Shown: one piece after another, positions 1 through 64,000 of the stretch
Layout: each line of letters starts with the position of its first letter
How positions within the stretch are numbered: the stretch's first letter is position 1
Made by a program: the position numbers and the translations under genes
DNA from: Pediococcus ethanolidurans
GTDB taxonomy: Bacteria; Bacillota; Bacilli; Lactobacillales; Lactobacillaceae
Length of the DNA: 64,000 nt
Direction: 5' to 3'
Assembly: GCF_001437405.1 (NCBI RefSeq)
Contig: NZ_JQBY01000006.1
Span: forward strand, 1 to 64,000
Notes under the pieces: model-generated
Seen by the model: the letters and a program-made list of their open reading frames with translations, nothing else
Told to the model about the DNA's origin: nothing
Database searches by the model: none

Positions 1-30
1 GTAAGTGTTGCACTTGATTTGACAATTCGG
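1..30 (+). mobile_element. Terminal inverted repeat of a second IS30-type element, cut by the window edge
   Basis: The first ~30 bases match, with one mismatch, the reverse complement of the left end of the insertion element at 10473-10503 (core agtgttgcacttga, then caattcggg). In that element this end lies beyond the 3' end of the transposase. Here the orientation is reversed, so an IS30-type transposase on the + strand should end just outside the window. Confidence 0.7.
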
Positions 31-97
31 GGATAAAACAAATAGTTAAAATCTATAATGTTTTCTACGATATTAGAATTAACGGGGTTTATATATG

Positions 98-127
98 CAC
101 GACATTCAAAATGAATGTCGTGTTTTT
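98..127 (+). terminator. Rho-independent terminator, copy 1 of a repeated hairpin
   Basis: Perfect 11-bp stem (cacgacattca / tgaatgtcgtg) with an AAA loop, followed by TTTTTGTTTT. It would stop transcription leaving the IS element on the left. Near-identical hairpins lie at 1827-1856 and 9600-9627. The rest of 128-386 holds only the leader of the next gene. Confidence 0.75.
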
Positions 128-386
128 GTTTTCTACAATTAAAACTGATGGTTCAATTTTAACTACTTTTTCTAGAATAAAAATAAGTAAGTATTGAGTC
201 ACAATTATTTGAGTACTGAATAAGTTTACGACTAAGTAACTTTGAAATTATTTTTTTGGCACACTTCGTTTAAATGTGTTTTATATGGAACAAATCACAT
301 AAAGCTGATTCTTCCTTACAAAGTGTTCCAGTCTTACGATAAACCATGAAATATAAATATAGTTAGTAAACACGGAGGAAATTATA

Positions 387-1214
387 ATGAATAATTCAAT
401 CAAAATACATGTAATGCATACAGGGCTAGTTAGAGTTGATAAAGGTTTACCATTTCACGGAATGTATCGAAACCCTTTAGCATTTACGGGCTTATTTCGT
501 AGTGAAAAAAATAAGATTACTTTACCAGTTTCTAGTTATTTAATTGAACATCCGAAAGGAACACTTTTGATCGATACTGGTTGGAATAAAACGATTCGTG
601 AAAGTAATTGGAAAGAATTAGGCTTACAAGTTCAAATTAATACCGGTTATTTACCGGCTGGTTGGGCAGTTGACGAACGTCTAGCTGAATTTGGATATAA
701 ACCAGAAGATATTGACTATGTCTTGATGAGTCATTTACATTGTGATCATGCAAGTGGAATGCCACTAATAAAAAATGCGAAACATATTCTTGTTTCAAGT
801 CAGGAATGGAAAATTGCTAATAAATTACCGATGGTTTACCTACCGCATGAATGGAAAGGTGTCGATGTTGAAACGTATGATTATGAGAAATCTGAATTTG
901 GTCCATTTCATCGTTCATTTGATGTTTTTGGTGATGGTAGTGTACTACAAGTTTATACACCAGGACATGCTTCTGGGATGTCGGCAACTTTAGTTTGTGG
1001 TTCAAACGGTAAATACGTTCTTTTAGCCGCTGACGTTGGTTATGCCAATAAGTCTTGGGAAAAAATGTTAACTCCTGGTATATGTACTAACCGCAATTAT
1101 GCAATTCAGTCATTAGGATGGGTCAAGGAAATGGCCCATGATGAAAATTGTGTTGAAGCTTTAGCAAATCATGACACGAAAACTGAGCAGCATAGTATTA
1201 TCTTGCCGCTTTAA
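387..1214 (+). CDS. MBL-fold metallo-hydrolase of the N-acyl homoserine lactonase type
   Basis: A 275-residue metallo-beta-lactamase-fold hydrolase. The zinc motif is visible as H116-x-H118-x-D120-H121 in SHLHCDHASG, with further ligands expected at H194 (PGHASG), D216 (AADVG) and H262 (NHD). This arrangement and length match the AiiA-like lactonase branch, cytoplasmic enzymes that open lactone rings. The real substrate cannot be read from sequence, and in a Gram-positive it may be an unrelated lactone or ester. The start is ATG 387 behind GGAGG at 374-378. The gene converges on and overlaps by 17 bp a TetR gene, so the two 3' ends may interfere with each other. There is no signal peptide. 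Confidence 0.85.
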   Translation: MNNSIKIHVMHTGLVRVDKGLPFHGMYRNPLAFTGLFRSEKNKITLPVSSYLIEHPKGTLLIDTGWNKTIRESNWKELGLQVQINTGYLPAGWAVDERLAEFGYKPEDIDYVLMSHLHCDHASGMPLIKNAKHILVSSQEWKIANKLPMVYLPHEWKGVDVETYDYEKSEFGPFHRSFDVFGDGSVLQVYTPGHASGMSATLVCGSNGKYVLLAADVGYANKSWEKMLTPGICTNRNYAIQSLGWVKEMAHDENCVEALANHDTKTEQHSIILPL

Positions 1215-1758
1215 CTGCATATTTTTTGATTAAATAATGAAACATCTCATTCATCATGTTTGCAATTTGGGGATTAACACCATGTTGTAATGACCAAACA
1301 ATGGCGGTCATGACGTTGTTGGCATATAACTGTTTTATATATGGCTCTGGAAGTGCAAAGTCTAATGCACTTAAATAATCAGATATATGGACAATCAGCA
1401 CGTTTTTGAAACTCGTTTCAAGCGCAATATTATCTACAGATACGGTCAACAAACATAAAATTGAACTTTTATGCTGACTCAAATCCTGATATAAATTAAT
1501 TAACAAGTCATCGTTAACACTTTTGTTCATTCGTTTTGTTAACAAATCGTCCAAGATTTGTGTGTATTTAGTGATCAGTTTTTTTAATAAATCATACTTA
1601 TCCTCATAATAGCGATAGAAAGTTGAACGTCCAATCAACGCTGACGTACAAATATCTTTAATTGTTATTTTACTGAAACCATTTTGGTTTATTAACTGGA
1701 TAAAAACGACTTCTATATCACGTTTACTTTTAATTGCTCTCAGGTCATTACTATTCAT
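1198..1758 (-). CDS. TetR/AcrR family transcriptional regulator
   Basis: A 186-residue protein with an N-terminal TetR helix-turn-helix at about residues 30-53, including the typical GRSTFYRYYEDK recognition-helix region. A less conserved ligand-binding half follows. The start is ATG with GGAGG just upstream on the minus strand. It is convergent with the MBL hydrolase gene and overlaps its last codons. A hairpin lies upstream at 1827-1856. The target is unknown. Neighbouring candidates are its own promoter or the TauE-type exporter gene that starts 359 bp away in the opposite direction. Confidence 0.88.
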   Translation of the reverse strand: MNSNDLRAIKSKRDIEVVFIQLINQNGFSKITIKDICTSALIGRSTFYRYYEDKYDLLKKLITKYTQILDDLLTKRMNKSVNDDLLINLYQDLSQHKSSILCLLTVSVDNIALETSFKNVLIVHISDYLSALDFALPEPYIKQLYANNVMTAIVWSLQHGVNPQIANMMNEMFHYLIKKYAVKAAR

Positions 1759-1826
1759 GTTTTGCCTCCATGTATAATTACGTCACACCTAATATTTTAA
1801 CATTTTATTGAGTTTTCTTATGTAAA

Positions 1827-1856
1827 CACGACATTTAATTGAATGTCGTGTTTTTG
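1827..1856 (+). terminator. Repeated hairpin, copy 2 (terminator-like)
   Basis: Stem cacgacatt / aatgtcgtg plus one wobble pair, loop AATT, then TTTTTGTTT, with AAA before the stem, so it could act in both directions. There is no + strand gene directly upstream for it to terminate. On the minus strand it lies upstream of the TetR gene, so it may be a dispersed repeat rather than a dedicated terminator. The remainder of 1857-2116 shows no gene I can support. Confidence 0.6.
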
Positions 1857-2116
1857 TTTCTTATAATCTATTTGTTTAAAAAGCCGAAAATTTCCCGTGA
1901 CGTTCTTCAATGCAGACAATAACTAGAAACAAAAAAACTAACCAGTTACTGATAACCATAAAGGGATTATCGCAACTTGTGGTACTGCGAATGAAGTGTT
2001 CTTTTTTTACGAGTTGCGTAAAGTTTATTAACTTGCTATAATTCGAGCTGAAAATAATAAATTGGTAAGTACAGGCGTAACCAAACAAAACAGTGCCGTT
2101 GATGTGAAAGGAAATA

Positions 2117-2860
2117 ATGTCAACAGTACTGTTTTTAATTTTAATGAGTTTAATTGCGGGTGTTTTGACTGGTATTGTGGGGATGGCGTCTTTAACTTTA
2201 TATCCGGTATTGCTGTCGGTTGGGATACAACCCATAACGGCAAACGCAACAATCACGGTAGCTCAGGTCGGAGCAAGGCTAGGAACAGTAATTTCATCTT
2301 TGAAAGAACTGCATGGTCACTGGAAACAGGCACTGCAAATTGCCATTTTAAATACGATTGGCGGCGTGTTTGGTGCACTGATACTTATTCACAGCTCCAA
2401 TACTGGTTTTAAAAAAATGGTACCTTTGTTTATTTTATTAGCCGGAATTATGATTTTATATCCGCAGAAAGCAAACACGACCAATTTAAATAATCGGTTT
2501 AACCAAATTATGAGTTGGCTAAGTTTATTTTTGGTTGGCGTTTATAATGGTTACTTCGGCGCAGCTTCTGGTTTGTTAATGATCGCAGTGCTATCAAAAA
2601 TAGTTAAAGAAAACTATGCCATTTATAACGCAATGCGTAATTTGGCTTCGTTTTGTAATAACGTTGTTGCGGCGGGATTATTTATTTTTAGATTATCAAT
2701 TGATTGGGCAGTGATCATTCTTTTACTTTTGGGACTTTTCATTGGCGGTTTGATCGGGCCGATAATCGTTCGCTATATTCCATCCACGTATATTAAAACT
2801 GCTGTGGGTGGCTTTGCAATAATTTTGGCGTTTATTTTAGGGTACGAAGCCTATCTGTGA
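2117..2860 (+). CDS. Sulfite exporter TauE/SafE family membrane protein
   Basis: A 247-residue, very hydrophobic protein with about eight predicted membrane helices. It has the internal two-fold pattern of the TauE/SafE (DUF81) family: an N-terminal half with GVLTGIVGMASLTLYPVLL and a second half with FLVGVYNGYFGAASGLLM. Family members move small organic or sulfur-containing anions across the cytoplasmic membrane; the substrate here is unknown. The start is ATG 2117 behind AAAGGAA. The gene stands alone, and the nearest regulator is the TetR gene facing away from it. Confidence 0.85.
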   Translation: MSTVLFLILMSLIAGVLTGIVGMASLTLYPVLLSVGIQPITANATITVAQVGARLGTVISSLKELHGHWKQALQIAILNTIGGVFGALILIHSSNTGFKKMVPLFILLAGIMILYPQKANTTNLNNRFNQIMSWLSLFLVGVYNGYFGAASGLLMIAVLSKIVKENYAIYNAMRNLASFCNNVVAAGLFIFRLSIDWAVIILLLLGLFIGGLIGPIIVRYIPSTYIKTAVGGFAIILAFILGYEAYL

Positions 2861-3004
2861 TCCTGTGATCTATATATTGGTCGATTACTTAGTTTTATTT
2901 AAATATAGAATTAAAATGGTATTTTTAACACAATGTATACAAAGAAACAGCTCTTACAACTGTTTAATTATTATTCAAAATTTATATATGTGAGTTTATC
3001 CAAA

Positions 3005-3138
3005 ATAGTGAGAACAAAAGTCTAATGCGGTTTTAAGTGCCAAAAATATTGCAGAAGCAGTTGTTTTAAGTATTTTATGTGTCAACCAGAGTGAATATAA
3101 ATGAAATTTATTTGCGTCCATCCAGCCAATCACTATAA
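3005..3138 (+). pseudogene. Remnant of the C-terminus of a short-chain dehydrogenase gene
   Basis: Translation around 3035-3090 gives NIAEAVVLSIL and then NQ-SE. After a shift of frame, NINEIYLRPSSQSL and a stop follow, ending at 3138. This is the usual end of SDR proteins (compare the intact SDR at 7087-7836, whose C-terminus reads NEMIIRPTGQ). Only the last ~40 codons are recognisable. The rest of 2861-3263 has no intact gene. Confidence 0.6.
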
Positions 3139-3208
3139 AAGCAACACCATTTCAAATATTCGAATTTTTATTTAAGTTGCAGTATTATAGCGATGAAGAT
3201 GACTTATA

Positions 3209-3238
3209 AAGCTAACGATTGAGTTGGCTTTTTATTTT
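3209..3238 (+). terminator. Rho-independent terminator
   Basis: 8-bp stem (aagctaac / gttggctt, one wobble), 6-nt loop, then TTTATTTT. It lies just upstream of the MerR-type gene and downstream of the SDR remnant, which may once have used it. Confidence 0.7.
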
Positions 3239-3263
3239 GGATGAATAAAGCGGAGGTTTTAAC

Positions 3264-3641
3264 TTGGATATTAAAACAGTTAGTAAAAAATTCGACTTAC
3301 CGGCACCGACCCTACGTTATTACGAGGAAGTTGGTTTAATCCCACCAGTTCGCCGTAATGCCAGTGGTTATCGGGACTATGACAAAATTGATCTTGAGTG
3401 GGTCAATTTTGCTAAATGTATGCGTGAAACCGATATTTCGATTGAAGTCCTAAAACAGTATGCAGAATTAGCGCAGCAGGGCGAACAAACCGAAGACCAG
3501 CGTAAACAAATATTAATTGAACAACAACGGGTGTTGGAGCAACAAATGCAAAAACTACAACACACTCACGATTTCTTAGATACTAAAATTGCAACATATG
3601 AGCAACACGCCAAACTAATGGAGCGGATCGTTAAAAATTAA
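3264..3641 (+). CDS. MerR family transcriptional regulator
   Basis: A 125-residue regulator. The winged helix-turn-helix occupies residues 1-45 with the family signature TLRYYEEVGLIPP (16-28). A second helical segment and a C-terminal coiled coil for dimerisation (about 80-118, Gln-rich) follow. There is no cysteine-rich metal-binding tail; this form is typical of the NmlR/AdhR-like group that senses aldehydes or electrophiles. The start is TTG 3264 behind CGGAGG at 3251-3256. The gene is 75 bp upstream of the flavin oxidoreductase gene, whose promoter has the distinctive MerR layout, so that gene is the probable target. Confidence 0.9.
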   Translation: MDIKTVSKKFDLPAPTLRYYEEVGLIPPVRRNASGYRDYDKIDLEWVNFAKCMRETDISIEVLKQYAELAQQGEQTEDQRKQILIEQQRVLEQQMQKLQHTHDFLDTKIATYEQHAKLMERIVKN

Positions 3642-3651
3642 AACAAAATGC

Positions 3652-3682
3652 TTGCTTTCAAGTCGACTTGAAGGTTTATCCT
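3652..3682 (+). promoter_or_regulatory. MerR-type promoter with 19-bp spacer and palindromic operator
   Basis: -35 TTGCTT (3652-3657), a 19-bp spacer, and -10 TATCCT (3677-3682). A perfect 16-bp palindrome, TTCAAGTCGACTTGAA (3657-3672), fills the spacer. An over-long spacer with the operator inside it is the hallmark of promoters untwisted by MerR proteins. It drives the OYE gene at 3717. Confidence 0.85.
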
Positions 3683-3716
3683 GTTTGATGTTAACTAAAA
3701 GAAAGCAGGCATAGAA

Positions 3717-4829
3717 ATGAATAAACAAAAATTACAGCAACCTTTTTCCTTAAATGAACAAGTTACTTTACAAAATCATATTGTAATGTCACCAATGACA
3801 ACTTGGTCCAGTCACGCTGATCAAACAGTATCCAATGCAGAAGTAACCTATTATGGCGCACGAGCTACGAGTGTTGGTATGGTGATCACAGGTTCCAGCC
3901 ACGTGCAAGAAAATGGCGTTGGTTTTGCTAATGAATTAGGTGTATACGCGGATCGTTTTATTCCCGGTTTGACTAAATTAGCCAGGGCCATCAAAGCTGG
4001 TGATGCCAAGGCAGTTTTGCAGTTAAATCATGCTGGTAACAAAGCTTTACCACAGTTTATTTCTAATCACGATGTTGTCAGCGCCAGTCCTGTTACTGCA
4101 CCCGAAACGCCTTTTGCACCGGCACAAACACCACGTGCATTGACGGAGACCGAGATTCTACAAGTGGTCAAAGATTTTGGTGCCGCTACAAGACGAGCCA
4201 TTGAAGCTGGTTTTAATGGTGTTGAGATTCATGGCGCCCATGGTTTCTTAATCCAAAACTTTTTATCACCGCATTACAACCAACGGACTGATCAGTGGGG
4301 CGGTAGTTTAACCAATCGCTTACGGTTTGCAATGGCAGTAGTAGATGAGGTCAAACGCGTAGCTGCGGAATATGCAGATCGGTCATTTATTATTGGTTAT
4401 CGAATTTCTCTAGAGGAACGTGAAGCAGATGGTCTCAGTTTGACCGATACAGAAGCGCTCATTAAGCAACTTATTACCAAAAAGATTAGTTACTTACATC
4501 TTTCCTTGGGTGATGCTTTAACTGATCATGAGCATAATAGTGAAGACACAACACCATTTATTCAACGAATTTCAAAATTGGTTAACCACCGTATACCTTT
4601 GATCGCAGCCGGTTCGTTTAATTCATTTGCGCGTATGGAAAAAGGATTAGCTAGTGGATTAGATTTAGTAGCGGTTGGCAGTGCATTGGTTGCTCATCCA
4701 GATTTATTTAGCCAGGTAAAGTTACCTTTAATATTGTCGGCTAATGGCGTAGACTCAATTGATTTACCCAAAAATATGTTTGAAGCGATAAAGCGGATTG
4801 GTGCATTTACTTTTCAATTTACCGAATAG
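3717..4829 (+). CDS. NADH:flavin oxidoreductase, Old Yellow Enzyme family
   Basis: A 370-residue FMN-dependent TIM-barrel ene-reductase. Visible family marks are the N-terminal VMSPMTTW strand, the active-site segment EIHGAHGFLIQNFLSPHYN near residue 175 (the family more often has HxAHGYLxxxFLSP), then RTDQWGGS, and the phosphate-binding end IAAGSF followed by VAVGSALVAHPD. Such enzymes reduce activated C=C bonds, often detoxifying electrophiles, and act in the cytoplasm. It follows its MerR-type promoter directly and is probably induced by the MerR protein. The start is ATG 3717; the RBS (AAAGCAGG) is moderate. Confidence 0.92.
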   Translation: MNKQKLQQPFSLNEQVTLQNHIVMSPMTTWSSHADQTVSNAEVTYYGARATSVGMVITGSSHVQENGVGFANELGVYADRFIPGLTKLARAIKAGDAKAVLQLNHAGNKALPQFISNHDVVSASPVTAPETPFAPAQTPRALTETEILQVVKDFGAATRRAIEAGFNGVEIHGAHGFLIQNFLSPHYNQRTDQWGGSLTNRLRFAMAVVDEVKRVAAEYADRSFIIGYRISLEEREADGLSLTDTEALIKQLITKKISYLHLSLGDALTDHEHNSEDTTPFIQRISKLVNHRIPLIAAGSFNSFARMEKGLASGLDLVAVGSALVAHPDLFSQVKLPLILSANGVDSIDLPKNMFEAIKRIGAFTFQFTE

Positions 4830-4835
4830 ATTTGA

Positions 4836-5078
4836 TGGATTTATTTTTACTAAAGAAATAACACCAGAACAGATTGCTTTAATCTGGTTGTTATCACAAA
4901 AACGTGAATCGTATCAATTCCAGAAACAACTAAATTAAGTCGCTTACAAGAAGGGGTGAGTGCATAAAAAATTCAGTTTATGACAAATGAATTAATGCGA
5001 TTAAACGATTTACCAAAGTAGATTAAAATTACCGGTAACCGTCATTCGCTAGAATTAGTTAAGCATGCAGGTAAATAA
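4836..5078 (+). pseudogene. Remnant of the C-terminus of an aldo/keto reductase gene
   Basis: One frame reads ITPEQIALIWLLSQK (4859-4903). A second frame continues ETTKLSRLQEG. After a stop, it reads MTNELMRLNDLPK and then IKITGNRHSLELVKHAGK with a stop at 5076-5078. Together these are the C-terminal ~75 residues of an aldo/keto reductase (normally AQIALAWLLAQ, then PGTxKLxRLxEN, then L), broken by at least one frameshift and two stops. Its position right after the OYE gene suggests a former redox operon. Confidence 0.75.
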
Positions 5079-5536
5079 TTATTGTTGAATTTAATTTTCA
5101 AAATTTAGCCAAAGTGATTAAAAATCAATTATTAGAATTAAACGCTCATGAACAGGACTCAGCATCATCATATAAAACCTGAGCAGTGAAACGTGGAGAC
5201 ACGCTTCTTTTTTTATCCCTTAATTATAATTTAAAATGGCTGTTTTCGTTGTGTTCGTATTATACTGGGCCTACTTATTCGATAATCTATAAAACGGCTT
5301 ATCTGTTTATTATGAGTTGATTTAATTTTAAATTTAATAGCAATTTTTTGCTTCGCTCATTCAGCATTTTATTTTGCTTATCGTGATCGTTTCCAGAAGT
5401 TATCTCAATTAACAAACTTAAATGCACAAGTGATCAATGTCCCATATCTAATTCTAGTGTTGAACATAAAAAAACACGAATAATTTATTTATGCTTTTGT
5501 TTTATCAAATTATAGGTATTTGGAGACACAGCCTAG
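5079..5536. other. Non-coding or decayed stretch
   Basis: There is no intact gene. A short open stretch around 5080-5200 (LELNAHEQDSASSYKT, then AVKRGDTLLF) looks like decayed coding sequence, but I cannot assign a family. This is the 3' side of the LysR gene. Confidence 0.4.
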
Positions 5537-6412
5537 TTAATGAATGATTTTTTGAATTGTTTCAATAAACAGCCGACTCACGTTAGGTAAACGTCGATTT
5601 TTACTCCAAATTAAAATATTAGGATCGGTTAATTTAGGCCCTAGTGGTCGAAATACCAATTCACTATTCTCGGATGTGTCAACTAGATCTTCGTAAGTTA
5701 AGGCCATACAAGCACCAGTTTTAATTAATAAACTTGCATTAAAAATAAGGTTATAGGTACCAATAAAGTTAAACTGATCTGTAAGTTCGTTACCCCACTC
5801 TTTAAAAATACCACGTTGTTTTGCTTGCGCAGAAACAATTAGTGACCGACCAATGAGATCAGTAGCAGTAATTACTTTATTGTGAGCAAGTTGCTCATCT
5901 GCACGCATCAAAACACCCCATCTATTTTCTTCTGGGAGCATGATTGAATTGTAATTATCAAATTGACGATGACCCATAATAATGCCAAATTCAAGAGCAC
6001 CACTATCTAATTGACGTTGAATCAAATCTGCATCACCACTTCGCAAGTTGATGTGAACTTGTGGATATTTATGGACGATTTGCTGAACTGCCAGCATTAC
6101 ATAATTCATGGCATTACTTTCGCCACCACCAATATCAAGTGTTCCACTGACGACATCTTGTTTTTGTAAATTATAGGTAGTTTTGTCGACCATCCCAATA
6201 ATTTCTTGTGCTCGTTCCAATAGATAGTAACCCTCTTGTGTCAATTTTAACTGTCGATGGCCACGATCAAAAAGTTTAATATTTAGTTCCGTTTCTAGGT
6301 CAGCGATTTGACGTGATAATGCTGGTTGAGAAACGTGTAACAACTGTGCTGCATGAGAAATGTTTTGTTCCTGTGCAATTGCAACAAAGTAGCGTAGTAC
6401 TCGAATATCCAT
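5537..6412 (-). CDS. LysR family transcriptional regulator
   Basis: A 291-residue LysR-type activator or repressor. The N-terminal winged helix-turn-helix is plain at residues 17-40 (NISHAAQLLHVSQPALSRQI), and the effector-binding periplasmic-binding-protein-like domain follows from about 90. It is transcribed divergently from the acyltransferase-SDR-alcohol dehydrogenase operon at 6536. The 123-bp gap contains three TAACTATA half-sites. By family habit it controls that operon and itself, with a small metabolite as co-inducer. The start is the ATG at 6412. Confidence 0.93.
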   Translation of the reverse strand: MDIRVLRYFVAIAQEQNISHAAQLLHVSQPALSRQIADLETELNIKLFDRGHRQLKLTQEGYYLLERAQEIIGMVDKTTYNLQKQDVVSGTLDIGGGESNAMNYVMLAVQQIVHKYPQVHINLRSGDADLIQRQLDSGALEFGIIMGHRQFDNYNSIMLPEENRWGVLMRADEQLAHNKVITATDLIGRSLIVSAQAKQRGIFKEWGNELTDQFNFIGTYNLIFNASLLIKTGACMALTYEDLVDTSENSELVFRPLGPKLTDPNILIWSKNRRLPNVSRLFIETIQKIIH

Positions 6413-6428
6413 TAGTTTAGCTCTTTTC

Positions 6429-6491
6429 TAACTATAGGTTATCGTTATAGTTATTGATGTTTTATAAGTATTTAACATTATATTAACTATA
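6429..6491. promoter_or_regulatory. Candidate LysR operator with three TAACTATA half-sites
   Basis: TAACTATA (6429-6436) and its exact complement TATAGTTA (6446-6453) form an inverted repeat with a 9-bp spacer next to the lysR start. A third copy, TAACTATA, lies at 6484-6491 toward the divergent operon. A high-affinity palindrome plus a promoter-proximal site is the usual LysR layout. Confidence 0.65.
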
Positions 6492-6535
6492 TCATATACT
6501 ACAGTCAAGCAAGAACTTAGGAATGAGGTATTGAA

Positions 6536-7084
6536 GTGGAATCAAAAATGAATTTAGGAACAGGTGCTTACGATCAAGTTGAAGCCATTAATGCAATTAA
6601 TCAGCCGTTGATACAACAGTTAAATACTGGTACACACGATCAAGTAGAGATTCGACAACTCATTAGCCAAATTACGAATGAACGAATCGATGAAACAACT
6701 GAAATTCGACTGCCGTTTTATTCTGATTTTGGTCGAAATTTACACATCGGTAAAAATGTATTCATTAATAGTGGCACGATGTTTACTGACTTAGGTGGAA
6801 TATACATTGGTGATCACGTTTTAATTGGTCCCAATGTAACAATTGCATCCGTTAATCATGTGATGGAACCAAGAAATCGACGAAATCTAATCTTAAAACC
6901 AGTGTATATTCACGATAATGCCTGGCTGGGTGCTAATGCTACTGTGACACCGGGTGTTGTAATTGGCGAGAATGCGATTGTTGCTGCCGGAGCCGTAGTA
7001 ACACGTAATGTTGCAGCTAATACGATCGTCGGCGGTGTACCTGCACGACTAATTAAAATAATTAAAACTAAAGGAGAACAATAA
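6536..7084 (+). CDS. Acyltransferase with left-handed beta-helix (maltose/galactoside O-acetyltransferase type)
   Basis: A 182-residue hexapeptide-repeat acyltransferase. An N-terminal helical segment is followed by LPFYSDFGRNLHIGKNVFINSG (start of the LbH domain, ~59-80) and repeated hexapeptides (IGDHVLIGPNVTI, VIGENAIVAAGAVV). The catalytic histidine is probably H108 in ASVNH. Members transfer acetyl from acetyl-CoA to sugars or similar acceptors as trimers. The start is GTG 6536 with GAGG at 6525-6528; an ATG at 6548 is the alternative. It is the first gene of a three-gene operon facing lysR. Confidence 0.88.
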   Translation: MESKMNLGTGAYDQVEAINAINQPLIQQLNTGTHDQVEIRQLISQITNERIDETTEIRLPFYSDFGRNLHIGKNVFINSGTMFTDLGGIYIGDHVLIGPNVTIASVNHVMEPRNRRNLILKPVYIHDNAWLGANATVTPGVVIGENAIVAAGAVVTRNVAANTIVGGVPARLIKIIKTKGEQ

Positions 7085-7086
7085 GA

Positions 7087-7836
7087 ATGAGTATAAATAA
7101 TAAAGTTGTTGTTATTATGGGGGCTTCGAGTGGCATTGGTGCGGCAACAGCCAAACTATTGGCAAACAAAGGAGCTAAATTAAGTTTGGCTGCTCGTCGC
7201 TTGGATCGATTAGAAGCAATTCAAAGAAGTAATCCTGATGCGACGATCAAGGTTTTTAAGGCAGATGTTACTGATGAAAAGGCAGTTCAAACTGTAATTG
7301 ATGAGACCGTTGCTTCATTTGGCAGAATAGACGTATTGTTCAATAATGCGGGTATTATGCCAGTTAATAAATTGGATCAGACTGCGCGCAACGAGTGGCA
7401 ACAGATGATGGATATCAATGTTAAGGGTGTTTTGAATGGCATCGCTTCTACGTTACCCGTTATGAAGCAACAAAAGAGTGGGCATATTATCACAACTTCT
7501 TCAGTTTTGGGTTATGAAGTTTTACCAGGGTATGCTGCTTATTCAGGAACAAAGTATGCTGTTCGTGCAATCATGGAAGGGTTACGACAAGAAGAGCATC
7601 GCAATAATATCAAGACAACCGTCATCGCGCCCGGATCAGTTAAGACAGAATTATTTAATTCAATTAATAACGTTGACGTCAGAAACAGTTTAGAGACAGC
7701 AATGCAACAACCGAATTCAGAAATGTTGGGTTTAGATCCTGAAGAGATCGCACAAGCAGTTGCTTTTGTAATTGATACACCGGCTAATATGGCAGTTAAT
7801 GAAATGATTATTCGACCAACTGGGCAGGCAGTTTAA
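7087..7836 (+). CDS. Classical short-chain dehydrogenase/reductase
   Basis: A 249-residue Rossmann-fold oxidoreductase. The cofactor loop G12-ASS-G16-I-G18 is present, the structural NNAG motif is at 86-89, and the catalytic triad is S139, Y152, K156 (YSGTK). R38 after the second strand suggests a preference for NADP. The substrate is unknown. It sits two bases after the acyltransferase stop and just before the zinc alcohol dehydrogenase, so all three are probably transcribed together under LysR control. Confidence 0.93.
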   Translation: MSINNKVVVIMGASSGIGAATAKLLANKGAKLSLAARRLDRLEAIQRSNPDATIKVFKADVTDEKAVQTVIDETVASFGRIDVLFNNAGIMPVNKLDQTARNEWQQMMDINVKGVLNGIASTLPVMKQQKSGHIITTSSVLGYEVLPGYAAYSGTKYAVRAIMEGLRQEEHRNNIKTTVIAPGSVKTELFNSINNVDVRNSLETAMQQPNSEMLGLDPEEIAQAVAFVIDTPANMAVNEMIIRPTGQAV

Positions 7837-7874
7837 TTTTGAATGTCCCAAATTACAGAATAAAGGAGACTATT

Positions 7875-8927
7875 ATGTCAACAACACAAGTTAAAGCACT
7901 AGAAGCAACCGGATCAGATTTTAATACGTTTCATCATACCGTCATTGAACGCCGTGAGTTGCGGCCAGATGATGTTGCGATCGATATTAAGTATTGTGGT
8001 ATTTGTCACTCAGATATTTCAATTGTTGAAGGAATAGATACGGTATTTAAGCGTCCAATCGTACCTGGACATGAAATATCTGGGGTGGTTAGTGCCATTG
8101 GCCAAAATGTCAATAAGTTTAAAGTAGGCGATAGAGTTGGTGTCGGTTGCTTTATCGATTCATGTGGCAAGTGTAAATATTGTAAGGCCGGCGAGGAACA
8201 ATTTTGTAAAAAAGGTGTTATTTCAGTATTTGTCGGTAACGATTATGATGGTAATCCTACAGAGGGCGGCTATTCTCAATCAATTATTGTGAAAGATCGG
8301 TTTGTTTTATCAATTCCAGATAAATTGGATTTGGCCGAGGCTAGTCCTTTACTTTGTGCTGGTATCACCACCTATAATCCATTGAAGCGTTATGGCATAA
8401 AAAAAGGATCAAGAGTGGCTATTGTCGGTTTAGGCGGATTAGGGCACATTGCAACTCAATTTGCTAGCAAAATGGGTGCTGAAGTTACAGTAATTGGCCA
8501 TTCCGAATCAAAAGCTAATGAAGCTAAGCAATTTGGGGCTAAAGCATATGAAATTCTTAGGACACCGGAAGACTTTGATCGTCTGAATGGTCAATTTGAT
8601 TTTCTTCTTAGTACTGTCGCTGTGAAGTTAGATTGGAATCAGTACTTTAAACTATTAGATGTCAAAGGGATTGCTTGCAGCGTTGGTTTGCCAATGGAAA
8701 ATCAAGAATTTAGTTTACAATCGATGTTCAATCGTCAAAATACGTTAACTGTTTCCAATGTTGGGGGAATCGCATTAACTCAAGAAATGCTAAATTTTGC
8801 AGCAGAAAACAACGTTCATCCCAAAATTGAAATGATTAGCATTGATGATGTTCCTAGTGCATATGAACGAATCTTAAATAGTGATGTTCACTACCGATTT
8901 GTGATTGATATGAGCACGCTGAAATAA
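7875..8927 (+). CDS. Zinc-dependent alcohol dehydrogenase (cinnamyl/NAD(P)-dependent type)
   Basis: A 350-residue medium-chain alcohol dehydrogenase. Catalytic zinc ligands are C41 (CGICHSD), H66 and E67 (GHE), with a later cysteine in PLLCAGIT. The structural zinc cluster is C97, C100, C103 and C111. The nucleotide loop is GLGGLGH. This is the pattern of the YahK/cinnamyl alcohol dehydrogenase group, which uses NADP(H) with aldehydes. ATG 7875 has AAAGGAG ideally placed; the frame is open further upstream to 7839 but without an RBS there. It is the last clear gene of the LysR-linked operon. Confidence 0.93.
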   Translation: MSTTQVKALEATGSDFNTFHHTVIERRELRPDDVAIDIKYCGICHSDISIVEGIDTVFKRPIVPGHEISGVVSAIGQNVNKFKVGDRVGVGCFIDSCGKCKYCKAGEEQFCKKGVISVFVGNDYDGNPTEGGYSQSIIVKDRFVLSIPDKLDLAEASPLLCAGITTYNPLKRYGIKKGSRVAIVGLGGLGHIATQFASKMGAEVTVIGHSESKANEAKQFGAKAYEILRTPEDFDRLNGQFDFLLSTVAVKLDWNQYFKLLDVKGIACSVGLPMENQEFSLQSMFNRQNTLTVSNVGGIALTQEMLNFAAENNVHPKIEMISIDDVPSAYERILNSDVHYRFVIDMSTLK

Positions 8928-8948
8928 TAATTAAGGGTTAGGTTAGAT

Positions 8949-9494
8949 TTGAAAAAAATATGGATAATTTTGGAGAGCTTTCTAGTGTTAATTGCATTAA
9001 TTATTTTGGGAGCCAAACAATTTACTGACGCTAATAAAAACACAAGTGCTAAACATTCCTCTTCCTCTGCACAATTCACGGAAAAATCATCTAAAAATAA
9101 TAAAGCCGATCTACATCAACAGGGGAAAGCTATTAATATTACAATTGCTGGTCAGAAATTAAGTGCACATCTCTATAAAAATGTAACTGCAAAAGATTTG
9201 ATTCAACGATTACCGATTACACTCTCTTTTTCAAACTTTGGTTCAGGATTTGATGAAAAAATTGGAGATCTTCCATCAAAATTAACAACACAAGGTATGC
9301 CCACGGGCGAAGATCCCAAAGTAGGAGACATTGGATACTGGTCTCCTGAACCAAGGATTGTTTTCTACTGGGGTGATGTAGGTTATTATTCAGGAATTCA
9401 TCGTATTGGCCATTTTGATGATGTTCCCAAAGCTACTCAGTTGATTAAACAACAGAAAAACACGTTTAAGGCAACAATTGAATTAGCAAATTGA
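8949..9494 (+). CDS. Membrane-anchored or secreted cyclophilin-like fold protein
   Basis: 181 residues. Residues 1-22 form a hydrophobic signal or anchor segment after two lysines. A Ser/Lys/Asn-rich linker runs to about 58. The C-terminal ~120 residues resemble the bacterial cyclophilin-like domain: INITIAGQKLSAHLYKN, then DLIQRLPITLSFSNFG, then VGDIGYWSPEPRIVFYWGD. No classical cyclophilin catalytic residues can be claimed; the role is unknown. The start is TTG 8949 with a weak GGTTAGG RBS. It lies 21 bp after the alcohol dehydrogenase stop and may be co-transcribed. The repeated hairpin at 9600 follows it. Confidence 0.7.
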   Translation: MKKIWIILESFLVLIALIILGAKQFTDANKNTSAKHSSSSAQFTEKSSKNNKADLHQQGKAINITIAGQKLSAHLYKNVTAKDLIQRLPITLSFSNFGSGFDEKIGDLPSKLTTQGMPTGEDPKVGDIGYWSPEPRIVFYWGDVGYYSGIHRIGHFDDVPKATQLIKQQKNTFKATIELAN

Positions 9495-9599
9495 CTGTAT
9501 TGCTTTATCGTAATGAGATATCGGAAAAATTATGATGTAGCAACTTTAAACCAAAATACAGTTATTCTTATCAGTATTTTGACTTAGTTCACGTAAACA

Positions 9600-9627
9600 C
9601 GACATTCAAATTGAGTGTCGCGTTTTT
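9600..9627 (+). terminator. Rho-independent terminator, copy 3 of the repeated hairpin
   Basis: 9-bp stem (cgacattca / tgagtgtcg, one wobble), loop AAT, then CGTTTTTTT. It ends the LysR-linked operon. The bases around it (taaacacgacattcaaatt) match copies 1 and 2. The stretch 9628-10003 shows no gene I can support; it should hold the original rbgA promoter, which I could not place. Confidence 0.75.
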
Positions 9628-10003
9628 TTGTCAATAAAACTTACTCAAGTTAAAACTATTTTCACTTCAGACAAATGTCCCCGTGATAGCTAAATTAGTG
9701 ACAATTAGCCCGACTAAAGCAAAGTAATCTTAAAAATGGTAAAATGAAATTTGCTGATTAGGCTCCATTATCACTTCTTGTATCTTAAAAGCGTATATAA
9801 ATTAGAAAAAGTAAAAAATTTAGCATAGATTCTGTTTTTACTAAATTACTAACTTGACAAGTCAGCCACTAAAATAAAAAAAGCTTTCTACTAGTAGTGA
9901 AAGAAACAAGCAGAACGTAATTAAATTGAGAAGTTTGAAAACTTAATTTACTGGGAAATAAATGCTCTGTTAAACATAAAGATGAAAGCTCAATCCCTCA
10001 ACT

Positions 10004-10042
10004 CGAAAGGAGTTACACAAAAATGGCAACAATTCAATGGTA
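10004..10042 (+). repeat. Left att-like repeat: leftover start of rbgA (RBS, ATG, MATIQW)
   Basis: Strong RBS (GAAAGGAG at 10005-10012), ATG 10023 and codons for MATIQW, then a stop. RbgA proteins of lactobacilli typically begin MATIQW(Y/F)PGHMAKA. The segment matches 16687-16724 over about 38 bases with few differences (cgaaagg, gtta, ATGGCAA, ATTCAATGGTA). Sequence similarity stops right after the core, as expected of an attachment site. Confidence 0.65.
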
Positions 10043-10115
10043 GACTGGAAGCTCACTATAAAAAAAGACTAGATATTGTAAAAAAACAGCGGGATAATAT
10101 GAGATTTTAGTAGCC

Positions 10116-10139
10116 AAAAGCCTGATAAAACGGGCTTTT
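10116..10139. terminator. Bidirectional terminator
   Basis: 9-bp stem AAAAGCCTG / CGGGCTTTT (one wobble), 6-nt loop, flanked by T and A runs. It could end any transcript entering from the former rbgA promoter or coming from the right. In 10043-10472 I see no other supportable gene; an open minus-strand stretch at 10069-10260 and a broken membrane-like reading at 10270-10425 are not convincing. Confidence 0.6.
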
Positions 10140-10458
10140 TTGTTTGCTGTTGCTTTGATAGTTTAGGTATCTTTTTCTCCCAATCTTGAATAGAAATTTG
10201 GTCGATTGAGCGATAATAAGCAATGATTATCAAATTATGGTACCAAAATTGGTACCGCAAAAAGGCCGCCGGAACATATGGGCTTCTTTTTATGAATTTG
10301 AATATGTTAGCTCCAATAAATTTTTGGAAATTATTTCTTACTACTGGTGGATCGTTTTCGCTGTATTATTTCCACTAGATGAGTGGTCAACGTTGGTTTA
10401 TTCCAGCAATTGTAAACCCACTTAAATAAAATAACCATTACAAAATAGTAGCTAAAAA

Positions 10459-10472
10459 TGATTTAAAAACTT
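10459..10472 (+). repeat. 14-bp direct repeat, left flank of the IS30-type element
   Basis: TGATTTAAAAACTT directly before the left inverted repeat, identical to 11509-11522. It is probably a target-site duplication, longer than the 2-3 bp usually reported for IS30. Confidence 0.75.
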
Positions 10473-11508
10473 CCCGAATTGTCAAATCAAGTGCAACACT
10501 TGCTAGATTTCACTTATAAGTGGTCTAGATGTTGGTCATTCAAGCAATTGTTCAGTCATAAATTCATTAGCCGATTTGTAGCCAAAGATTTTATGTGGTC
10601 ATTGATTTAGAGCAGCAGTAGCCGCTTGATATATTCATCACTGAAGTCACCAATGGATCGACCTTTAGGGATAAATTCCCGCGAACCGTTATTGAAACTG
10701 AGTGACTTAACGACTGAGGCATCAAATTTATCCACAAACTGTTGAACGACTTCCTTACAAGTTACAGCCTGGTAATTCGATATTCTAATAACCGCTTAGT
10801 TGCGCGTCATTCGTTCGGTTAAGGTAAGTAGCGCTGGCTGATCACTAGTCCATTTACCTTTGACCAGATCACCTTCCCAATGGCCAAATTCAGAGCGATC
10901 ATTAGCGGCTGCCGGACGTTGTTCGATTATCGCCTAAGATCTTCTTATTATTCTTACGCGCAATGACCACTTGACGCTTAACTTGGCAACCGCTAATAAG
11001 CCCTGATCGATATAGCGGTAAACCGTCGCCGTTGCTGGACAATATTCAGCTGGATGATCGCGCTTGTAGGTATCAACAAAGCTATGGACGCGGAATTTTG
11101 TTTTAAGCGCAATTGCCAACTGTTTAAAGAATTCAGGGTTGTGTTCTAGCAGGCTTTTTCGGTGATAATTTAGGCGACGCTGTTCATACTGAATCCGGCT
11201 GGTGTCGGCGAAATAACATTTGGTAAAAACGCCATAGCTAGACATTTGCGTGACCGAACCACGCTTGATTTCTCGGCTGATCGTACTGGGACTACGGGAC
11301 AATCTCTTAGTGATTGTCCTATCGAATAATGGGCTTCATAGAGACTCTGGATGCAGCCACGCTCCTCACTTGATAGTTGTTTTGATGGTATCTTTAGATT
11401 GGGTCGTGGAGTCCGTCCTAACTTATTGGTTTCGTCGCTTATAAGTTTAAGGCTTCATGGCCTTTTTGGTCTAGTTATTTTGGTGTTGCACTTACACTGT
11501 AAGTCTGG
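10473..11508 (-). mobile_element. Degenerate IS30-type insertion sequence
   Basis: A 1036-bp element with imperfect terminal inverted repeats: cccgaatt followed by caagtgcaacac on the left, and ccagactt followed by taagtgcaacac read inward from the right. The size is typical of IS30. A perfect 14-bp direct repeat, tgatttaaaaactt, abuts both ends (10459-10472 and 11509-11522). The transposase is broken, so the copy is inactive by itself. A related terminus is at bases 1-30. Confidence 0.8.
10545..11400 (-). pseudogene. IS30 family transposase, broken
   Basis: Reading leftward, the helix-turn-helix part (YEAHYSIGQSLR) breaks by a one-base frameshift near 11305, then resumes as LSRSPSTISREIKRG, the typical IS30 signature. 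A longest open piece runs 11302-10934. It breaks again around 10940 and continues in other frames through the region expected to hold the DDE catalytic core, with recognisable pieces such as FGHWEGDL (10875-10900) and FIPKGRSIGDFSDEY (10640-10690). At least two frameshifts and several stops are present. Confidence 0.8.
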
Positions 11509-11522
11509 TGATTTAAAAACTT
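11509..11522 (+). repeat. 14-bp direct repeat, right flank of the IS30-type element
   Basis: TGATTTAAAAACTT directly after the right inverted repeat. See the left copy. Confidence 0.75.
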
Positions 11523-11638
11523 TAATTATTTAGCCATTGCTGGTCAAACTTTTTGTAATGACCTGTTTACCTTTTTAAAAGGAAATGATACACTATTTAT
11601 GTAAACAAGTGATTACTTTTAGTGAAGATGGTGTTACG

Positions 11639-11842
11639 TTGATAAAAAATAAAATAAAAGTATTTCGTGCTGAAAGGGACTGGACTCAGGCAGAATTAGC
11701 GTCTCGTCTACATATATCAAGGCAAGCAGTTATTTCTATTGAAAAATATAAATATATGCCTTCATTAGAATTGACGTTTAAAATAGCAAAGGTATTTAAC
11801 TGCACCATTGAGGAAGTATTTTACCAGGAGGTGACAAAATGA
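11639..11842 (+). CDS. Small XRE-family helix-turn-helix regulator
   Basis: 67 residues that are almost entirely a Cro/CI-type DNA-binding domain: KIKVFRAERDWTQAELASRL, then ISRQAVISIEKYKYMPSLELTFKIAKVF. The family (YozG-like) usually begins (M)xNKIKxxRxE, which favours TTG 11639. The open frame reaches ATG 11585, but that codon has its RBS only two bases away. Its stop overlaps the next start (ATGA), so it is translationally coupled to a small membrane protein, a pairing common in Firmicutes. It probably represses its own operon. Confidence 0.8.
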   Translation: MIKNKIKVFRAERDWTQAELASRLHISRQAVISIEKYKYMPSLELTFKIAKVFNCTIEEVFYQEVTK

Positions 11843-12162
11843 TTTACCAAATTATCATGCTAATAGCTATGGTTGCAGTAGTATCCATGCAAGTTTATTC
11901 GGATTGGCAGGTTGAAAAAATGGGTAAAGAGTACAGAAATGATGAACGTTGGAATAGCATTAAGCTGCGCGCAGGTAATGTCACAAAAACGTATTATCAG
12001 TATACTGTTATTATGATTGCGATCTTAATGACATTTTCGCTATTTTGGCCTACTAATATTCTAGTACGATTAGATAGAGTATTGTTAATTTTATTGCTTA
12101 TAATTGATCTTGGACACGTTGTCGAATATCTCGCTGTTAAACGATTAGACAAAGTTATGTAA
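11839..12162 (+). CDS. Small integral membrane protein coupled to the XRE regulator
   Basis: 107 residues with three hydrophobic segments (about 4-20, 52-70 and 76-97) separated by a charged loop (EKMGKEYRNDERWNSIKLRAGN). GGAGGTG lies inside the end of the regulator gene, and the start overlaps its stop by 4 bp. This resembles the DUF2178-like membrane partners that accompany YozG-type regulators. The function is unknown. Confidence 0.7.
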   Translation: MIYQIIMLIAMVAVVSMQVYSDWQVEKMGKEYRNDERWNSIKLRAGNVTKTYYQYTVIMIAILMTFSLFWPTNILVRLDRVLLILLLIIDLGHVVEYLAVKRLDKVM

Positions 12163-12557
12163 TAGGATTTTTAAACTGATTTGTAAATTTTTTTCTACTG
12201 CATAATGAACTAAGTATTGTAGCATCGGTGCAGTCATTATCACTAACGAAAAGTTATTCTGGCAAGCGCCGGATAACTTAGTACTTACAAATTGAACGTT
12301 TCTTTCAGTTAGTAATAAAAATAATTTATTTTTTATTAATTTTTAAAATTGATGATGCCTGCTTATAAATTGTTATTTAATATCAACTGAAAACATAAAG
12401 CTTTCCCTAAGTTGTATTTACCATACTTCAGTGGGTTCACTTCACATTACTTTTTTTGGTGTCGATTACAACTAAATTAATACATACAATTTTATAGATT
12501 TTCAACTTTTTAGTTTATGGTGTATAAATAACTTATTAGATTAAATATAAGGAATAA
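12163..12557. other. AT-rich intergenic region carrying the SIR2-HerA promoter
   Basis: There is no gene. A GC-bearing hairpin (agttattctggc / gccggataact) at about 12252-12283 has no T run. A plausible promoter for the defence operon is TTCAAC (12501-12506), 16 bp, TATAAA (12523-12528), about 30 bp before the GTG start. Confidence 0.4.
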
Positions 12558-13538
12558 GTGGGTGACATAACCTTGGGACAAGAGCAGAACGAAGAAACAA
12601 GCACTGTGCAGGAAATTAAAAAAATGTTACTCAATAAAAGAGTTAACTTTTTAATTGGTTCTGGTGCTTCGAAACCAGCAATTCCGTTGATGGGTGAGGT
12701 TGACGGAGACACTAATGATAAACGTAACCAAAAATTACTTGAACAAATTACTACGGTTAGTAAATATCTTGAAGGTAACGAGATTCCAGATCCTTCATCA
12801 CAGATAGACAATACTCTCAGTACTTACGTCAACTTTATTAAGATTTTAATTGATGATCTAAGAACTAGAAATTCACGAACCGTACCACGTGTTATTAACA
12901 TTTTTTCTACAAACTATGATTTGTTTATTGAAAAAGCAGTTGATGTTAATTTTCAGAAAAATGAATATTTTATTTTTAACGATGGTGCTAATGGTTATTT
13001 TAATCGAATTTTAAACAGCCATAATTATGATGAGTCAATTGCATATCAGGGCCAGTTTCAAAACCACATTGAAGATATTCCGACAATACACCTAATAAAA
13101 CCACATGGTTCGGTTAATTGGGAACGCGACGGAGAAAGTGTGTATATTCGAAATACTGTACAAACACCATGCTTTGTCGTGAAACCTAATGGTCATGAGG
13201 CAGAAAGTACATTTGATGGCAATCATTTTTTTGAAATGCTGCGAAATTTTCAGACAGAATTAAGTTTTTCACAATCAGTTTTATTAGTAATTGGATTTTC
13301 ATTTCAAGATGAACATATTGCTAGGATGGTCCAACGTGCAGTTCGGAATCCAGAATTGATTGCCTATGTATTTTGTTATGATGATGATGACCGAGAAAAA
13401 ATATGTGCACGATTGAATTGTACTAAATCGACACCTAACAACCTTAAAATTTTAAGCCCTTCAGATATCATTCTAGGGCAAAGAAAGTTTGTAATGGATG
13501 ATCTCGTAGGTATTTTAGGTGGTCAGAATGACAACTAA
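12558..13538 (+). CDS. SIR2-domain NADase of a SIR2-HerA antiphage system
   Basis: A 326-residue SIR2-like protein. The NAD-binding glycine motif is G34-S-G-A-S38, the sirtuin TN(Y)D motif is T118-N-Y-D121, and the catalytic-type histidine is H183 in KPHGSVNW. A later IGFSFQDEHI motif is typical of defence SIR2 proteins. In characterised SIR2-HerA (Nezha) systems this subunit assembles with a HerA hexamer and depletes NAD+ on infection. GTG 12558 has AAGG five bases upstream. The stop overlaps the herA start, so the products are coupled. All key residues are intact, so it should be active. Confidence 0.88.
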   Translation: MGDITLGQEQNEETSTVQEIKKMLLNKRVNFLIGSGASKPAIPLMGEVDGDTNDKRNQKLLEQITTVSKYLEGNEIPDPSSQIDNTLSTYVNFIKILIDDLRTRNSRTVPRVINIFSTNYDLFIEKAVDVNFQKNEYFIFNDGANGYFNRILNSHNYDESIAYQGQFQNHIEDIPTIHLIKPHGSVNWERDGESVYIRNTVQTPCFVVKPNGHEAESTFDGNHFFEMLRNFQTELSFSQSVLLVIGFSFQDEHIARMVQRAVRNPELIAYVFCYDDDDREKICARLNCTKSTPNNLKILSPSDIILGQRKFVMDDLVGILGGQNDN

Positions 13539-15414
13539 TAAAATAGATATGAAAACATTTGGAGTCATTGTTAAAGTAGATGGTAATGACGCCGAGGTTG
13601 GGATGTATGACATGTCCAATGACAGTGATTTTATTTGGAATGGTCAAATTCTTAGTGGACCCATGGTTGGCGCCTACATGACGATCAAACAAAACGACGT
13701 TAAAATTATTGCAACAGTAACCCGTGAACAAGTAATGGATCAACAAAATACTATTAAAAGCACAGAATTTGATAACCGTTATTCAAAAGATTCTATCAAT
13801 CGGATTATTTCTCTCAGAACAAAGGGTGTAATAGACCGCAATGGTTTTCATGTAACAAGTAAGTACGTACCTATGATTGGAAATGAAGTTCAGATTACAT
13901 CAATAGAAGATATTGATTTGATTTATGGTGTGGATAAGGATGAACATACGATCACCATTGGAATTACTTTAAATGAAGGACGCCCTGTAAAATTACCAAT
14001 CAATAAGTTCTTTGCATCTCACATTGGTATCTTTGGAAATACAGGTAGTGGGAAGTCTAATACACTTCATAAACTTTATCTGGAGTTATTTCGATCAAAC
14101 TATTGTGAAGGAATACTAAGTCATAGTCAATTTTTTGTTATTGACTTTAACAGTGAATATACAGGGCAAAATATTTTTGGTCAAAAGGTGCCCAAAAAAT
14201 ATTTTGAATTAAGCACGCGTGAAGCGAAAAGAAACCCAGATAATTCTCGTGATGTTGAGAATAAGATTCCGGTTAGTAGTTCATATTTATTTGATGCTGA
14301 TATCTTATCAATATTGTTTGATGCCAGACCCGCAACGCAGGTTCCTTTTTTAAGAAAATCAATTCAAAAATTTAATGAGGTGCGAAAAAAGAGTGCAGAT
14401 TATATGGCACGATTTTTTGTTGGTATTATTGCACGTATAGTCACGACGCCAACTTCATCAGATACAACCGGCTTGCAAGATTGGGTTAATACGTGCAAAA
14501 AAGTATGCCCAGACTCCGATTATTCTAGTCTAGAACAATTGGAGCTAAACACATCAACAGGTGCATTCTACATTGGACCGAAGTTTTTTAATGAAAGTGG
14601 AAAACTTTCAGAAGAAAATAGACATTTTTTGAAGCTTGATAAAATCACCGCTGATTTACAGGAATATTGGAATTCAATTTCAAAAAATCCAATGGAACAA
14701 CTAGAGTCCTTTTTAAAATTTCAACTTGTCTACGCGACGGCTTGGGATCATAAAAAAGAAACATACATTGGACCGCTGTTTGAAAGAATTGATGCAGAAC
14801 TTATGGGTTTGAAAAAAGTAATTTATCTTACAGACGCTGATCCAAAGGACTTTTTTTCTACCATGAATGTTGTTTCATTATTAAATACTAATCAAGCCGT
14901 TAAACGTGTAATTCCAATGCTATTATCAAAGATGATTTATGACCGACAAAAGAACATGGTTAGAAATGAAAAGATAGAACATACAACGCATTTGATCATT
15001 GATGAAGCTCATAATATCTTGAATGGAGCCGCTGTAGATGTCGGTGATAATTGGAGAGACTACAGGCTTTCTGTCTTCGAAGAGATTATTAAAGAAGGAA
15101 GAAAATTTGGATTCTATTTAACTTTAGCCTCCCAGCGACCATCTGATATTTCACCAACAATTTTGTTCCAAATTCATAACTATTTTATTCATCGTTTAGT
15201 AAATGAACGCGATCTCAATGCGATTTCTACTGCGATACCAAGTATTGATATCGCTAACTTCAAAAAAATTCCTCTTCTTGGTAAAGGTGAAACTATTATT
15301 TCGGGAATTGCGACTCAAGTTCCTGAATTAGCTCAAATAACATATGAACCAAAGAATAGGCCGAACAGTGATGATGTTATTCTAACTGATTTATGGAATA
15401 ATGGTGGTGATTAA
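13528..15414 (+). CDS. HerA-like DNA translocase ATPase, partner of SIR2
   Basis: A 628-residue HerA/FtsK-type ATPase. It has an N-terminal HAS-barrel-like region (1-110), Walker A G170-NTGSGKS, Walker B ending in D492-E493 (LIIDEAHN), and an arginine-bearing motif, SQRPSD, near 536. In SIR2-HerA complexes the hexameric ATPase scaffolds and activates the SIR2 ring and may act on DNA ends. ATG 13528 is preferred over GTG 13519 because AGGTGG ends six bases upstream of it. It overlaps the SIR2 stop by 11 bp. The length is normal for the family and it is uninterrupted. Confidence 0.9.
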   Translation: MTTNKIDMKTFGVIVKVDGNDAEVGMYDMSNDSDFIWNGQILSGPMVGAYMTIKQNDVKIIATVTREQVMDQQNTIKSTEFDNRYSKDSINRIISLRTKGVIDRNGFHVTSKYVPMIGNEVQITSIEDIDLIYGVDKDEHTITIGITLNEGRPVKLPINKFFASHIGIFGNTGSGKSNTLHKLYLELFRSNYCEGILSHSQFFVIDFNSEYTGQNIFGQKVPKKYFELSTREAKRNPDNSRDVENKIPVSSSYLFDADILSILFDARPATQVPFLRKSIQKFNEVRKKSADYMARFFVGIIARIVTTPTSSDTTGLQDWVNTCKKVCPDSDYSSLEQLELNTSTGAFYIGPKFFNESGKLSEENRHFLKLDKITADLQEYWNSISKNPMEQLESFLKFQLVYATAWDHKKETYIGPLFERIDAELMGLKKVIYLTDADPKDFFSTMNVVSLLNTNQAVKRVIPMLLSKMIYDRQKNMVRNEKIEHTTHLIIDEAHNILNGAAVDVGDNWRDYRLSVFEEIIKEGRKFGFYLTLASQRPSDISPTILFQIHNYFIHRLVNERDLNAISTAIPSIDIANFKKIPLLGKGETIISGIATQVPELAQITYEPKNRPNSDDVILTDLWNNGGD

Positions 15415-15659
15415 CCGTACTTATTTTTATTACGGAATGCTGTATCATAAGTAGGACGATTTTATCACTAGATAAAGCAATGAGCAGTTCTAAGGGCAAG
15501 ACAAATAAACTACAAGTTTTACCTATGGGGTTCTAGGATAAACTTTAATTAAAAAACCTTCGATGTGCTGCTTATCAGTTATTAACAGAAAATAAACTGA
15601 GCGAAAGGATTTTTTTATGTCTAAATATACAAAAAAACGATTAATGTTTGCTTATTGCG

Positions 15660-15706
15660 AACAGATCCGTTAGATGCCTGATTAGACTTATGTACGGATC
15701 TGTTTT
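15660..15706 (+). terminator. Terminator-like hairpin downstream of herA
   Basis: 11-bp stem AACAGATCCGT / ACGGATCTGTT with a 23-nt loop, followed by a short T run (TTTTTCG). The long loop makes it weaker than the others. Confidence 0.45.
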
Positions 15707-15893
15707 TCGACTCATAATTTATTTTTAATCATTACGAAGCTATCTCAGATAAAACCGATTTCTTTTGTTTATAATGCTTGTGGTCGATACGGACTCACGG
15801 GTAAGTATTGGTATTGAGAGATGGAAATCTTTGTTTCGTCAATGGTGTTTCTATGTTATCCGATAATTACAGCAAAATAATGATAATGATGAT

Positions 15894-15924
15894 AAAATAG
15901 AGCTTGCTAATTCAGCTCTATTTT
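15894..15924. terminator. Bidirectional terminator-like hairpin
   Basis: 10-bp perfect stem AAAATAGAGC / GCTCTATTTT with an 11-nt loop. The A and T runs are part of the stem. Confidence 0.55.
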
Positions 15925-15939
15925 ATATATTTGGTCAAA

Positions 15940-16567
15940 TTGCTGGTGGAAAAATAGAAACTTAAGGATCGCTTGGAAAGTAAGTTTCTTGATTCGCGTG
16001 AGGTCAAAGTCTTGTTCACCGAATTAGCACAACGACGCAATCCGGCGTACTATGATCTGACACCATTTATGATTGCAACAGGTTGACGGGGACTACGAAA
16101 ATACCGTCAAAACGGTTGTTGGCGAACGGGTGGCGCAGTTTACCTGATTTTGCGATTGCTGCATTGAAGCGTTCAATACACCACAATGCTGTATTTGATG
16201 GGCGGATGAAGGAATTGCCGAGTGATGCTTTTCATGAATTTTAAGTGATTTTTCGGACCGAGTATGGTTCACCGATCACATCTCATAGTTTTCGCGAAGT
16301 ACTTGGTAGAATTAAAGCAGACTTGGAAAAGAATTATGAAAAACGCTATGGCTTAAAATGGACGTAGAATCCAGTACCACATAGTTTTCGTCACATTCAC
16401 ATCTCCGTCTTGCGTGATGATTCCTCCGTAACGTTAGAGCGAGTCGGTCACGTTGAAGAACGGACGACTGATGGCTATACGCACCGCCTTTCACGTTCAC
16501 AAGAAAAGTCGGTTGAAGTAATTGATACGTTCACTAGGAAGGTTGGTATTAGTCTTCAACCGGTGTA
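15940..16567 (+). pseudogene. Tyrosine integrase, broken
   Basis: Pieces of a phage-type tyrosine recombinase in several frames: ESKFLDSREVKVLFTELAQRR, then LTPFMIATG and a stop where the catalytic-arginine region (usually GCRxGE) should be. Later come FRTEYGSPITSHSFREVLGR and PHSFRHIHISVL (box II H-x-x-R), then ERVGHVEERTTDGYTHR containing the expected GH and tyrosine. It ends at 16567 shortly before rbgA. Stops at 16083, 16242 and 16366 and several frameshifts disable it. It was presumably the enzyme that placed the element into rbgA. Confidence 0.85.
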
Positions 16568-16686
16568 AACAAAGTTCAGCTATTACTGCTAAAATGTTAA
16601 TAATATGGTACCAGCAACGGGACACATGGCACAAAAGTGGTACCATTAAGAAAATTTATCAGAGCAAGAGCTTGAAAGCCTTGCTA

Positions 16687-16724
16687 CGAAAGGGGTTATA
16701 CACTATGGCAAATATTCAATGGTA
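16687..16724 (+). repeat. Right att-like repeat at the working rbgA start
   Basis: This spans the RBS (GAAAGGGG), ATG 16705 and codons for MANIQW of rbgA. It matches 10004-10042 in the same orientation. If an element inserted here, the DNA to the left of this core replaced the native rbgA promoter. Confidence 0.65.
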
Positions 16725-17574
16725 TCCAGGTCATATGGCCAAAGCGATTCGTGAAATTCAAGAAAAATTACATTTAGTTGATATTATTTTTGAACTAGTT
16801 GATGCCCGTCTTCCTGAATCTTCAAGAAATCCTAAGGTCAAAGAAATCATTCAACAAAAACCTCACTTATTAATTCTAACCAAAAGCGACTTGGCTGATC
16901 CGCTAGTTACTAAACAATGGTTAGATTATTATCAAAGTCAAGGACAGCAAGCAATTGCCGTTGATTCACGCGTTCGTACAATTGAAAGAGATATTCAAAA
17001 ACCAGCACAGACAATTCTTGCCCAACAATTAAAAAATCAAAGCGACCGAGGGCTCCAACAACAGACAATTCGTGCTGTTTGTGTTGGCATCCCTAATGTT
17101 GGAAAATCAACCTTACTTAATCACTTGGTAAATAAAAAAATTGCTAAAACTGCCGATCGTCCTGGCGTGACCAAAAATCAGCAGTGGCTAAAATCCAAAA
17201 ATGGGCTAGCGCTTTTAGATACGCCCGGAATTTTATGGCCTAAATTTGAAGATCAGGCGGTAGGTAAAAAATTGGCATTTACTGGTGCGATCAAAGAAAG
17301 TCTTTTTGCCAGTGATGACGTTGCCTTATTTGGGCTTGAGGTTTTTAGAACTTATTATGCAAAAACTTTAAAGGAACGTTACAAGCTTAACGATCAAGAC
17401 CTTCAACTTTCTACACCTGATTTGTTGCTAAAGATTACAAAGTTTCTTGGTATGGGTGATGACTATGACCGCGCAAGTAATCGAATTATGTTAGATGCTC
17501 GTAAAGGCAAGCTAGGACGTTTTACTTTGGAACGGGTTGAGGATCTTGAAAATGGAAAAACAACTAACAGTTAA
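16705..17574 (+). CDS. rbgA: Ribosome biogenesis GTPase RbgA (YlqF)
   Basis: A 289-residue circularly permuted GTPase needed for late 50S subunit assembly. The protein starts MANIQWYPGHMAKA, the classic YlqF N-terminus. The G4 motif TKSD (59-62) precedes G1 GIPNVGKST (128-136) and G3 DTPG (172-175), showing the permuted order. The C-terminal domain ends in a basic region. ATG 16705 has an RBS. The frame is open upstream to 16522, but that part is integrase-derived and not real. It is the first gene of the rbgA-rnhB-dprA-topA-xerC-hslVU run and overlaps rnhB. Confidence 0.95.
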   Translation: MANIQWYPGHMAKAIREIQEKLHLVDIIFELVDARLPESSRNPKVKEIIQQKPHLLILTKSDLADPLVTKQWLDYYQSQGQQAIAVDSRVRTIERDIQKPAQTILAQQLKNQSDRGLQQQTIRAVCVGIPNVGKSTLLNHLVNKKIAKTADRPGVTKNQQWLKSKNGLALLDTPGILWPKFEDQAVGKKLAFTGAIKESLFASDDVALFGLEVFRTYYAKTLKERYKLNDQDLQLSTPDLLLKITKFLGMGDDYDRASNRIMLDARKGKLGRFTLERVEDLENGKTTNS

Positions 17575-18328
17575 TGCAATTAAAGGTCAATTAACCTTGA
17601 TCAGACAAGACGACGATCCAATTTTTACGCTTTATAAAAATGATTCCCGGATTGGTGTTCAGAAATTATTAAAACAAACACATGAAAAAATTCAAAAACA
17701 TCAAATTTTAGTTGATCAGTTTCAGCAACGGTTAAAACTAGAACAAAAAGCTTGGCAGAATGGGATGAATTTAGTTGCCGGAATTGATGAAGTTGGTCGT
17801 GGCTGTCTGGCAGGTCCAGTTGTCACTGCAGCTGTTATTTTACCTCATGATTTTTCGGTTATTGAAGTCAATGACTCTAAACAATTATCACACCAAACAA
17901 GAGAACGACTTTACCCGCAAATTATTGAAGCAGCCACTGCCATTTCTATTGGCGTATCTTCACCAAAGATAATTGATCAAATAAATATTTTGCAAGCTAC
18001 TAGACAGGCCATGAAAAAAGCCGTTCTTAGTCTATCTGTAACACCAGATGAGCTCTTAGTTGACGCCGTTGATGTGCCAGTAAACATCCCTAAACAACGA
18101 ATGTTCAAAGGAGATGCAAAGAGTGCTAGTATTGCTGCTGCAAGCATTGTGGCCAAAGTTTACCGAGACCATTTAATGGGTATTTACGACCAACTTTATC
18201 CAGGATACGATTTTTCCGAGAACATGGGATACGGTACTGCCAAGCATCTTGAAGGACTCGAAAAATTGGGAATCACACCAATTCATCGGCTTACTTTTTC
18301 ACCGGTCAATCATTTCATAAAAAAATAA
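17552..18328 (+). CDS. rnhB: Ribonuclease HII
   Basis: A 258-residue RNase HII that nicks RNA-DNA hybrids and single ribonucleotides in DNA. An N-terminal helical region of ~70 residues precedes the catalytic domain. The active-site motif is GIDEVGRGCLAGPVV with D79 and E80, and later acidic residues come in VDAVDVP and GDAKSASIAAASIVAKVYRD. ATG 17552 is chosen because GAGGA (17539-17543) is eight bases upstream. The gene begins inside the 3' end of rbgA. Confidence 0.95.
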   Translation: MEKQLTVNAIKGQLTLIRQDDDPIFTLYKNDSRIGVQKLLKQTHEKIQKHQILVDQFQQRLKLEQKAWQNGMNLVAGIDEVGRGCLAGPVVTAAVILPHDFSVIEVNDSKQLSHQTRERLYPQIIEAATAISIGVSSPKIIDQINILQATRQAMKKAVLSLSVTPDELLVDAVDVPVNIPKQRMFKGDAKSASIAAASIVAKVYRDHLMGIYDQLYPGYDFSENMGYGTAKHLEGLEKLGITPIHRLTFSPVNHFIKK

Positions 18329-18362
18329 GTTGTTTGCGTATCTTTCTTTTGAGGTGGAAGAT

Positions 18363-19268
18363 ATGCAGCTTAAGAAGTTTTTAATAAAATTACATTTGTG
18401 TAAGGGAATTGGTTGTCACGGCGAAGCGAAATTCTGGAATTGGTGGCAAACGTATCACAGTAATGAAACAAACTGTGACCTAACAGTTTCAGACTTAGTT
18501 AGTTTAGGGTTTATTAGACCTCAAAACCGAACCCAATTTTCAAATGATTTTACTTCAACTCGATTAGAGACTGCTGTGAAGCGGCACTTGTCTGAGGTTA
18601 AAATATTAGCAATTTGTGACCCTAATTATCCGACTCAATTAAAAGAGGCTTACTTGGCTCCAATTATTCTCTTCTATCAGGGAACATTGGAGCTTTTAGA
18701 ATACCCACTTTTAGGTGTAGTAGGTGCTCGCCTTGCTAACCAATACGGCCAGGATAGTTTGCAAGCACTCTTGCCAACAGTAATCGAGCAAAATATTGCC
18801 GTTATTAGCGGACTAGCCGCAGGAATTGATGAATTATCTCATAAGGAAACGTTACGTCAACATGGTTATACAATTGGCGTAATTGGAACTGGTCTAAATC
18901 GTTATTACCCTAGAAAAAATATGGCACTGCAAAAATACATGGCTAAAAATCAATTGATTTTGTCCGAGTATCCACTTGACTCAGGACCCCAAAGGCACCA
19001 CTTTGTTGAACGGAACCGAATTATTGCAGGACTTTGTGAAACTCTGTGCGTAATTCAAGCCAAACAGCGTAGTGGCAGTTTAATTACCGCCAACCTTGCT
19101 CTGCAAAACAACCGGAATGTGCTTGCTGTTCCAGGTAAAATTAATGATCCGCTTTCGGTCGGTTGTAACGAATTAATTGTTGCGGGAGCAAAACCGGTTC
19201 TGAATTCTAAACATATAATAGAAGAGTTTCGATTTGACAGAATTCCAAATATGAAATACGATTACTAG
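18363..19268 (+). CDS. dprA: DNA-processing protein DprA (Smf)
   Basis: A 301-residue Rossmann-like DprA that loads RecA on incoming single-stranded DNA during natural transformation. Marks include GVVGARLANQYG, then VISGLAAGIDELSHKETL, then GVIGTGLNRYYPRKN, then SEYPLDSGPQRHHFVERNRIIAGL. ATG 18363 follows GAGGTGG at 18351-18357; the open frame begins earlier at 18330. It lies between rnhB and topA, the standard order in Lactobacillales. Confidence 0.95.
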   Translation: MQLKKFLIKLHLCKGIGCHGEAKFWNWWQTYHSNETNCDLTVSDLVSLGFIRPQNRTQFSNDFTSTRLETAVKRHLSEVKILAICDPNYPTQLKEAYLAPIILFYQGTLELLEYPLLGVVGARLANQYGQDSLQALLPTVIEQNIAVISGLAAGIDELSHKETLRQHGYTIGVIGTGLNRYYPRKNMALQKYMAKNQLILSEYPLDSGPQRHHFVERNRIIAGLCETLCVIQAKQRSGSLITANLALQNNRNVLAVPGKINDPLSVGCNELIVAGAKPVLNSKHIIEEFRFDRIPNMKYDY

Positions 19269-19322
19269 GAATTAGCACCAGTTAGGGTTTTTAAACTACA
19301 TCAAGTCAAAAGGAGTTTGGTT

Positions 19323-21398
19323 ATGGCTACAAAAACCAAAAAGAAACTCGTCATTGTGGAATCTCCTTCAAAAGCAAAGACGATTGAAAAGTATTTAGGC
19401 CGAACGTACAAAGTGATTGCAAGTTTAGGTCATATTCGCGATTTACCAAAAAGTAAAATGGGGGTTGATGTTGACCATGACTTCGAACCTCATTACATTT
19501 CAATTCGTGGCAAGGGCGATGTTATTAAGAATTTACGTTCAGAAGCAAAAAAAGCTAAAAAAGTTTACTTAGCTTCTGATCCTGATCGTGAAGGGGAAGC
19601 CATTGCCTGGCATTTATCTTATTTATTAGGGTTGGACACTAAAGATAAGAACCGGGTTGTCTTTAATGAAATCACTAAAGATGCTGTAAAAAATGCGTTT
19701 AAAGAACCACGATCAATTGACATGAGCTTAGTTGATGCTCAACAGGCTCGTCGTGTTTTAGACCGGCTTGTTGGTTATTCTATTAGTCCCTTGTTATGGA
19801 AAAAGGTTAAAAAGGGGTTAAGTGCTGGTCGTGTTCAGTCCATTGCGTTAAATTTAATTATTCAACGAGAAAATGAAATCAAAGCTTTTAAACCTGAAGA
19901 ATATTGGACCATCGATAGTGAGTTCCAAAAGGGTAGACAAAAATTTCAGGCTTCTTTTTATGGTGAAAACAATAAAAAATTAGCTTTGGCCGATAATGAT
20001 GCGGTTCAAAAAGTTTTACAAAAAATTGATAAAAAACAACCTTTCGAAATTACTAAAGTTGTTAAAAAAGAACGGAAGCGTTTTCCAGCTCCGCCATTTA
20101 CCACCTCATCGATGCAACAAGAAGCTAACCGAAGATTAAACTTTCGAACTCGAAAGACAATGATGGCGGCACAACAATTATATGAGGGAATTAATATTGG
20201 TAAAGAAGGCACAGTTGGCCTGATTACCTATATGCGTACCGATTCAACACGAATTTCTTCGATTGCTAAACATGAGGCTTCGGTATTAATCCATGAAAAG
20301 TATGGTGCCGAATATGCGGCAACGAAACCACGAAAGGGCAAAATGCCTGAGGGTGCTCAAGATGCTCATGAAGCCATTCGACCTTCTTCAGTTAGAAGAA
20401 CACCTGAAGAACTAAAGAGTTATCTTTCAAAGGACCAGTTTAGACTGTATAGCTTGATTTGGTCTCGCTTTATGGCAAGCCAAATGACGCCTGAAATCAT
20501 GGATACAATGTCCGTTTCATTAGAACAGAATCACATTAACTTTAGAGCTAATGGTTCCAAAACAAAATTTGCTGGCTTTACAACTATCTATAAAAATGCA
20601 ACTGATAAAGATAACATTCTTCCTGATTTGGCGGAGGGTGACTCAGTTAAGTTAACCAAAACTGATCCGGCTCAACATTTTACACAACCACCTGCTCGTT
20701 ATAGCGAAGCCAATTTGATCAAAGCACTTGAAGAAAATGGTGTTGGCCGTCCTTCAACGTATGCACCAACACTTGATACGATTCAACGGCGTTACTATGT
20801 GAAACTTGTTGCACGGCGTTTTGAACCAACTGAACTCGGTGAAATTGTCAATAAAATTATCGTTGAATTCTTCCCAGATATTGTAAATATCACATTCACT
20901 GCAGATTTAGAAAGTGAATTAGATGGTATTGAAGAAGGCAAAGAAAACTGGGTTGAAGTGGTTGATGAATTTTATAAGCCATTTTCTAAAGAAGTTGCCC
21001 ATGCTGAAGAAAACATGGAATCTGTCCAAATCAAAGATGAACCAGCTGGTTTCGACTGTGACATCTGTGGTGCACCCATGGTGGTTAAGATGGGACGCTA
21101 TGGTAAATTCTTTGCTTGCTCACGTTTCCCAGATTGTCGGAATACTAAAGCGATCGTTAAGGAAATTGGCGTTATCTGTCCAAAATGTCATAAGGGCCAA
21201 ATCATTGAGAGAAAGTCAAAACGTGGCCGAATCTTTTATGGTTGTTCACGCTATCCAGATTGTGACTTTGTTTCGTGGGATAAACCAATTGGCCGTGATT
21301 GTCCAAAGGATGGTCATTTCTTAGTCGAAAAGAAGGTCAAGGGTGGCAAACAAGTCCTTTGTCCTAATGGCGATTATGAAGAGGCTGTTCAAAAATAA
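19323..21398 (+). CDS. topA: DNA topoisomerase I
   Basis: A 691-residue type IA topoisomerase that relaxes negative supercoils. The Toprim domain opens with [18 protein letters not shown] and contains the acidic [13 protein letters not shown]. The catalytic tyrosine is Y303 in [12 protein letters not shown]. The C-terminus carries topoisomerase zinc-ribbon modules: two four-cysteine ones (CDICG, then [15 protein letters not shown], then CSRYPDC) and a third with fewer cysteines. ATG 19323 is used because AGGAG at 19311-19315 fits it. Confidence 0.97.
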
Positions 21399-21488
21399 AT
21401 AATTCGCAAACTCTGAGCGTTTGACGGGGTTTGTTATTGAGTTTTCCTCCGTACTTTGCTAAAGTGGCAAGTGTATGGAGGTTTTATT

Positions 21489-22397
21489 ATGGAGCAAGAC
21501 GACATCAATTTATTTCTTGAATATCTGCGCGTAGAACGTCAGTATTCTGATGATACCATTAAGGCTTATCGCAGTGATCTAGAGGAGTTTTGCACGTTTT
21601 TAAAACAAAACGGTGGTATGAAACCATTTAAACAAATCGATCATCTGGATATAAATGTTTTTATGACGGATTTATTTGATCGTAAATATAGTCGAACGAC
21701 GATCTCTAGAAAACTGTCAAGTCTACGCTCGTTTTACAACTTTCTTGCCAAAAATGATTTGGTATCCAGCAATCCTTTTGCAGGTATCAAATTAAAAAAA
21801 CATCAAAATCAATTACCCCGTTTCTTTTATCAAAAAGAGATGGATGCACTTTTTAAAGCAGCAAAATCAGATTCACCGTTAGCATTACGGAATAGTGCCT
21901 TATTAGAAGTTTTATACGGTACAGGTATTCGAGTTAGCGAGTGTGCCAACCTTAAATGGAAAAGTATCGATTTTGAATTAAAAATGATGCTCATTCGTGG
22001 TAAGGGTGACAAGGAACGCTATGTTCCATTTGGTGAGTATTGTTTCAATGCACTGAAAGCTTACCAGACTAATTGCCGTCAACCGCTTATAACAAAGTAT
22101 CATAAGCAACATGATTTTGTTTTTATAAATCATTATGGTGATCCCATTACCTCAACGGGAATTGAGTATGTTTTAAATCAAATTATCAAACAAAGTAGTC
22201 TTACCAGCCATATTCATCCGCATATGTTGCGCCATACTTTTGCAACACAGCTATTGAATAACGGGGCAGACCTCCGCACCGTACAGGAGCTATTAGGACA
22301 CAGCAGTTTATCAACAACTCAAATCTATACACATGTAACCCCAGAAAATTTGCAAAGCAACTATCGTAAATTTTTCCCCCGGGCTACACACGAGTAG
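21489..22397 (+). CDS. xerC: Tyrosine recombinase XerC
   Basis: A 302-residue chromosomal tyrosine recombinase. An N-terminal SAM-like core-binding domain (1-90, including VERQYSDDTIKAYRSDLEEF) is followed by the catalytic domain with GTGIRVSE (first arginine), HPHMLRHTFATQLL (H-x-x-R), LGHSS and the nucleophile in TQIYTHV. The function is resolution of chromosome dimers at dif, normally with XerD. ATG 21489 follows GGAGG. It lies upstream of hslV, as in other lactobacilli, which argues for XerC rather than a phage integrase. Confidence 0.94.
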   Translation: MEQDDINLFLEYLRVERQYSDDTIKAYRSDLEEFCTFLKQNGGMKPFKQIDHLDINVFMTDLFDRKYSRTTISRKLSSLRSFYNFLAKNDLVSSNPFAGIKLKKHQNQLPRFFYQKEMDALFKAAKSDSPLALRNSALLEVLYGTGIRVSECANLKWKSIDFELKMMLIRGKGDKERYVPFGEYCFNALKAYQTNCRQPLITKYHKQHDFVFINHYGDPITSTGIEYVLNQIIKQSSLTSHIHPHMLRHTFATQLLNNGADLRTVQELLGHSSLSTTQIYTHVTPENLQSNYRKFFPRATHE

Positions 22398-22415
22398 TGA
22401 AAGGAAGAACAATTA

Positions 22416-22958
22416 ATGCCAGTAAAATTTGAAGCAACAACAATTATCGCGGTTCATAATAACGGAACTAACGCCATGGCTGGGGACGGTCAAGTCACAA
22501 TGGGTGAAAAATATATTATGAAAGGTACCGCCAAAAAAATTCGTCGTATTTTCAACAATGAAGTCGTAGTAGGCTTTGCGGGAAGTGTTGCCGATGCTTT
22601 TAACTTAGAAGACAAATTCGAAAAAAAGCTCACTGAATATTCCGGTAATTTACAACGTGCTTCAGTAGAACTTGCCCAGGCTTGGCGAAGCGACCAGAAC
22701 TTACAAAAACTAGAAGCCATGCTCATTGTAATGAACAAGAACGAAATGTATTTGGTTTCTGGTAGTGGCGAAGTTATCGAACCAGATGAAGGGATCTTAG
22801 CAATTGGATCAGGTGGTAACTTTGCCCTAGCTGCTGCTAAAGCTTTAAAGAAACACGCTCAACAGTTATCCGCACGTGAAATTGCTGAAACATCAATCAA
22901 TGTGGCTGGTGATATTGATATCTTTACTAACCACCATGTTATTTCTGAATCATTTTAG
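22416..22958 (+). CDS. hslV: ATP-dependent protease peptidase subunit HslV (ClpQ)
   Basis: 180 residues of the HslV/proteasome beta-like peptidase. The mature N-terminal threonine would be within EATTIIAV near residue 8, followed by [26 protein letters not shown] and the C-terminal DIDIFTNHH are also family features. It forms a double hexamer capped by HslU. ATG 22416 follows AAAGGAAG. hslU starts 11 bp after its stop. Confidence 0.95.
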
Positions 22959-22969
22959 GAGGACTTATA

Positions 22970-24388
22970 ATGGCTGAAATTGATAAAACACCAAAACAGA
23001 TTGTTAGCGAACTTAATGAATACGTCATCGGGCAAAATGCTGCCAAAAAGGCCGTTTCGATTGCTTTACGTAACCGTTACCGCCGTTTACAACTTTCTCC
23101 AGAAATGCAAACAGACATTACTCCCAAAAATCTGTTAATGATTGGACCAACAGGTGTTGGAAAAACGGAAATTGCTCGCCGTTTAGCCAAAATTGTTGAT
23201 GCACCTTTTGTGAAGGTAGAAGCTTCAAAGTTTACAGAAGTCGGCTATGTGGGTCGTGACGTGGAATCAATGGTCCGTGATCTTGTCGACGTTTCCGTTC
23301 GAATGGAAGAAAAAAGTCAGTTTAAAAACGTCAGAGTAGAGGCTGAAAAACGTGCTGACAATCGCTTAGTAAAACTTTTAGTCCCCGCCGTTAAGAAAGA
23401 TAATAAGCAAAAGCAGAACGGGGTTGATTTTCAAAACTTAATGAGTATGGTTGAAAAAATGCAACGTGGTGAAACTCCCGAAAATCCAACTCAACCAGAA
23501 GAAGTAAGTGATGAGGTGCGTGATCAACGACTTTCTGTTGCAGAACAGTTAAAACGTGGACTTCTTGAAAACCATGAAGTTACTATTTCAATGGATGACC
23601 CCCAACAAAAAACCGGTATGAATGGTATGATGGGACAAATGGGTATCGATCTTGGAGAATCATTGGGACAGATGTTACCTAAAAAGAGAATTCAGCGCAC
23701 GCTGCCCGTGTCTGAAGCTCGCGAAATACTGGTTCGCGAAGAATCAGATAAATTAGTTAACCATGGTGACCTTTATCACGATGCAATTAAGCGTGCTGAA
23801 AATACCGGTATTGTGTTTATTGACGAAATTGATAAAATCATTGCTAAGTCAAAGCAAAATTCTGGTGAAGTTTCTCGTGAGGGTGTTCAAAGAGATATTT
23901 TACCAATTGTTGAAGGATCTGAAATCAACACAAAATACGGTGTTATTAACACTGATCATATTTTGTTCATTGGCTCAGGGGCCTTTCACGATTCAAAACC
24001 AAGTGATTTGATTGCTGAATTACAAGGTCGTTTCCCAATTCGAGTTGAATTAAATGATCTATCAAAAGAAGACTTTGTCAAAATTCTAACAGAACCAAAT
24101 AACGCCTTAGTTAAGCAGTACATTGCTTTAGTTGGCACGGACAACATCAAGTTAACGTTTACCATTGAAGCCATTAACAAAATCGCGGAAATTGCTTATA
24201 ATGTTAACCATGAGACAGAAAACATCGGCGCTCGTCGTTTGCATACTATTTTGGAAAAATTATTGGAAGATATTTTGTACGAAGGTGCCGATATGGAAAT
24301 GGGTGATATTACCATTACAGAACATTATGTAGAAGAAAAAATTGGTGACATTGCTGGTAATAAGGATCTTAGTCAATATATTTTATAG
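22970..24388 (+). CDS. hslU: ATP-dependent protease ATPase subunit HslU (ClpY)
   Basis: A 472-residue AAA+ unfoldase. Walker A is GPTGVGKTE near residue 60, the pore motif region is KFTEVGYVGRDVESM, and Walker B is VFIDEIDKI. The inserted I-domain lies at about 110-245, and the C-terminus ends DLSQYIL, the tail that docks into HslV. RBS AGGAGG (22957-22962). It forms an operon with hslV. Confidence 0.96.
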   Translation: MAEIDKTPKQIVSELNEYVIGQNAAKKAVSIALRNRYRRLQLSPEMQTDITPKNLLMIGPTGVGKTEIARRLAKIVDAPFVKVEASKFTEVGYVGRDVESMVRDLVDVSVRMEEKSQFKNVRVEAEKRADNRLVKLLVPAVKKDNKQKQNGVDFQNLMSMVEKMQRGETPENPTQPEEVSDEVRDQRLSVAEQLKRGLLENHEVTISMDDPQQKTGMNGMMGQMGIDLGESLGQMLPKKRIQRTLPVSEAREILVREESDKLVNHGDLYHDAIKRAENTGIVFIDEIDKIIAKSKQNSGEVSREGVQRDILPIVEGSEINTKYGVINTDHILFIGSGAFHDSKPSDLIAELQGRFPIRVELNDLSKEDFVKILTEPNNALVKQYIALVGTDNIKLTFTIEAINKIAEIAYNVNHETENIGARRLHTILEKLLEDILYEGADMEMGDITITEHYVEEKIGDIAGNKDLSQYIL

Positions 24389-24407
24389 ATAAATGGGGTT
24401 TGAATTA

Positions 24408-25286
24408 ATGGTTACATTGCAAAATGAATATTTAAAAGTAGAAATAAACGAACTTGGTGCCGAATTAACGAGTGTGAGATCGTTAGATAACGATTTAGAA
24501 TATATTTGGATTGCTAATAAAAAAGTTTGGGGTAGACATGCTCCGATTCTATTTCCGATCGTTGGCCGTCTAAAAGATGATCATTACAAATACGAGGGAA
24601 CAAACTACGAAATGCATCAACATGGTTTCGCTCGTGATTCTATTTTTGAAGTCGTTGACAGTAACGATACACATGCAACTTTAAAATTAATTGACAATGA
24701 TAAAACGCACAAAATGTATCCATTTGAATTTGAACTTGTTGTAAGTTTTGACTTAAAAAATCATGAACTACAAGAAACTTATCGCGTATATAATCCTGAT
24801 GCTGAAAATCATCTCTTGTTTTCTGTTGGTGGCCATCCAGGCTTTAATACTAATCTTGGCAAAGATCAGACTTTTGAAGATGTAAAACTAAGTGTAGCGC
24901 CTAAACAAAGCTATACTCAAATTCCATTAAAAGCACCGTTAAATGATGCTAAGAATGCATTTCCAGTTGATTTTACCAAACCGTTAGCATTAACGCATGA
25001 AACGTTCAAAGATGATGCGCTCATTCTTGAATTACATGATCCTGAAACAACACTCATGTTAGATAATTCGAAAAACGATCATGGCGTTGCATTAACAGTT
25101 AAAAACGCACCTTACGTTGGCATTTGGTCTCCATATCCCGCACAAGGAAACTTTGTTTGTATCGAACCTTGGTGGGGAATTGCAGACAATGTTGACAGTA
25201 CTGGCGAACTAGAAGAAAAAATGGGAATGAATGATTTAAAACCTCAAAGTGAAGCTTCACAAATTTTTGAAATTTCTTTCTTTTAA
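24408..25286 (+). CDS. Aldose 1-epimerase family protein (LacX-like)
   Basis: A 292-residue galactose-mutarotase-fold protein of the LacX/YeaD branch. Visible family marks are INELGAELTSVRS, LFPIVGRLKD, HGFARDSIFEV, and the active-site SVGGHPGFN with later KNAPYVGIWSPYPAQGNFVCIEPWWG. It probably interconverts sugar anomers in the cytoplasm; the substrate is unknown. ATG 24408 is preferred because GGGG (24395-24398) lies upstream; ATG 24393 has no RBS. It is the last host gene before the prophage and is closed by the terminator at 25331. Confidence 0.88.
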   Translation: MVTLQNEYLKVEINELGAELTSVRSLDNDLEYIWIANKKVWGRHAPILFPIVGRLKDDHYKYEGTNYEMHQHGFARDSIFEVVDSNDTHATLKLIDNDKTHKMYPFEFELVVSFDLKNHELQETYRVYNPDAENHLLFSVGGHPGFNTNLGKDQTFEDVKLSVAPKQSYTQIPLKAPLNDAKNAFPVDFTKPLALTHETFKDDALILELHDPETTLMLDNSKNDHGVALTVKNAPYVGIWSPYPAQGNFVCIEPWWGIADNVDSTGELEEKMGMNDLKPQSEASQIFEISFF

Positions 25287-25330
25287 ATGAGTCAAAAGAA
25301 AAGATAGTGTAACCCATAAAAATTAATAAA

Positions 25331-25378
25331 AACCGGCTAAACAGAATGCAATCAAAATGCGTGTTTAGCCGGTTTTTT
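25331..25378 (+). terminator. Rho-independent terminator
   Basis: Perfect 12-bp stem AACCGGCTAAAC / GTTTAGCCGGTT with a 20-nt loop, then TTTT. It ends the hslVU/LacX-side transcript at the host-prophage border. Confidence 0.85.
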
Positions 25379-25440
25379 AATTTCTGATTATTCATTACTT
25401 TTCATCTTCGCTAATATACGTGGGGGATTGTTGTGGGGGA

Positions 25441-26610
25441 TTAAATTTTATTGCTAACACCTTTGAAGACCCGTAGGATACTGTCTTGGTTTGGCTGCGC
25501 ATAATAGTTAGTCATATCGATGTGGGAGTGTCCCAGCCATCTCATGATGCTTGTATCAGATAATTTCTGATCTTTGGCCAAGGTCGCAAAATAATGCCGT
25601 AATTTGTGTGGATTAATTCTAATCCCAGACTGATCACTAACTTTGTTAAACATTCGGTCGACTGTCATTGCTGATAGTGGCTTACCACGTTTCAAAGAAA
25701 CGGCCACAAAATCGTTTTGCAAAATCGTTTGTTTGTGTTTGATTCTTATCTTTTTTGATTCGTCCAACATATCGTGAATGATTTGGCACATATCTCCATT
25801 AACCACTATTGTACGATAAGCAGCACGTGTTTTAAGTCCAGTTCCATCTTTTTCTACCGGATTGCGTGCAGTATCAAATTTGATGGCGCAGCTTTCAATG
25901 CCTTTATCTCGAGAAAATTCAAAAGAGTTAAATCGTAATCCCATTAATTCCTCACGCCGCTCACCTAGAGTTAACATTCGCACAAGTGCAAAATAGAAGG
26001 GCGGTAGTATGTTTTGTGCCGTTTCTATCCATTTCTGATAGTCACTATCTTCGATTGTCTGATTCTTAGCCGGTTTACCACCAATAATTTCGATACGTTT
26101 TAATTTATTCTTATTGATAACGTCAAATGTTTCTGCATTATTCAAGATCATCTGCATCACGTGATTAACTGTTTGAATCATCGAACGAGAATAGCCATCA
26201 TCAATTTTGGAGTTAATTAAATCTTGATAACGTCTTCGATCAATTTTATCAAGTGGAGTATTACCAAACGTAGGTTTCAAATGATTGTCGAAAATTCGCT
26301 TGTAATTATCATAACTAATTTTTCTCCACTGCTTTGTTTTTAATTTTTCATTACTAAGCTTTTCAAAGTATTGTGAGAGCGTCTCATTTTGCCGTCTTCC
26401 TGTCGGTAGAGTATTATTGTATAACTTATCCTCAAATGCTTTCAACACGGCAGAAGCGTCCTCACGGCTTTGAAATCCACTACGTGTGAACTCTGGATGT
26501 GAATGTTCAAAATCGGTATAGTGCCGTCTGATGCCATAACGTTTGCCTTTCTGTGTCTGATACTCGTAGATATTGGGGTAACGCTTAAGTAGTTTCCATT
26601 TTTGTGTCAT
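25441..26610 (-). CDS. int: Prophage tyrosine integrase
   Basis: A 389-residue phage integrase. It has an N-terminal arm-binding domain (about 1-70, YEYQTQKGKRYGIRRHY), a SAM-like core-binding domain (75-180) and a catalytic domain. The catalytic domain holds the first arginine in GERREELMGL, box II NPHKLRHYFATL, LGHSHID, and the tyrosine in TNYYAQ. It faces outward at the prophage edge, so attL should sit just past its 3' end. It is intact, unlike the island integrase at 15940-16567, and not closely similar to it. Confidence 0.95.
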   Translation of the reverse strand: MTQKWKLLKRYPNIYEYQTQKGKRYGIRRHYTDFEHSHPEFTRSGFQSREDASAVLKAFEDKLYNNTLPTGRRQNETLSQYFEKLSNEKLKTKQWRKISYDNYKRIFDNHLKPTFGNTPLDKIDRRRYQDLINSKIDDGYSRSMIQTVNHVMQMILNNAETFDVINKNKLKRIEIIGGKPAKNQTIEDSDYQKWIETAQNILPPFYFALVRMLTLGERREELMGLRFNSFEFSRDKGIESCAIKFDTARNPVEKDGTGLKTRAAYRTIVVNGDMCQIIHDMLDESKKIRIKHKQTILQNDFVAVSLKRGKPLSAMTVDRMFNKVSDQSGIRINPHKLRHYFATLAKDQKLSDTSIMRWLGHSHIDMTNYYAQPNQDSILRVFKGVSNKI

Positions 26611-26744
26611 AGCAAATTAGCTCCTTTGTGAAGTTTCAGTTCCAAAAATCAAACATATGTTCTTTTTTGTGTTAAATAAAAGCCCAAGTAAGGGCATTTA
26701 TTTTTTAATATTTAAATTTCTTTCCGCAATTCATGCAGATCATA

Positions 26745-27695
26745 TTACTTTAAGTGATTAACAGCATACTGAGCTTGTTCAGGAGTAAATTGTTCACCAG
26801 ACGAGGATGACAATTGTTCTCTGATATCTGACTTCGACATATCCATATCCTGATAATCTTTTGCCTTATTTAATGCATTCTCATTCCAATTAACATCCGT
26901 CAGGTGATTAACAGCATACTGAGCCTGTGAAGCCGTAAACTGTTCACCAGATGAAGACGAAAGCTGATCAATGATACCTTGTTTCGACATATCCATAGAA
27001 TTAGCATAATTTTCTGCTTTATCCAAGGCATTTTTGTTCCAGTTAACGTCTTTTAAATTATTTAATGCGTATTGTGCTGCCGCTTCAGAAAAGCCTTCAC
27101 CACTATTTGAGGTTAGTTGATCATGTAACCCTTGCTCAGATAAATCCATAGTGGTTGCATATTCCTCGGCTTTATTAAGTGCAGAGGCATATTCAGTAGG
27201 AACATTCTTTTTAGACTTAGAAGATGAGTTAGTAGAAGAACTTTCTTTTTGACGCGAACTAGAATCGGTCTTTGGTTCTGATGATTCCTTAGCTTTTACA
27301 ACAGGTTTGTTACTTTCTTTTTTCTGTTTAATAGCCATGTTAAGTTCCTTTTTTAATGAATTTTTCTTAGATTTTCTTGTTATTTTTGAAAGTGCTAATT
27401 TTGCTTTAGCAAAATCGGATTGAGGGGACTGATTATTAAGCGCATCAATTAATTTTTGAGCTTTGCTTTCACGGGATTTCTCCGCATTACTGACTGTTTG
27501 ATTTGATGAACTTGCAACCGAATGATGATTAATCATAGGAAAGCTGAATAATACAATAACAATTAAGCATCCTATAATCCAGTGCCAACCAGTCTTTTTC
27601 TTAGTTTTGTCCTTACTTTTAGTATCATCCCAATTGCCTAAAATCAAAAAAATACAAAAAATTAATAACAACCATCCTAATATTTTTATGAACAT
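26745..27695 (-). CDS. Ltp-repeat membrane protein, probable superinfection exclusion
   Basis: 316 residues. There are two N-terminal membrane segments (about 5-20 and 41-56), a Ser/Lys-rich linker, and then three C-terminal repeats of ~48 residues. Each follows ALxKAxxYxxxMDxSxxxIxxQLSSSSGEQFTxxQAQYAVNHL, the Ltp domain. Ltp proteins of phages such as TP-J34 sit between integrase and repressor, are made by lysogens, and block DNA entry of related phages by acting on the tape measure. The position matches. Unlike Ltp of TP-J34, it has no lipobox cysteine and is anchored by membrane helices instead. Confidence 0.75.
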   Translation of the reverse strand: MFIKILGWLLLIFCIFLILGNWDDTKSKDKTKKKTGWHWIIGCLIVIVLFSFPMINHHSVASSSNQTVSNAEKSRESKAQKLIDALNNQSPQSDFAKAKLALSKITRKSKKNSLKKELNMAIKQKKESNKPVVKAKESSEPKTDSSSRQKESSSTNSSSKSKKNVPTEYASALNKAEEYATTMDLSEQGLHDQLTSNSGEGFSEAAAQYALNNLKDVNWNKNALDKAENYANSMDMSKQGIIDQLSSSSGEQFTASQAQYAVNHLTDVNWNENALNKAKDYQDMDMSKSDIREQLSSSSGEQFTPEQAQYAVNHLK

Positions 27696-27750
27696 TTTTA
27701 CTCCTCCAAAATTTTAGTGTTTAATCTTTACCTACAACTCATAGTAATTT

Positions 27751-28647
27751 TTAGTCTGCATCAAATTTGAACCCTCCAAATAGAGAAGTATGTGCAATTC
27801 TATTACCAGCACCATCTTCAATAGTAATGCGTTCATAGTTCTCGTACTTGCTAGGGAAGGGCGTGTAATTGCCAACAATCCTGTTGCCTGTATTCCAAGC
27901 TGATCTAGCGACAGTTTTTAAGCTATTACTATTTAAACTCATGGCATCATCATTTAGAACAAAGACGGTTACTTCACTAGTATTATCTAGGTAAGCATCA
28001 GTAATAGCGTTTTTTGTTTTGCTAGGTACGGTGCTTAAAAATGTTTTGTAGTCAGTAAAATTTTTTTGTATTTGCTTATTTTTAGCCTTTTTCAAACTAG
28101 CTTTTTCCGCTTTTTTAGAAGCAGATCTTGCAGACTTGGCAGCTTTGCTTTCTTTTTTAGCGTTTATTTTGCTTTCTTTTTTTGCCTTACTTTCGGCTCT
28201 AGATGCTTTCTTATCCTTTGCCCTTTTTTCGGAGGCAATTTTTGCTTTACTTTCCTTTTTTGCCTTCACTTTTTTAGAGCTTTCATCTTTAGAGGCACTC
28301 TTAGCCTTGGCTTTACTTTCCGAAACACTGTTTGCGTGTTTTTCTTCTTCAGCCTTAACCTTGCGTTTCGACCGAGCGTTTTTAGATGCTTCTTTTTCAC
28401 TTGCTTTTTTGCTAGACTCAATTCTGGCTTCTTTTTTATCTGCCGCGATATCCGCTTTAGTTTCTTTATAGGTAGAAACCAGAGCAAACCCGATAATCAA
28501 GAATATCAAACTAATTCCAATTTTTTTAAATCCTTTATGCGAATTGCTATGTTTAAGTTTCCCAATAAATTTCATGATTAATTGCCAGACAATATATGCA
28601 AATGACGCAATAACAACAAAAAATCCTATATAGCTTAACCAGTTCAT
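27751..28647 (-). CDS. Lysogenic-module membrane protein with Lys/Ala/Ser-rich stalk
   Basis: 298 residues, not recognised. Two membrane segments are visible (about 3-25 and 46-62). A long, highly charged KxSKxxxAxK-rich region (70-195) follows, likely a helical stalk. The C-terminal ~100-residue domain begins TDYKTFLSTVPSKTKNAITDAY and contains VARSAWNTGNRIVGNYTPFPSKY. A position next to the Ltp gene suggests a lysogenic-conversion protein at the cell surface. The complement of the repetitive stalk creates long false frames on the + strand. Confidence 0.7.
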   Translation of the reverse strand: MNWLSYIGFFVVIASFAYIVWQLIMKFIGKLKHSNSHKGFKKIGISLIFLIIGFALVSTYKETKADIAADKKEARIESSKKASEKEASKNARSKRKVKAEEEKHANSVSESKAKAKSASKDESSKKVKAKKESKAKIASEKRAKDKKASRAESKAKKESKINAKKESKAAKSARSASKKAEKASLKKAKNKQIQKNFTDYKTFLSTVPSKTKNAITDAYLDNTSEVTVFVLNDDAMSLNSNSLKTVARSAWNTGNRIVGNYTPFPSKYENYERITIEDGAGNRIAHTSLFGGFKFDAD

Positions 28648-28667
28648 ATGAAACTTCCTCCAAAGTG

Positions 28668-29057
28668 TTAGTTTTCCTTAATTTTGTAAACTTCTCCTGC
28701 CTCGTGAAGATAGGTAATCTTAATGCCTAGTTCGTCGGCAACCTCGTAATCATCATCATAATCTTGTTTTTTAAAATGGTTGATCGCAGACTTGGTAACC
28801 AAATGCTTTAATCCCCAAACACGAGCACGATATTCTTGCTTAAGGTCGCTTTGAGAAGAATATCGGCTAATATCGCCGACAGTTGTCTCATAATGACCAA
28901 GTTCTTCATATAGTATTGGCACTAATTCATCTTCTGATTTGTTGGCATCAAGCAGAATTATATTCCTATAAATGTAACCACCCAGTTCATTATCCATGAC
29001 AACGTACTCAACCTTAAGTTCTGGATAGTTTTTCATAATCTCATCAATTCTATCCAT
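28668..29057 (-). CDS. ImmA/IrrE-like protein of the immunity region
   Basis: A 129-residue protein in the place of ImmA, the metallopeptidase that cleaves small CI-type repressors. The expected zinc motif HExxH appears as Y-E-E-L-G-H (LYEELGHYETTVGD): the first histidine is a tyrosine, so protease activity may be changed or lost. Further down, QEYRARVWGLKHLV is typical of the family. ATG 29057 is preceded by GGAG and lies 5 bp after the repressor stop. Confidence 0.75.
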   Translation of the reverse strand: MDRIDEIMKNYPELKVEYVVMDNELGGYIYRNIILLDANKSEDELVPILYEELGHYETTVGDISRYSSQSDLKQEYRARVWGLKHLVTKSAINHFKKQDYDDDYEVADELGIKITYLHEAGEVYKIKEN

Positions 29058-29062
29058 GGCAG

Positions 29063-29404
29063 TTACTCCTTATGTCTGTCTTCCTCGCGATCAATTCGTT
29101 TCTTTTGGAATTCAATAAAATCATAAACCGCTTTACGTTGTTCAGGGGTCATATCCTTAAGATCCTTATCTAGATGAGCTGCTGCAAGAACTTCTTCGTG
29201 TTTATCGTTCGTGCGGCCGAGTAGATAATCTACAGTGACATCAAATAAATTTGCAAGGTTAACAAGATCATTGTCTTTAATTGCACGCTGATCTGTTTCC
29301 CACATTCCTATTGTGCTGGGACTGACATGAGCAGCTTTTGCTAATTCGCTTTGGCTCATTTTTTTCTGCAATCGTAATTCAGCTATTCTTTGGCCTTTAG
29401 TCAT
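29063..29404 (-). CDS. CI-like prophage repressor (short form)
   Basis: 113 residues. The N-terminal XRE helix-turn-helix has RIAELRLQKKMSQSELAKAA, then VSPSTIGMWETDQR, then LFDVTVDYLLGR. A short helical tail follows, with no LexA-like autocleavage domain, as in repressors partnered with ImmA. ATG at 29404 is chosen because AAGGAGTG is just upstream; the open frame continues to 29479 without an RBS. It should bind the four TCACTNNNAGTGA sites at 29440-29531 to silence lytic transcription. Confidence 0.88.
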   Translation of the reverse strand: MTKGQRIAELRLQKKMSQSELAKAAHVSPSTIGMWETDQRAIKDNDLVNLANLFDVTVDYLLGRTNDKHEEVLAAAHLDKDLKDMTPEQRKAVYDFIEFQKKRIDREEDRHKE

Positions 29405-29439
29405 ACTCTTCACTCCTTGTATATATGTATAGCTTACTA

Positions 29440-29531
29440 TCACTAACAGTGAAAAGAAACAAATTATAAATATTTTCACTATAAGTGTTGACTTTCACTC
29501 CTAGTGGTTATATGATATTCACATAGAGTGA
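29440..29531. promoter_or_regulatory. Immunity operator region: four 13-bp palindromes and the lytic promoter
   Basis: Sites matching TCACTNNNAGTGA are at 29440-29452 (perfect), 29476-29488, 29495-29507 and 29519-29531 (one changed base each). A lytic promoter reads TTGACT (29488-29493), 17 bp, TATGAT (29511-29516), with the third site inside its spacer. A leftward promoter for the repressor overlaps the first site, its -10 probably TATACA or TAGTAA read on the minus strand. Confidence 0.85.
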
Positions 29532-29545
29532 AAGGAGGCTTTTAA

Positions 29546-29782
29546 ATGAATAATCTTAAAAAAGAACGTTTAAAAAATAAATTAACTCAAAAACAAGCAG
29601 CAGAATCTATAGGAATCAGTTATTCAATGCTTTCTAAGGTAGAAACTGATAACAAAGTTCCATCTAAGGAAACTATGGAAAAATTTGCTAATTTCTATAG
29701 CAAAACGGTTGACTATCTTTTTTTTGAGTCACCAATCACGGAGAGTGAAAAAGAAATCAATTCTATCAAGCAAAAAGTTTAG
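29546..29782 (+). CDS. Cro-like helix-turn-helix protein
   Basis: 78 residues, nearly all an XRE domain: LKKERLKNKLTQKQAAESIG, ISYSMLSKVETDNKVPS, and YSKTVDYLFF. It is the first gene of the rightward lytic operon, 15 bp after the fourth operator, and divergent from the repressor, so it is the Cro counterpart. RBS AAAGGAGG. Confidence 0.85.
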   Translation: MNNLKKERLKNKLTQKQAAESIGISYSMLSKVETDNKVPSKETMEKFANFYSKTVDYLFFESPITESEKEINSIKQKV

Positions 29783-29792
29783 GAGTGATCAA

Positions 29793-29930
29793 ATGAAACT
29801 AACGATTGAAGGATCTGTATCCGATATTCAAAAAGTGCTCCAAACTATCGGAAGTAGCAAGGGGCACAAGATTGGAACTGTAACTCTATGTGGTGACGCA
29901 ATTGAAAAAACTAATCATGATTCTCGTTAA
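29793..29930 (+). CDS. Small phage protein
   Basis: 45 residues (MKLTIEGSVSDIQKVLQTIG, then KIGTVTLCGDAIEK). RBS AGGAGTG is six bases upstream. It resembles small early proteins of lactococcal and lactobacillus phages; function unknown. Its end overlaps the convergent small gene below by 20 bp. Confidence 0.6.
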   Translation: MKLTIEGSVSDIQKVLQTIGSSKGHKIGTVTLCGDAIEKTNHDSR

Positions 29931-30069
29931 ATTTATTTAGTGCTTTTTTATAAACGTCCTCATAAGTTGCTAATGCATCAACATCAAAACCATTAGATGT
30001 TTTAGCTGAAATAAGTCCACTTACTACAGCACATGCCAAATCATTAGCACGTTGTTCATTATCAGTCAT
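29911..30069 (-). CDS. Small phage protein on the minus strand
   Basis: 52 residues beginning MTDNEQRANDLACAVVSGLI, with a strong RBS (AAGGAGGTG) before ATG. It is acidic, with no membrane segment. It faces the lytic operon, which is unusual here. Function unknown. Confidence 0.55.
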   Translation of the reverse strand: MTDNEQRANDLACAVVSGLISAKTSNGFDVDALATYEDVYKKALNKFNENHD

Positions 30070-30154
30070 TATTATTCACCTCCTTCAAGATAATTATACC
30101 TTGTGGGGTGATTAACAGTATTAAATTTTCAAAGAACGAAAGGAGATGATTTTC

Positions 30155-30322
30155 ATGAATAAACAAGAATTAATCAGAAAAGTTGTTGAAAGTGATGACC
30201 GCTACAAGGGTCGTGAGGCTTTCCTATCCGAATTAAGCGAAATGGGCTTGAAAGGCTTGCTTAAGATTCATCGAGACAATGCCCATCAAGAAATTCAAGA
30301 TTCACTCGCAACTATCTTTTAA
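30155..30322 (+). CDS. Small early phage protein
   Basis: 55 residues (MNKQELIRKVVESDDRYKG, then LSELSEMGLKGLLKIHR). RBS AAAGGAG lies eight bases upstream of ATG 30155. Highly charged and helical; not recognised. Confidence 0.6.
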   Translation: MNKQELIRKVVESDDRYKGREAFLSELSEMGLKGLLKIHRDNAHQEIQDSLATIF

Positions 30323-30389
30323 CTATATTTTAATTCGTGGCACTGTGAGAAAAAATCCCACCAAGTTCACATTGAAGGGAAGTGAATTT

Positions 30390-30845
30390 ATGCAAGAAGA
30401 ATTAAAGAAGGCATTGCGTGAAGTTTTGAAGCGAAAAGACATTCGTAACTATGAACTAGCTGATTCAATGCACACCACAGCAACGAACGTTTCAAATTGG
30501 TTATCAGATACACGACCAATTCCGGATCATGTATTGTTGGAATTACCAACAGTGATTAATGATTTTTGGTTCGGTGTTCAATGGAGCTGTTTATTATTCA
30601 AAATTGATTTGATTACTGATAATCCATATTCACGGCAGGTTTTGGCACAGCAAATCAGAGCCAACAGCGAAGAGTTAGACCGCAAAGCTTTAGAGACAAA
30701 GGCAGAGGGAATAAGAAGTAAGCAACGTAGTTTATGGACAGCTGATGAAATTGCGTTCATGAAGAAATACCACAAAGAAAAGCAAGAAGAAATTCAAGCA
30801 GAGATCCAATCTTTTGCGGCTGATGAACAGGAGGTAATGGCATGA
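30390..30845 (+). CDS. Helix-turn-helix phage early protein
   Basis: 151 residues. The N-terminal domain LKKALREVLKRKDIRNYELADSM, then TATNVSNWLSDTRPIP, is XRE-like. The C-terminal half is a charged helical stretch (105-151). The start is ATG 30390 with AAGGGAAGTG upstream; the open frame begins earlier at 30279 but lacks an RBS. The stop overlaps the next start (ATGA). Probably a regulator or replication accessory; uncertain. Confidence 0.7.
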   Translation: MQEELKKALREVLKRKDIRNYELADSMHTTATNVSNWLSDTRPIPDHVLLELPTVINDFWFGVQWSCLLFKIDLITDNPYSRQVLAQQIRANSEELDRKALETKAEGIRSKQRSLWTADEIAFMKKYHKEKQEEIQAEIQSFAADEQEVMA

Positions 30846-31153
30846 CAAATTTAGAAGATATCCACGTTAAGGCCGAGCTTAGTGATGAGAGTGTAAATGC
30901 AATTGTCAATAAATTGTTCAAGTTGATGGTTAGCCAAAAAGCTAGAGAAGAAGTTGACAAGGGAAAAGATGATGTTATTACCCAAGCAGTACTCTGTAAA
31001 GAAGAACTGCATTGTTCGCCAGCCACGTTTAACAAATGGTACCGAATTGATTTTCCATGGTATCCAAAAGGATCAGCACGTGTTTATCACAGAAGCGATG
31101 TTAAGCCTTGGCAAAACGCACATAAACAGGTTTTAGAAAAACATCAAATTTAG
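30842..31153 (+). CDS. DUF771-like phage protein
   Basis: 103 residues. The C-terminal part LCKEELHCSPATFNKWY and YPKGSARVYHRSDVKPW matches the pattern of DUF771 phage proteins, which carry an excisionase-like winged helix. The N-terminal helical region is variable. RBS AGGAGG inside the previous gene, with 4-bp overlap. Confidence 0.7.
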   Translation: MTNLEDIHVKAELSDESVNAIVNKLFKLMVSQKAREEVDKGKDDVITQAVLCKEELHCSPATFNKWYRIDFPWYPKGSARVYHRSDVKPWQNAHKQVLEKHQI

Positions 31154-31165
31154 GAGGAAGTCAGC

Positions 31166-31285
31166 ATGATTGGATTTTTTACATTGTTTGGTTTAGCAAT
31201 CGGTGCTTTATGTTTATTGAGCTTTGATGCCGGACGTAGGCATGAAAAATGGATCAATGATGAGATTGGAGGCAATCACAAATGA
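31166..31285 (+). CDS. Very small membrane protein
   Basis: 39 residues: one membrane helix (IGFFTLFGLAIGALCLLSF) and a charged tail. RBS AGGAGG. Its stop overlaps the next start (ATGA), and the two N-termini are similar, suggesting a duplicated pair. Confidence 0.6.
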   Translation: MIGFFTLFGLAIGALCLLSFDAGRRHEKWINDEIGGNHK

Positions 31286-31437
31286 GCTTTTTTACATTTT
31301 TTGGATTTTTAGCCACAGGGTTTTTGATAGACGAATTTGTCAGATTTGGAATGAACGAAACAAGTATTTTTACACACAAAAAAAGTGCAACCAACAGCCG
31401 CCAAGCAGAGTTGCACAATCACTATAACAACGCATAG
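31282..31437 (+). CDS. Very small membrane protein, paired with the previous one
   Basis: 51 residues beginning MSFFTFFGFLATGFLIDEF, followed by a polar tail. It has GGAGG at 31268-31272 and 4-bp overlap with the gene upstream. Function unknown. Confidence 0.6.
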   Translation: MSFFTFFGFLATGFLIDEFVRFGMNETSIFTHKKSATNSRQAELHNHYNNA

Positions 31438-31479
31438 ATTAAATATCTATGCCTCAATTATACATCACGAAATGAGGCA

Positions 31480-31671
31480 ATGACAATGAAAGTAGAAGAT
31501 CTAACAGATGATGAAGTCATTCGAACAGCTTTTGAAACATTGAATGATAAAGAAATGTACGACGCTGTTGCCGATTTTGCGGACGACATCTACATGAACG
31601 GCACAATTAAAGAACGCGGATTACTTGCATCATATATGCAAGGCGCTCTGGAAGAACACGGGGAGGACTAA
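31480..31671 (+). CDS. Small acidic early phage protein
   Basis: 63 residues (MTMKVEDLTDDEVIRTAFET, then YMQGALEEHGED). Strongly acidic. It lies directly upstream of the recT-like gene; ATG 31486 is an alternative start. Function unknown. Confidence 0.6.
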   Translation: MTMKVEDLTDDEVIRTAFETLNDKEMYDAVADFADDIYMNGTIKERGLLASYMQGALEEHGED

Positions 31672-31674
31672 TTT

Positions 31675-32463
31675 ATGGCTAATGAATTGTTAGATAAGCC
31701 GATTGAGTACGAAGTGAACGGTGAACAAGTCAAGCTCTCAGGTAATATGGTTAAACAGTTTCTTGTCAGTGGGCAAGGCAATGTATCAGATCAAGAAGTT
31801 GTGATGTTTCTGCAGCTTTGCCGGTACCAGCATTTGAATCCATTCTTGAATGAAGCATATCTAGTCAAGTTCGGATCTAATCCTGCACAAATTATTGTTT
31901 CTAAAGAAGCATTCATGAAACGGGCAGAAAATAATAAACATTATCGTGGCTTTAAAGCTGGGGTAATTGTTACTAGAGGCGAAGACATTAAGTATTTACC
32001 AGGGGCTATCAAGTTACCTAAGGACGTTCTAATTGGTGGTTGGGCAGAAGTGAAACGTAACGATCGAGATGAACCTGTGCGTACAGAAATCAGCATGAGT
32101 GAATTCAGCAAGAGCCAAGCAACATGGAAGTCAATGCCAATGAATATGATTCGTAAGACGGCCATTGTTAACTGCTTACGTGAGGCGTTCCCTGAAACGT
32201 TAGGAGCATTGTACACCGAAGACGATAAACCGCCGGTAACTAGCCATCAGACAAAAACTGTTGAAGTCGAAGAAACACCAGCAAGTGAAACTACCACTGA
32301 TTTGTTAAAAGGATTCCACAAGGCACAGAAAAAAGCTGACAAAGCAAGTAAAGAAATCGATCAACCAAAAACTAAAGATTCAGAGGTGAAACCAGATGAC
32401 AATAATGCTGAAGAAAGCAGTCAAGAGCCGCCCGTTGAACAAGGAGAACTATTACACAAATGA
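31675..32463 (+). CDS. RecT/Bet-type single-strand annealing protein
   Basis: 262 residues. The core matches phage recombination protein Bet: DQEVVMFLQLCRYQHLNPFLNEAYLVKFG, PAQIIVSKEAFMKRAEN, and MIRKTAIVNCLREAFPE. The C-terminal ~60 residues are a charged, disordered tail that often binds SSB. It anneals complementary strands during phage recombination together with the nuclease encoded next, whose start lies inside this gene (68-bp overlap). Confidence 0.9.
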   Translation: MANELLDKPIEYEVNGEQVKLSGNMVKQFLVSGQGNVSDQEVVMFLQLCRYQHLNPFLNEAYLVKFGSNPAQIIVSKEAFMKRAENNKHYRGFKAGVIVTRGEDIKYLPGAIKLPKDVLIGGWAEVKRNDRDEPVRTEISMSEFSKSQATWKSMPMNMIRKTAIVNCLREAFPETLGALYTEDDKPPVTSHQTKTVEVEETPASETTTDLLKGFHKAQKKADKASKEIDQPKTKDSEVKPDDNNAEESSQEPPVEQGELLHK

Positions 32464-33259
32464 AATGGCTAAGCGTTACATGTCCAATTCCGTTTATCAA
32501 TATTTTCTCAAGTGTGAAGCGAATGCATTGTTTAACTTAGAAAATCCGTCGATTGATGAAGAACCTGCAACACCGTTACTAGTTGGCAATTATGTTCATT
32601 CTTATTTTGAATCAGTTGAATCACATGAGAGTTTTGTTAACAAATACAGCCAGTTCAAAAATAGTTCTGGAAAAGTAAAAGACCTGATTCATACGAAAAA
32701 AGGACTGCGTTCAGACTTTCAAACGGCAGAAAACATGATTAAGCGATTAGATGATGATGATCTATTTCAATATTTCTACAACGACGAAGACTGTGAGAAA
32801 GAATCAATTGTTACGGGAAACATGTTCGGAGTTCCTTGGAAAGGCAAAATTGATAGTTTGAATGTTCAAAAAGGTTATTTCTGTGATATCAAAACAGTTG
32901 ATGATCTCAATAAAAAGCATTGGTCTGTTGATGATCATCAATGGGTATCGTTTTTCAAGGATCGCCATTATGCCACCCAGATGGGCATGTACAAAAAGAT
33001 GTTACAGGGTATGTATCACAAGCCGTTTTCCTGCTATGTATTCGCGGTAGATAAAACCCAAGGAAACGGATTAGCAGCCATAGAAGTACCGTTTGAAGAC
33101 ATGACAGAGGCAGTAACGAGTGTTGAAGAACATTTGCCAAGAGTAGTACAGGTAGAAAAGCACGAAGCCGAGCCTACAAGATGCGAGCATTGCGAGTATT
33201 GCAAATCTACTCGTCAGCTAACTGGATTTATCACTGATCCAGAAGAATTAATTTACTAG
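32396..33259 (+). CDS. PD-(D/E)XK exonuclease, partner of the annealing protein
   Basis: 287 residues of the phage-type exonuclease VIII/DUF3799-like family. Visible features are YMSNSVYQYFLKCEANAL, LLVGNYVHSYFES, the catalytic-type GKIDSLNVQKGYFCDIKTVDD (D...DIK), and a Cys-rich end, CEHCEYCKST. It resects DNA ends for RecT. RBS GAGGTG (32384-32389) before ATG 32396, within recT. Confidence 0.85.
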   Translation: MTIMLKKAVKSRPLNKENYYTNEMAKRYMSNSVYQYFLKCEANALFNLENPSIDEEPATPLLVGNYVHSYFESVESHESFVNKYSQFKNSSGKVKDLIHTKKGLRSDFQTAENMIKRLDDDDLFQYFYNDEDCEKESIVTGNMFGVPWKGKIDSLNVQKGYFCDIKTVDDLNKKHWSVDDHQWVSFFKDRHYATQMGMYKKMLQGMYHKPFSCYVFAVDKTQGNGLAAIEVPFEDMTEAVTSVEEHLPRVVQVEKHEAEPTRCEHCEYCKSTRQLTGFITDPEELIY

Positions 33260-33270
33260 GAGGTGGCACA

Positions 33271-34116
33271 TTGAACTATATTCAGCAGATTCGAGCGTTT
33301 GACGATTTTAAGCTATATAAAGCAAGGCTGTCCGCTGGTCAGATAGCTTTATGGCACGCATTGATGTCCATAAACAACAAGACTAGCTGGCAGGAATGGT
33401 TTACTGCTGCGAATGTAACGCTTGAATCATTGTCCGGATTATCACGTTCAGGAATCCTCAAGAACCGAAATATTTTAAAGCAATTGGAATTAATTGACTT
33501 TAAAACGAACGGTCGAAAAGCCACTTCTTATCATGTTTGCACACTTTATACGTCAGATAGCAAGCATGAAAGTAATCAAAGTAGTAAGCATAGTAGTACG
33601 CAAGACAGTACGCATACTAGTAAGCATGAAAGTAACACATTAACTAAACATAAACTAAACGAAACTAAACAATATGAAGAAGGCACGGTCTCACCAAATT
33701 CATTTGAGACATGGGAAAATCTTTGGGGATTTCCTAATGCAATTGTTCAACAAGACTTTGAACATTGGCGAGCTGATTTTTCGGAAGACATGATTATCTA
33801 TGCAATAACCGAAGCCGGTAAACGTGATGTGCAGTCAAAAGGTGCTGATCGGTACATTGACAAAGTTCTAGATGGCTGGAAAGAACGCAAAATCACAACC
33901 ATTGAACAGGCAAAAGAGGCAGCTGCTAAGCATCAAGAACTGATGAAGTCCCAGTACAGCAAACCAAACTGGCGTCAGAGAACGCCTGTGCAGAAGGAAA
34001 CTCTTCCAGATTGGGCAAAATCCGATTATGAAGTGACAGATACAATGGCTGATGCAAAAACACAACAAGAATTCAACGAACGTTTGGCAAAACTACGGAG
34101 CAAACGGAGCAGCTAA
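33271..34116 (+). CDS. DnaD-like replication initiation protein
   Basis: 281 residues. The N-terminal winged helix covers 1-85 (ALMSINNKTSWQEWFTAAN, LSGLSRSGILKNRNILKQLELI). A polar linker of tetrapeptide repeats SKHx/STxx lies at 96-128. A DnaD-type C-terminal domain follows (FEHWRADFSEDMIIYAITEAG, GADRYIDKVLDGWKE). TTG 33271 with GGAGGTGG. Such proteins bind the phage origin and recruit the host helicase loader. The linker DNA is a regular tandem repeat that could itself be the origin. Confidence 0.85.
   Translation: MNYIQQIRAFDDFKLYKARLSAGQIALWHALMSINNKTSWQEWFTAANVTLESLSGLSRSGILKNRNILKQLELIDFKTNGRKATSYHVCTLYTSDSKHESNQSSKHSSTQDSTHTSKHESNTLTKHKLNETKQYEEGTVSPNSFETWENLWGFPNAIVQQDFEHWRADFSEDMIIYAITEAGKRDVQSKGADRYIDKVLDGWKERKITTIEQAKEAAAKHQELMKSQYSKPNWRQRTPVQKETLPDWAKSDYEVTDTMADAKTQQEFNERLAKLRSKRSS
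33559..33642 (+). repeat. Seven 12-bp tandem repeats inside the replication gene (candidate origin)
   Basis: Units start at 33559, 33571, 33583, 33595, 33607, 33619 and 33631, consensus AGTAAGCATNNN (variants AGCAAGCAT, AGTACGCAT). Less perfect units may continue to about 33660. They keep the reading frame and encode the S-K-H-x linker. The position inside the initiator gene recalls the lambda O/ori arrangement. Confidence 0.75.
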
Positions 34117-34128
34117 GGAGGTTCAACA

Positions 34129-34782
34129 ATGATTTTAAACGGCAAAATCAACAGAATAGCTGGTAATAAGGTCATTGTTGAACTCAATGACTTACCAGAC
34201 TTGCGAAAGGTTTCTAAGCTGTCAAATGGCAAACAGCCCAGTGTTGAAATCGACCTGGAAGATGGTCGTACTATCACGCCTGCACAGCGGGCTAAGGCAT
34301 GGGCACTTATGAACGATATCTGTGATTGGTCAGGCTATATGCCACTTGAGATTGAACAGATTATGAAAGTGAGATATACGGTTCAAACTAATACCAAGTA
34401 TTTCTTAATGCATGATTGTTCAGTAGAGACGGCAACGCGGTTTATTGAGAGCATTATCAACTTTTGTTTTAACAACGATATTCCGTTTAAAACCAAGACC
34501 TGGGATCTAATCAAAAATAGTTATCCAATCATGATTCAGTGCCTCCGTCATCGACGTTGCTGCATTTGCGGAAAGCCGGCGGACATTGCGCACTATGAAA
34601 CGGTTGGTATGGGACGCAATAGACGACATATTGACCATTCGGAATATCATTTTATGGCTCTATGCCGTAAGCATCACGAAGAACAGCACACGATTGGAAT
34701 TTTAACATTTTGCCGAAAATATCAGTTAAAACCAATCAAGTTAAGCGATGATGATCGCAAATCACTAAGAATAGGCGGGTGA
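34129..34782 (+). CDS. Putative HNH nuclease (phage HNHc type)
   Basis: 217 residues. The C-terminal zinc/HNH-like region shows CCICGKPADIAHYE, HIDHSEYHFMALCRKHHEEQH. The N-terminal ~130 residues include the segment PAQRAKAWALMNDICDWSGYMP, common in Lactobacillus and Lactococcus phage proteins of this type. It probably acts in recombination or replication. RBS GGAGG. Confidence 0.8.
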   Translation: MILNGKINRIAGNKVIVELNDLPDLRKVSKLSNGKQPSVEIDLEDGRTITPAQRAKAWALMNDICDWSGYMPLEIEQIMKVRYTVQTNTKYFLMHDCSVETATRFIESIINFCFNNDIPFKTKTWDLIKNSYPIMIQCLRHRRCCICGKPADIAHYETVGMGRNRRHIDHSEYHFMALCRKHHEEQHTIGILTFCRKYQLKPIKLSDDDRKSLRIGG

Positions 34783-34787
34783 AAAAT

Positions 34788-35108
34788 ATGGCAGATTCAG
34801 TCAGTACTTACGTAGCACACCACAGTGGCGGCAGTAATTTTAATCAAAGTCAATTTAATATTGCACCAATCAGCAACGGCATCAAACTAGAAAAAGCGAA
34901 TATTCCTAAAAATCTCAAGGCTGGTTCACTGGTTTATCAGAACGCGTTTGATGGTCAACCACAGGTAACCGGTCGCATTCTCAAGTTTTACAACAACTCA
35001 GCTTTGATCACGATTGAAAGTAGTGAAACGTTTAACGAGCTTGAACTACGTGAGATGAATTACCGCACGGTGATCAGTTACAGTCATATCCGTAAGATGG
35101 GTGTGTGA
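34788..35108 (+). CDS. Phage early protein of unknown function
   Basis: 106 residues starting MADSVSTYVAHHSGG. The second half is beta-rich (AGSLVYQNAFDGQPQVTGRIL). ATG 34788 is preferred over GTG 34779 because GGCGGGTG lies before it. Not recognised. Confidence 0.6.
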   Translation: MADSVSTYVAHHSGGSNFNQSQFNIAPISNGIKLEKANIPKNLKAGSLVYQNAFDGQPQVTGRILKFYNNSALITIESSETFNELELREMNYRTVISYSHIRKMGV

Positions 35109-35111
35109 TTT

Positions 35112-35279
35112 ATGGATGGAAGATTAAATAGGCGTGAGGCCGAGCAATATCTATTCAAGGTGACTGGGTTGGACATTGCGGCGCTTGGAGGATTAGCCGA
35201 AGAAAAATATACAAAACACAAATTAAATCAGTTAGTTACAGACCTGGTCAAGCACAAGGAGAGCAAACATGAAGAATAA
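35112..35279 (+). CDS. Small early phage protein
   Basis: 55 residues (MDGRLNRREAEQYLFKVTGL, then LNQLVTDLVKHKESKHEE). It starts three bases after the previous stop and overlaps the next gene by 11 bp. Function unknown. Confidence 0.55.
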   Translation: MDGRLNRREAEQYLFKVTGLDIAALGGLAEEKYTKHKLNQLVTDLVKHKESKHEE

Positions 35280-35466
35280 TTTGAGATTAATTCTAGCCGA
35301 ACGGCATATGCCTGTTTGCCGGCTTGCAAAAGAAATCAATGTAAAGCCAAGACGTCTATACCGTATTACTAGATGGCAGAGCAAACGTATTGAACCGAAT
35401 TTACTTTTAAAAATAATGGGCTGTTTAGAAACCACAGCTAATGAGTTTTTTGGAATTGAGGGATGA
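35269..35466 (+). CDS. Small XRE-type helix-turn-helix protein
   Basis: 65 residues: LRLILAERHMPVCRLAKEIN, VKPRRLYRITRWQSKRI, then LLKIMGCLETTANEFFG. A minimal Cro/CI DNA-binding domain. RBS AAGGAGAG inside the previous gene. Probably a phage regulator. Confidence 0.7.
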   Translation: MKNNLRLILAERHMPVCRLAKEINVKPRRLYRITRWQSKRIEPNLLLKIMGCLETTANEFFGIEG

Positions 35467-35469
35467 AAA

Positions 35470-35832
35470 ATGACATTTGAGGAAGCAATGAAAAACATAT
35501 ACGGATGGACTATTGAAAAAGATGAAGCAGTGCCACCCAAGATGGATTTACCGAGTTGCGTAAAGGAACGTATCAAATGGGCTCTTCCAGAGGGAGAAAA
35601 CGGGCTAACCTTTATAGGCACAATGCAAAGCATCTTTGCTTATGATGAAGGGAAAGCTAAACGTGATTGGAATATGGGCGCTGCAGCCGAATGGCTACCA
35701 GTATCAGAAGACTTCATCAAATGGAGAGACCAAACGCCTTTGACAGAGTTGCAAATTGCAGTTGAACTTATTTATGGTTCGGAAGAAAACGATGAATTGG
35801 AACGGGAGGAAAGCAATGATGAAGTTTCATAA
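35470..35832 (+). CDS. Phage early protein of unknown function
   Basis: 120 residues, acidic, starting MTFEEAMKNIYGWTIEKDEA and ending in an acidic tail (EENDELEREESNDEVS). Not recognised. Its 3' end overlaps the next gene in another frame. Confidence 0.6.
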   Translation: MTFEEAMKNIYGWTIEKDEAVPPKMDLPSCVKERIKWALPEGENGLTFIGTMQSIFAYDEGKAKRDWNMGAAAEWLPVSEDFIKWRDQTPLTELQIAVELIYGSEENDELEREESNDEVS

Positions 35833-36112
35833 GAAGGACGTGACCATCACCGAGACAGTCGGTAATTCGGCTGGAGTGACGATGAAATTTCGTAGAAAAG
35901 ATGCGATCATTGCCGAACAATTTGACGGCACACCTGAAATGACAAAAAAGTATGATTTATTACAGCCATTTGCAGACCAAGGCTATCTTAGATATTATCT
36001 CAATTTTCAAGTTGTTCATAAAAACGATTGGCTTGTATATGACGGCGGGCTTATTCCGCAAATTTTGTCAGATAAAACCTTCAACGAAATGTATGAGCCA
36101 GTTAAGGACTGA
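35816..36112 (+). CDS. Phage early protein with internal N-terminal duplication
   Basis: 98 residues. The start is ATG 35816 with GGGAGGA five bases upstream, inside the previous gene. The first residues MKFHKKDVTI are echoed by MKFRRKDAII 22 residues later, also at DNA level, pointing to a small duplication. The remainder (FADQGYLRYYLNFQVVHKNDWLVYDGG) resembles small DUF-type phage proteins. Function unknown. Confidence 0.6.
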   Translation: MMKFHKKDVTITETVGNSAGVTMKFRRKDAIIAEQFDGTPEMTKKYDLLQPFADQGYLRYYLNFQVVHKNDWLVYDGGLIPQILSDKTFNEMYEPVKD

Positions 36113-36117
36113 TTTTC

Positions 36118-36330
36118 ATGAGAAAGAAAAACGACTATGCAGTTTATAAAGGTGATACATTCTTGTTTCTGGGCACCGCCGAGGAATGTGCAGAATACTT
36201 TAACGTAAAAATTGAATCCATTAAGTTTCTGTCAACACCGTCTGGTCGTGCAAGATATGCAAAACGGAAAAGACAAGATAAAGCAATTACGGTAGTCAAT
36301 ATTGGACCAGATGAGGAGGAAAAAGAATGA
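36118..36330 (+). CDS. Small early phage protein
   Basis: 70 residues: MRKKNDYAVYKGDTFLFLGT, AEECAEYFNVKIESIKFLST, then a basic patch and acidic end. It resembles small phage proteins with a helix-turn-helix-like segment that recur in Lactobacillales phages. Function unknown. Overlaps the next gene by 4 bp. Confidence 0.6.
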   Translation: MRKKNDYAVYKGDTFLFLGTAEECAEYFNVKIESIKFLSTPSGRARYAKRKRQDKAITVVNIGPDEEEKE

Positions 36331-36581
36331 ATAAAGATATAAAACGTAAAGTTCAAAATTACATCGATAATGTAATTCTTCCAGATGATATCGACGGAAT
36401 GGATGGCACTAAAACGGCTGGGATGATCTCAAGTGGATTGATTGACTGGATTGAAGACACGTCAAACGTTGATCTCTGGAAGCCAACCGACTTAACTAAG
36501 GCAATCATGGGGCACCAAGAAGAGTTTACCAAAATGGTCAAGGATTCGTTTATTGCACTCGCTAATGACCCAATCATCTAG
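36327..36581 (+). CDS. Small acidic early phage protein
   Basis: 84 residues (MNKDIKRKVQNYIDNVILPD, then SSGLIDWIEDTSNVDLW). RBS AGGAGGAAA. Not recognised; overlaps the following nuclease-like gene. Confidence 0.55.
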   Translation: MNKDIKRKVQNYIDNVILPDDIDGMDGTKTAGMISSGLIDWIEDTSNVDLWKPTDLTKAIMGHQEEFTKMVKDSFIALANDPII

Positions 36582-37008
36582 GGTATTCAGATATCCAACG
36601 GGAGTTATCCCGTTACATAAAGAAGAGCTAGTAAAACCAGCCAAGAAGAAGCCTAGCAAGTATCACAACCGTAAGCAGTTGTACGACGAAATTGAATTCG
36701 ATTCGTTAGCAGAAATTGCCTACTACAAGTTGTTGAGAATTCAGAAGGCAGATTTTAAATATCACCAATCATTTGAAATTTGCCCGGCATTCAAAATTAA
36801 CGGTAAAGCAAAACGGCATCGCGTCTATACCCCAGATTTCACGATTTATGAGGGTAATGAATTGATCAAGGCCATTGACATTAAAGGGATGAAAACGACG
36901 GCAGACGCAAGCTTACGCATGAATCTGTTCGAGTACAAATACAACGTACCTGTAATGATTGCTAGGTACGATCGTAAAACACAAGAATTCAAGGAGAAAT
37001 TAGCATGA
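36565..37008 (+). CDS. DUF1064 family protein (PD-(D/E)XK nuclease fold)
   Basis: About 147 residues. Diagnostic segments are SKYHNRKQLYDEIEFDSLAE, RVYTPDFTIYEG and IKAIDIKGMKTT, matching DUF1064 phage proteins with E...D...DxK nuclease-like residues. The role is probably Holliday-junction or recombination-linked DNA processing, by analogy. The start is uncertain: TTG 36553 and ATG 36565 are both possible with weak RBS. Confidence 0.8.
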   Translation: MTQSSRVFRYPTGVIPLHKEELVKPAKKKPSKYHNRKQLYDEIEFDSLAEIAYYKLLRIQKADFKYHQSFEICPAFKINGKAKRHRVYTPDFTIYEGNELIKAIDIKGMKTTADASLRMNLFEYKYNVPVMIARYDRKTQEFKEKLA

Positions 37009-37232
37009 ACCAAGAAAAAGAAGGACTGCCATCAAGTGTTGAAGCATTTTTAATGAATCACAATATAGCGGTCAAACAGTACAAGATTCGAAAAACGGTA
37101 ATTTACTTTAAAGATACGAAAAATGTAACTTATCGGTATTTTAAAAATAATCACATTTTACAGAGTTTTGTTAATAAGGATTGGCACGACTTGATTAGAA
37201 GTGAAGACACAAAGGACATTAGCTTATTTTAG
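37005..37232 (+). CDS. Small early phage protein
   Basis: 75 residues (MNQEKEGLPSSVEAFLMNHN, then FVNKDWHDLIRSEDTKD). RBS AAGGAG in the preceding gene, overlap 4 bp. Function unknown. Confidence 0.55.
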   Translation: MNQEKEGLPSSVEAFLMNHNIAVKQYKIRKTVIYFKDTKNVTYRYFKNNHILQSFVNKDWHDLIRSEDTKDISLF

Positions 37233-37242
37233 AGGAGATCTT

Positions 37243-37377
37243 ATGAGGGAATATATGCAGGGCATTTTGGACATTATCGGCGCTGGTTGTGGCTGTTCGG
37301 TGATTCTTTTAGCAGCAGCTGGAATTATTATGTTACTGGTCAAGTCCATCACGTTACTTTGGCAATTGATATTTTAG
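37243..37377 (+). CDS. Very small membrane protein
   Basis: 44 residues with a long hydrophobic stretch (about 7-34) containing a GCGC motif. RBS AGAGGAGAT. Function unknown. Confidence 0.55.
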   Translation: MREYMQGILDIIGAGCGCSVILLAAAGIIMLLVKSITLLWQLIF

Positions 37378-37474
37378 ACAGCAAAAAAGCCGATACCTAA
37401 AGATACCAGCTTCCTCGATATAGTTGGACCACTCAACTTCAATTATATCACGGAACACAGGGGAGTGGCGACTT

Positions 37475-37936
37475 TTGGAAAAAGATTATCCTAACTGGTA
37501 TCTGCATAGTTTATCAGTTGATTTAGGTAAAACGGCTGTCAATGTTAAGCGATTTTTTAAAAAAGAATATCCTCGTATGTGCAGAGTTGCCGGCATAAAT
37601 CCTGCTTCGATCAAGTCGCCCTCCATGGACGGCATGCCTAAGAGCGAAGGCTTTGGTAATTCGGCCGAGGAAAAAGTAGTAGATCATCTCGGCAAGTTAG
37701 AACAGGTTGAATTAGTACTTAAGGCGATTCGTTATTGTGATGCTACGTCACAGTTTATCTTGATTGAAAGCTTAATTCAGCATAAGAGCAACGATATTGT
37801 ATCGGATGAGTTAGGCTACATGAATTCACGATTCAGCGACTACAAGACATATGCATTACAAGCGTTCGCAGATTCTTACGAAGGTATTGCGAATGTTGAC
37901 TTGCACGTCTATGACGAAGAAAAAATAAAATCGTAA
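37475..37936 (+). CDS. ArpU family late transcriptional regulator
   Basis: 153 residues of the ArpU/late-regulator type: NWYLHSLSVDLGKTAVNVKRFF, KLEQVELVLKAIRYCDATSQFILIES, and YMNSRFSDYKTYALQAFADSYE. Members sit at the end of the early region of Gram-positive phages and switch on packaging and structural genes. TTG 37475 has GGGGAG nine bases upstream; an upstream ATG at 37424 has none. A striking array of 11-bp repeats begins four bases after its stop. Confidence 0.85.
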   Translation: MEKDYPNWYLHSLSVDLGKTAVNVKRFFKKEYPRMCRVAGINPASIKSPSMDGMPKSEGFGNSAEEKVVDHLGKLEQVELVLKAIRYCDATSQFILIESLIQHKSNDIVSDELGYMNSRFSDYKTYALQAFADSYEGIANVDLHVYDEEKIKS

Positions 37937-37940
37937 TTTT

Positions 37941-37990
37941 ATCGGATTTTTATCGGAATTATTTCGGAATTTTATCGGAAAAACATCGGA
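37941..37990 (+). promoter_or_regulatory. Five ATCGGA repeats at exact 11-bp spacing (candidate late-activator sites)
   Basis: Copies begin at 37941, 37952, 37963 (TTCGGA), 37974 and 37985. One helical turn apart, they would face the same side of the DNA. A -10-like TATATT is at 38013-38018 with no good -35, as expected of an activated promoter. ArpU encoded directly upstream is the obvious candidate binder. Confidence 0.7.
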
Positions 37991-38125
37991 CATATTGCGC
38001 TTAAAACGGGGTTATATTGGTAATATCGAAAGATTAAGCAACTGGTGTTCAAGTCCATTTTATATCTACCTCCTTTCTAAATAATTGACGATTACAAGTT
38101 TTACAAACGAACAATCTTTCGAGGC

Positions 38126-38183
38126 ACTGTCGTCGTTTAATTCGGTAAGACGGAAAATGCGGGTTCGAATCCCGTCGGCAGTA
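38126..38183 (+). ncRNA. tRNA-like RNA 1, no anticodon arm
   Basis: Acceptor-like stem actgtcg / cggcagt (7 bp, one wobble) with a following A. A tRNA-type D arm (gtt, loop TAATTCGGTAA, gac). A perfect T arm gcggg-TTCGAAT-cccgt sits directly against the acceptor strand. Only seven bases (ggaaaat) replace the anticodon arm and variable loop, so it cannot decode. The 58-nt fold is too regular to be chance. No CCA is encoded. Confidence 0.65.
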
Positions 38184-38185
38184 TT

Positions 38186-38241
38186 GAGATAGCTACAGTC
38201 ACTAAGACGTATGTGTGGCCGTACACAATCGTAACTATCTC
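38186..38241 (+). ncRNA. Structured spacer hairpin between the tRNA-like folds
   Basis: Long stem gagatag-c-tac / gta-a-ctatctc (10 bp, one mismatch) enclosing a smaller hairpin, tgtgt / acaca. It stacks directly between the two tRNA-like folds. Confidence 0.5.
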
Positions 38242-38242
38242 G

Positions 38243-38347
38243 TATCGAGTGGCGGAATAGGTAGACGCAAGGCAAGGTATTGAACAGACGCACGCAGTCA
38301 TGGACAGTCATTCAATACTATGTGTGGTGCAAATCCACACTTCGATA
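38243..38347 (+). ncRNA. tRNA-Leu-like RNA 2 without a normal anticodon arm
   Basis: Acceptor-like stem tatcgag / ttcgata (7 bp, one wobble). D-arm region TGGCGGAATAGGTAGACGC matches bacterial tRNA-Leu. T arm tgtgg-TGCAAAT-ccaca. In place of a 5+7 anticodon arm there is a 7-bp stem gtattga / tcaatac closing a 28-nt loop that contains a direct repeat, cagtcat. No valid anticodon is visible. Confidence 0.6.
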
Positions 38348-38428
38348 TTGGTTTTTGTGAGGAGAATCTAATTGATAGTTACCCACGAATAAGTATCAAT
38401 TTGGATCTCTGGTTAAGACCAACAAGTT

Positions 38429-38450
38429 AGACGGGAAACCGTCTTTTTTT
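38429..38450 (+). terminator. Terminator after the tRNA-like cluster
   Basis: 6-bp stem agacgg / ccgtct with a GAAA tetraloop, then TTTTTT. It would end a ~430-nt transcript from the promoter near 38013, before the terminase genes. The stretch 37991-38479 contains no protein gene. Confidence 0.8.
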
Positions 38451-38479
38451 GTTGCGTTAATTTTAAGGAGGAAAACAAG

Positions 38480-38758
38480 ATGGAAACGAGTAATACGAAT
38501 GATCATACAATCAAATCAACTGACGGTGCTCCAATTTACCAGTATAAGGGTTCTCATGCAAAGAAGGACTTTGATGTTAGGAAGGACGGGATTATGGGTG
38601 TGAATCTCAACGGCAATAAGGTTGAGTTAGATGATGGAATGCTACCAGATGTTATTGCCAGCTTGCGAGCACAAGTTGCTGATCTTTTCGGAACAGTTAG
38701 TAAACTTGAAACAACCATTACAGAGCTAAGAAGTGATGATTATGATAAATACAAATAA
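38480..38758 (+). CDS. Small phage protein upstream of terminase
   Basis: 92 residues. A polar N-terminus (GAPIYQYKGSHAKKDFDVRK) and a C-terminal coiled coil (LRAQVADLFGTVSKLETTITELR). RBS AAGGAGG. Function unknown; position suggests a late-operon leader gene. Confidence 0.65.
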   Translation: METSNTNDHTIKSTDGAPIYQYKGSHAKKDFDVRKDGIMGVNLNGNKVELDDGMLPDVIASLRAQVADLFGTVSKLETTITELRSDDYDKYK

Positions 38759-38909
38759 GTATGGATATGTAAGTCGCACAGAAGCACGTATTTTTGGTGA
38801 ACTTGATCGTAAGCCTAAGAAATCACGCCACCAATACGATCATAAGAAAGACCATTTCAAGGGTTCAGGGTTCGTGAAGACACAAGTGAGACACTACGAC
38901 CATAATTAA
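38736..38909 (+). CDS. Small basic phage protein
   Basis: 57 residues from ATG 38736 (55 from ATG 38742): NKYGYVSRTEARIFGELDRK, then a His/Lys-rich end (HQYDHKKDHFKGSGFVKTQ). It overlaps the previous gene and precedes terS. The basic composition suggests nucleic-acid contact; unproven. Confidence 0.55.
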   Translation: MIMINTNKYGYVSRTEARIFGELDRKPKKSRHQYDHKKDHFKGSGFVKTQVRHYDHN

Positions 38910-38947
38910 TAATTAAATTTGAACACATGGAGGTGTGGTGATATGTA

Positions 38948-39541
38948 ATGAAGCGAAAATTAACGGCAAAACAGAAAAAGTTTGCCAATGAATTCATTAA
39001 AACTAACAACGCCTATCAATCGGCTATAAACGCAGGCTACGCAAAGGGTACAGCTCGGAACGCAACTAAACAATTACTGGAAAATACTGGAATTCATGAA
39101 TATATCATTAAAAAGACTGGCAACGTTGAAAAGCGTGAGTCTGACGAAGCTGACGAAGTGCTAAAAAACATCTATCGAATTGCTGCTGGTAAGCCTATCA
39201 AACGCGATTTTGTTCAAACCGACAACTTAAAAAAAGAAATTGCTTTGAGAGGCGTAAAAAAGGGATCTAAGCCAACAGCTACTATGAGATCTGGATATGA
39301 AACGAATGAGACCTCTATAACGCCAGCTGCTACCAAGGAGCAAGTAGCCGCAGCTGAACTGTGGTTCAAACTAAATGGTAAGCTCAAAAATGATAGTAAA
39401 GAGGTCGAAAAGCAAAAAATTCGCAAGCTTGAAGCAGATGCTGATATAGCCAAATTTAAAGCTAAAATGCTCATGGGTGATACAGATGGCATTGATAAGA
39501 CGGTAATTCTAGACGATTTAGAAGGTGATCAAGATGAGTGA
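38948..39541 (+). CDS. terS: Terminase small subunit
   Basis: 197 residues of the terminase_2 type: KLTAKQKKFANEFIKTNNAYQSAINAGY is the classic N-terminal helix-turn-helix that binds the pac/cos site. Central GKPIKRDF and C-terminal helices follow (KQKIRKLEADADIAKFKAKM), used for oligomerisation and contact with the large subunit. RBS GGAGGTG. Confidence 0.9.
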   Translation: MKRKLTAKQKKFANEFIKTNNAYQSAINAGYAKGTARNATKQLLENTGIHEYIIKKTGNVEKRESDEADEVLKNIYRIAAGKPIKRDFVQTDNLKKEIALRGVKKGSKPTATMRSGYETNETSITPAATKEQVAAAELWFKLNGKLKNDSKEVEKQKIRKLEADADIAKFKAKMLMGDTDGIDKTVILDDLEGDQDE

Positions 39542-40844
39542 AATTAAGATTAGTCAACTTGTTAATCCTCACTTCTCTAAGTTGTGGAATACTAAGCGAC
39601 CTTATGTGATTGCTAAGGGTGGCCGTGGGTCATTCAAGTCATCAACGATTAGCTTAAAACTGGTTATGATGCTTAAAAAACAAGCCCAGTTTGGCCATAA
39701 AGCTAACGTGATCTGTATTCGTGAGAATCAAACCAATTTACGTGATTCGGTCTTCGGACAAATTCAGTGGGCAATTGGTATGCTGCACATGTCTAATGAG
39801 TTTAAGAGCACGACAAGCCCAATGCACATCACACACATTACTTCTGGCAATACGTTTTACTTTTATGGTGCGAATGATCCTGAACGTTTGAAGTCTAACA
39901 CAGTGCCTAATGTGATTGGACTCTGGTACGAAGAAGCTGCTAACTTCAAGAGCGCCGAAGTATTCGATGAGACGAACCCGACATTTATCCGTAACAAATC
40001 GCCGTGGGTTAATGACGTTAAGATATATTATTCATACAACCCGCCTAGGAATCCGTACGATTGGATCAACGAGTGGATAACGGACAATGAGAGCGATTCA
40101 GACTATCTAATTGATACTTCGACTTATCTTGATGACAAACTTAATATCACGACTGATCAGCAGCTTAAGTTGATTGAGAAGTACAAAAAGAACGACTTCG
40201 ATTATTATCGTTGGCTGTATCTGGGCGAGCCAGTTGGATTAGGTACCAATATTTACAACATGAATTTATTTCATAAATGGAATTCTATCCCAGATGATGA
40301 CCGGATTCGTGCTATTTATTTCTCGCAAGATAGTGGGCAAGAAGTATCAGCAACCACCGAATCGTGCTTTGGCTTGACCACGCAGGGCAATGTGGTGTTG
40401 TTGAACACCTATTACTACAGCCCAGTTAAGAAGGTCAACAAGAAAGCACCAAGTGAGTTTGTAGAGGACTTATACAAGTTCGAGAATGACTGTATTAATG
40501 AATGGGGCATGTATCCAGTCAAACGTTCAGCTGATTCGGCCACGTCTGATTTTGCCTTAGATCATCAATATTTTTTGAAGTATGGCAATCATTGGCATCA
40601 CGTGGCCAAGAAAAAGAAAACACAAATGATTGATAACGTTCAAAACTTACTCGCCCAGGGTAGGTTTTTTTATTTGGCAAAGCCTGAGAATGATATTTTC
40701 ATAGACGAAAATAGACGCTATCAATGGGATGCAGATACATTACAGAGTGATGATCCTAAGGTAATCAAGGAGCACGACCATACTTGCGATTCATTTCAGT
40801 ATTTTGTGTTAGACAATTTAAGAGATTTAGGCCTCAAATTCTAG
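39534..40844 (+). CDS. terL: Terminase large subunit
   Basis: 436 residues of the PBSX/SPP1-type packaging ATPase-nuclease. Walker A-like AKGGRGSFKSST is near residue 28, an adenine-binding region precedes it, and Walker B-like VIGLWYEEAANF is near 128. The nuclease domain includes SQDSGQEVSAT and KRSADSATSDFALDHQYF. ATG 39534 is supported by AAGGTG six bases upstream and overlaps terS by 8 bp. It pumps DNA into the prohead through the portal. Confidence 0.93.
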   Translation: MSEIKISQLVNPHFSKLWNTKRPYVIAKGGRGSFKSSTISLKLVMMLKKQAQFGHKANVICIRENQTNLRDSVFGQIQWAIGMLHMSNEFKSTTSPMHITHITSGNTFYFYGANDPERLKSNTVPNVIGLWYEEAANFKSAEVFDETNPTFIRNKSPWVNDVKIYYSYNPPRNPYDWINEWITDNESDSDYLIDTSTYLDDKLNITTDQQLKLIEKYKKNDFDYYRWLYLGEPVGLGTNIYNMNLFHKWNSIPDDDRIRAIYFSQDSGQEVSATTESCFGLTTQGNVVLLNTYYYSPVKKVNKKAPSEFVEDLYKFENDCINEWGMYPVKRSADSATSDFALDHQYFLKYGNHWHHVAKKKKTQMIDNVQNLLAQGRFFYLAKPENDIFIDENRRYQWDADTLQSDDPKVIKEHDHTCDSFQYFVLDNLRDLGLKF

Positions 40845-40847
40845 GGG

Positions 40848-42464
40848 GTGGATGATATTCATAATTTAGTTGCGAGAGTAAAAGAGTTTTTCGGAAAGGC
40901 GGTGAGCAAAGTGGCACAGACAATGTATGGTAACTCGTTGACAAAGATCACCGATGATTCACGAATATCACTTGATCCACGAGAATATGAACGAATTCAT
41001 CGAAACAAAATATATTATTCCAATCATTTTCCAGATATTCGATATATTTCATCATTGAAAAAAGCAGAAACACGGCCGTTCTATAGTCTTAACATGACTA
41101 AGACAGCCGCTAGACGTATCGCAAGCATTTGTTTCAATGAGAAATGTGACGTGAATATTGGCAGTTTAGCCGTATCTCAAGATGAAAGCGTTGAAGGTAA
41201 CAGCAATGCCAATTCCGACGTAGTTCAGGACTTCGTTAAACAAGTTCTTGAAGACAATGATTTCAAGAATAAGTATGAAACAGAGTTAGAAAAGGGTATT
41301 GCATTAGGTGATTTTGCTATGCGTCCTTATGTGGATTCTACAGACCACGATAAGATTAAAATTGCGTGGATTAGAGCAGATCAGTTCTATCCACTTAAGT
41401 CTAATACGAACGGCGTAAGTGAAGCCTGTATCGCTTCTGTGACGGTTAAGAGCAATGCCAATCATTCTACCACTTATTACACCTTGCTAGAGTTTCACCG
41501 CTGGAATAGAGATAGCAATGGCGATCATTATGTGATTGACAACGAGTTGTATCGTTCTGATACGCCCGACGTGGTGGGTAATCAAGTGCCATTAAGTGAA
41601 TGCTACGAAGATATTGAACCAGAAGTTGTGATAGACGGATTAAGTCATCCACTGTTCGCTTACTTTAAGACGCCTGGAGCCAATAACAAATCGCTAGAAA
41701 GCCCACTAGGTGCAGGCTTAGTTGATAACTCCAGAGAAGTATTAGATGCCATTAATATCACGCATGATCAATTCGTACGTGAGGTTAAAATGGGCAAGCG
41801 TCGCATTATTGTTCCTGAACAGATGGTCAAGTTTGATGAAGTGCACAAGCCAACTTTCGACAGTGATGAAGATACATTTTTGAGCAGCAATAGTGAAAGC
41901 GATGACTTTAAGCCACAAGATGTGACGTCTGATATTCGTACGCAGGAATATAAGGACGCTTTAGATAGATTTATCAAGGAGTTTGAAGTACAGATTGGCT
42001 TATCTACTGGCACGTTTAGTCAGGCAGATTCAAGCGGCGATGTAACAGCCACACAGGTTGTTTCAGACAATTCGATGACTTATCAAACGCGGTCTAGTTA
42101 TCTAACCATGATTGAACAATCCATAAAAGAACTTGTTTATGCTGTGGTTGAGATTGGATCAACTGGCGAGCTTTACACCAATGGTCAAGCACCGTTAGCT
42201 TCATCTGTGGTTGATATGGACGACTTGGATATTAATGTGCAATTTGATGACGGAGTGTTTGTAGACAAGAAATCGCAGGCTGATTACATCACAGAACTGT
42301 TGACTGCTGGATTAGTTCCTAAGTGGTATGCCATTATGAAAGTCAATGATTTACCAGAATCCGAAGCCAAGAAATGGGCGGAAGAAATTAATGACGAGAC
42401 CACAGCAGCAACACCTGAAACACCGTTCGGAGAGGAAGAGACAACGGGCGGAGATGATGAATAA
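40848..42464 (+). CDS. Portal protein (SPP1 gp6 type)
   Basis: 538 residues. Family marks include ITDDSRISLDPREYERIHRNKIYY, FYSLNMTKTAARRIASICFNE and DSSGDVTATQVVSDNS, with a long helical C-terminus. It forms the dodecameric ring at the capsid vertex. The start GTG 40848 is taken from the open frame, with an RBS (AGGGGG) that runs into it; an internal GTG cannot be excluded. Directly after terL. Confidence 0.88.
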   Translation: MDDIHNLVARVKEFFGKAVSKVAQTMYGNSLTKITDDSRISLDPREYERIHRNKIYYSNHFPDIRYISSLKKAETRPFYSLNMTKTAARRIASICFNEKCDVNIGSLAVSQDESVEGNSNANSDVVQDFVKQVLEDNDFKNKYETELEKGIALGDFAMRPYVDSTDHDKIKIAWIRADQFYPLKSNTNGVSEACIASVTVKSNANHSTTYYTLLEFHRWNRDSNGDHYVIDNELYRSDTPDVVGNQVPLSECYEDIEPEVVIDGLSHPLFAYFKTPGANNKSLESPLGAGLVDNSREVLDAINITHDQFVREVKMGKRRIIVPEQMVKFDEVHKPTFDSDEDTFLSSNSESDDFKPQDVTSDIRTQEYKDALDRFIKEFEVQIGLSTGTFSQADSSGDVTATQVVSDNSMTYQTRSSYLTMIEQSIKELVYAVVEIGSTGELYTNGQAPLASSVVDMDDLDINVQFDDGVFVDKKSQADYITELLTAGLVPKWYAIMKVNDLPESEAKKWAEEINDETTAATPETPFGEEETTGGDDE

Positions 42465-44521
42465 TGGCTACACCACAGCAGTTAAAAGACCAGGCCAGTA
42501 GTGTTGCTGGTATCTATTCGGATTTGCAGGACGAAATACTTAAACAGATTATTAAGCGTCTAAATGATGGCGGCCTTGATAAGATTGACCGTGATAATGT
42601 CCTTAAGTGGCAGATGCAAAAGCTTTCCGAATTAGACAAAGTGAATGAAGATACCATCAAGCAGATCATTACAGCTACTAAAATGGGCAATATCCAGATT
42701 GAAAAGCTAATCGATGTAATTACAGACGCAGCAGTTGAAACAGCTGACAACGGCTTAGAACAAGCTACTGGCTTAAGTAAACAGCCTATGAATGAAGTTG
42801 ATACTGTCATGAAGGGTTTAACTGATCAAACTATGGGTGATTTGAATAACAACGTTAACCAAAAGCTGATTAGTCAAAACTTTAAAGACACTGCACAAGC
42901 ACAGGCATATACTGATATCGTTAACAAGACGACTGCTAAAGTTGTTACTGGTCTTAAAAGCCCACAGCAGGCGTTGAGTGACACGGTTTATCAATGGCAA
43001 AACCAAGGCGGTTTGAAGTCTGGATTCGTTGACAAAGGTGGTCATCATTGGACGTTACAAGGATATGCCAACACGTTGATTAATACGACAGTGCCACGAA
43101 CGTATGGTGCTGTTACTAAGCAGCGTATGGATGACTATGATTATCACCTGGTTTTATATCCAGCTCATCCAACAGCACGTGAAGCATGTGCACCAATACA
43201 GGGACTTGTGGTAAATATGGTTCCACCAAGTGATCCTAAGTTCGACCCTAAGTACGATACGGTTTACAATCACGGTTACGGCACAGCTGGGGGAGCGTTG
43301 GGAATTAATTGCAGCCATTGGAGCTTTACCGTATTTGTTCCTGGTGTTAGCACAAACAATCTACATCCAGTTTCACCTGAACAAGCGATTGATAATGCTA
43401 AGGTTCAGGGAAACCAACGACGTATGGAACGGGCTATCAGATTATCTAAGTCAAAACTACAGGCAGCTGAAGAATTAGGTGATCAAGACGGTATTAAGCA
43501 TTTTAAATTACAGGTCCGTAATCAGCAGTCTGCCATCCGTCAATTAGTTAAAAAACACGACTTCTTGTCACGTGAATATAGTCGCGAAAAGGTTTATGGT
43601 TCGAGTATCACTAAACCTAAGACGGCTAAAACCGAACTCAAGCCGTCTATCAAGGATTCGGAAATCATTAATGCTTTTGAGAAGACTAATATCAAAGAGG
43701 CTTTTGGTGACGAATATTATAGCCAATTCAAGAGCAGTATTTCGAATTTAGAAGACGAACAGCTTCGTAAACTATATGCCAATTATGGGCAAGATATTGA
43801 GTTTGCAAATGTGACTAAAGCCGCTAATAATCATGCTTTCACAGATGGCAATAACGTTCATTTGGGCAATTCTTCTTTTGAAGGCAATGAAATAAATGAA
43901 CCAATGCAGACTGTTTTTCATGAAATTGGACATGCAATTGACAGCGCATCCATGAACGATGTGTATGGTAAACAGTTGATACCCACTGGCGGTCAGGTCA
44001 AAAAACGTTTAGCTGGAAAAACGTACACATTTGATGAAGAGGCGCACCACGTTACTGGAGATCCAAAATTTGATCTTGGTAATACTATTAAACAAGATTT
44101 ATTTGACTACATTAATCACGGTGAAGCTAAGTCTCCAATGCAGATGGGCAAGAGGCCACGTAAAAAGGCTGAAAAAGCAATTTGGATGGAAGAGGATAGC
44201 AAGTCGTGGGAAGGTGTCGAAAAGATACGCGATTTTATTCGTGACACCAAGCCAACAGCTTTGAAGAATCTGAAAAAATATAGTGATGTTTCTGATATTA
44301 TTGACGGTACCGGATATGATGCGTTTGATTGTCCGTGGAGAGTTGGCCATGGATCCAAATATTGGAATGATTACGGCAATGAAGAGACTGAATTTTTTGC
44401 CGAGTACACTTCATCAAGGGCAGCAAATCCAGCTTCGTTGGCGTTGATTAAAGAAATATTTCCAAATGCTGCTAAAATATGCGATTCGTTGATTGATAAA
44501 ATGGTGGAGGCGAAAAAATAA
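42464..44521 (+). CDS. Minor head protein (Min_cap2/MuF type) with C-terminal HExxH metallopeptidase domain
   Basis: 685 residues. Residues 1-350 are the minor capsid protein 2/MuF-like portion (VPRTYGAVTKQRMDDYDYHLVL, HPTAREACAPIQG, HGYGTAGGALGINCSH). After a charged linker (350-395) comes an unrelated C-terminal domain with H486-E-I-G-H490 (MQTVFHEIGHAIDSAS) and a distal glutamate segment, EETEFFAEYTSSRA, like toxin-type zinc peptidases. MuF proteins with such domains are described as phage-carried polymorphic toxins. The domain could be packaged in the virion. It overlaps the next gene by one base. Confidence 0.85.
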   Translation: MATPQQLKDQASSVAGIYSDLQDEILKQIIKRLNDGGLDKIDRDNVLKWQMQKLSELDKVNEDTIKQIITATKMGNIQIEKLIDVITDAAVETADNGLEQATGLSKQPMNEVDTVMKGLTDQTMGDLNNNVNQKLISQNFKDTAQAQAYTDIVNKTTAKVVTGLKSPQQALSDTVYQWQNQGGLKSGFVDKGGHHWTLQGYANTLINTTVPRTYGAVTKQRMDDYDYHLVLYPAHPTAREACAPIQGLVVNMVPPSDPKFDPKYDTVYNHGYGTAGGALGINCSHWSFTVFVPGVSTNNLHPVSPEQAIDNAKVQGNQRRMERAIRLSKSKLQAAEELGDQDGIKHFKLQVRNQQSAIRQLVKKHDFLSREYSREKVYGSSITKPKTAKTELKPSIKDSEIINAFEKTNIKEAFGDEYYSQFKSSISNLEDEQLRKLYANYGQDIEFANVTKAANNHAFTDGNNVHLGNSSFEGNEINEPMQTVFHEIGHAIDSASMNDVYGKQLIPTGGQVKKRLAGKTYTFDEEAHHVTGDPKFDLGNTIKQDLFDYINHGEAKSPMQMGKRPRKKAEKAIWMEEDSKSWEGVEKIRDFIRDTKPTALKNLKKYSDVSDIIDGTGYDAFDCPWRVGHGSKYWNDYGNEETEFFAEYTSSRAANPASLALIKEIFPNAAKICDSLIDKMVEAKK

Positions 44522-44751
44522 TGCTATTTGTGGAAGATGGGGCAGCACTGATCATGAATGCTGCAATTCAGAGGTATGAAGATAAGTTCGAGGTTGATTT
44601 TCCACTGTATGAACATTTAGACCTTACAAGTGGTGATGGATATGATGTTTCTGCTGCTGGTGCTAAAAGGTTGTCCACGTTTATTGATGGTAGAATTGAA
44701 GCAGATGCCCCAGTAGAAATTCCAGAGGGATATGAAGATAGATTGTATTAA
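44521..44751 (+). CDS. Small acidic protein coupled to the MuF-peptidase gene (immunity candidate)
   Basis: 76 residues, strongly acidic (MLFVEDGAALIMNAAIQRYEDKFEVDFPLY, split here for length: it ends VEIPEGYEDRLY). The start overlaps the preceding stop (TAATG) and GGTGGAGG lies in the last codons, so its synthesis is coupled. Size, charge and position fit an immunity or chaperone partner of the peptidase domain. This is inference; the sequence itself is not recognised. Confidence 0.6.
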   Translation: MLFVEDGAALIMNAAIQRYEDKFEVDFPLYEHLDLTSGDGYDVSAAGAKRLSTFIDGRIEADAPVEIPEGYEDRLY

Positions 44752-44845
44752 TAGTTTTCGCCCTAAGTATGGCGTTAAAAGGCTTATTTTTTATGTCCAT
44801 TTCGGGGTCGTTGCCCCGTAAAACATTCGAAAGGTGGAAACAAAC

Positions 44846-45484
44846 ATGAGTTTAACAAGAGAGTTTTTGAAGGATTTAGGCGTTGAGGGAGATCCACTTG
44901 AAAAGATTATGGCCGAGGTTGGTAAGGAACATACCAATGATGCCAAGGTTGCAGAATTGCAGTCTCAAGTGGATTCGCTCAAGTCAAGCAATGAGGATCT
45001 TACCTCACAAGTGAGTGCACGTGATGATCAATTGGACGAGTTGAGCAAACAGGCTGGGAACAGCAAAGAGCTATCTGCCAAAATTGATGAACTCAAGCAA
45101 GCCAATCAAGAATCTAACACGGCTTATGAAGCCAAGATAGCTACTATCAATAAGAACAACAAGATAGATTTGGCTTTGCGAGATGCTGGGGCACGTAACC
45201 CTAAAGCTGTTCGTGCATTGCTTGATGAATCTAAAGTTAGTGTTGACGGCGATAACCTAATTGGCTTGACAGATCAGCTTAAGTCCCTTGAAGATTCAGA
45301 CAGTTACCTGTTTCAGTCTAAGGATCCTAAACCTAGCCAAGGCATTCATGCCACGGCTGGCGGTAATCCTAGTGGTGCTCCATACACTGGAAATAAGTCC
45401 TTGGCTGAAATGTCGTTAGAGGAGCAGACCGAACTTTATAAGTCCGATCCAGAAGAATTCGCCCGATTATCAGGGCAAAAATAA
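44846..45484 (+). CDS. Scaffolding protein (phage minor structural GP20 type)
   Basis: 212 residues. A long coiled coil (about 25-95, LQSQVDSLKSSNEDLTSQVSARD) precedes the conserved segment KNNKIDLALRDAGARNPKAVRALLDESK typical of GP20 scaffolds, and an acidic end. It guides capsid assembly and is removed from the mature head. ATG 44846 fits AAAGGTGG better than GTG 44834. The 44752-44833 gap holds two small hairpins. Confidence 0.9.
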   Translation: MSLTREFLKDLGVEGDPLEKIMAEVGKEHTNDAKVAELQSQVDSLKSSNEDLTSQVSARDDQLDELSKQAGNSKELSAKIDELKQANQESNTAYEAKIATINKNNKIDLALRDAGARNPKAVRALLDESKVSVDGDNLIGLTDQLKSLEDSDSYLFQSKDPKPSQGIHATAGGNPSGAPYTGNKSLAEMSLEEQTELYKSDPEEFARLSGQK

Positions 45485-45505
45485 AAACAGGAGAGTGACA
45501 AGATT

Positions 45506-46606
45506 ATGGCACAATTTCAACTTTCGGACGCAATTATCCCTTCAGTATTCGGGCCCTACGTCCAAAATGTATCTACAAAAACCAATCGTTTTATTCAAAG
45601 CGGAATTACAACACCTAATACAGACGATCAGGTTAATACACAATTACTAGCACCTGGAGATTTCATCACATTACCATATATTAATGACCTTGAGGGTGAC
45701 CCAGAATCATGGACTGATCAAGGCGATATTGCTGTTGCTGGTTTGACAACTGGTGAACAACGGGCATTCAAGTTCCGTCTTGAAAAAGCATTTGGAGCAA
45801 CTGATATTTCTAACTTAGTTTCTGGTGCCAATGCTCTAGAAACAATTGCACAACGTTTCGGCGCTTATTGGAATCGTGTTGATCAGAATATCTTGCTCAA
45901 AACATTAGCTGGTGTTTTTGCTAACTCTGATGTTGCTACAGCTAAGTTATATGATGAAACTGTTAAGGCTCCAACCAACACGTTTGGTGCAGCCGGATTC
46001 TTGGGAGCAATCGCATTACTTGGTGATTTACAAGATAGCACTGTTTCTAAGATTGCTGTTAACAGCGCTGTTTACGGTCAAATGAAGTTGTTACAGATGA
46101 TTGATACAGTTCAACCAGCAGGTGCTGTTGTTCCAATCAATGTTTATAACGGCATGCAGATCGTTGTTGATGATGACATTCCAGTAAATGCAGATGGTAC
46201 TACTACAGCTTATGTATTTGGCGCTGGCGCTGTCGGTTACGCTACTGCCCAACCTGCGAATGCTGTTGAAACTGAACGTGAAGCACGTAAGCAAGGCGGA
46301 CGTACTAATATCATCAACCGTCGCGTTATCGCTACTCATGTCAATGGTACTTCTGTAGCTAAGGACTTCACTCCTGCCGGTCAAACTGTAACAATTGACG
46401 AATTGGCTAAGGACACAACTTGGGCATCTATTACTGATCCTCGTAACATCAAGGTTATTGCCTACAAGGCTAAGTTAGATTCTCAATTCGTACCAGCAAG
46501 TACTGGTTCAACTGATTCAGGTGCTACATCCAGTGCAGCAGGTTCTGACGCAGCGGCTGGATCAAGCGCAGCAAGTTCAGCAGCATCTAGTGCTTCGGGA
46601 AACTAA
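45506..46606 (+). CDS. Major capsid protein
   Basis: 366 residues. It has the capsid profile of this phage group: AQFQLSDAIIPSVFGPYVQN, PGDFITLPYINDLEG, FRLEKAFGATDISNL, DQNILLKTLAGVF, then RKQGGRTNIINRRVIATHV. A C-terminal Ser/Ala-rich low-complexity tail runs from about 333. The zero-frame stop is placed right after a slippery heptamer, so a minority product probably extends to 46752 (see next entry). RBS AGGAGAG. Confidence 0.92.
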   Translation: MAQFQLSDAIIPSVFGPYVQNVSTKTNRFIQSGITTPNTDDQVNTQLLAPGDFITLPYINDLEGDPESWTDQGDIAVAGLTTGEQRAFKFRLEKAFGATDISNLVSGANALETIAQRFGAYWNRVDQNILLKTLAGVFANSDVATAKLYDETVKAPTNTFGAAGFLGAIALLGDLQDSTVSKIAVNSAVYGQMKLLQMIDTVQPAGAVVPINVYNGMQIVVDDDIPVNADGTTTAYVFGAGAVGYATAQPANAVETEREARKQGGRTNIINRRVIATHVNGTSVAKDFTPAGQTVTIDELAKDTTWASITDPRNIKVIAYKAKLDSQFVPASTGSTDSGATSSAAGSDAAAGSSAASSAASSASGN

Positions 46607-46752
46607 CAACGCCCGTTGATTCGGGCGATAACACTAAACCAGATAGCACTTGGACAATTGCCCAGATAACTGCTTGGTTAGATAGTAATGGTATTGATCA
46701 TACTGGTGTAACCTTGAAGGCTGACTTATTGGCATTAGTGCCACAAGACTAA
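46597..46752 (+). other. -1 programmed frameshift signal and HeH/LEM-like capsid extension
   Basis: Slippery heptamer G GGA AAC (46597-46603) in the zero frame of the capsid gene, followed at once by TAA. Six bases later comes a GC-rich 6-bp stem, cgcccg / cgggcg (46610-46627). Slipping -1 gives 49 more residues ending at 46752, including STWTIAQITAWLDSNGI and GVTLKADLLALV, a HeH/LEM-type helix-extended-loop-helix. The predicted long form has 415 residues. No separate start or RBS precedes the extension frame. Confidence 0.82.
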
Positions 46753-46765
46753 GGAGGTAAAACGT

Positions 46766-47170
46766 ATGTACTTAACTTATGACGAATATTCAAAACTCAA
46801 TTCGCTCGATAGTACCGTTACCTCTGACCTATTTGCCAAATATATTGGTAAGGCTAGTCTGGTAATTGATGAGATTACTAGTGACTATTATCAGCTTCAC
46901 GACTTGACGACTGACGAGAACACTTATAGGGCTGGCAAGTTTCGTGAAGCAATTGGCCTTGAGATTAATCACCTGAACGAATTAGGCACTTCGTCAAGCT
47001 ACGAGGCAGGTCTTGAACCATCTAGTGTTTCTATGGGGCGTACATCCATCAACTATGGCAACCAGACCCAGGGTATTAATGGTGCTCCATTGAGTGCACT
47101 ATATTCGGACGAAGCAATTTCGGTATTAGCAGGGTCTGGATTGCTCTACAGAGGAGTGCGAAGCATATGA
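46766..47170 (+). CDS. Head-tail connector protein (adaptor)
   Basis: 134 residues, mostly helical: MYLTYDEYSKLNSLDSTVTS, YIGKASLVIDEITSDYY, FREAIGLEINHLNELG, then GRTSINYG. The pattern and position match the adaptor that docks under the portal (SPP1 gp15-like). RBS AAGGAGG within the stop of the capsid extension. Confidence 0.85.
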   Translation: MYLTYDEYSKLNSLDSTVTSDLFAKYIGKASLVIDEITSDYYQLHDLTTDENTYRAGKFREAIGLEINHLNELGTSSSYEAGLEPSSVSMGRTSINYGNQTQGINGAPLSALYSDEAISVLAGSGLLYRGVRSI

Positions 47171-47550
47171 GAGATATAAAGCTACCACTTATTATGCAGC
47201 GCATGCTTGTTGACACGATCACCTTGAAACACAAGGGCGGTACAGATGATTGGAATAATATTCTAGACGACAAAACCTATCAAGTAACTAATGTACGTTG
47301 TGACCCCACTAGTGGGTATTCTCGCAGTATGCAAGGCGAAACGGTTAACTTCTCATCAGTTTACTATGTTTATCCTGATTATTCGTTGTTTGACGGCAAA
47401 TTAAACCAGTCGTTGGATCTATCTACTATGGATAGTGATAATAGTTGGTCAATTATCATCAACAATGTGCCTAGGACGATTGTCAATGTTCAAACTGTCA
47501 AGCAAGTGCATAGTAATCGCGTGTTTTGCTATGAAATCGAGGTGTCTTAA
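47167..47550 (+). CDS. Head completion protein (minor capsid 1 type)
   Basis: 127 residues, beta-rich: LIMQRMLVDTITLKHKGGTD, VTNVRCDPTSGYSRSMQGE, IIINNVPRTIVNVQTVK. This is the Minor_capsid_1 pattern found in Listeria A118-like and Lactobacillus phages; probably the stopper. Overlaps the adaptor gene by 4 bp. Confidence 0.8.
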   Translation: MRDIKLPLIMQRMLVDTITLKHKGGTDDWNNILDDKTYQVTNVRCDPTSGYSRSMQGETVNFSSVYYVYPDYSLFDGKLNQSLDLSTMDSDNSWSIIINNVPRTIVNVQTVKQVHSNRVFCYEIEVS

Positions 47551-47928
47551 ATGGGATATATGGTCAAAGCTAACTTTGGAAAGCTCAAGGGAGAATTCTC
47601 ACCGTTTTCCATTAGTAAAGCCAAGTTTGTAGCGCTGAATCAAATGAAGAGCGACATGGAACACCTTGTTCCTAAACGTTCTGAATCTGATCGTACCAAC
47701 TTGCGTGGGTCTGTAGTTATTCTTCCTGATAATTCTGGGATTACTTACAATACGGCTTATGCCTCCGCACAGTTTTACGGGGTTATCACCGACAAACACG
47801 GCGGTAAACATCCCGTAAAGCACTACACACAATGGCCTGGGGATTTTCCGGGCAAACGTTGGGACTTGCGAGGCAAAGAATTGTATGGCGCTAATTGGGT
47901 TAAGGCATTTAAGAAGGGACTGATTTAG
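47551..47928 (+). CDS. Minor capsid 2-type head-tail joining protein
   Basis: 125 residues: FKLKGEFSPF-like start (KANFGKLKGEFSPFSISKAK), then MKSDMEHLVPKRSESDRTNLRGS and YASAQFYGVI. Members have the gp10/HK97-like tail-completion role. It starts immediately after the previous stop. Confidence 0.8.
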   Translation: MGYMVKANFGKLKGEFSPFSISKAKFVALNQMKSDMEHLVPKRSESDRTNLRGSVVILPDNSGITYNTAYASAQFYGVITDKHGGKHPVKHYTQWPGDFPGKRWDLRGKELYGANWVKAFKKGLI

Positions 47929-48330
47929 ATGGATACTGTGCCAACGGATTTATTAGAATCGTTGTTCAAAGTAATCAAACAGTCTCCAGATGTTGCCTCT
48001 ATCCCGATTAAGATGGACTTCCCACAAACTGGTGAATCATTGGGACTACAGAAACTGCCTAATGAGCAAATTATTTCGCAAGATATGATGGGCTATATCC
48101 AGAAGAGCATTGGCTATGAATTGACTTATAAAACACAATCTAATGGAATTCCGTTGCTTAGAAAAGTAGCGGTTTTTCTATCGGAAAATTTCGACAAGAT
48201 ACAGTCGTTAAATGGATCATTTACATTATTAACTGATCCACAGCTTACCGAACCAGAGATGAATGCGATGGATAACGATTATCGCTATTATGCGTTCGAC
48301 ATTGCTGTGGAAATTGAAACAAACTATTAG
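47929..48330 (+). CDS. Minor capsid 3-type tail terminator protein
   Basis: 133 residues: DLLESLFKVIKQSPDVASIPI, SIGYELTYKTQSNGIPLLRKVAVFLSEN, YYAFDIAVEIETNY. Third member of the connector cassette, in the tail-terminator position before the tube gene. Confidence 0.8.
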   Translation: MDTVPTDLLESLFKVIKQSPDVASIPIKMDFPQTGESLGLQKLPNEQIISQDMMGYIQKSIGYELTYKTQSNGIPLLRKVAVFLSENFDKIQSLNGSFTLLTDPQLTEPEMNAMDNDYRYYAFDIAVEIETNY

Positions 48331-48344
48331 GAGAGTGAAAATAA

Positions 48345-49136
48345 ATGGCATTTACAACGAGACGTTCAAGAGGCTATCAAGCCAAGATCTATATTGATGT
48401 GCTTGGCGGCACTGATATTGAAAAATTCACATCGATGAAATTAGCAGACTTTAAAAATGAAACGTGGCCAGAAGGCGTAAAAATGGAACGCGTCGGTCGT
48501 GGGTTTACTGACGTTACTCCGGCTGCTGCTGAAACAGTTGATACTGAATCAGACTTACTAGACGCCGGCTATCAAAAATCAGAGGTATCTGCTAAGGCGA
48601 TTACTTATGCCTTGACTGGTAATCGGTACATTGGCGATCCAGCACAAGACTTCATTTTTGATAAGTTTTCAAAATTAGGTGGCGAGCTTAAAACAACCAC
48701 GGTAATTATTGATCCAGACGGAACCGTACGAGTTGGAGTAACAACCTTGACATCACCATTGGGTTGGTCTGGGGCTGTCAATGCCAACTCACCAGTTTCT
48801 GTAACACTGACTATTGACGGTCAACCATTCGTACTGCATACAGACGGCACGGTTGAAGCTAAGGTGGATAATGTCACAATTACCCCTGAAGCACCAACGG
48901 TTGCCGTGGGTGCAACTGTGCAATTAGTAGCAGCACTCGAACCAGAATATGCAACTAATAATGCGGTTGATTGGTCTGTACAAGACGAGGCCATTGCAAC
49001 AATTTCTTCAGATGGAAAGCTAACTGGTGTGAAAGTCGGAAAGACTATGGTACAAGTCTTTTCCAAATCTTCCGAATCCGTAGCTGAAATTGTACCAGTT
49101 GAAGTCACTGCTGCCGATGGTAGTACACAGGCTTAA
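48345..49136 (+). CDS. Major tail tube protein with C-terminal Ig-like (BIG2) domain
   Basis: 263 residues. The N-terminal ~165 residues form the tail-tube domain (TRRSRGYQAKIYIDVLGGTD, ITYALTGNRYIGDPAQDF, LTSPLGWSGAV). Residues 172-256 are a bacterial Ig-like domain with the BIG2 pattern VTITPEAPTVAVGATVQLVA, NNAVDWSVQDEAIATISSDG and VSKV-type end GVKVGKTMVQV. Such domains decorate the tail surface and may help adhesion to the cell wall. RBS AGGAGAG. Confidence 0.9.
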   Translation: MAFTTRRSRGYQAKIYIDVLGGTDIEKFTSMKLADFKNETWPEGVKMERVGRGFTDVTPAAAETVDTESDLLDAGYQKSEVSAKAITYALTGNRYIGDPAQDFIFDKFSKLGGELKTTTVIIDPDGTVRVGVTTLTSPLGWSGAVNANSPVSVTLTIDGQPFVLHTDGTVEAKVDNVTITPEAPTVAVGATVQLVAALEPEYATNNAVDWSVQDEAIATISSDGKLTGVKVGKTMVQVFSKSSESVAEIVPVEVTAADGSTQA

Positions 49137-49180
49137 GGAAAATAGCCAATCATAAGAAAATAAATACTAACCAACAATTC

Positions 49181-49218
49181 GGGGTGGATGGATAAAATCC
49201 ATTCGCCCTGTTTTTTTA
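49181..49218 (+). terminator. Terminator after the tail tube gene
   Basis: Stem ggggtggatgg(a) / tccattcgccc with a 5-6 nt loop and a T7 run. It would reduce expression of downstream tail genes relative to the abundant tube protein. Confidence 0.8.
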
Positions 49219-49238
49219 TTTAGAGGAGGAAAAATAAA

Positions 49239-49745
49239 ATGACAGTTATTAATCTTGACACAATTAAACAGCCGGTTGCAAAACAAGTCCAATTTGGTGG
49301 AAAGAAATATAATCTTTTACCAGATGACGACTTAGACGACTTAATTGAACAAATGGAAGCCGAGCAGGCACGTGTGCTTGGCGATCATCGTGAAATTGTA
49401 AAGACGTCTGATAAGGCTGATAAGCTACAGAATGCTTCTAGCGAGAAGATGTTGGACTTCTACAATAAACATGCGAAGACACTGCTGCAAGAGCAGAAAA
49501 GTATTGCTACTGAAATGCAGGCTGCTTACGTAGATTTCTTTAATTCCGCGTTACTTGATGAAGATAACGAAGAATGTGAAGCTGGTAAGCTACTATCTAA
49601 GTTTTGGGATAATCGTACCGTGATGTTGGCTACTTTTTACAATAAAATTTCGGCTATGCGACAACAAGAACAAGCTGAATCCGAGAAGCAATTTAATGAT
49701 TTAACGCAAGAAGCCCTTGGAAAAGCTGATAAGGTCAAAGAATAG
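49239..49745 (+). CDS. Tail assembly chaperone (gpG-like)
   Basis: 168 residues, helical and acidic: PVAKQVQFGGKKYNLLPDDDLDDLIEQ and a long coiled segment. It lies between the tube and tape-measure genes, the place of gpG. The following gene (gpT-like) is in the -1 frame, which is open back to 49733 across this stop, but I see no canonical slippery heptamer there. RBS AGAGGAGG. Confidence 0.75.
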   Translation: MTVINLDTIKQPVAKQVQFGGKKYNLLPDDDLDDLIEQMEAEQARVLGDHREIVKTSDKADKLQNASSEKMLDFYNKHAKTLLQEQKSIATEMQAAYVDFFNSALLDEDNEECEAGKLLSKFWDNRTVMLATFYNKISAMRQQEQAESEKQFNDLTQEALGKADKVKE

Positions 49746-49756
49746 AGCTGATAAAT

Positions 49757-50371
49757 ATGTTGCTACACTCAATCGTTGAAAAACCACTTGATCATATCCA
49801 CATTAATGGCCGTGATTATCGGGTCTGCTTGACGTTCGATAAGGTGATCAAGTTCTACAACACCATCGATTCTAAGCATGTTAGCGAACGCCAAATTATC
49901 GCTTCGTTTTTCGAATTGGTTCCAGATGCACAACCGAAAGACTTTACGCTTTCGCAAATTATCAAAGCTTTGTCGTTTTTCATGGACTACATTAACTACA
50001 GCCCATATGGATCACAAGGTCGGGTAGATATGACTGGACAAGCACTTGCACAATCTAGTGACACAAAATATTATGACTTTTTTCAAGATGCACAAATCAT
50101 ATATGCCTCTTTTTTGATGTATGCGAACATTGATTTGTATGATCAAATTGGCAAGTTACATTGGGATAAGTTTCAAGCAATCTTGATGTGTTTGCCAGAC
50201 GAGAGCATGTTTAGAAAAGTTGTTGATATCAGGCAGCGCCAACCAAATGACGAAGAACGTAAAGACGGAAAGTTTGTTGCGTCTCTTAATCAACAGAAAG
50301 AATATTACAAATTAAAGGATTCAAGACAACTAAAAAACAATGCCATAAGTAGGCAGATTGGAGGTGTATAA
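49757..50371 (+). CDS. Tail assembly chaperone (gpT-like, Gp15 type)
   Basis: 204 residues: LDHIHINGRDYRVCLTFDKVIKFYN, then DYINYSPYGSQG, DAQIIYASFLMYANIDLYDQ, and LHWDKFQAILMCLPDES. It matches the bacteriophage Gp15-type protein found before tape-measure genes. It has its own ATG 49757 but only a weak RBS, leaving open coupling or a frameshift from the previous gene. Confidence 0.8.
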   Translation: MLLHSIVEKPLDHIHINGRDYRVCLTFDKVIKFYNTIDSKHVSERQIIASFFELVPDAQPKDFTLSQIIKALSFFMDYINYSPYGSQGRVDMTGQALAQSSDTKYYDFFQDAQIIYASFLMYANIDLYDQIGKLHWDKFQAILMCLPDESMFRKVVDIRQRQPNDEERKDGKFVASLNQQKEYYKLKDSRQLKNNAISRQIGGV

Positions 50372-50373
50372 AT

Positions 50374-53300
50374 ATGGCAAAAGCAGACGGACAGGTTTTA
50401 ATCTCGCTTGACATTGACGACAATACAAAGGCACCTATTGAAAAAGCTGAATCTCGACTGAAACAGCTTGGTAAAGGTGCTGGTGATGAATTAGATAAGT
50501 CGATGAAGTCCAACGCCAATAAGACCGAGGAAGCTGCTAAGAAAGCTTCAAACGTCATTGAGGGCGAATTTAAGAAACCTGTATCAAAAAAGCTTAATGT
50601 TAAAGCTGATCAAGCTAAGAAAGAAATCAAATCTATTGAATCTGATACCGCTAAATTGGTTAGAGGCAACAATGATGTTAAGTTTAAAGTTACTGGGGAC
50701 GCGTCCGAAAAGACTAAAGAGATTTTTAACAATGCTGAAAAGGTCACTAGAGGTAATCATGACGTTGTTATTGATGAAAAAGGGAATGCAAAGCAAAAAA
50801 CTGATGAAGTTTCTGAATCATTGGATAGTGCTAAGGACAAAAGTTTAAAGCTCAAAGATGTTATTTCTGGTACATTCATTGGTGGTGCTTTAATCGGAGG
50901 AATTGGTGCAGCTGCTTCTGCAATTTCTGGTTTAAGTGGCGAGGCTATTAATGCTTCTGACTCGATTAATAAGTTCAAGTCTACCATGAAGCTTGGCGGT
51001 TTTGGAGACAAGGAAATTAATTCAGCTACCAAAGAAGTTCAAAAGTATGCCAATGACACTGTCTATGATTTGAATACCGTTTCGAATACCACTGCACAGT
51101 TGGCGGCTAATGGTATTAAGAATTACACCCAGTTAACAGAAGCGGCAGGTAACTTGAATGCTCAAGCTGGTGGTAATGCTGACACTTTCAAATCAGTGGC
51201 TATGATGCTTACACAAACCGCTGGTGCTGGTAAGTTAACCACAGAAAACTGGAACCAATTATCCGATGCTATTCCTGGTGCTTCTGGAGTTTTACAAGCA
51301 CAAATGAAGAAGAATGGCGCATTCACGGGAAACTTTCGGGATGCGATGCAAAAAGGAAAAATTAGTTCAACCGAATTTAGCAAAGCAATTACCCAGTTAG
51401 GGATGAATGACGGCGCTAAGAAGGCTGCTAAGTCTACCACTACGTTTGAAGGTGCAGTAGGTAACATGGAAGCTGGTGTAGTTACTGGTATTCAAAATAT
51501 GATTGACGCATTTGGCAAAGGCAAAATAACCGGTGCTATCAATGTATTTTCTGGAATTTTAACTAAAGGTTTTGCAAAGTTAGTTAACGTTATTAAAAGT
51601 ACGATGAAGTTCTTAAGCCAATTGGGCAAAACACTTGCACCGATAACTTCCGCGTTTAAAAATCTAGCTGGGGCTTTGGCAGGACAATTGTTTAAGTCTG
51701 CTCTGGGTATAATTAAAAGCTTAGTTGGTTTTGTATCTAAGTTGTTTAAGACAACGGGTAATGGCAAACACAAGTCCATTGATGCTGTCGCTGGTGCTAT
51801 TAATGGGTTGGCTAAGAATAAACTAGCCATTAAGGTTATTGCAGATTCACTGATTGCTTTGATGGGTTACAAGATGGCAAAAAGTGGTTTAAGTCTAGCT
51901 GTTGGCTTGGCTGACAAACTAGTTATGAACTATGCCAAGTTATCAGATTTACCAGGCATTTTTAAAAATATGTTTGCAGTAAAAGATGGTGGCATTATAT
52001 CAAGTCTTGGCAAGCTAAAAGACGTGCCAAAAACAATTAGTAAACTAACCCCTAAGTCATTGGGTTCTAAGGCGTTATCTGAAGGTGGAGCTGCTGGCAA
52101 ACTTGCCACTGGTGCTGCGGGTGCTGGTGTTGCCGTTAGTGCTGGACTGGATATCTACAAAGCTTTTAAAGCCAAAAATCCAGAAAGTAAGTTCAAAAAT
52201 GCCGGTAAAGGACTGGGCACTGCTATTGGTGGTGGTCTTGGTCTATTTTTTGGTGGTCCATTAGGTGCTGCACTAGGTGCTACTATTGGTAAGGTCATTG
52301 GTGGCTGGGGTGGCAAAGGAGCCAAACTATTCGCTGATGGCTGGAATAAAAAAGGCAGAGGAGCCAAGCCTCCTAAGGGTTTCTTACCTAAGGCAGGCTA
52401 CTATGCACGTTCTGGTGTTGATGCTATCGTTAGCTGGGGTAAGGGCTTTGGCCGTGGTGTTGGCAAGATTCTAAAAAGCATAGGCAGATTCAATAAGCGA
52501 GTTGGCAGGGGCTTTCATACGGTGATCAAGATAATTGGCAACGTGCTTAAACCGGTTAAAAAAGTACTCGAGTACGCCCTTTTGATTCCAATTGCCTTAG
52601 TGGTTGGCTTAGCTATCAAAGCCTGGAGCAAAATGAAAAAGCCGTTCAAAGCTGTCATAGGTTTCATTCTAAAAGTTGTTAAGTCAGGATGGAAAATTAT
52701 TAAGTCAATTACCAAATCAACTTGGCGTGCATTTAAAAAATATGTAATCAACCCTGTTAAATCAGTATGGCGTGCGATTGATAAATATATCATTAAAACA
52801 ATTGTGAAAGCAATTAGATCAGCATGGAAGGGTATCAAATCACTAACTAGATCTACATGGAATGCATTCAAACGCTATATTCTCAACCCCATTAAAGCTG
52901 TGTGGAGTGCTGTAAACAAATATATCGTTAAATTAATTATCAATAATATCAAGAGCGCCTGGAAAGACATAAAATCAATTACCAAGACAGCTTGGAATTT
53001 GATTAAGAAATATGCGGTTGATCCAATTGTTTCTGTTTACGATAAAGTCAAATCCATCATGGGTAAGATGAAAAAAGCCATTTCAAGCGCAATGGGGAGC
53101 ATCAAGAATGTTTGGCATTCGGCATGGAGTAACGTTTCTGACTTCTTTAGTAGAATTTGGAAGTCTATTAAGAATCACGCCCAAGATGGCATTAATGCTG
53201 TTATTGGGGTAATCAATGCAGGCATCAATGGCATTGATGGTGTGATCCATACCTTTGGTGGTAAGAAGCACGCTATTGGTAGAATTAGGAAAGTACATTT

Positions 53301-55140
53301 TGCAAATGGTACTGGATCCTTGACTAGCAATTTCAGGCGTTCTATTGACAGAATGACACCTGCAGTCGTCAATGACCGACCAGGTGCAAGCAATCCTGAA
53401 CTAATTTATCGTCATGCCACTGGAAATGTTGAGTGGATGAAAGGCCGAAACGCTGAAACTATGCTTATGCCTGGTGACGAGGTTGCCAACGACCATGATT
53501 CGGCTTTATTGGCACCTCAATTAGGTATCTCTCACTTCGCATCTGGTGGTATTGGTTCATTCTTTAGTGGGATTGGTGGCTTTGTGAAAGGTGCTATTTC
53601 TGGTGCTGTTTCCACGGTTTCTAAAGGTGCCAAATGGCTAAAGAATCTGTTCAATACAGCCACAAAAATCATTGGTCATCCAGTTAAGTCTCTTGAAGAG
53701 TTGTTCAGATATAAAAGATCTGGTAAAGGCATTTTCAAGAGTCTTGGCAGAAATATGTTTGGCATGATAAAGGATAAGGCTGTTGACTGGTGGAAATCGC
53801 TATGGTCAATGGTTGACCTGAACGGCAGTAGAATTACTGGCGGAGTTGCACATACCCCTGGGGATGGTTGGAAAATTACCTCTGGTTTTGGTGGTCGTGG
53901 TGCTGTTTCTGGAGGCTATTCTAGTCATGATGGTGTTGACTTCTCTGGTGCCAGATTAGTTCGAGCAATGCTGCCTGGAATCGTTTCTGGATATGGTGGT
54001 GCGCCATCTGGTTGGGGTGGAAGTAACGGGATTGGTGAGTACATTGCTACTCACGGACTATACAACGCTATCTACCAAGAACTCAACGGTAAGAGCAATT
54101 CTGGTGCCAAGATCCTGGTAAAGGAAGGCGAAACAGTCAAAGCTGGCGATCCAATCGCTGAACTAGGGCCTAATGCTAGTCATGTCCACGTTGGTGTGAC
54201 TAAGCATCCCATGTTTTCAATTGGTGGTTCTGGAACAGCTGGTTGGCTAGATGTTACTAAACTCAAAAGTGCTGGAAAGTCTGGCAAAAATAGTAAAGGA
54301 TCAAACAACACCATTAGAAAGCAAGTTGGTGGTGGATTTTGGAAATTGATTTCCAAGATTGCCGGCTTGTTTGGCGATGCAAGTGGTTCAGGAGATAACA
54401 CAGTAAAGCCAAGTGGATCACATAAAAATTGGTTGAAAGAAGCTGGAATCACTAGCAATTTCGATAAATGGAATTACATTATAAGCCATGAATCAGGATG
54501 GAATCCTAAAGCAACTAATGGTGGTTCAGGTGCTTATGGTTTGCCACAATCATTGCCCGGTTCAAAAATGGCTAGTGCCGGTTCAGACTGGCGTTCAAAT
54601 CCAATTACTCAACTAAAGTGGATGAAATCATATGTAAGCTCTAGGTACGGTGGTATTGGTAATGCCTATCGATATTGGCTAAGTCATCACAACTACGCAA
54701 ACGGTGGCATTATCAATGGATTAACCAGGGCTATTTTAGGTGAGGATCCATTGCATCCAAGAGAACATGTGATTAATACGGGCAAACCGTCAAGTGATGG
54801 CTTGCTTGCCGATGCAATTTCTTCACGGGCAAAATCAAATCCGAGTGGTATATATGCACAAATGCAGAGTTTGATCACTTCTGCACATAATAGCCAAAGA
54901 ATGTTTGGCACACAGTTACAAACTGGATCATCAATACAAGATACCGTAAGTAACAGTAAGCTTTTGAAACAGATGGCAGCCGACATGCACAAAACTGCTC
55001 AAAAGGGCATCAACGGTGATGTTTACCTTGGAGCTAATAAAGTCGGTAGTATTTTGGAGCAGCGCAAAAACAAAAAAGATTTCAACTCGCAATTTTTCGC
55101 GGGACAACTAAAAAATCAAGGGGGCTTAACTAATGCTTAG
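50374..55140 (+). CDS. Tape measure protein with M23 peptidase and SLT lysozyme-like domains
   Basis: 1588 residues. An N-terminal coiled coil (1-160) is followed by Gly/Ala hydrophobic segments and the tape-measure core (NSATKEVQKYANDTVYDLN, MMLTQTAGAGKLTTENW). Three ~40-residue repeats lie at about 770-885 (IKSITKSTWRAFKKYVINP). A C-terminal M23 endopeptidase domain has H and D in SSHDGVDFS near 1185 and HVHVG near 1270. A soluble-lytic-transglycosylase-like domain follows, with the catalytic-type glutamate in ISHESGWNPKATN near 1372. It sets tail length and opens peptidoglycan during DNA entry. ATG 50374; RBS GGAGGTG. Confidence 0.93.
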   Translation: MAKADGQVLISLDIDDNTKAPIEKAESRLKQLGKGAGDELDKSMKSNANKTEEAAKKASNVIEGEFKKPVSKKLNVKADQAKKEIKSIESDTAKLVRGNNDVKFKVTGDASEKTKEIFNNAEKVTRGNHDVVIDEKGNAKQKTDEVSESLDSAKDKSLKLKDVISGTFIGGALIGGIGAAASAISGLSGEAINASDSINKFKSTMKLGGFGDKEINSATKEVQKYANDTVYDLNTVSNTTAQLAANGIKNYTQLTEAAGNLNAQAGGNADTFKSVAMMLTQTAGAGKLTTENWNQLSDAIPGASGVLQAQMKKNGAFTGNFRDAMQKGKISSTEFSKAITQLGMNDGAKKAAKSTTTFEGAVGNMEAGVVTGIQNMIDAFGKGKITGAINVFSGILTKGFAKLVNVIKSTMKFLSQLGKTLAPITSAFKNLAGALAGQLFKSALGIIKSLVGFVSKLFKTTGNGKHKSIDAVAGAINGLAKNKLAIKVIADSLIALMGYKMAKSGLSLAVGLADKLVMNYAKLSDLPGIFKNMFAVKDGGIISSLGKLKDVPKTISKLTPKSLGSKALSEGGAAGKLATGAAGAGVAVSAGLDIYKAFKAKNPESKFKNAGKGLGTAIGGGLGLFFGGPLGAALGATIGKVIGGWGGKGAKLFADGWNKKGRGAKPPKGFLPKAGYYARSGVDAIVSWGKGFGRGVGKILKSIGRFNKRVGRGFHTVIKIIGNVLKPVKKVLEYALLIPIALVVGLAIKAWSKMKKPFKAVIGFILKVVKSGWKIIKSITKSTWRAFKKYVINPVKSVWRAIDKYIIKTIVKAIRSAWKGIKSLTRSTWNAFKRYILNPIKAVWSAVNKYIVKLIINNIKSAWKDIKSITKTAWNLIKKYAVDPIVSVYDKVKSIMGKMKKAISSAMGSIKNVWHSAWSNVSDFFSRIWKSIKNHAQDGINAVIGVINAGINGIDGVIHTFGGKKHAIGRIRKVHFANGTGSLTSNFRRSIDRMTPAVVNDRPGASNPELIYRHATGNVEWMKGRNAETMLMPGDEVANDHDSALLAPQLGISHFASGGIGSFFSGIGGFVKGAISGAVSTVSKGAKWLKNLFNTATKIIGHPVKSLEELFRYKRSGKGIFKSLGRNMFGMIKDKAVDWWKSLWSMVDLNGSRITGGVAHTPGDGWKITSGFGGRGAVSGGYSSHDGVDFSGARLVRAMLPGIVSGYGGAPSGWGGSNGIGEYIATHGLYNAIYQELNGKSNSGAKILVKEGETVKAGDPIAELGPNASHVHVGVTKHPMFSIGGSGTAGWLDVTKLKSAGKSGKNSKGSNNTIRKQVGGGFWKLISKIAGLFGDASGSGDNTVKPSGSHKNWLKEAGITSNFDKWNYIISHESGWNPKATNGGSGAYGLPQSLPGSKMASAGSDWRSNPITQLKWMKSYVSSRYGGIGNAYRYWLSHHNYANGGIINGLTRAILGEDPLHPREHVINTGKPSSDGLLADAISSRAKSNPSGIYAQMQSLITSAHNSQRMFGTQLQTGSSIQDTVSNSKLLKQMAADMHKTAQKGINGDVYLGANKVGSILEQRKNKKDFNSQFFAGQLKNQGGLTNA

Positions 55141-57307
55141 TAAGAGTATTTCCGAGAATGAACTTGGGTTCGTATTTCGGGGCATTCACTCTCGAGATTT
55201 TGGCTTAAAAATCACATCGATTAATGATTCAATTATGCCAACCCTGGCAGATCAAATACAAGACGTTCCTGCGATTGTGGGCGACGTTTTGGAGGGAGTA
55301 AACATTCAGTCTAAAGCGATCAACATAGGCGTACGAATTGTTGACGCTACTTCCTTACAAGACTTAGAGGAACGCAAACATGCGATTGCTAACTGGCTTA
55401 TGCCAAGCGGTAATAATGAAGACCCATTAACTTTGGATATTTTACCAAGGTGGGAATTCTACGCCCATGTTAATGCCGCATTTGATGCAACAGACAGCCT
55501 GTATAACTCGTCGTTTACGATTCCATTCAGTTGCACGGATCCGCATGCTTATTCGCAACAGAAACGTTATGCGATCAATGGCTACAACTTGGCGATCGGG
55601 GTGGGTGATCCTGTTTCAGTCACCAATGGCAAGTTATATGATGTTCAAGACGAATTAAAGGTGAAACACTTGGAGCCTTTGCAGTTAGATTTTGATTACA
55701 CTGCAACGGCTTCATTTTCTATTGTCGTAGCTGAAACTGATCAAGATGGTACCAAGCATTCACAAACATTGGCCACTATCAATGCTGGTTCAGGCAACTA
55801 TAATGGTTCGATTGCTGCTATTACTCAAATGGGTGATATGGACGGTATAGAACTCGATGTTAGCTCAACTGCTGCTGTAACAATTAGCAATTTTAAAATT
55901 TATTATGCTGACCAAAATGCTACCGGCCATTTAGTTGATGAGAGTTTTGAAAAGGTTGATGATGATCTGGTAATCATCAATGATGACACTACAATTACCA
56001 TTCATGATGACAAATCAAATGCGACTAGTTACCCGCTGTTTACTCTGATTGCACCCACACAATTAACCAAGATTGCGATTGCTGACAATTCTGGCAACGA
56101 TAACTATGTATTTTTGGGTTCTGAAACTGATCCCGATGTGGAAGCACAAATAACGGACAATATGCCGCGTGTCTTGTGGGATCGCTGCAATACCATGGCA
56201 ACCTGGAAGAATTTTGATTCGACCAATAAACCAACTTTTGACATTGAAAACGGTGTGATTGGTACTGGTGCGGCTATTGATTCAACGGCTAATTTTATTC
56301 GACCAAAGCTAGACAGCAAGGATCATTATATGTTCGGTACTTCATTTGTTAAAGGCAAATGGAACGGGGCGGGTGGTTCTCACCCGGCTCTGTCCGAGCC
56401 GTTATCAGAATGGAAGTTTACCGTGCGGGCTGAAATTTATTGTCGTGATCCACGTGCCATGGGTAAATTCGAACTTTATATGCTTGACCAAAATCAAGCG
56501 CGCATGGGTAAAGTAATGCTTAAGGATAATGCTAATTCACGTGATGTAGTTCTGGAGGTAGAACTTGGAACGCATGCCACAAGAACTCATTTGAGTACTC
56601 ATGGAACAAAGTACAAAGGTAAAACTACCAAAAAGTCCATCAAGGTTTACAAAGGTGGCAAGAAGACCACCAAAACGGTTACTTACACCGTTAAAGGCAA
56701 GAAAAAGAAGAAAACTGAAGTGCGATATGTGACTAAGAAATTGACGACCAGTACCGCACATTCAACGTTTACCAACTGGTACGGCAATATTACTTTTTCG
56801 TTTATTGGTAACAAGATGTCAGTCAGCGCAATGAAACTAAATTCAAAGCAAGCTAATGCTTGGGCTAAGCCAATCACATTAACCAAGACTTTGTCTGATT
56901 CAGATGTGGCTAAGTATGTTGGTGGTCATCAGTTAGACGCATTTGCGGTTTATATGGCCAAATATCCAATTACTGAAGATTTATCAAATCCAGTAAAAAG
57001 ATATCAAAACGATTATATGCGTTTGGACGATTTAAAAGTCTGGAAAGTTATCAATGGTGGCACTAGCGAAGTATCAAGTCCGATGCCAATTTGTGACCCC
57101 GGCGACGAAATTAAAATTGCTACTGAAGATGGCACTGTTTACCGAAATGGTGAGCCTTACAATAGTTTGAACGGTCATCAAATCAAGGCGATTGGGTCTA
57201 ATATTACTGGGTTAGCGTTAGAAGATAATGGCGCGAAAACTTATTCGTTCTACCCTTCAACCGCATTAGGCTGTTGGCAGATTGATCAACGTCACGTTAT
57301 GGATTAG
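55133..57307 (+). CDS. Distal tail protein (Dit) with large C-terminal extension
   Basis: 724 residues, far longer than a minimal Dit (~250). The N-terminal Dit portion (1-150) has FRGIHSRDFGLKI, DATSLQDLEERKHAIANWL, and the galectin-like start FTIPFSCTDPHAY. The extension includes beta-rich segments, perhaps carbohydrate-binding, and a very lysine-rich stretch (about 497-545, GKTTKKSIKVYKGGKK). Such evolved Dits help bind host polysaccharide. Overlaps the tape-measure stop by 8 bp. Confidence 0.82.
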   Translation: MLSKSISENELGFVFRGIHSRDFGLKITSINDSIMPTLADQIQDVPAIVGDVLEGVNIQSKAINIGVRIVDATSLQDLEERKHAIANWLMPSGNNEDPLTLDILPRWEFYAHVNAAFDATDSLYNSSFTIPFSCTDPHAYSQQKRYAINGYNLAIGVGDPVSVTNGKLYDVQDELKVKHLEPLQLDFDYTATASFSIVVAETDQDGTKHSQTLATINAGSGNYNGSIAAITQMGDMDGIELDVSSTAAVTISNFKIYYADQNATGHLVDESFEKVDDDLVIINDDTTITIHDDKSNATSYPLFTLIAPTQLTKIAIADNSGNDNYVFLGSETDPDVEAQITDNMPRVLWDRCNTMATWKNFDSTNKPTFDIENGVIGTGAAIDSTANFIRPKLDSKDHYMFGTSFVKGKWNGAGGSHPALSEPLSEWKFTVRAEIYCRDPRAMGKFELYMLDQNQARMGKVMLKDNANSRDVVLEVELGTHATRTHLSTHGTKYKGKTTKKSIKVYKGGKKTTKTVTYTVKGKKKKKTEVRYVTKKLTTSTAHSTFTNWYGNITFSFIGNKMSVSAMKLNSKQANAWAKPITLTKTLSDSDVAKYVGGHQLDAFAVYMAKYPITEDLSNPVKRYQNDYMRLDDLKVWKVINGGTSEVSSPMPICDPGDEIKIATEDGTVYRNGEPYNSLNGHQIKAIGSNITGLALEDNGAKTYSFYPSTALGCWQIDQRHVMD

Positions 57308-57320
57308 GGGGTGGCAATTA

Positions 57321-59840
57321 TTGAGAAGAATTGAATTGTTCGATGAGAGAATGGAGAATGTTGCCACTCTAACCCTCGACGGCAATGGCAGCCGTTATTG
57401 GGGCATGGCACGTGATGTACAGATTGGCGATACAGACAATGGCCGTCAATGGCAAGATACATTATCGTTTAGCTGCTTAGCCGACGATATTAATGGGGAT
57501 ACTGTTTCACCGCTTGGCTATTGTATGTGGCAAGCCGCCAATTCACGTTGGTATTTGTACGCAATTCAAACGGCAGCTACTAGCAGCGGCACAACCAATG
57601 CTAACATTCTAACGATTACCGCCGTTAATGCGTTGGCCTATGACTTAACTATGAAAACGTTCACGGATATTAGTTACAATATGCCGACCTCACGCGATTC
57701 GTTTGCGTATTGCTTGCAAAATTCCGGTTGGGAAGTAAACAAGATGGATACCATGACAACCGGTGGTGTTACGTTAGATTTGTCCGGCGATAATGCTATG
57801 AGTGCGTTTAGTGCAGCGGTTACCGCGTTTAACGCCGAAGTTGACGCATATGTTGAGTACGATCAATACGGAAATTTACACCGTTATGTTGATATTGTCC
57901 AACATCTATATCCTTACGTAAATGCAAGCATGGGCGATACCATCGATGAACAAACTGACGTAGTTGATACTAACGGCGACACTACGAATTTTCTGGACAG
58001 CACGCAAGGCCGAACAATTAATTATCGTAATGGCCTAGCTGGTTTTACACGTACCGAAGACCGAACACAGTTGTATACAAGACTACACGTAAAGGGCATG
58101 AATGACGCCACATTCGCAGACATCAATGGCGGTAAGGATTGGATACAAGACGACAAAGCTAATGACTTATGGAATGGCGGGAGATCAACGTATCTTGAAG
58201 GCACGGTTTCAGTTGATAATATTGCTCAAAAGCAGGCCATCATGGATTGGGGTAAGAAACAGTTAACGATCTATAATCACCCGGCATTCACGTATGAGAT
58301 TACTACCGCGTATATGAATCCCGAAGATATGCCTGAACGTGGTGAAACCTTGACAGTCGTTAATTTTGACGTCACGCCAAACCTAACGATTATTGCCGAG
58401 GTGTTTGCACAGCATACAAGCGATGATAATCCTGCCGAAGATACTATTACCCTTGGCGAGATTCGCACACTGAATGCCATCACGCCTAACACGGTCTTGA
58501 ACCTTGAAAACAAGATTAATAGTCACGTGATGAAATTGATCCAAGAAATTAAGGACGGTTCTAAGGCGGCTACAGCTGTATTGATTACACCTGCTGGTAG
58601 TGTCTGGACACAAGGCGAAGAGACCAAATCAGTCATTATGCAAGTGTCAGTGGATTCAACCAATATCACAACGTATCTTTCGCCAGCCGCGTTTAACTGG
58701 GTGAAATACGATCGTGTTACTGGCGTCCACGATACCGCCTGGGAAGCCAAACATGCTAATGATGGTTATGAGATCACACTAGATTCTGGTGATGTGGGTT
58801 ATATTGCTTGTTGGTGTGATGATGATTTTCTCAAGGCAGAAGCGGAACTAATGATCACTGGTGATAATGTTCAAATTTTTAATTTAACTCGTTACAAAGC
58901 TCCTAATGATCATTGGGGCGATAAACAATCAACAGCTATGCAATATGCCTGGTACGATCAAGCCAATAAACAAGTGATTATTAATCACGCTTATGCCGGC
59001 TCTCAAAAATCTGGTACTTATACCGATACTGAATATTGCCGGTATAAGTTAGATGGCACTTTGATCGATTCAATGATTGTTCTCGGTGGTGGCCATGGAT
59101 CTAGTTTTGCTTGTCATATCGTTGATGGAAAACCAGAAATCTATACGTCTATCAAAGATATTTCGGACGGTAAAAATTATCTGGGTAAGTTCGTTTGGAA
59201 AGCCAATACAATTATTCAGTTGGACAAAGGGGTAACAAAGCTTTGTTCAATGAATGGATTTAAGCGGCTTTCCGTAGATTTTGACAATGGTTATGCGCTA
59301 ACGACCGCCACAGATGGAACGGTAGAGGTTGCACAACTAAGCGATGTCGAGGCTGGAACGTGGGCACCAGTTTACACAGCGAAAGTGCAAGAATTTGGGA
59401 TGAAGCCACAAGACACAAGTGTGGACAACGAAACCAATACCATGCAATCAAATGATATAAGTTTTCCTTATGTATTTGTAAATTCAGGCGCTTCTACTAA
59501 TGTAGATAAGCGTCTTTTAATTTGCTTTAATATCGTTACGCATTCGCTTGTGTTCTCTACGAATCCGGACGCTGATCAATTTGGTGGTCGGATTTTTAAT
59601 CCGGATGATAATAGTAGGTATGATTTTGAACCTGAAGCTATCGGCATTTATATGAACGATGGTAGTCCGTTTATTTTACAGGGGTTTAATTATGAATTAC
59701 CGGATAATTCTGAAAGCTACGAATATCGATTACACATTGGTTTATGGACAACAGCAATCGAATTTCGCGATGACAGCGGAGACGTGAAAACCTATCCCGA
59801 AGATGATGATGAAGTCATAGCACAGAGTGGAGGTGAATAA
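57321..59840 (+). CDS. Tail-associated protein (Tal) with C-terminal propeller-like region
   Basis: 839 residues. The first ~380 residues follow the prophage tail endopeptidase/Tal pattern (RIELFDERMENVATLTLDG, DTLSFSCLADDINGDTVS, RTINYRNGLAGFTRTEDRTQLYTRL, YEITTAYMNPEDMPERGETLTVV). From about 530 a beta-rich region (STAMQYAWYDQANKQVI, DSMIVLGGGHGSSFACHI) resembles the propeller receptor-binding domain of phage baseplates. TTG 57321 fits the GGGGTGG RBS; the frame is open from 57282. Confidence 0.82.
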   Translation: MRRIELFDERMENVATLTLDGNGSRYWGMARDVQIGDTDNGRQWQDTLSFSCLADDINGDTVSPLGYCMWQAANSRWYLYAIQTAATSSGTTNANILTITAVNALAYDLTMKTFTDISYNMPTSRDSFAYCLQNSGWEVNKMDTMTTGGVTLDLSGDNAMSAFSAAVTAFNAEVDAYVEYDQYGNLHRYVDIVQHLYPYVNASMGDTIDEQTDVVDTNGDTTNFLDSTQGRTINYRNGLAGFTRTEDRTQLYTRLHVKGMNDATFADINGGKDWIQDDKANDLWNGGRSTYLEGTVSVDNIAQKQAIMDWGKKQLTIYNHPAFTYEITTAYMNPEDMPERGETLTVVNFDVTPNLTIIAEVFAQHTSDDNPAEDTITLGEIRTLNAITPNTVLNLENKINSHVMKLIQEIKDGSKAATAVLITPAGSVWTQGEETKSVIMQVSVDSTNITTYLSPAAFNWVKYDRVTGVHDTAWEAKHANDGYEITLDSGDVGYIACWCDDDFLKAEAELMITGDNVQIFNLTRYKAPNDHWGDKQSTAMQYAWYDQANKQVIINHAYAGSQKSGTYTDTEYCRYKLDGTLIDSMIVLGGGHGSSFACHIVDGKPEIYTSIKDISDGKNYLGKFVWKANTIIQLDKGVTKLCSMNGFKRLSVDFDNGYALTTATDGTVEVAQLSDVEAGTWAPVYTAKVQEFGMKPQDTSVDNETNTMQSNDISFPYVFVNSGASTNVDKRLLICFNIVTHSLVFSTNPDADQFGGRIFNPDDNSRYDFEPEAIGIYMNDGSPFILQGFNYELPDNSESYEYRLHIGLWTTAIEFRDDSGDVKTYPEDDDEVIAQSGGE

Positions 59841-59842
59841 AA

Positions 59843-62806
59843 ATGAGTAGTTTTGTTACAGCTGGTGGAGACATTGGAAACGGTGAACTGTTGGCACAGA
59901 ATGCACAACAAACGGCCAACAATGCCAATAACGGTATCACTGATATCAACGATCCCAATAAACTGGGTCCAGCCGAAAAAGCAACACTGAAACGTAAGTA
60001 TGATACAGACGTGTTGCTGTATGGCATGGATACAAAAAAGTTAACGGATAATCAGCTATCCACGAGTGAGATTGATAGTGCGATGAGTGCTCTCACCGCT
60101 TATATGACACCATTCTTTGCCAATATGTCTACCACGGATACGGTTGATCGTGACACACTTAATACTGTGTATAAGAATTTCGACACGGCAGATAAAAATG
60201 CAGACTCAGCATTTACGAACATGGTAAGTAGTGCTGCTAGTGACGCGATGGTGGCAGGTAGTCAAGCAAGTGTGGCGGGTAGCGAGGCTGTCGTAGCAGG
60301 TAATCAGGCCAGCCAAGCAGCAAGCAATGCAGCAGTACAAGCAAGTGTCGCGGTAAGCAACGCCAATGTGGCAAACAGCAATGCCACATCTGGTATAACG
60401 ATTGCCAGAAGTGCTGCCAATGACATGGCAGTTGTCAGTGAGGCTGTGACTGCACTCAAAGGTGGCTCAACCCTCACACTGGCGCAGTTGGAAAATGGGT
60501 TACAAACTAAGATTACTGCTGGTGACTTAAGCATAGGCGGAAGAAACTATGTATTAAATTCTGACTTCTATTTAACTGGAAACAACACCAGTAAGAATAA
60601 TTTAGTCGCTTCGGTTAATATAAGCACATTTTCTAACAGAAAAATAATTGTTTCGGTTCAAATTGATATTGATAATGTGACAGCCTTAACAACAGACGCA
60701 AATTACAATCGTGCTGGTTTTGAAGTCAAACTAAAACATATAGATGGATCATATATGTATTGTGGTGCATGGTGGTATCCCAAAGTAGGCGACAGTTATC
60801 ACGGACGTTATTATCAAACTTGGGATTTAAGCAATCAAACTTTTGCGGATACTACCGCTTTTAACGGGGGTGTTTATGTACAAGGAATTGCAGCAGACTC
60901 AATTAGTGTTGGACGGCCGAAATTGGAAATTGCTACGGTACCAACTGATTACTCACAAGCACCCGAAGACTTTTCACAACTTGTAGAAACGAAAACAGCT
61001 GATTTAGCCGAAACAATGGTTAAAAACTCTGATTTCGCAACCTACAAAGATCAGACAGCGGGAGCGATCAGTCAAACAGTCAACAAAGCAATTGGAGATA
61101 TCAATAATCGTAACCTTGCACTAAATACGGCGACACCAATTGTAACAGTAGGCCAAAACAAAGCCAATCAGTGTGTTTCAATTGTTTTATCTCAAAATAT
61201 CCCAGCTAATCAGCCGGTTACAATAGCTTATGATATTGTTTCTACCACGGCTGTTGGTACTTTTTATACTCAACACGATGTAATTGGTAGTATTGGTGAT
61301 TGGACAGCAATGTCGCCAACAACGTCACTTAAAACTACTTCTCAGCATGTGGCAAGTACCACAACAGAAACTGTTGAAGAGCCAAGTACGATTCAGATAC
61401 GTTTCGATAATATTACCGGTACGGTTACAGTCACAAATGTAATGGTGGTAATGAGTTCTACCGAAGCAAGTTGGTTACCAGCTCCCGAAGATACTCAATC
61501 AGATATCACACAATCAATTAATAATATTCATTTAGGATTTCAGAATCCAGATGGCTCGAAATTTCAGATGAATCTATCGGCTGATGGCACTGCCTTGATG
61601 GATTTTTCTAAGATCATGTTAAACGGTGCTACTAATATTCAAGACTTAACCGTTACCACCGCTAAGCTTGCTGACATGGCTGTGACTAATGCCAAAATTG
61701 GTAAACTAGCTGTTGGCAATGCACAGATTGCGGATCTAGCTGTTACCAGTGCTAAGGTATCCGAGATTGACGCTGGTTTAATCAAATCAGGTACTATTGA
61801 CACCAATCGCTTAAATGCCGATGCAATCATCGCAAATGTGATTAATGGTAAAACTATTACCGGTATCACCATTAATACGCCAACGTTGAATCTTGGTGCT
61901 AATGGGACATTGACCACCAGCTTTAATCTTAATCAAGCTACTAGTCTCTATGCACCCAAAAAAGGTACTGGCACACTTAAAATCAGTACTGGGGTTATTA
62001 ATTCAAGCAGTGCTAATATGTCTCGGTATTCCAACACAGAAGGCTACTGGTATGGATTTGATGACAATGGCAACATGGTTAAAAATGGTACTAATCAAAC
62101 CGGAGATGATTATGCACCGGGATATGAAAAACATGACATCATGAAATCTAATGGCAACGTATTAAATCGTAGTTATCTTGACGCAATGGCACTTGCACTG
62201 AATGAAGGTGGCACACAGACATTTAACACAATGCTAACCGCTATTGGTTTGGAAACAGGTAACGCATTACTTCATCAAGACTTGGCTACCGAAGGAACAT
62301 TTGAAGCCCGATTAGGTACTGATAATACGTATGGATTCAAGATTGACACGCAAGTTGTTTCTCCAATGATTCGTGCCAATTCATACACGTATGCAGCCGA
62401 TGTGTTTATTTCAAGCTATGGCACTATGGGAGTAACAACTTCTACCAAAGCCAACAAACTCGATATCGTTGATGTACCTAATATGCTACAAAAAGGCTAT
62501 AATTTGCTAACGATTAATCCGAGACAGTGGTTTGATAAGACCTCGGTTGAAGCCTACGCAGATGTGCAAGCCGGTAATACCGATAGTGTTGAAAGTGTAG
62601 TTGATATCAAGCCCGTCACTGGAATGGTGGCCGAAGAAGTCGCCAGCGCGGGACTAGACGATTATGTGGTTAAAGATGAAAATAACAAAGTTCAAGGATT
62701 AGCTTATGACAGGCTATGGACTCTACTACTGCCAGTCTTACGCGATATGAATGATCGCTTGAATGAAGCACAACTAGAAATTACAAAATTAAAAGGGGTT
62801 GCTTAA
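59843..62806 (+). CDS. Tail fibre/baseplate protein with C-terminal S74 intramolecular chaperone
   Basis: 987 residues. It has a helical N-terminus, an Ala/Ser/Asn-rich repetitive stalk (105-190: AGSQASVAGSEAVVAGNQAS), two jelly-roll-like beta domains, and heptad-like repeats of TTAKLADMAVTNAKIGKLAV (590-640). A C-terminal ~130-residue chaperone follows with TSTKANKLDIVDV, KPVTGMVAEEVASAG and YDRLWTLLLPVLRDMNDRL. S74 chaperones trimerise the fibre and cut themselves off at a conserved serine. It is the probable host-range protein. Confidence 0.8.
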   Translation: MSSFVTAGGDIGNGELLAQNAQQTANNANNGITDINDPNKLGPAEKATLKRKYDTDVLLYGMDTKKLTDNQLSTSEIDSAMSALTAYMTPFFANMSTTDTVDRDTLNTVYKNFDTADKNADSAFTNMVSSAASDAMVAGSQASVAGSEAVVAGNQASQAASNAAVQASVAVSNANVANSNATSGITIARSAANDMAVVSEAVTALKGGSTLTLAQLENGLQTKITAGDLSIGGRNYVLNSDFYLTGNNTSKNNLVASVNISTFSNRKIIVSVQIDIDNVTALTTDANYNRAGFEVKLKHIDGSYMYCGAWWYPKVGDSYHGRYYQTWDLSNQTFADTTAFNGGVYVQGIAADSISVGRPKLEIATVPTDYSQAPEDFSQLVETKTADLAETMVKNSDFATYKDQTAGAISQTVNKAIGDINNRNLALNTATPIVTVGQNKANQCVSIVLSQNIPANQPVTIAYDIVSTTAVGTFYTQHDVIGSIGDWTAMSPTTSLKTTSQHVASTTTETVEEPSTIQIRFDNITGTVTVTNVMVVMSSTEASWLPAPEDTQSDITQSINNIHLGFQNPDGSKFQMNLSADGTALMDFSKIMLNGATNIQDLTVTTAKLADMAVTNAKIGKLAVGNAQIADLAVTSAKVSEIDAGLIKSGTIDTNRLNADAIIANVINGKTITGITINTPTLNLGANGTLTTSFNLNQATSLYAPKKGTGTLKISTGVINSSSANMSRYSNTEGYWYGFDDNGNMVKNGTNQTGDDYAPGYEKHDIMKSNGNVLNRSYLDAMALALNEGGTQTFNTMLTAIGLETGNALLHQDLATEGTFEARLGTDNTYGFKIDTQVVSPMIRANSYTYAADVFISSYGTMGVTTSTKANKLDIVDVPNMLQKGYNLLTINPRQWFDKTSVEAYADVQAGNTDSVESVVDIKPVTGMVAEEVASAGLDDYVVKDENNKVQGLAYDRLWTLLLPVLRDMNDRLNEAQLEITKLKGVA

Positions 62807-62807
62807 A

Positions 62808-63047
62808 ATGAATGAATTGCAAATTACCAACATGGTAATGGCAGATACTGCTAACCGTAAGGTTAATTACACTGCCTCATATGGAGATGGAACCCACATC
62901 GAAGGCTTTGTGACAATTGCCGAAGGCGAATATGAAGCCATGAGTTTTACAGATGTAAAAAATGAAGTGCAGAAACGAATTGCTGATAACTTAACAACAG
63001 TAGCAGATAGCACTACGACAAGGGGAACTACGGAGGAAACTAAATAA
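62808..63047 (+). CDS. Small baseplate-region protein
   Basis: 79 residues from ATG 62808 (MNELQITNMVMADTANRKVN, SYGDGTHIEGFVTIAEGEYE). RBS AAAAGGGG upstream; the open frame begins at 62799. It resembles small proteins found after fibre genes in Lactobacillus phages. Function unknown. Confidence 0.65.
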   Translation: MNELQITNMVMADTANRKVNYTASYGDGTHIEGFVTIAEGEYEAMSFTDVKNEVQKRIADNLTTVADSTTTRGTTEETK

Positions 63048-63268
63048 TGGCTAAGACTAATAATCACGATCAACTAAAACAGGATAATGAATCACTTAAG
63101 CAACAAGTAGCACAATATCAGAATAAGGAACAGGTAACCAACGTTGAAATCTACAATTTAAATCAGCATATTATGGAGCTTGAACGAACTAAGGCTGATT
63201 TACAGGTCACCGTCACCATGGCTCAACAACAACTTAAACAGACACAGGAAACGTCAACTAACAAATAG
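63047..63268 (+). CDS. Small coiled-coil protein
   Basis: 73 residues, almost wholly a Gln-rich coiled coil (DQLKQDNESLKQQVAQYQNK, LNQHIMELERTKADLQVTV). Overlaps the previous stop by one base (TAATG). Probably a structural or accessory tail protein. Confidence 0.65.
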   Translation: MAKTNNHDQLKQDNESLKQQVAQYQNKEQVTNVEIYNLNQHIMELERTKADLQVTVTMAQQQLKQTQETSTNK

Positions 63269-63307
63269 CTGGCGTTTTTAATTACACAAAAATTAGGAGG
63301 AATAATT

Positions 63308-63601
63308 ATGAGTTTAAAAACATCTCAATCAATTCAATTTACAGGCATTGCCACTGTTGGTGATAAACAGGTCGCTACGTTCGCTACAAACATTGCCGCC
63401 GGTCAAACATACTCAAATGTATCTATGAACATTTCTGATCAGGCAACTTATGATGCCAACAAAGCTGAGGTACGTAGTGATCGTGACGACTTCCAAGATC
63501 AAGCCGACGCATTACAAGATAGCTTAGATTCGTCTGATGATGCAACTGATTCTAGTGCAGCAACCAGCGCAGCATCATCTGCTAGTTCTATCGCTGAATA
63601 G
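63308..63601 (+). CDS. Small tail-region protein with Ser/Ala-rich end
   Basis: 97 residues: MSLKTSQSIQFTGIATVGDK, then NIAAGQTYSNVSMNISDQATY, acidic stretch, and a low-complexity end DATDSSAATSAASSASS that resembles the tail of the major capsid protein. RBS AGGAGG. Function unknown. Confidence 0.65.
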   Translation: MSLKTSQSIQFTGIATVGDKQVATFATNIAAGQTYSNVSMNISDQATYDANKAEVRSDRDDFQDQADALQDSLDSSDDATDSSAATSAASSASSIAE

Positions 63602-63612
63602 GCGGTGACAAC

Positions 63613-63978
63613 ATGGCTAAAGATTTAAATTTAACAGACAGCTCACCAACCAGCGTTAAGACTGGTGATACCAGCACCACATTTCTAATGCAGTTAACAG
63701 TTGACGGCAACAGTTATGATGTCTCACAAGCAACGGCATTATCAATCGTGATTGCCGATAGTAATAATAAGACGATTGATAGCATTAATGTCACGCCAAG
63801 CACTGTAGACACACCAGAAGATGGTGTAATTCCAGTGCCATTTAATGCTGACATCATGGGTAAACTCACAGCTGGTAGCTATAACGTGGAAGCACATGTG
63901 ACGGATGCCAATGGCGTCAATATCTTTCCTAGCCAAGGATTCATGAGTATTGTCATTAACGAATCGTTAGGAGGCTAA
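63613..63978 (+). CDS. BppU-like baseplate N-terminal domain protein
   Basis: 121 residues with the pattern of BppU N-terminal domains: LNLTDSSPTSVKTGDTSTTF, LTVDGNSYDVSQATALSIVI, AGSYNVEAHVTDANGVNIFPSQGFM. These attach accessory fibres or receptor-binding proteins to the baseplate. Here the domain stands alone. It precedes another gene that runs off the window. Confidence 0.75.
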   Translation: MAKDLNLTDSSPTSVKTGDTSTTFLMQLTVDGNSYDVSQATALSIVIADSNNKTIDSINVTPSTVDTPEDGVIPVPFNADIMGKLTAGSYNVEAHVTDANGVNIFPSQGFMSIVINESLGG

Positions 63979-63982
63979 AAAT

Positions 63983-64000
63983 GTGCTAACTAATATTTTT
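63983..64000 (+). CDS. Start of the next prophage gene, cut by the window edge
   Basis: GTG 63983 with AGGAGG eight bases upstream opens a frame (M-L-T-N-I-F) that continues out of the window. The overlapping ATG 63981 meets a stop after two codons, so GTG is the real start if a gene is here. Confidence 0.5.

Follow-up and report, generated by a model that had tools for sequence, protein, structure and literature searches.

A widespread and apparently undescribed family of phage RNAs with a tRNA-like body and an exchangeable domain in place of the anticodon arm

In tmRNA, the acceptor, T arm and D loop of a tRNA are kept, and a longer, pseudoknotted stretch stands in for the anticodon arm. 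Likewise, in the engineered tRNA scaffold the anticodon stem is replaced by another RNA, to which the tRNA body lends folding and stability. The cell-wall tRNA-Gly of staphylococci carries a G for U55 in its T loop and is kept out of translation. For the noncoding RNA YrlA, competitive inhibition of an anticodon nuclease by its tRNA-like domain has been suggested (PMC7790460), and ROOL and GOLLD are described as large structured RNAs of phages and prophages, often near tRNA islands (PMC12286853). Here we analyze two tRNA-like RNAs, E1 and E2, found in a 64,000-nucleotide stretch of Pediococcus ethanolidurans DNA (the window). As far as literature searches and Rfam 15 go, E2 belongs to an apparently undescribed, widespread family of phage RNAs.

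Two tRNA-like RNAs between a late activator gene and the terminase genes

The features of the locus are listed below in window coordinates.

37424 to 37936, plus strand: gene of an ArpU-type late transcriptional activator (phrog_248, E 4.5e-28)
37931 to 37996, plus strand: 11-bp-phased direct repeats between the activator gene and the cluster, overlapping TTTTATCGGAA-like copies
38126 to 38183, plus strand: E1, 58-nt tRNA-like RNA without anticodon arm (Rfam tRNA, RF00005)
38186 to 38241, plus strand: middle element, 7-bp closing stem with inner hairpins (fold z -2.30; 5 of 200 shuffles equally good)
38243 to 38348, plus strand: E2, tRNA-Leu-like body with the anticodon arm replaced (covariance model R1, 73.7 bits; pairing over 118 elements)
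38252 to 38268, plus strand: D arm of E2 (comparison with tRNA-Leu(UAA))
38269 to 38321, plus strand: insert of E2, the exchangeable domain, 53 nt in place of the anticodon arm
38322 to 38340, plus strand: T arm of E2, six pairs (38322-38327/38335-38340), loop TGCAAAT (UGCAAAU) with G at position 55
38429 to 38451, plus strand: intrinsic terminator behind the tRNA-like cluster (stem 38429-38444 plus a T run)
38480 to 38758, plus strand: 92-aa protein past the terminator, no PHROGs family
38948 to 39541, plus strand: terminase small subunit (phrog_51, E 2.2e-21)
39525 to 40844, plus strand: terminase large subunit (phrog_2, E 2.5e-47)

These family assignments confirm the site between arpU and the terminase genes given in the preliminary description, and both the hairpin between E1 and E2 and the terminator behind the cluster were found where it had placed them. 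Protein searches with the flanking genes returned one further record, from the same or a nearly identical phage. Directly past the activator gene, the TTTTATCGGAA-like copies overlap at a spacing of 11 bp, about one turn of DNA, and these repeats are likely binding sites of the late activator. They are all that stands at the putative late promoter placed just before the cluster, which is thus unproven, the promoter scan having located no sigma-70-like site within 37472-38716. No support was obtained either for a degenerate third copy at 38010-38060, which showed no Rfam match at E <= 1; positions 38000-38065 fold with a z of -0.60.

E1 has a 7-bp acceptor (38126-38132/38176-38182) followed by a discriminator A, a D arm at 38135-38151 and a T arm at 38159-38175 with the canonical loop TTCGAAT, U55 included, while a 7-nt linker occupies the place of the anticodon arm. 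Its acceptor and T arm form a stack of 7+5 bp, as in a decoding tRNA. The claimed 58-nt fold was confirmed by RF00005, which aligns over the full length of E1 and skips only the anticodon arm; in a search of 551 nt the match scored 38.1 bits (E 1.6e-6), above the gathering cutoff of 29. It was only this narrow Rfam search that revealed E1; ARAGORN and the default Rfam scan of the whole window reported neither element. Energy folding of E1 (z -1.18) lacked the D arm and did not return the cloverleaf.

The 7-bp acceptor of E2 is formed by 38243-38249/38341-38347, and positions 38249-38269 are identical to the same stretch of tRNA-Leu(UAA) in three other genomes (L011, L013 and L015). Within the insert there is an 8-bp stem, GTATTGAA/TTCAATAC, at 38277-38284/38311-38318, closing a loop of 26 nt; the insert folded alone has a z of -3.09, and our pseudoknot test detected no pseudoknot in it. 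The tRNA-like element of about 105 nt with a replaced anticodon arm thus stands as proposed, with its stem and loop corrected from 7 bp and 28 nt. The minimum free energy structure of E2 is a different long hairpin (z -2.89). The two tRNA-like RNAs are upheld, but folding by energy alone gives a cloverleaf for neither. The E2 fold is established by comparison between phages: its acceptor, its D and T arms and the elbow loops are supported by the pairing over 118 elements described below. An anticodon arm with a 7-nt loop, as required of a decoding tRNA, is absent in E1 and replaced in E2.

Spread and pairing of the E2 family

BLAST located the E2 core in two induced Latilactobacillus curvatus phages, where it also lies between a transcription regulator and the terminase; the acceptor bases differ from those of the window and yet pair, and the insert is a different one. 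By eye, a hairpin with a 7-bp closing stem is seen at the corresponding place between the elements of these phages. Additional copies came from a BLAST of 150 related genomes. A search pattern made from the D and T arms of E2, which fixes part of the D arm, the T loop and two T-stem pairs and allows a gap of 30-60, matched at least 120 viral stretches and 33 genome contigs, including contigs of Levilactobacillus, Weissella, Enterococcus, Listeria, Paenibacillus, Cohnella, Parageobacillus and Fictibacillus; some of the 33 come from metagenome-assembled genomes of other phyla and may be misbinned phage. For the alignment A1 one fully paired element was taken from each of 63 of the 80 insert types, and R1 was built from these 63 rows. 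The window element is one of these seed rows and scores 73.7 bits (E 1.2e-17), versus 43.8 bits at best for the real tRNA-Leu tested. Among known phages, R1 gave 70.8 bits in Sha1, 77.6 in phiJL-1, 74.5 in 8014-B2 and 72.3 and 57.0 for two copies in LP65, whose BLAST match was a fragment (27.2 bits) at another place than its two E2 elements. Several elements may occur on one contig: three in L119 and two each in L125, L130 and LP65. At 50 bits or more, E2 was present in 23 of 246 sampled genomes of the window's order, counting the window's own genome and nine of a single genus, and 5 of the 299 genomes in the phylum sample, again with its own, reached E <= 1e-9.

None of the 118 distinct E2 elements was called a tRNA by ARAGORN. 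With all 4227 Rfam families at E <= 1, the region 37930-38480 matched only tRNA (at E1), and no family reached E 0.5 over E2, insert included, in 16 further loci. The record feature tables of Sha1, phiJL-1, LP65 and 8014-B2 annotate no RNA in the E2 stretches. Title and abstract searches of open-licence papers returned no account of E2-type RNAs, and Rfam 15 contained no family for them where it was searched; to this extent the earlier suspicion of something undescribed was borne out.

The case for the fold is the pairing. Over the 118 elements, the seven acceptor pairs and the four outer T-stem pairs, all outside the search pattern, are standard pairs in 97.2% of cells, against 61.4% (maximum 64.4%) in 500 shuffles of the partners; with one element per insert type (n=80) the values are 96.7% and 60.6% (maximum 63.5%). 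Likewise, 62 of 79 distinct acceptors are fully paired, as opposed to 24 of 1000 swapped pairs. The preliminary description had proposed to look for compensatory changes in phage relatives, and the stems are indeed kept. The 100% pairing of A1 was not used as evidence because its rows were selected for full pairing, and 4 of the 118 pattern matches form only 4 or 5 of the 7 acceptor pairs. The middle pair of the D stem is C-G in 109 elements, U-A in 7, U-G in 1 and a C-A mismatch in 1. A sixth T-stem pair is formed in 116 of 118, and therefore acceptor and T stem make a 13-bp stack unlike the 7+5 of decoding tRNAs. The constancy of the D and T loops is in part imposed by the search pattern, which fixes G55; a constant T loop UGCAAAU is consequently unproven, since the pattern demanded that loop, and G55 is not universal because one LP65 copy, found by R1, has the normal TTCGAAT loop with U55.

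The acceptor sequences themselves vary, with 68 different 5' strands in the 118 elements, and so does the discriminator (A in 79, T in 28; mixed after helix extension). The variation bears on whether E2 could be a chargeable tRNA mimic, aminoacylated and serving or draining a non-ribosomal route. Leucyl-tRNA synthetase is not known to read the anticodon, the D arm of E2 is identical to that of tRNA-Leu(UAA), real tRNA-Leu comes next to E2 in R1 score, and a chromosomal copy described below adjoins azlCD, genes for branched-chain amino-acid transport. A charged RNA is nonetheless distinctly improbable in view of the varying discriminator and acceptor and of a 3' CCA in only 1 of 118 elements, although phage tRNAs can lack CCA too.

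Several side observations were made in the same records. The 901 bases at 37261-38161 of OP650937.1 ('Hujiaoplasma phage zrk29-2') are 100% identical to the IMG/VR contig L027. The other matches of this contig are Lactobacillus phages, and the Tenericutes host stated for OP650937.1 is doubtful. Viral contig L047 has its own tmRNA gene with tag peptide (6451-6796) in a tRNA array shared with an E2-like element that forms 5 of the 7 acceptor pairs. In L043, a tRNA called tRNA-Pyl (anticodon CTA) lies at 1343-1418 within a viral array of 15 tRNA genes, and in the viral contig L100 an Rfam epsC RNA (755-868, 68.9 bits) is located about 420 bases upstream of E2. A 96-nt tRNA-like element adjoins E2 in L035 (3709-3804), where an odd four-base anticodon was called, and in L091 (10418-10513); it is perhaps another variant of the E2 class.

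Exchangeable inserts, a chromosomal copy and the neighbourhood in phages

The inserts of the 118 elements, 26-78 nt long within the bounds set by the search pattern, sort into 80 types by shared words, and the statistics that follow use one element per type. In many inserts a stem ends about 2 nt before the T stem, and often bases in its loop pair with the strand that leads from the D arm to the stem, which makes an H-type pseudoknot. The mean stem score is 4.21, against 1.83 +/- 0.28 in 200 rounds of dinucleotide shuffling, and strong pseudoknots (score >= 5.5) are present in 18 of 80 inserts, compared with 5.0 +/- 2.2 (maximum 13) in 200 shuffle rounds. At least 25 of the 80 show no anchored stem at all in the stem test. 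Inserts of different types align at 54% identity on average, the middle nine tenths falling between 41 and 64%. The loci L026 and L101 share their acceptor and have flanks that are 98% and 88% identical, with inserts at 58%; L029 and L074 have flanks at 95% and 100% and inserts at 64%. By the 54% average and 41-64% range, both insert pairs are at the level of unrelated inserts, L029/L074 at its upper edge. Among 76 pairs alike in both flanks, which are not independent of each other, the inserts are less than 60% identical in 14. Conversely, in 20 pairs, such as L027/L049 and L037/L133, the same insert lies within different acceptors and flanks. These comparisons indicate that E2 inserts behave as cassettes that are exchanged between phages.

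A copy of E2 was also identified in the chromosomes of one genus of the window's order (inferred to be Lactobacillales; genomes of 3.2-3.5 Mb), where all nine species carry exactly one element at E <= 1e-7. In the two loci inspected (L150 and L154) it lies between azlCD and a DUF1361 gene, and the 7-kb stretch around it in one genome contains cellular genes only. Identity over the nine species reaches 100% in the 5' acceptor and D arm, 97.5% in the T arm and 3' acceptor and 95.7% in the insert, while azlC stands at 78.4%, azlD at 76.3% and the gaps on either side at 62.9% and 56.1%. The azlC and azlD genes align in all nine; the downstream side aligns more poorly in some (mean 56.4% for the DUF1361 stretch, lowest 29%). 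According to our own script, a promoter-like TTGCAT-17 nt-TGN-TANNAT precedes the acceptor by 20-22 nt and a terminator stem of 10-14 bp with a T run follows the element in 9 of 9 species; the standard scan, with a stricter consensus, found no plus-strand promoter and no terminator at the element in L150 and L154. There are no double-sided stem changes in the nine-species set, and the chromosomal type (L150) had no match on plasmids or phages. In our reading, this copy, which one genus has fixed in its chromosome, is an RNA gene in its own right and is subject to strong purifying selection.

The preliminary description had also offered a decayed array of phage tRNAs that lost their anticodon arms by deletion or insertion. 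Such an origin would agree with the D arm shared with tRNA-Leu(UAA) and with LP65, where E2 lies between real tRNAs and the record annotates two pseudo 'tRNA-OTHER' genes. For E2 it is contradicted by the covarying acceptor and T stems of the 118 elements, by the sixth T-stem pair kept in 116 and by the conservation in nine of nine species, and we regard decay as extremely improbable. The case against it is weaker for E1, given that short truncated tRNA-like elements recur upstream of E2 but are of several kinds. We looked for these on the E2 strand as tRNA-like folds of at most 70 nt not called by ARAGORN, in loci that are not independent. Eighteen were detected in 17 of 117 windows around E2 (113,563 bases), compared with one in 766,875 bases of the same loci outside these windows, and this lone distant one sits in the E2-bearing contig L086 and resembles the element of L023. 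Every one of the 18 begins upstream of E2, at 98-408 bases from its D arm. Judging from six representatives that were read and from the likeness of the others to them, ten have no anticodon arm, as E1 in the window, and eight keep a small hairpin at its place and have a reduced D arm. E1 is thus one of a group of truncated tRNA-like elements, of several kinds, that tend to precede E2. Short elements can exist without E2: the region of L046 that surrounds its short element is matched by phages J-1 and Lc-Nu, whose inspected stretches show no E2. In phage J-1 (L209), a 'hypothetical protein', J1_56, is annotated at 3571-3720 over this L046-like stretch and is possibly a false gene.

In the phages, the first upstream ORF of 66 loci belongs to phrog_248 in 17, phrog_36 in 15 and phrog_2198 in 7 (late activators; the counts may overlap), and terminase subunits and HNH nucleases are the commonest families downstream; these tallies cover 66 of 107 upstream and 138 of 219 downstream ORFs. 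Such an arrangement, with E2 between the late activator and the terminase and the next long ORF on its strand in 58 of 69 cases, is what would be seen if the elements were processing signals in cis, at which RNase P and RNase Z cut the late transcript at the head of the operon into defined pieces. But a terminator closes the cluster of the window, and terminator-like hairpins lie within 300 nt behind 18 of 75 E2 elements, as against 9 of 143 distant windows; moreover, cutting needs no structured, exchangeable insert and the chromosomal copy resembles a stand-alone gene, so that we hold a mere processing signal to be unlikely.

The phi29 pRNA is a packaging RNA, and E2 could play a comparable part in packaging or at the genome ends. 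Terminase and HNH genes are nearby, and in phiJL-1 only a few bases separate the end of E2 from the right end of the linear record. However, the E2 elements of LP65 and 8014-B2 are surrounded by tRNA genes of the same strand, and the stretches inspected have no annotated terminase, which weakens the packaging role considered in the preliminary description. The copy among cellular genes and the unrelated inserts within near-identical phage flanks argue in the same direction and make this role very improbable.

As side observations on these two phages, a ROOL RNA was located in LP65 (L207) at 52015-52589, inside the tRNA array that also includes E2, and is absent from the annotated features inspected; 8014-B2 (L208) has one at 6358-6930. 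The strand annotated for the LP65 tRNA array is opposite to that given by ARAGORN, probably through a strand error in the record, and one of its pseudo 'tRNA-OTHER' genes (L207 7952-8025) was called a tRNA-Pro by ARAGORN.

Possible role and comparison with known systems

Of the roles considered in the preliminary description, the idea of a tRNA mimic, which it had directed at processing enzymes, synthetases or ribosomes, is the one that stands as the leading reading. E1 and E2 are probably, though by no means certainly, noncoding RNAs on a tRNA body unable to decode, a scaffold that displays an exchangeable domain. The E2 RNA would be transcribed with the late region, and a promoter-like site of its own would serve the chromosomal copy. 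Since the RNA retains acceptor, T arm and elbow, the RNase P and RNase Z of the host may trim it into a stable small RNA. It would be kept out of translation by the missing anticodon, by the 13-bp acceptor/T stack and, in most of the copies recovered, by the G in place of U55, which in normal tRNAs contacts G18 at the elbow (PMC7912444). The tRNA body would then be the scaffold and the insert the working part.

A tRNA body that anticodon nucleases are unable to cut could occupy such nucleases. The likeliest single role for E2 would be to act in trans, as a decoy or inhibitor, on a factor of the host or of a rival that is directed at tRNA or RNA, for example an anticodon nuclease or an RNA-cleaving toxin, in a contest that diversifies the insert; this is a guess, and more apt to be wrong than right. 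The diversity of the inserts fits an arms race without proving one. In a broader and still tentative reading, which we find possible rather than probable, phages would possess a natural tRNA scaffold, shut out of translation, for swappable and frequently pseudoknotted cassettes that act in trans and probably target rival phages or an immunity directed at tRNA or RNA. The D and T arms would double as recombination handles, and at least one genus would have captured a cassette and kept it as a resident gene.

Two further identities were considered and rejected. An attP copy of a host tRNA-Leu was discarded by inference, as E2 adjoins terminase genes and its T arm is unlike that of tRNA-Leu, and a piece of ROOL or GOLLD was discarded as no match to either Rfam model was found at E2 in the window and the loci searched.

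E2 differs from decoding tRNAs, tmRNA, Y RNAs, ROOL and GOLLD in the comparisons made here, and for this reason, together with the lack of a literature account in our searches, we rate it as a new kind of tRNA-derived phage RNA. Such RNAs are skipped by ARAGORN and have no Rfam 15 family where searched, yet at least 120 viral stretches match. If our reading is true, phages would have, in this modular combination of a tRNA body with a swapped domain, a new means of deploying noncoding RNAs, and since the chromosomal element is single-copy, its function is directly testable by deletion.

With YrlA, E2 shares the nature of a noncoding RNA with a tRNA-like domain outside decoding (PMC7790460). It is unlike YrlA in being closed by its own 7-bp acceptor and in having an exchangeable insert, and there was no Y RNA match at E <= 1 in 37930-38480. 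ROOL is far larger, its model having 574 positions; RF03087 had no match in the window and was detected in 3 of 40 E2-bearing records, elsewhere than at E2, and GOLLD (RF01998) reached gathering neither in the window nor in any of 15 loci. The tRNA-like domain of tmRNA (RF00023) resembles E2 in keeping acceptor, T arm and D loop and in the replaced anticodon arm, but E2 has about 80-130 nt and an acceptor that is not constant, and no RF00023 match lay over it in the stretches searched; a 17-nt fragment match in L046, below gathering, falls on a short upstream element. The staphylococcal tRNA-Gly has the same G for U55 as the window element, but its anticodon arm is normal and it delivers glycine to the cell wall. 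Finally, the engineered tRNA scaffold is a laboratory construct, whereas the layout of E2 would be a natural and mobile one.
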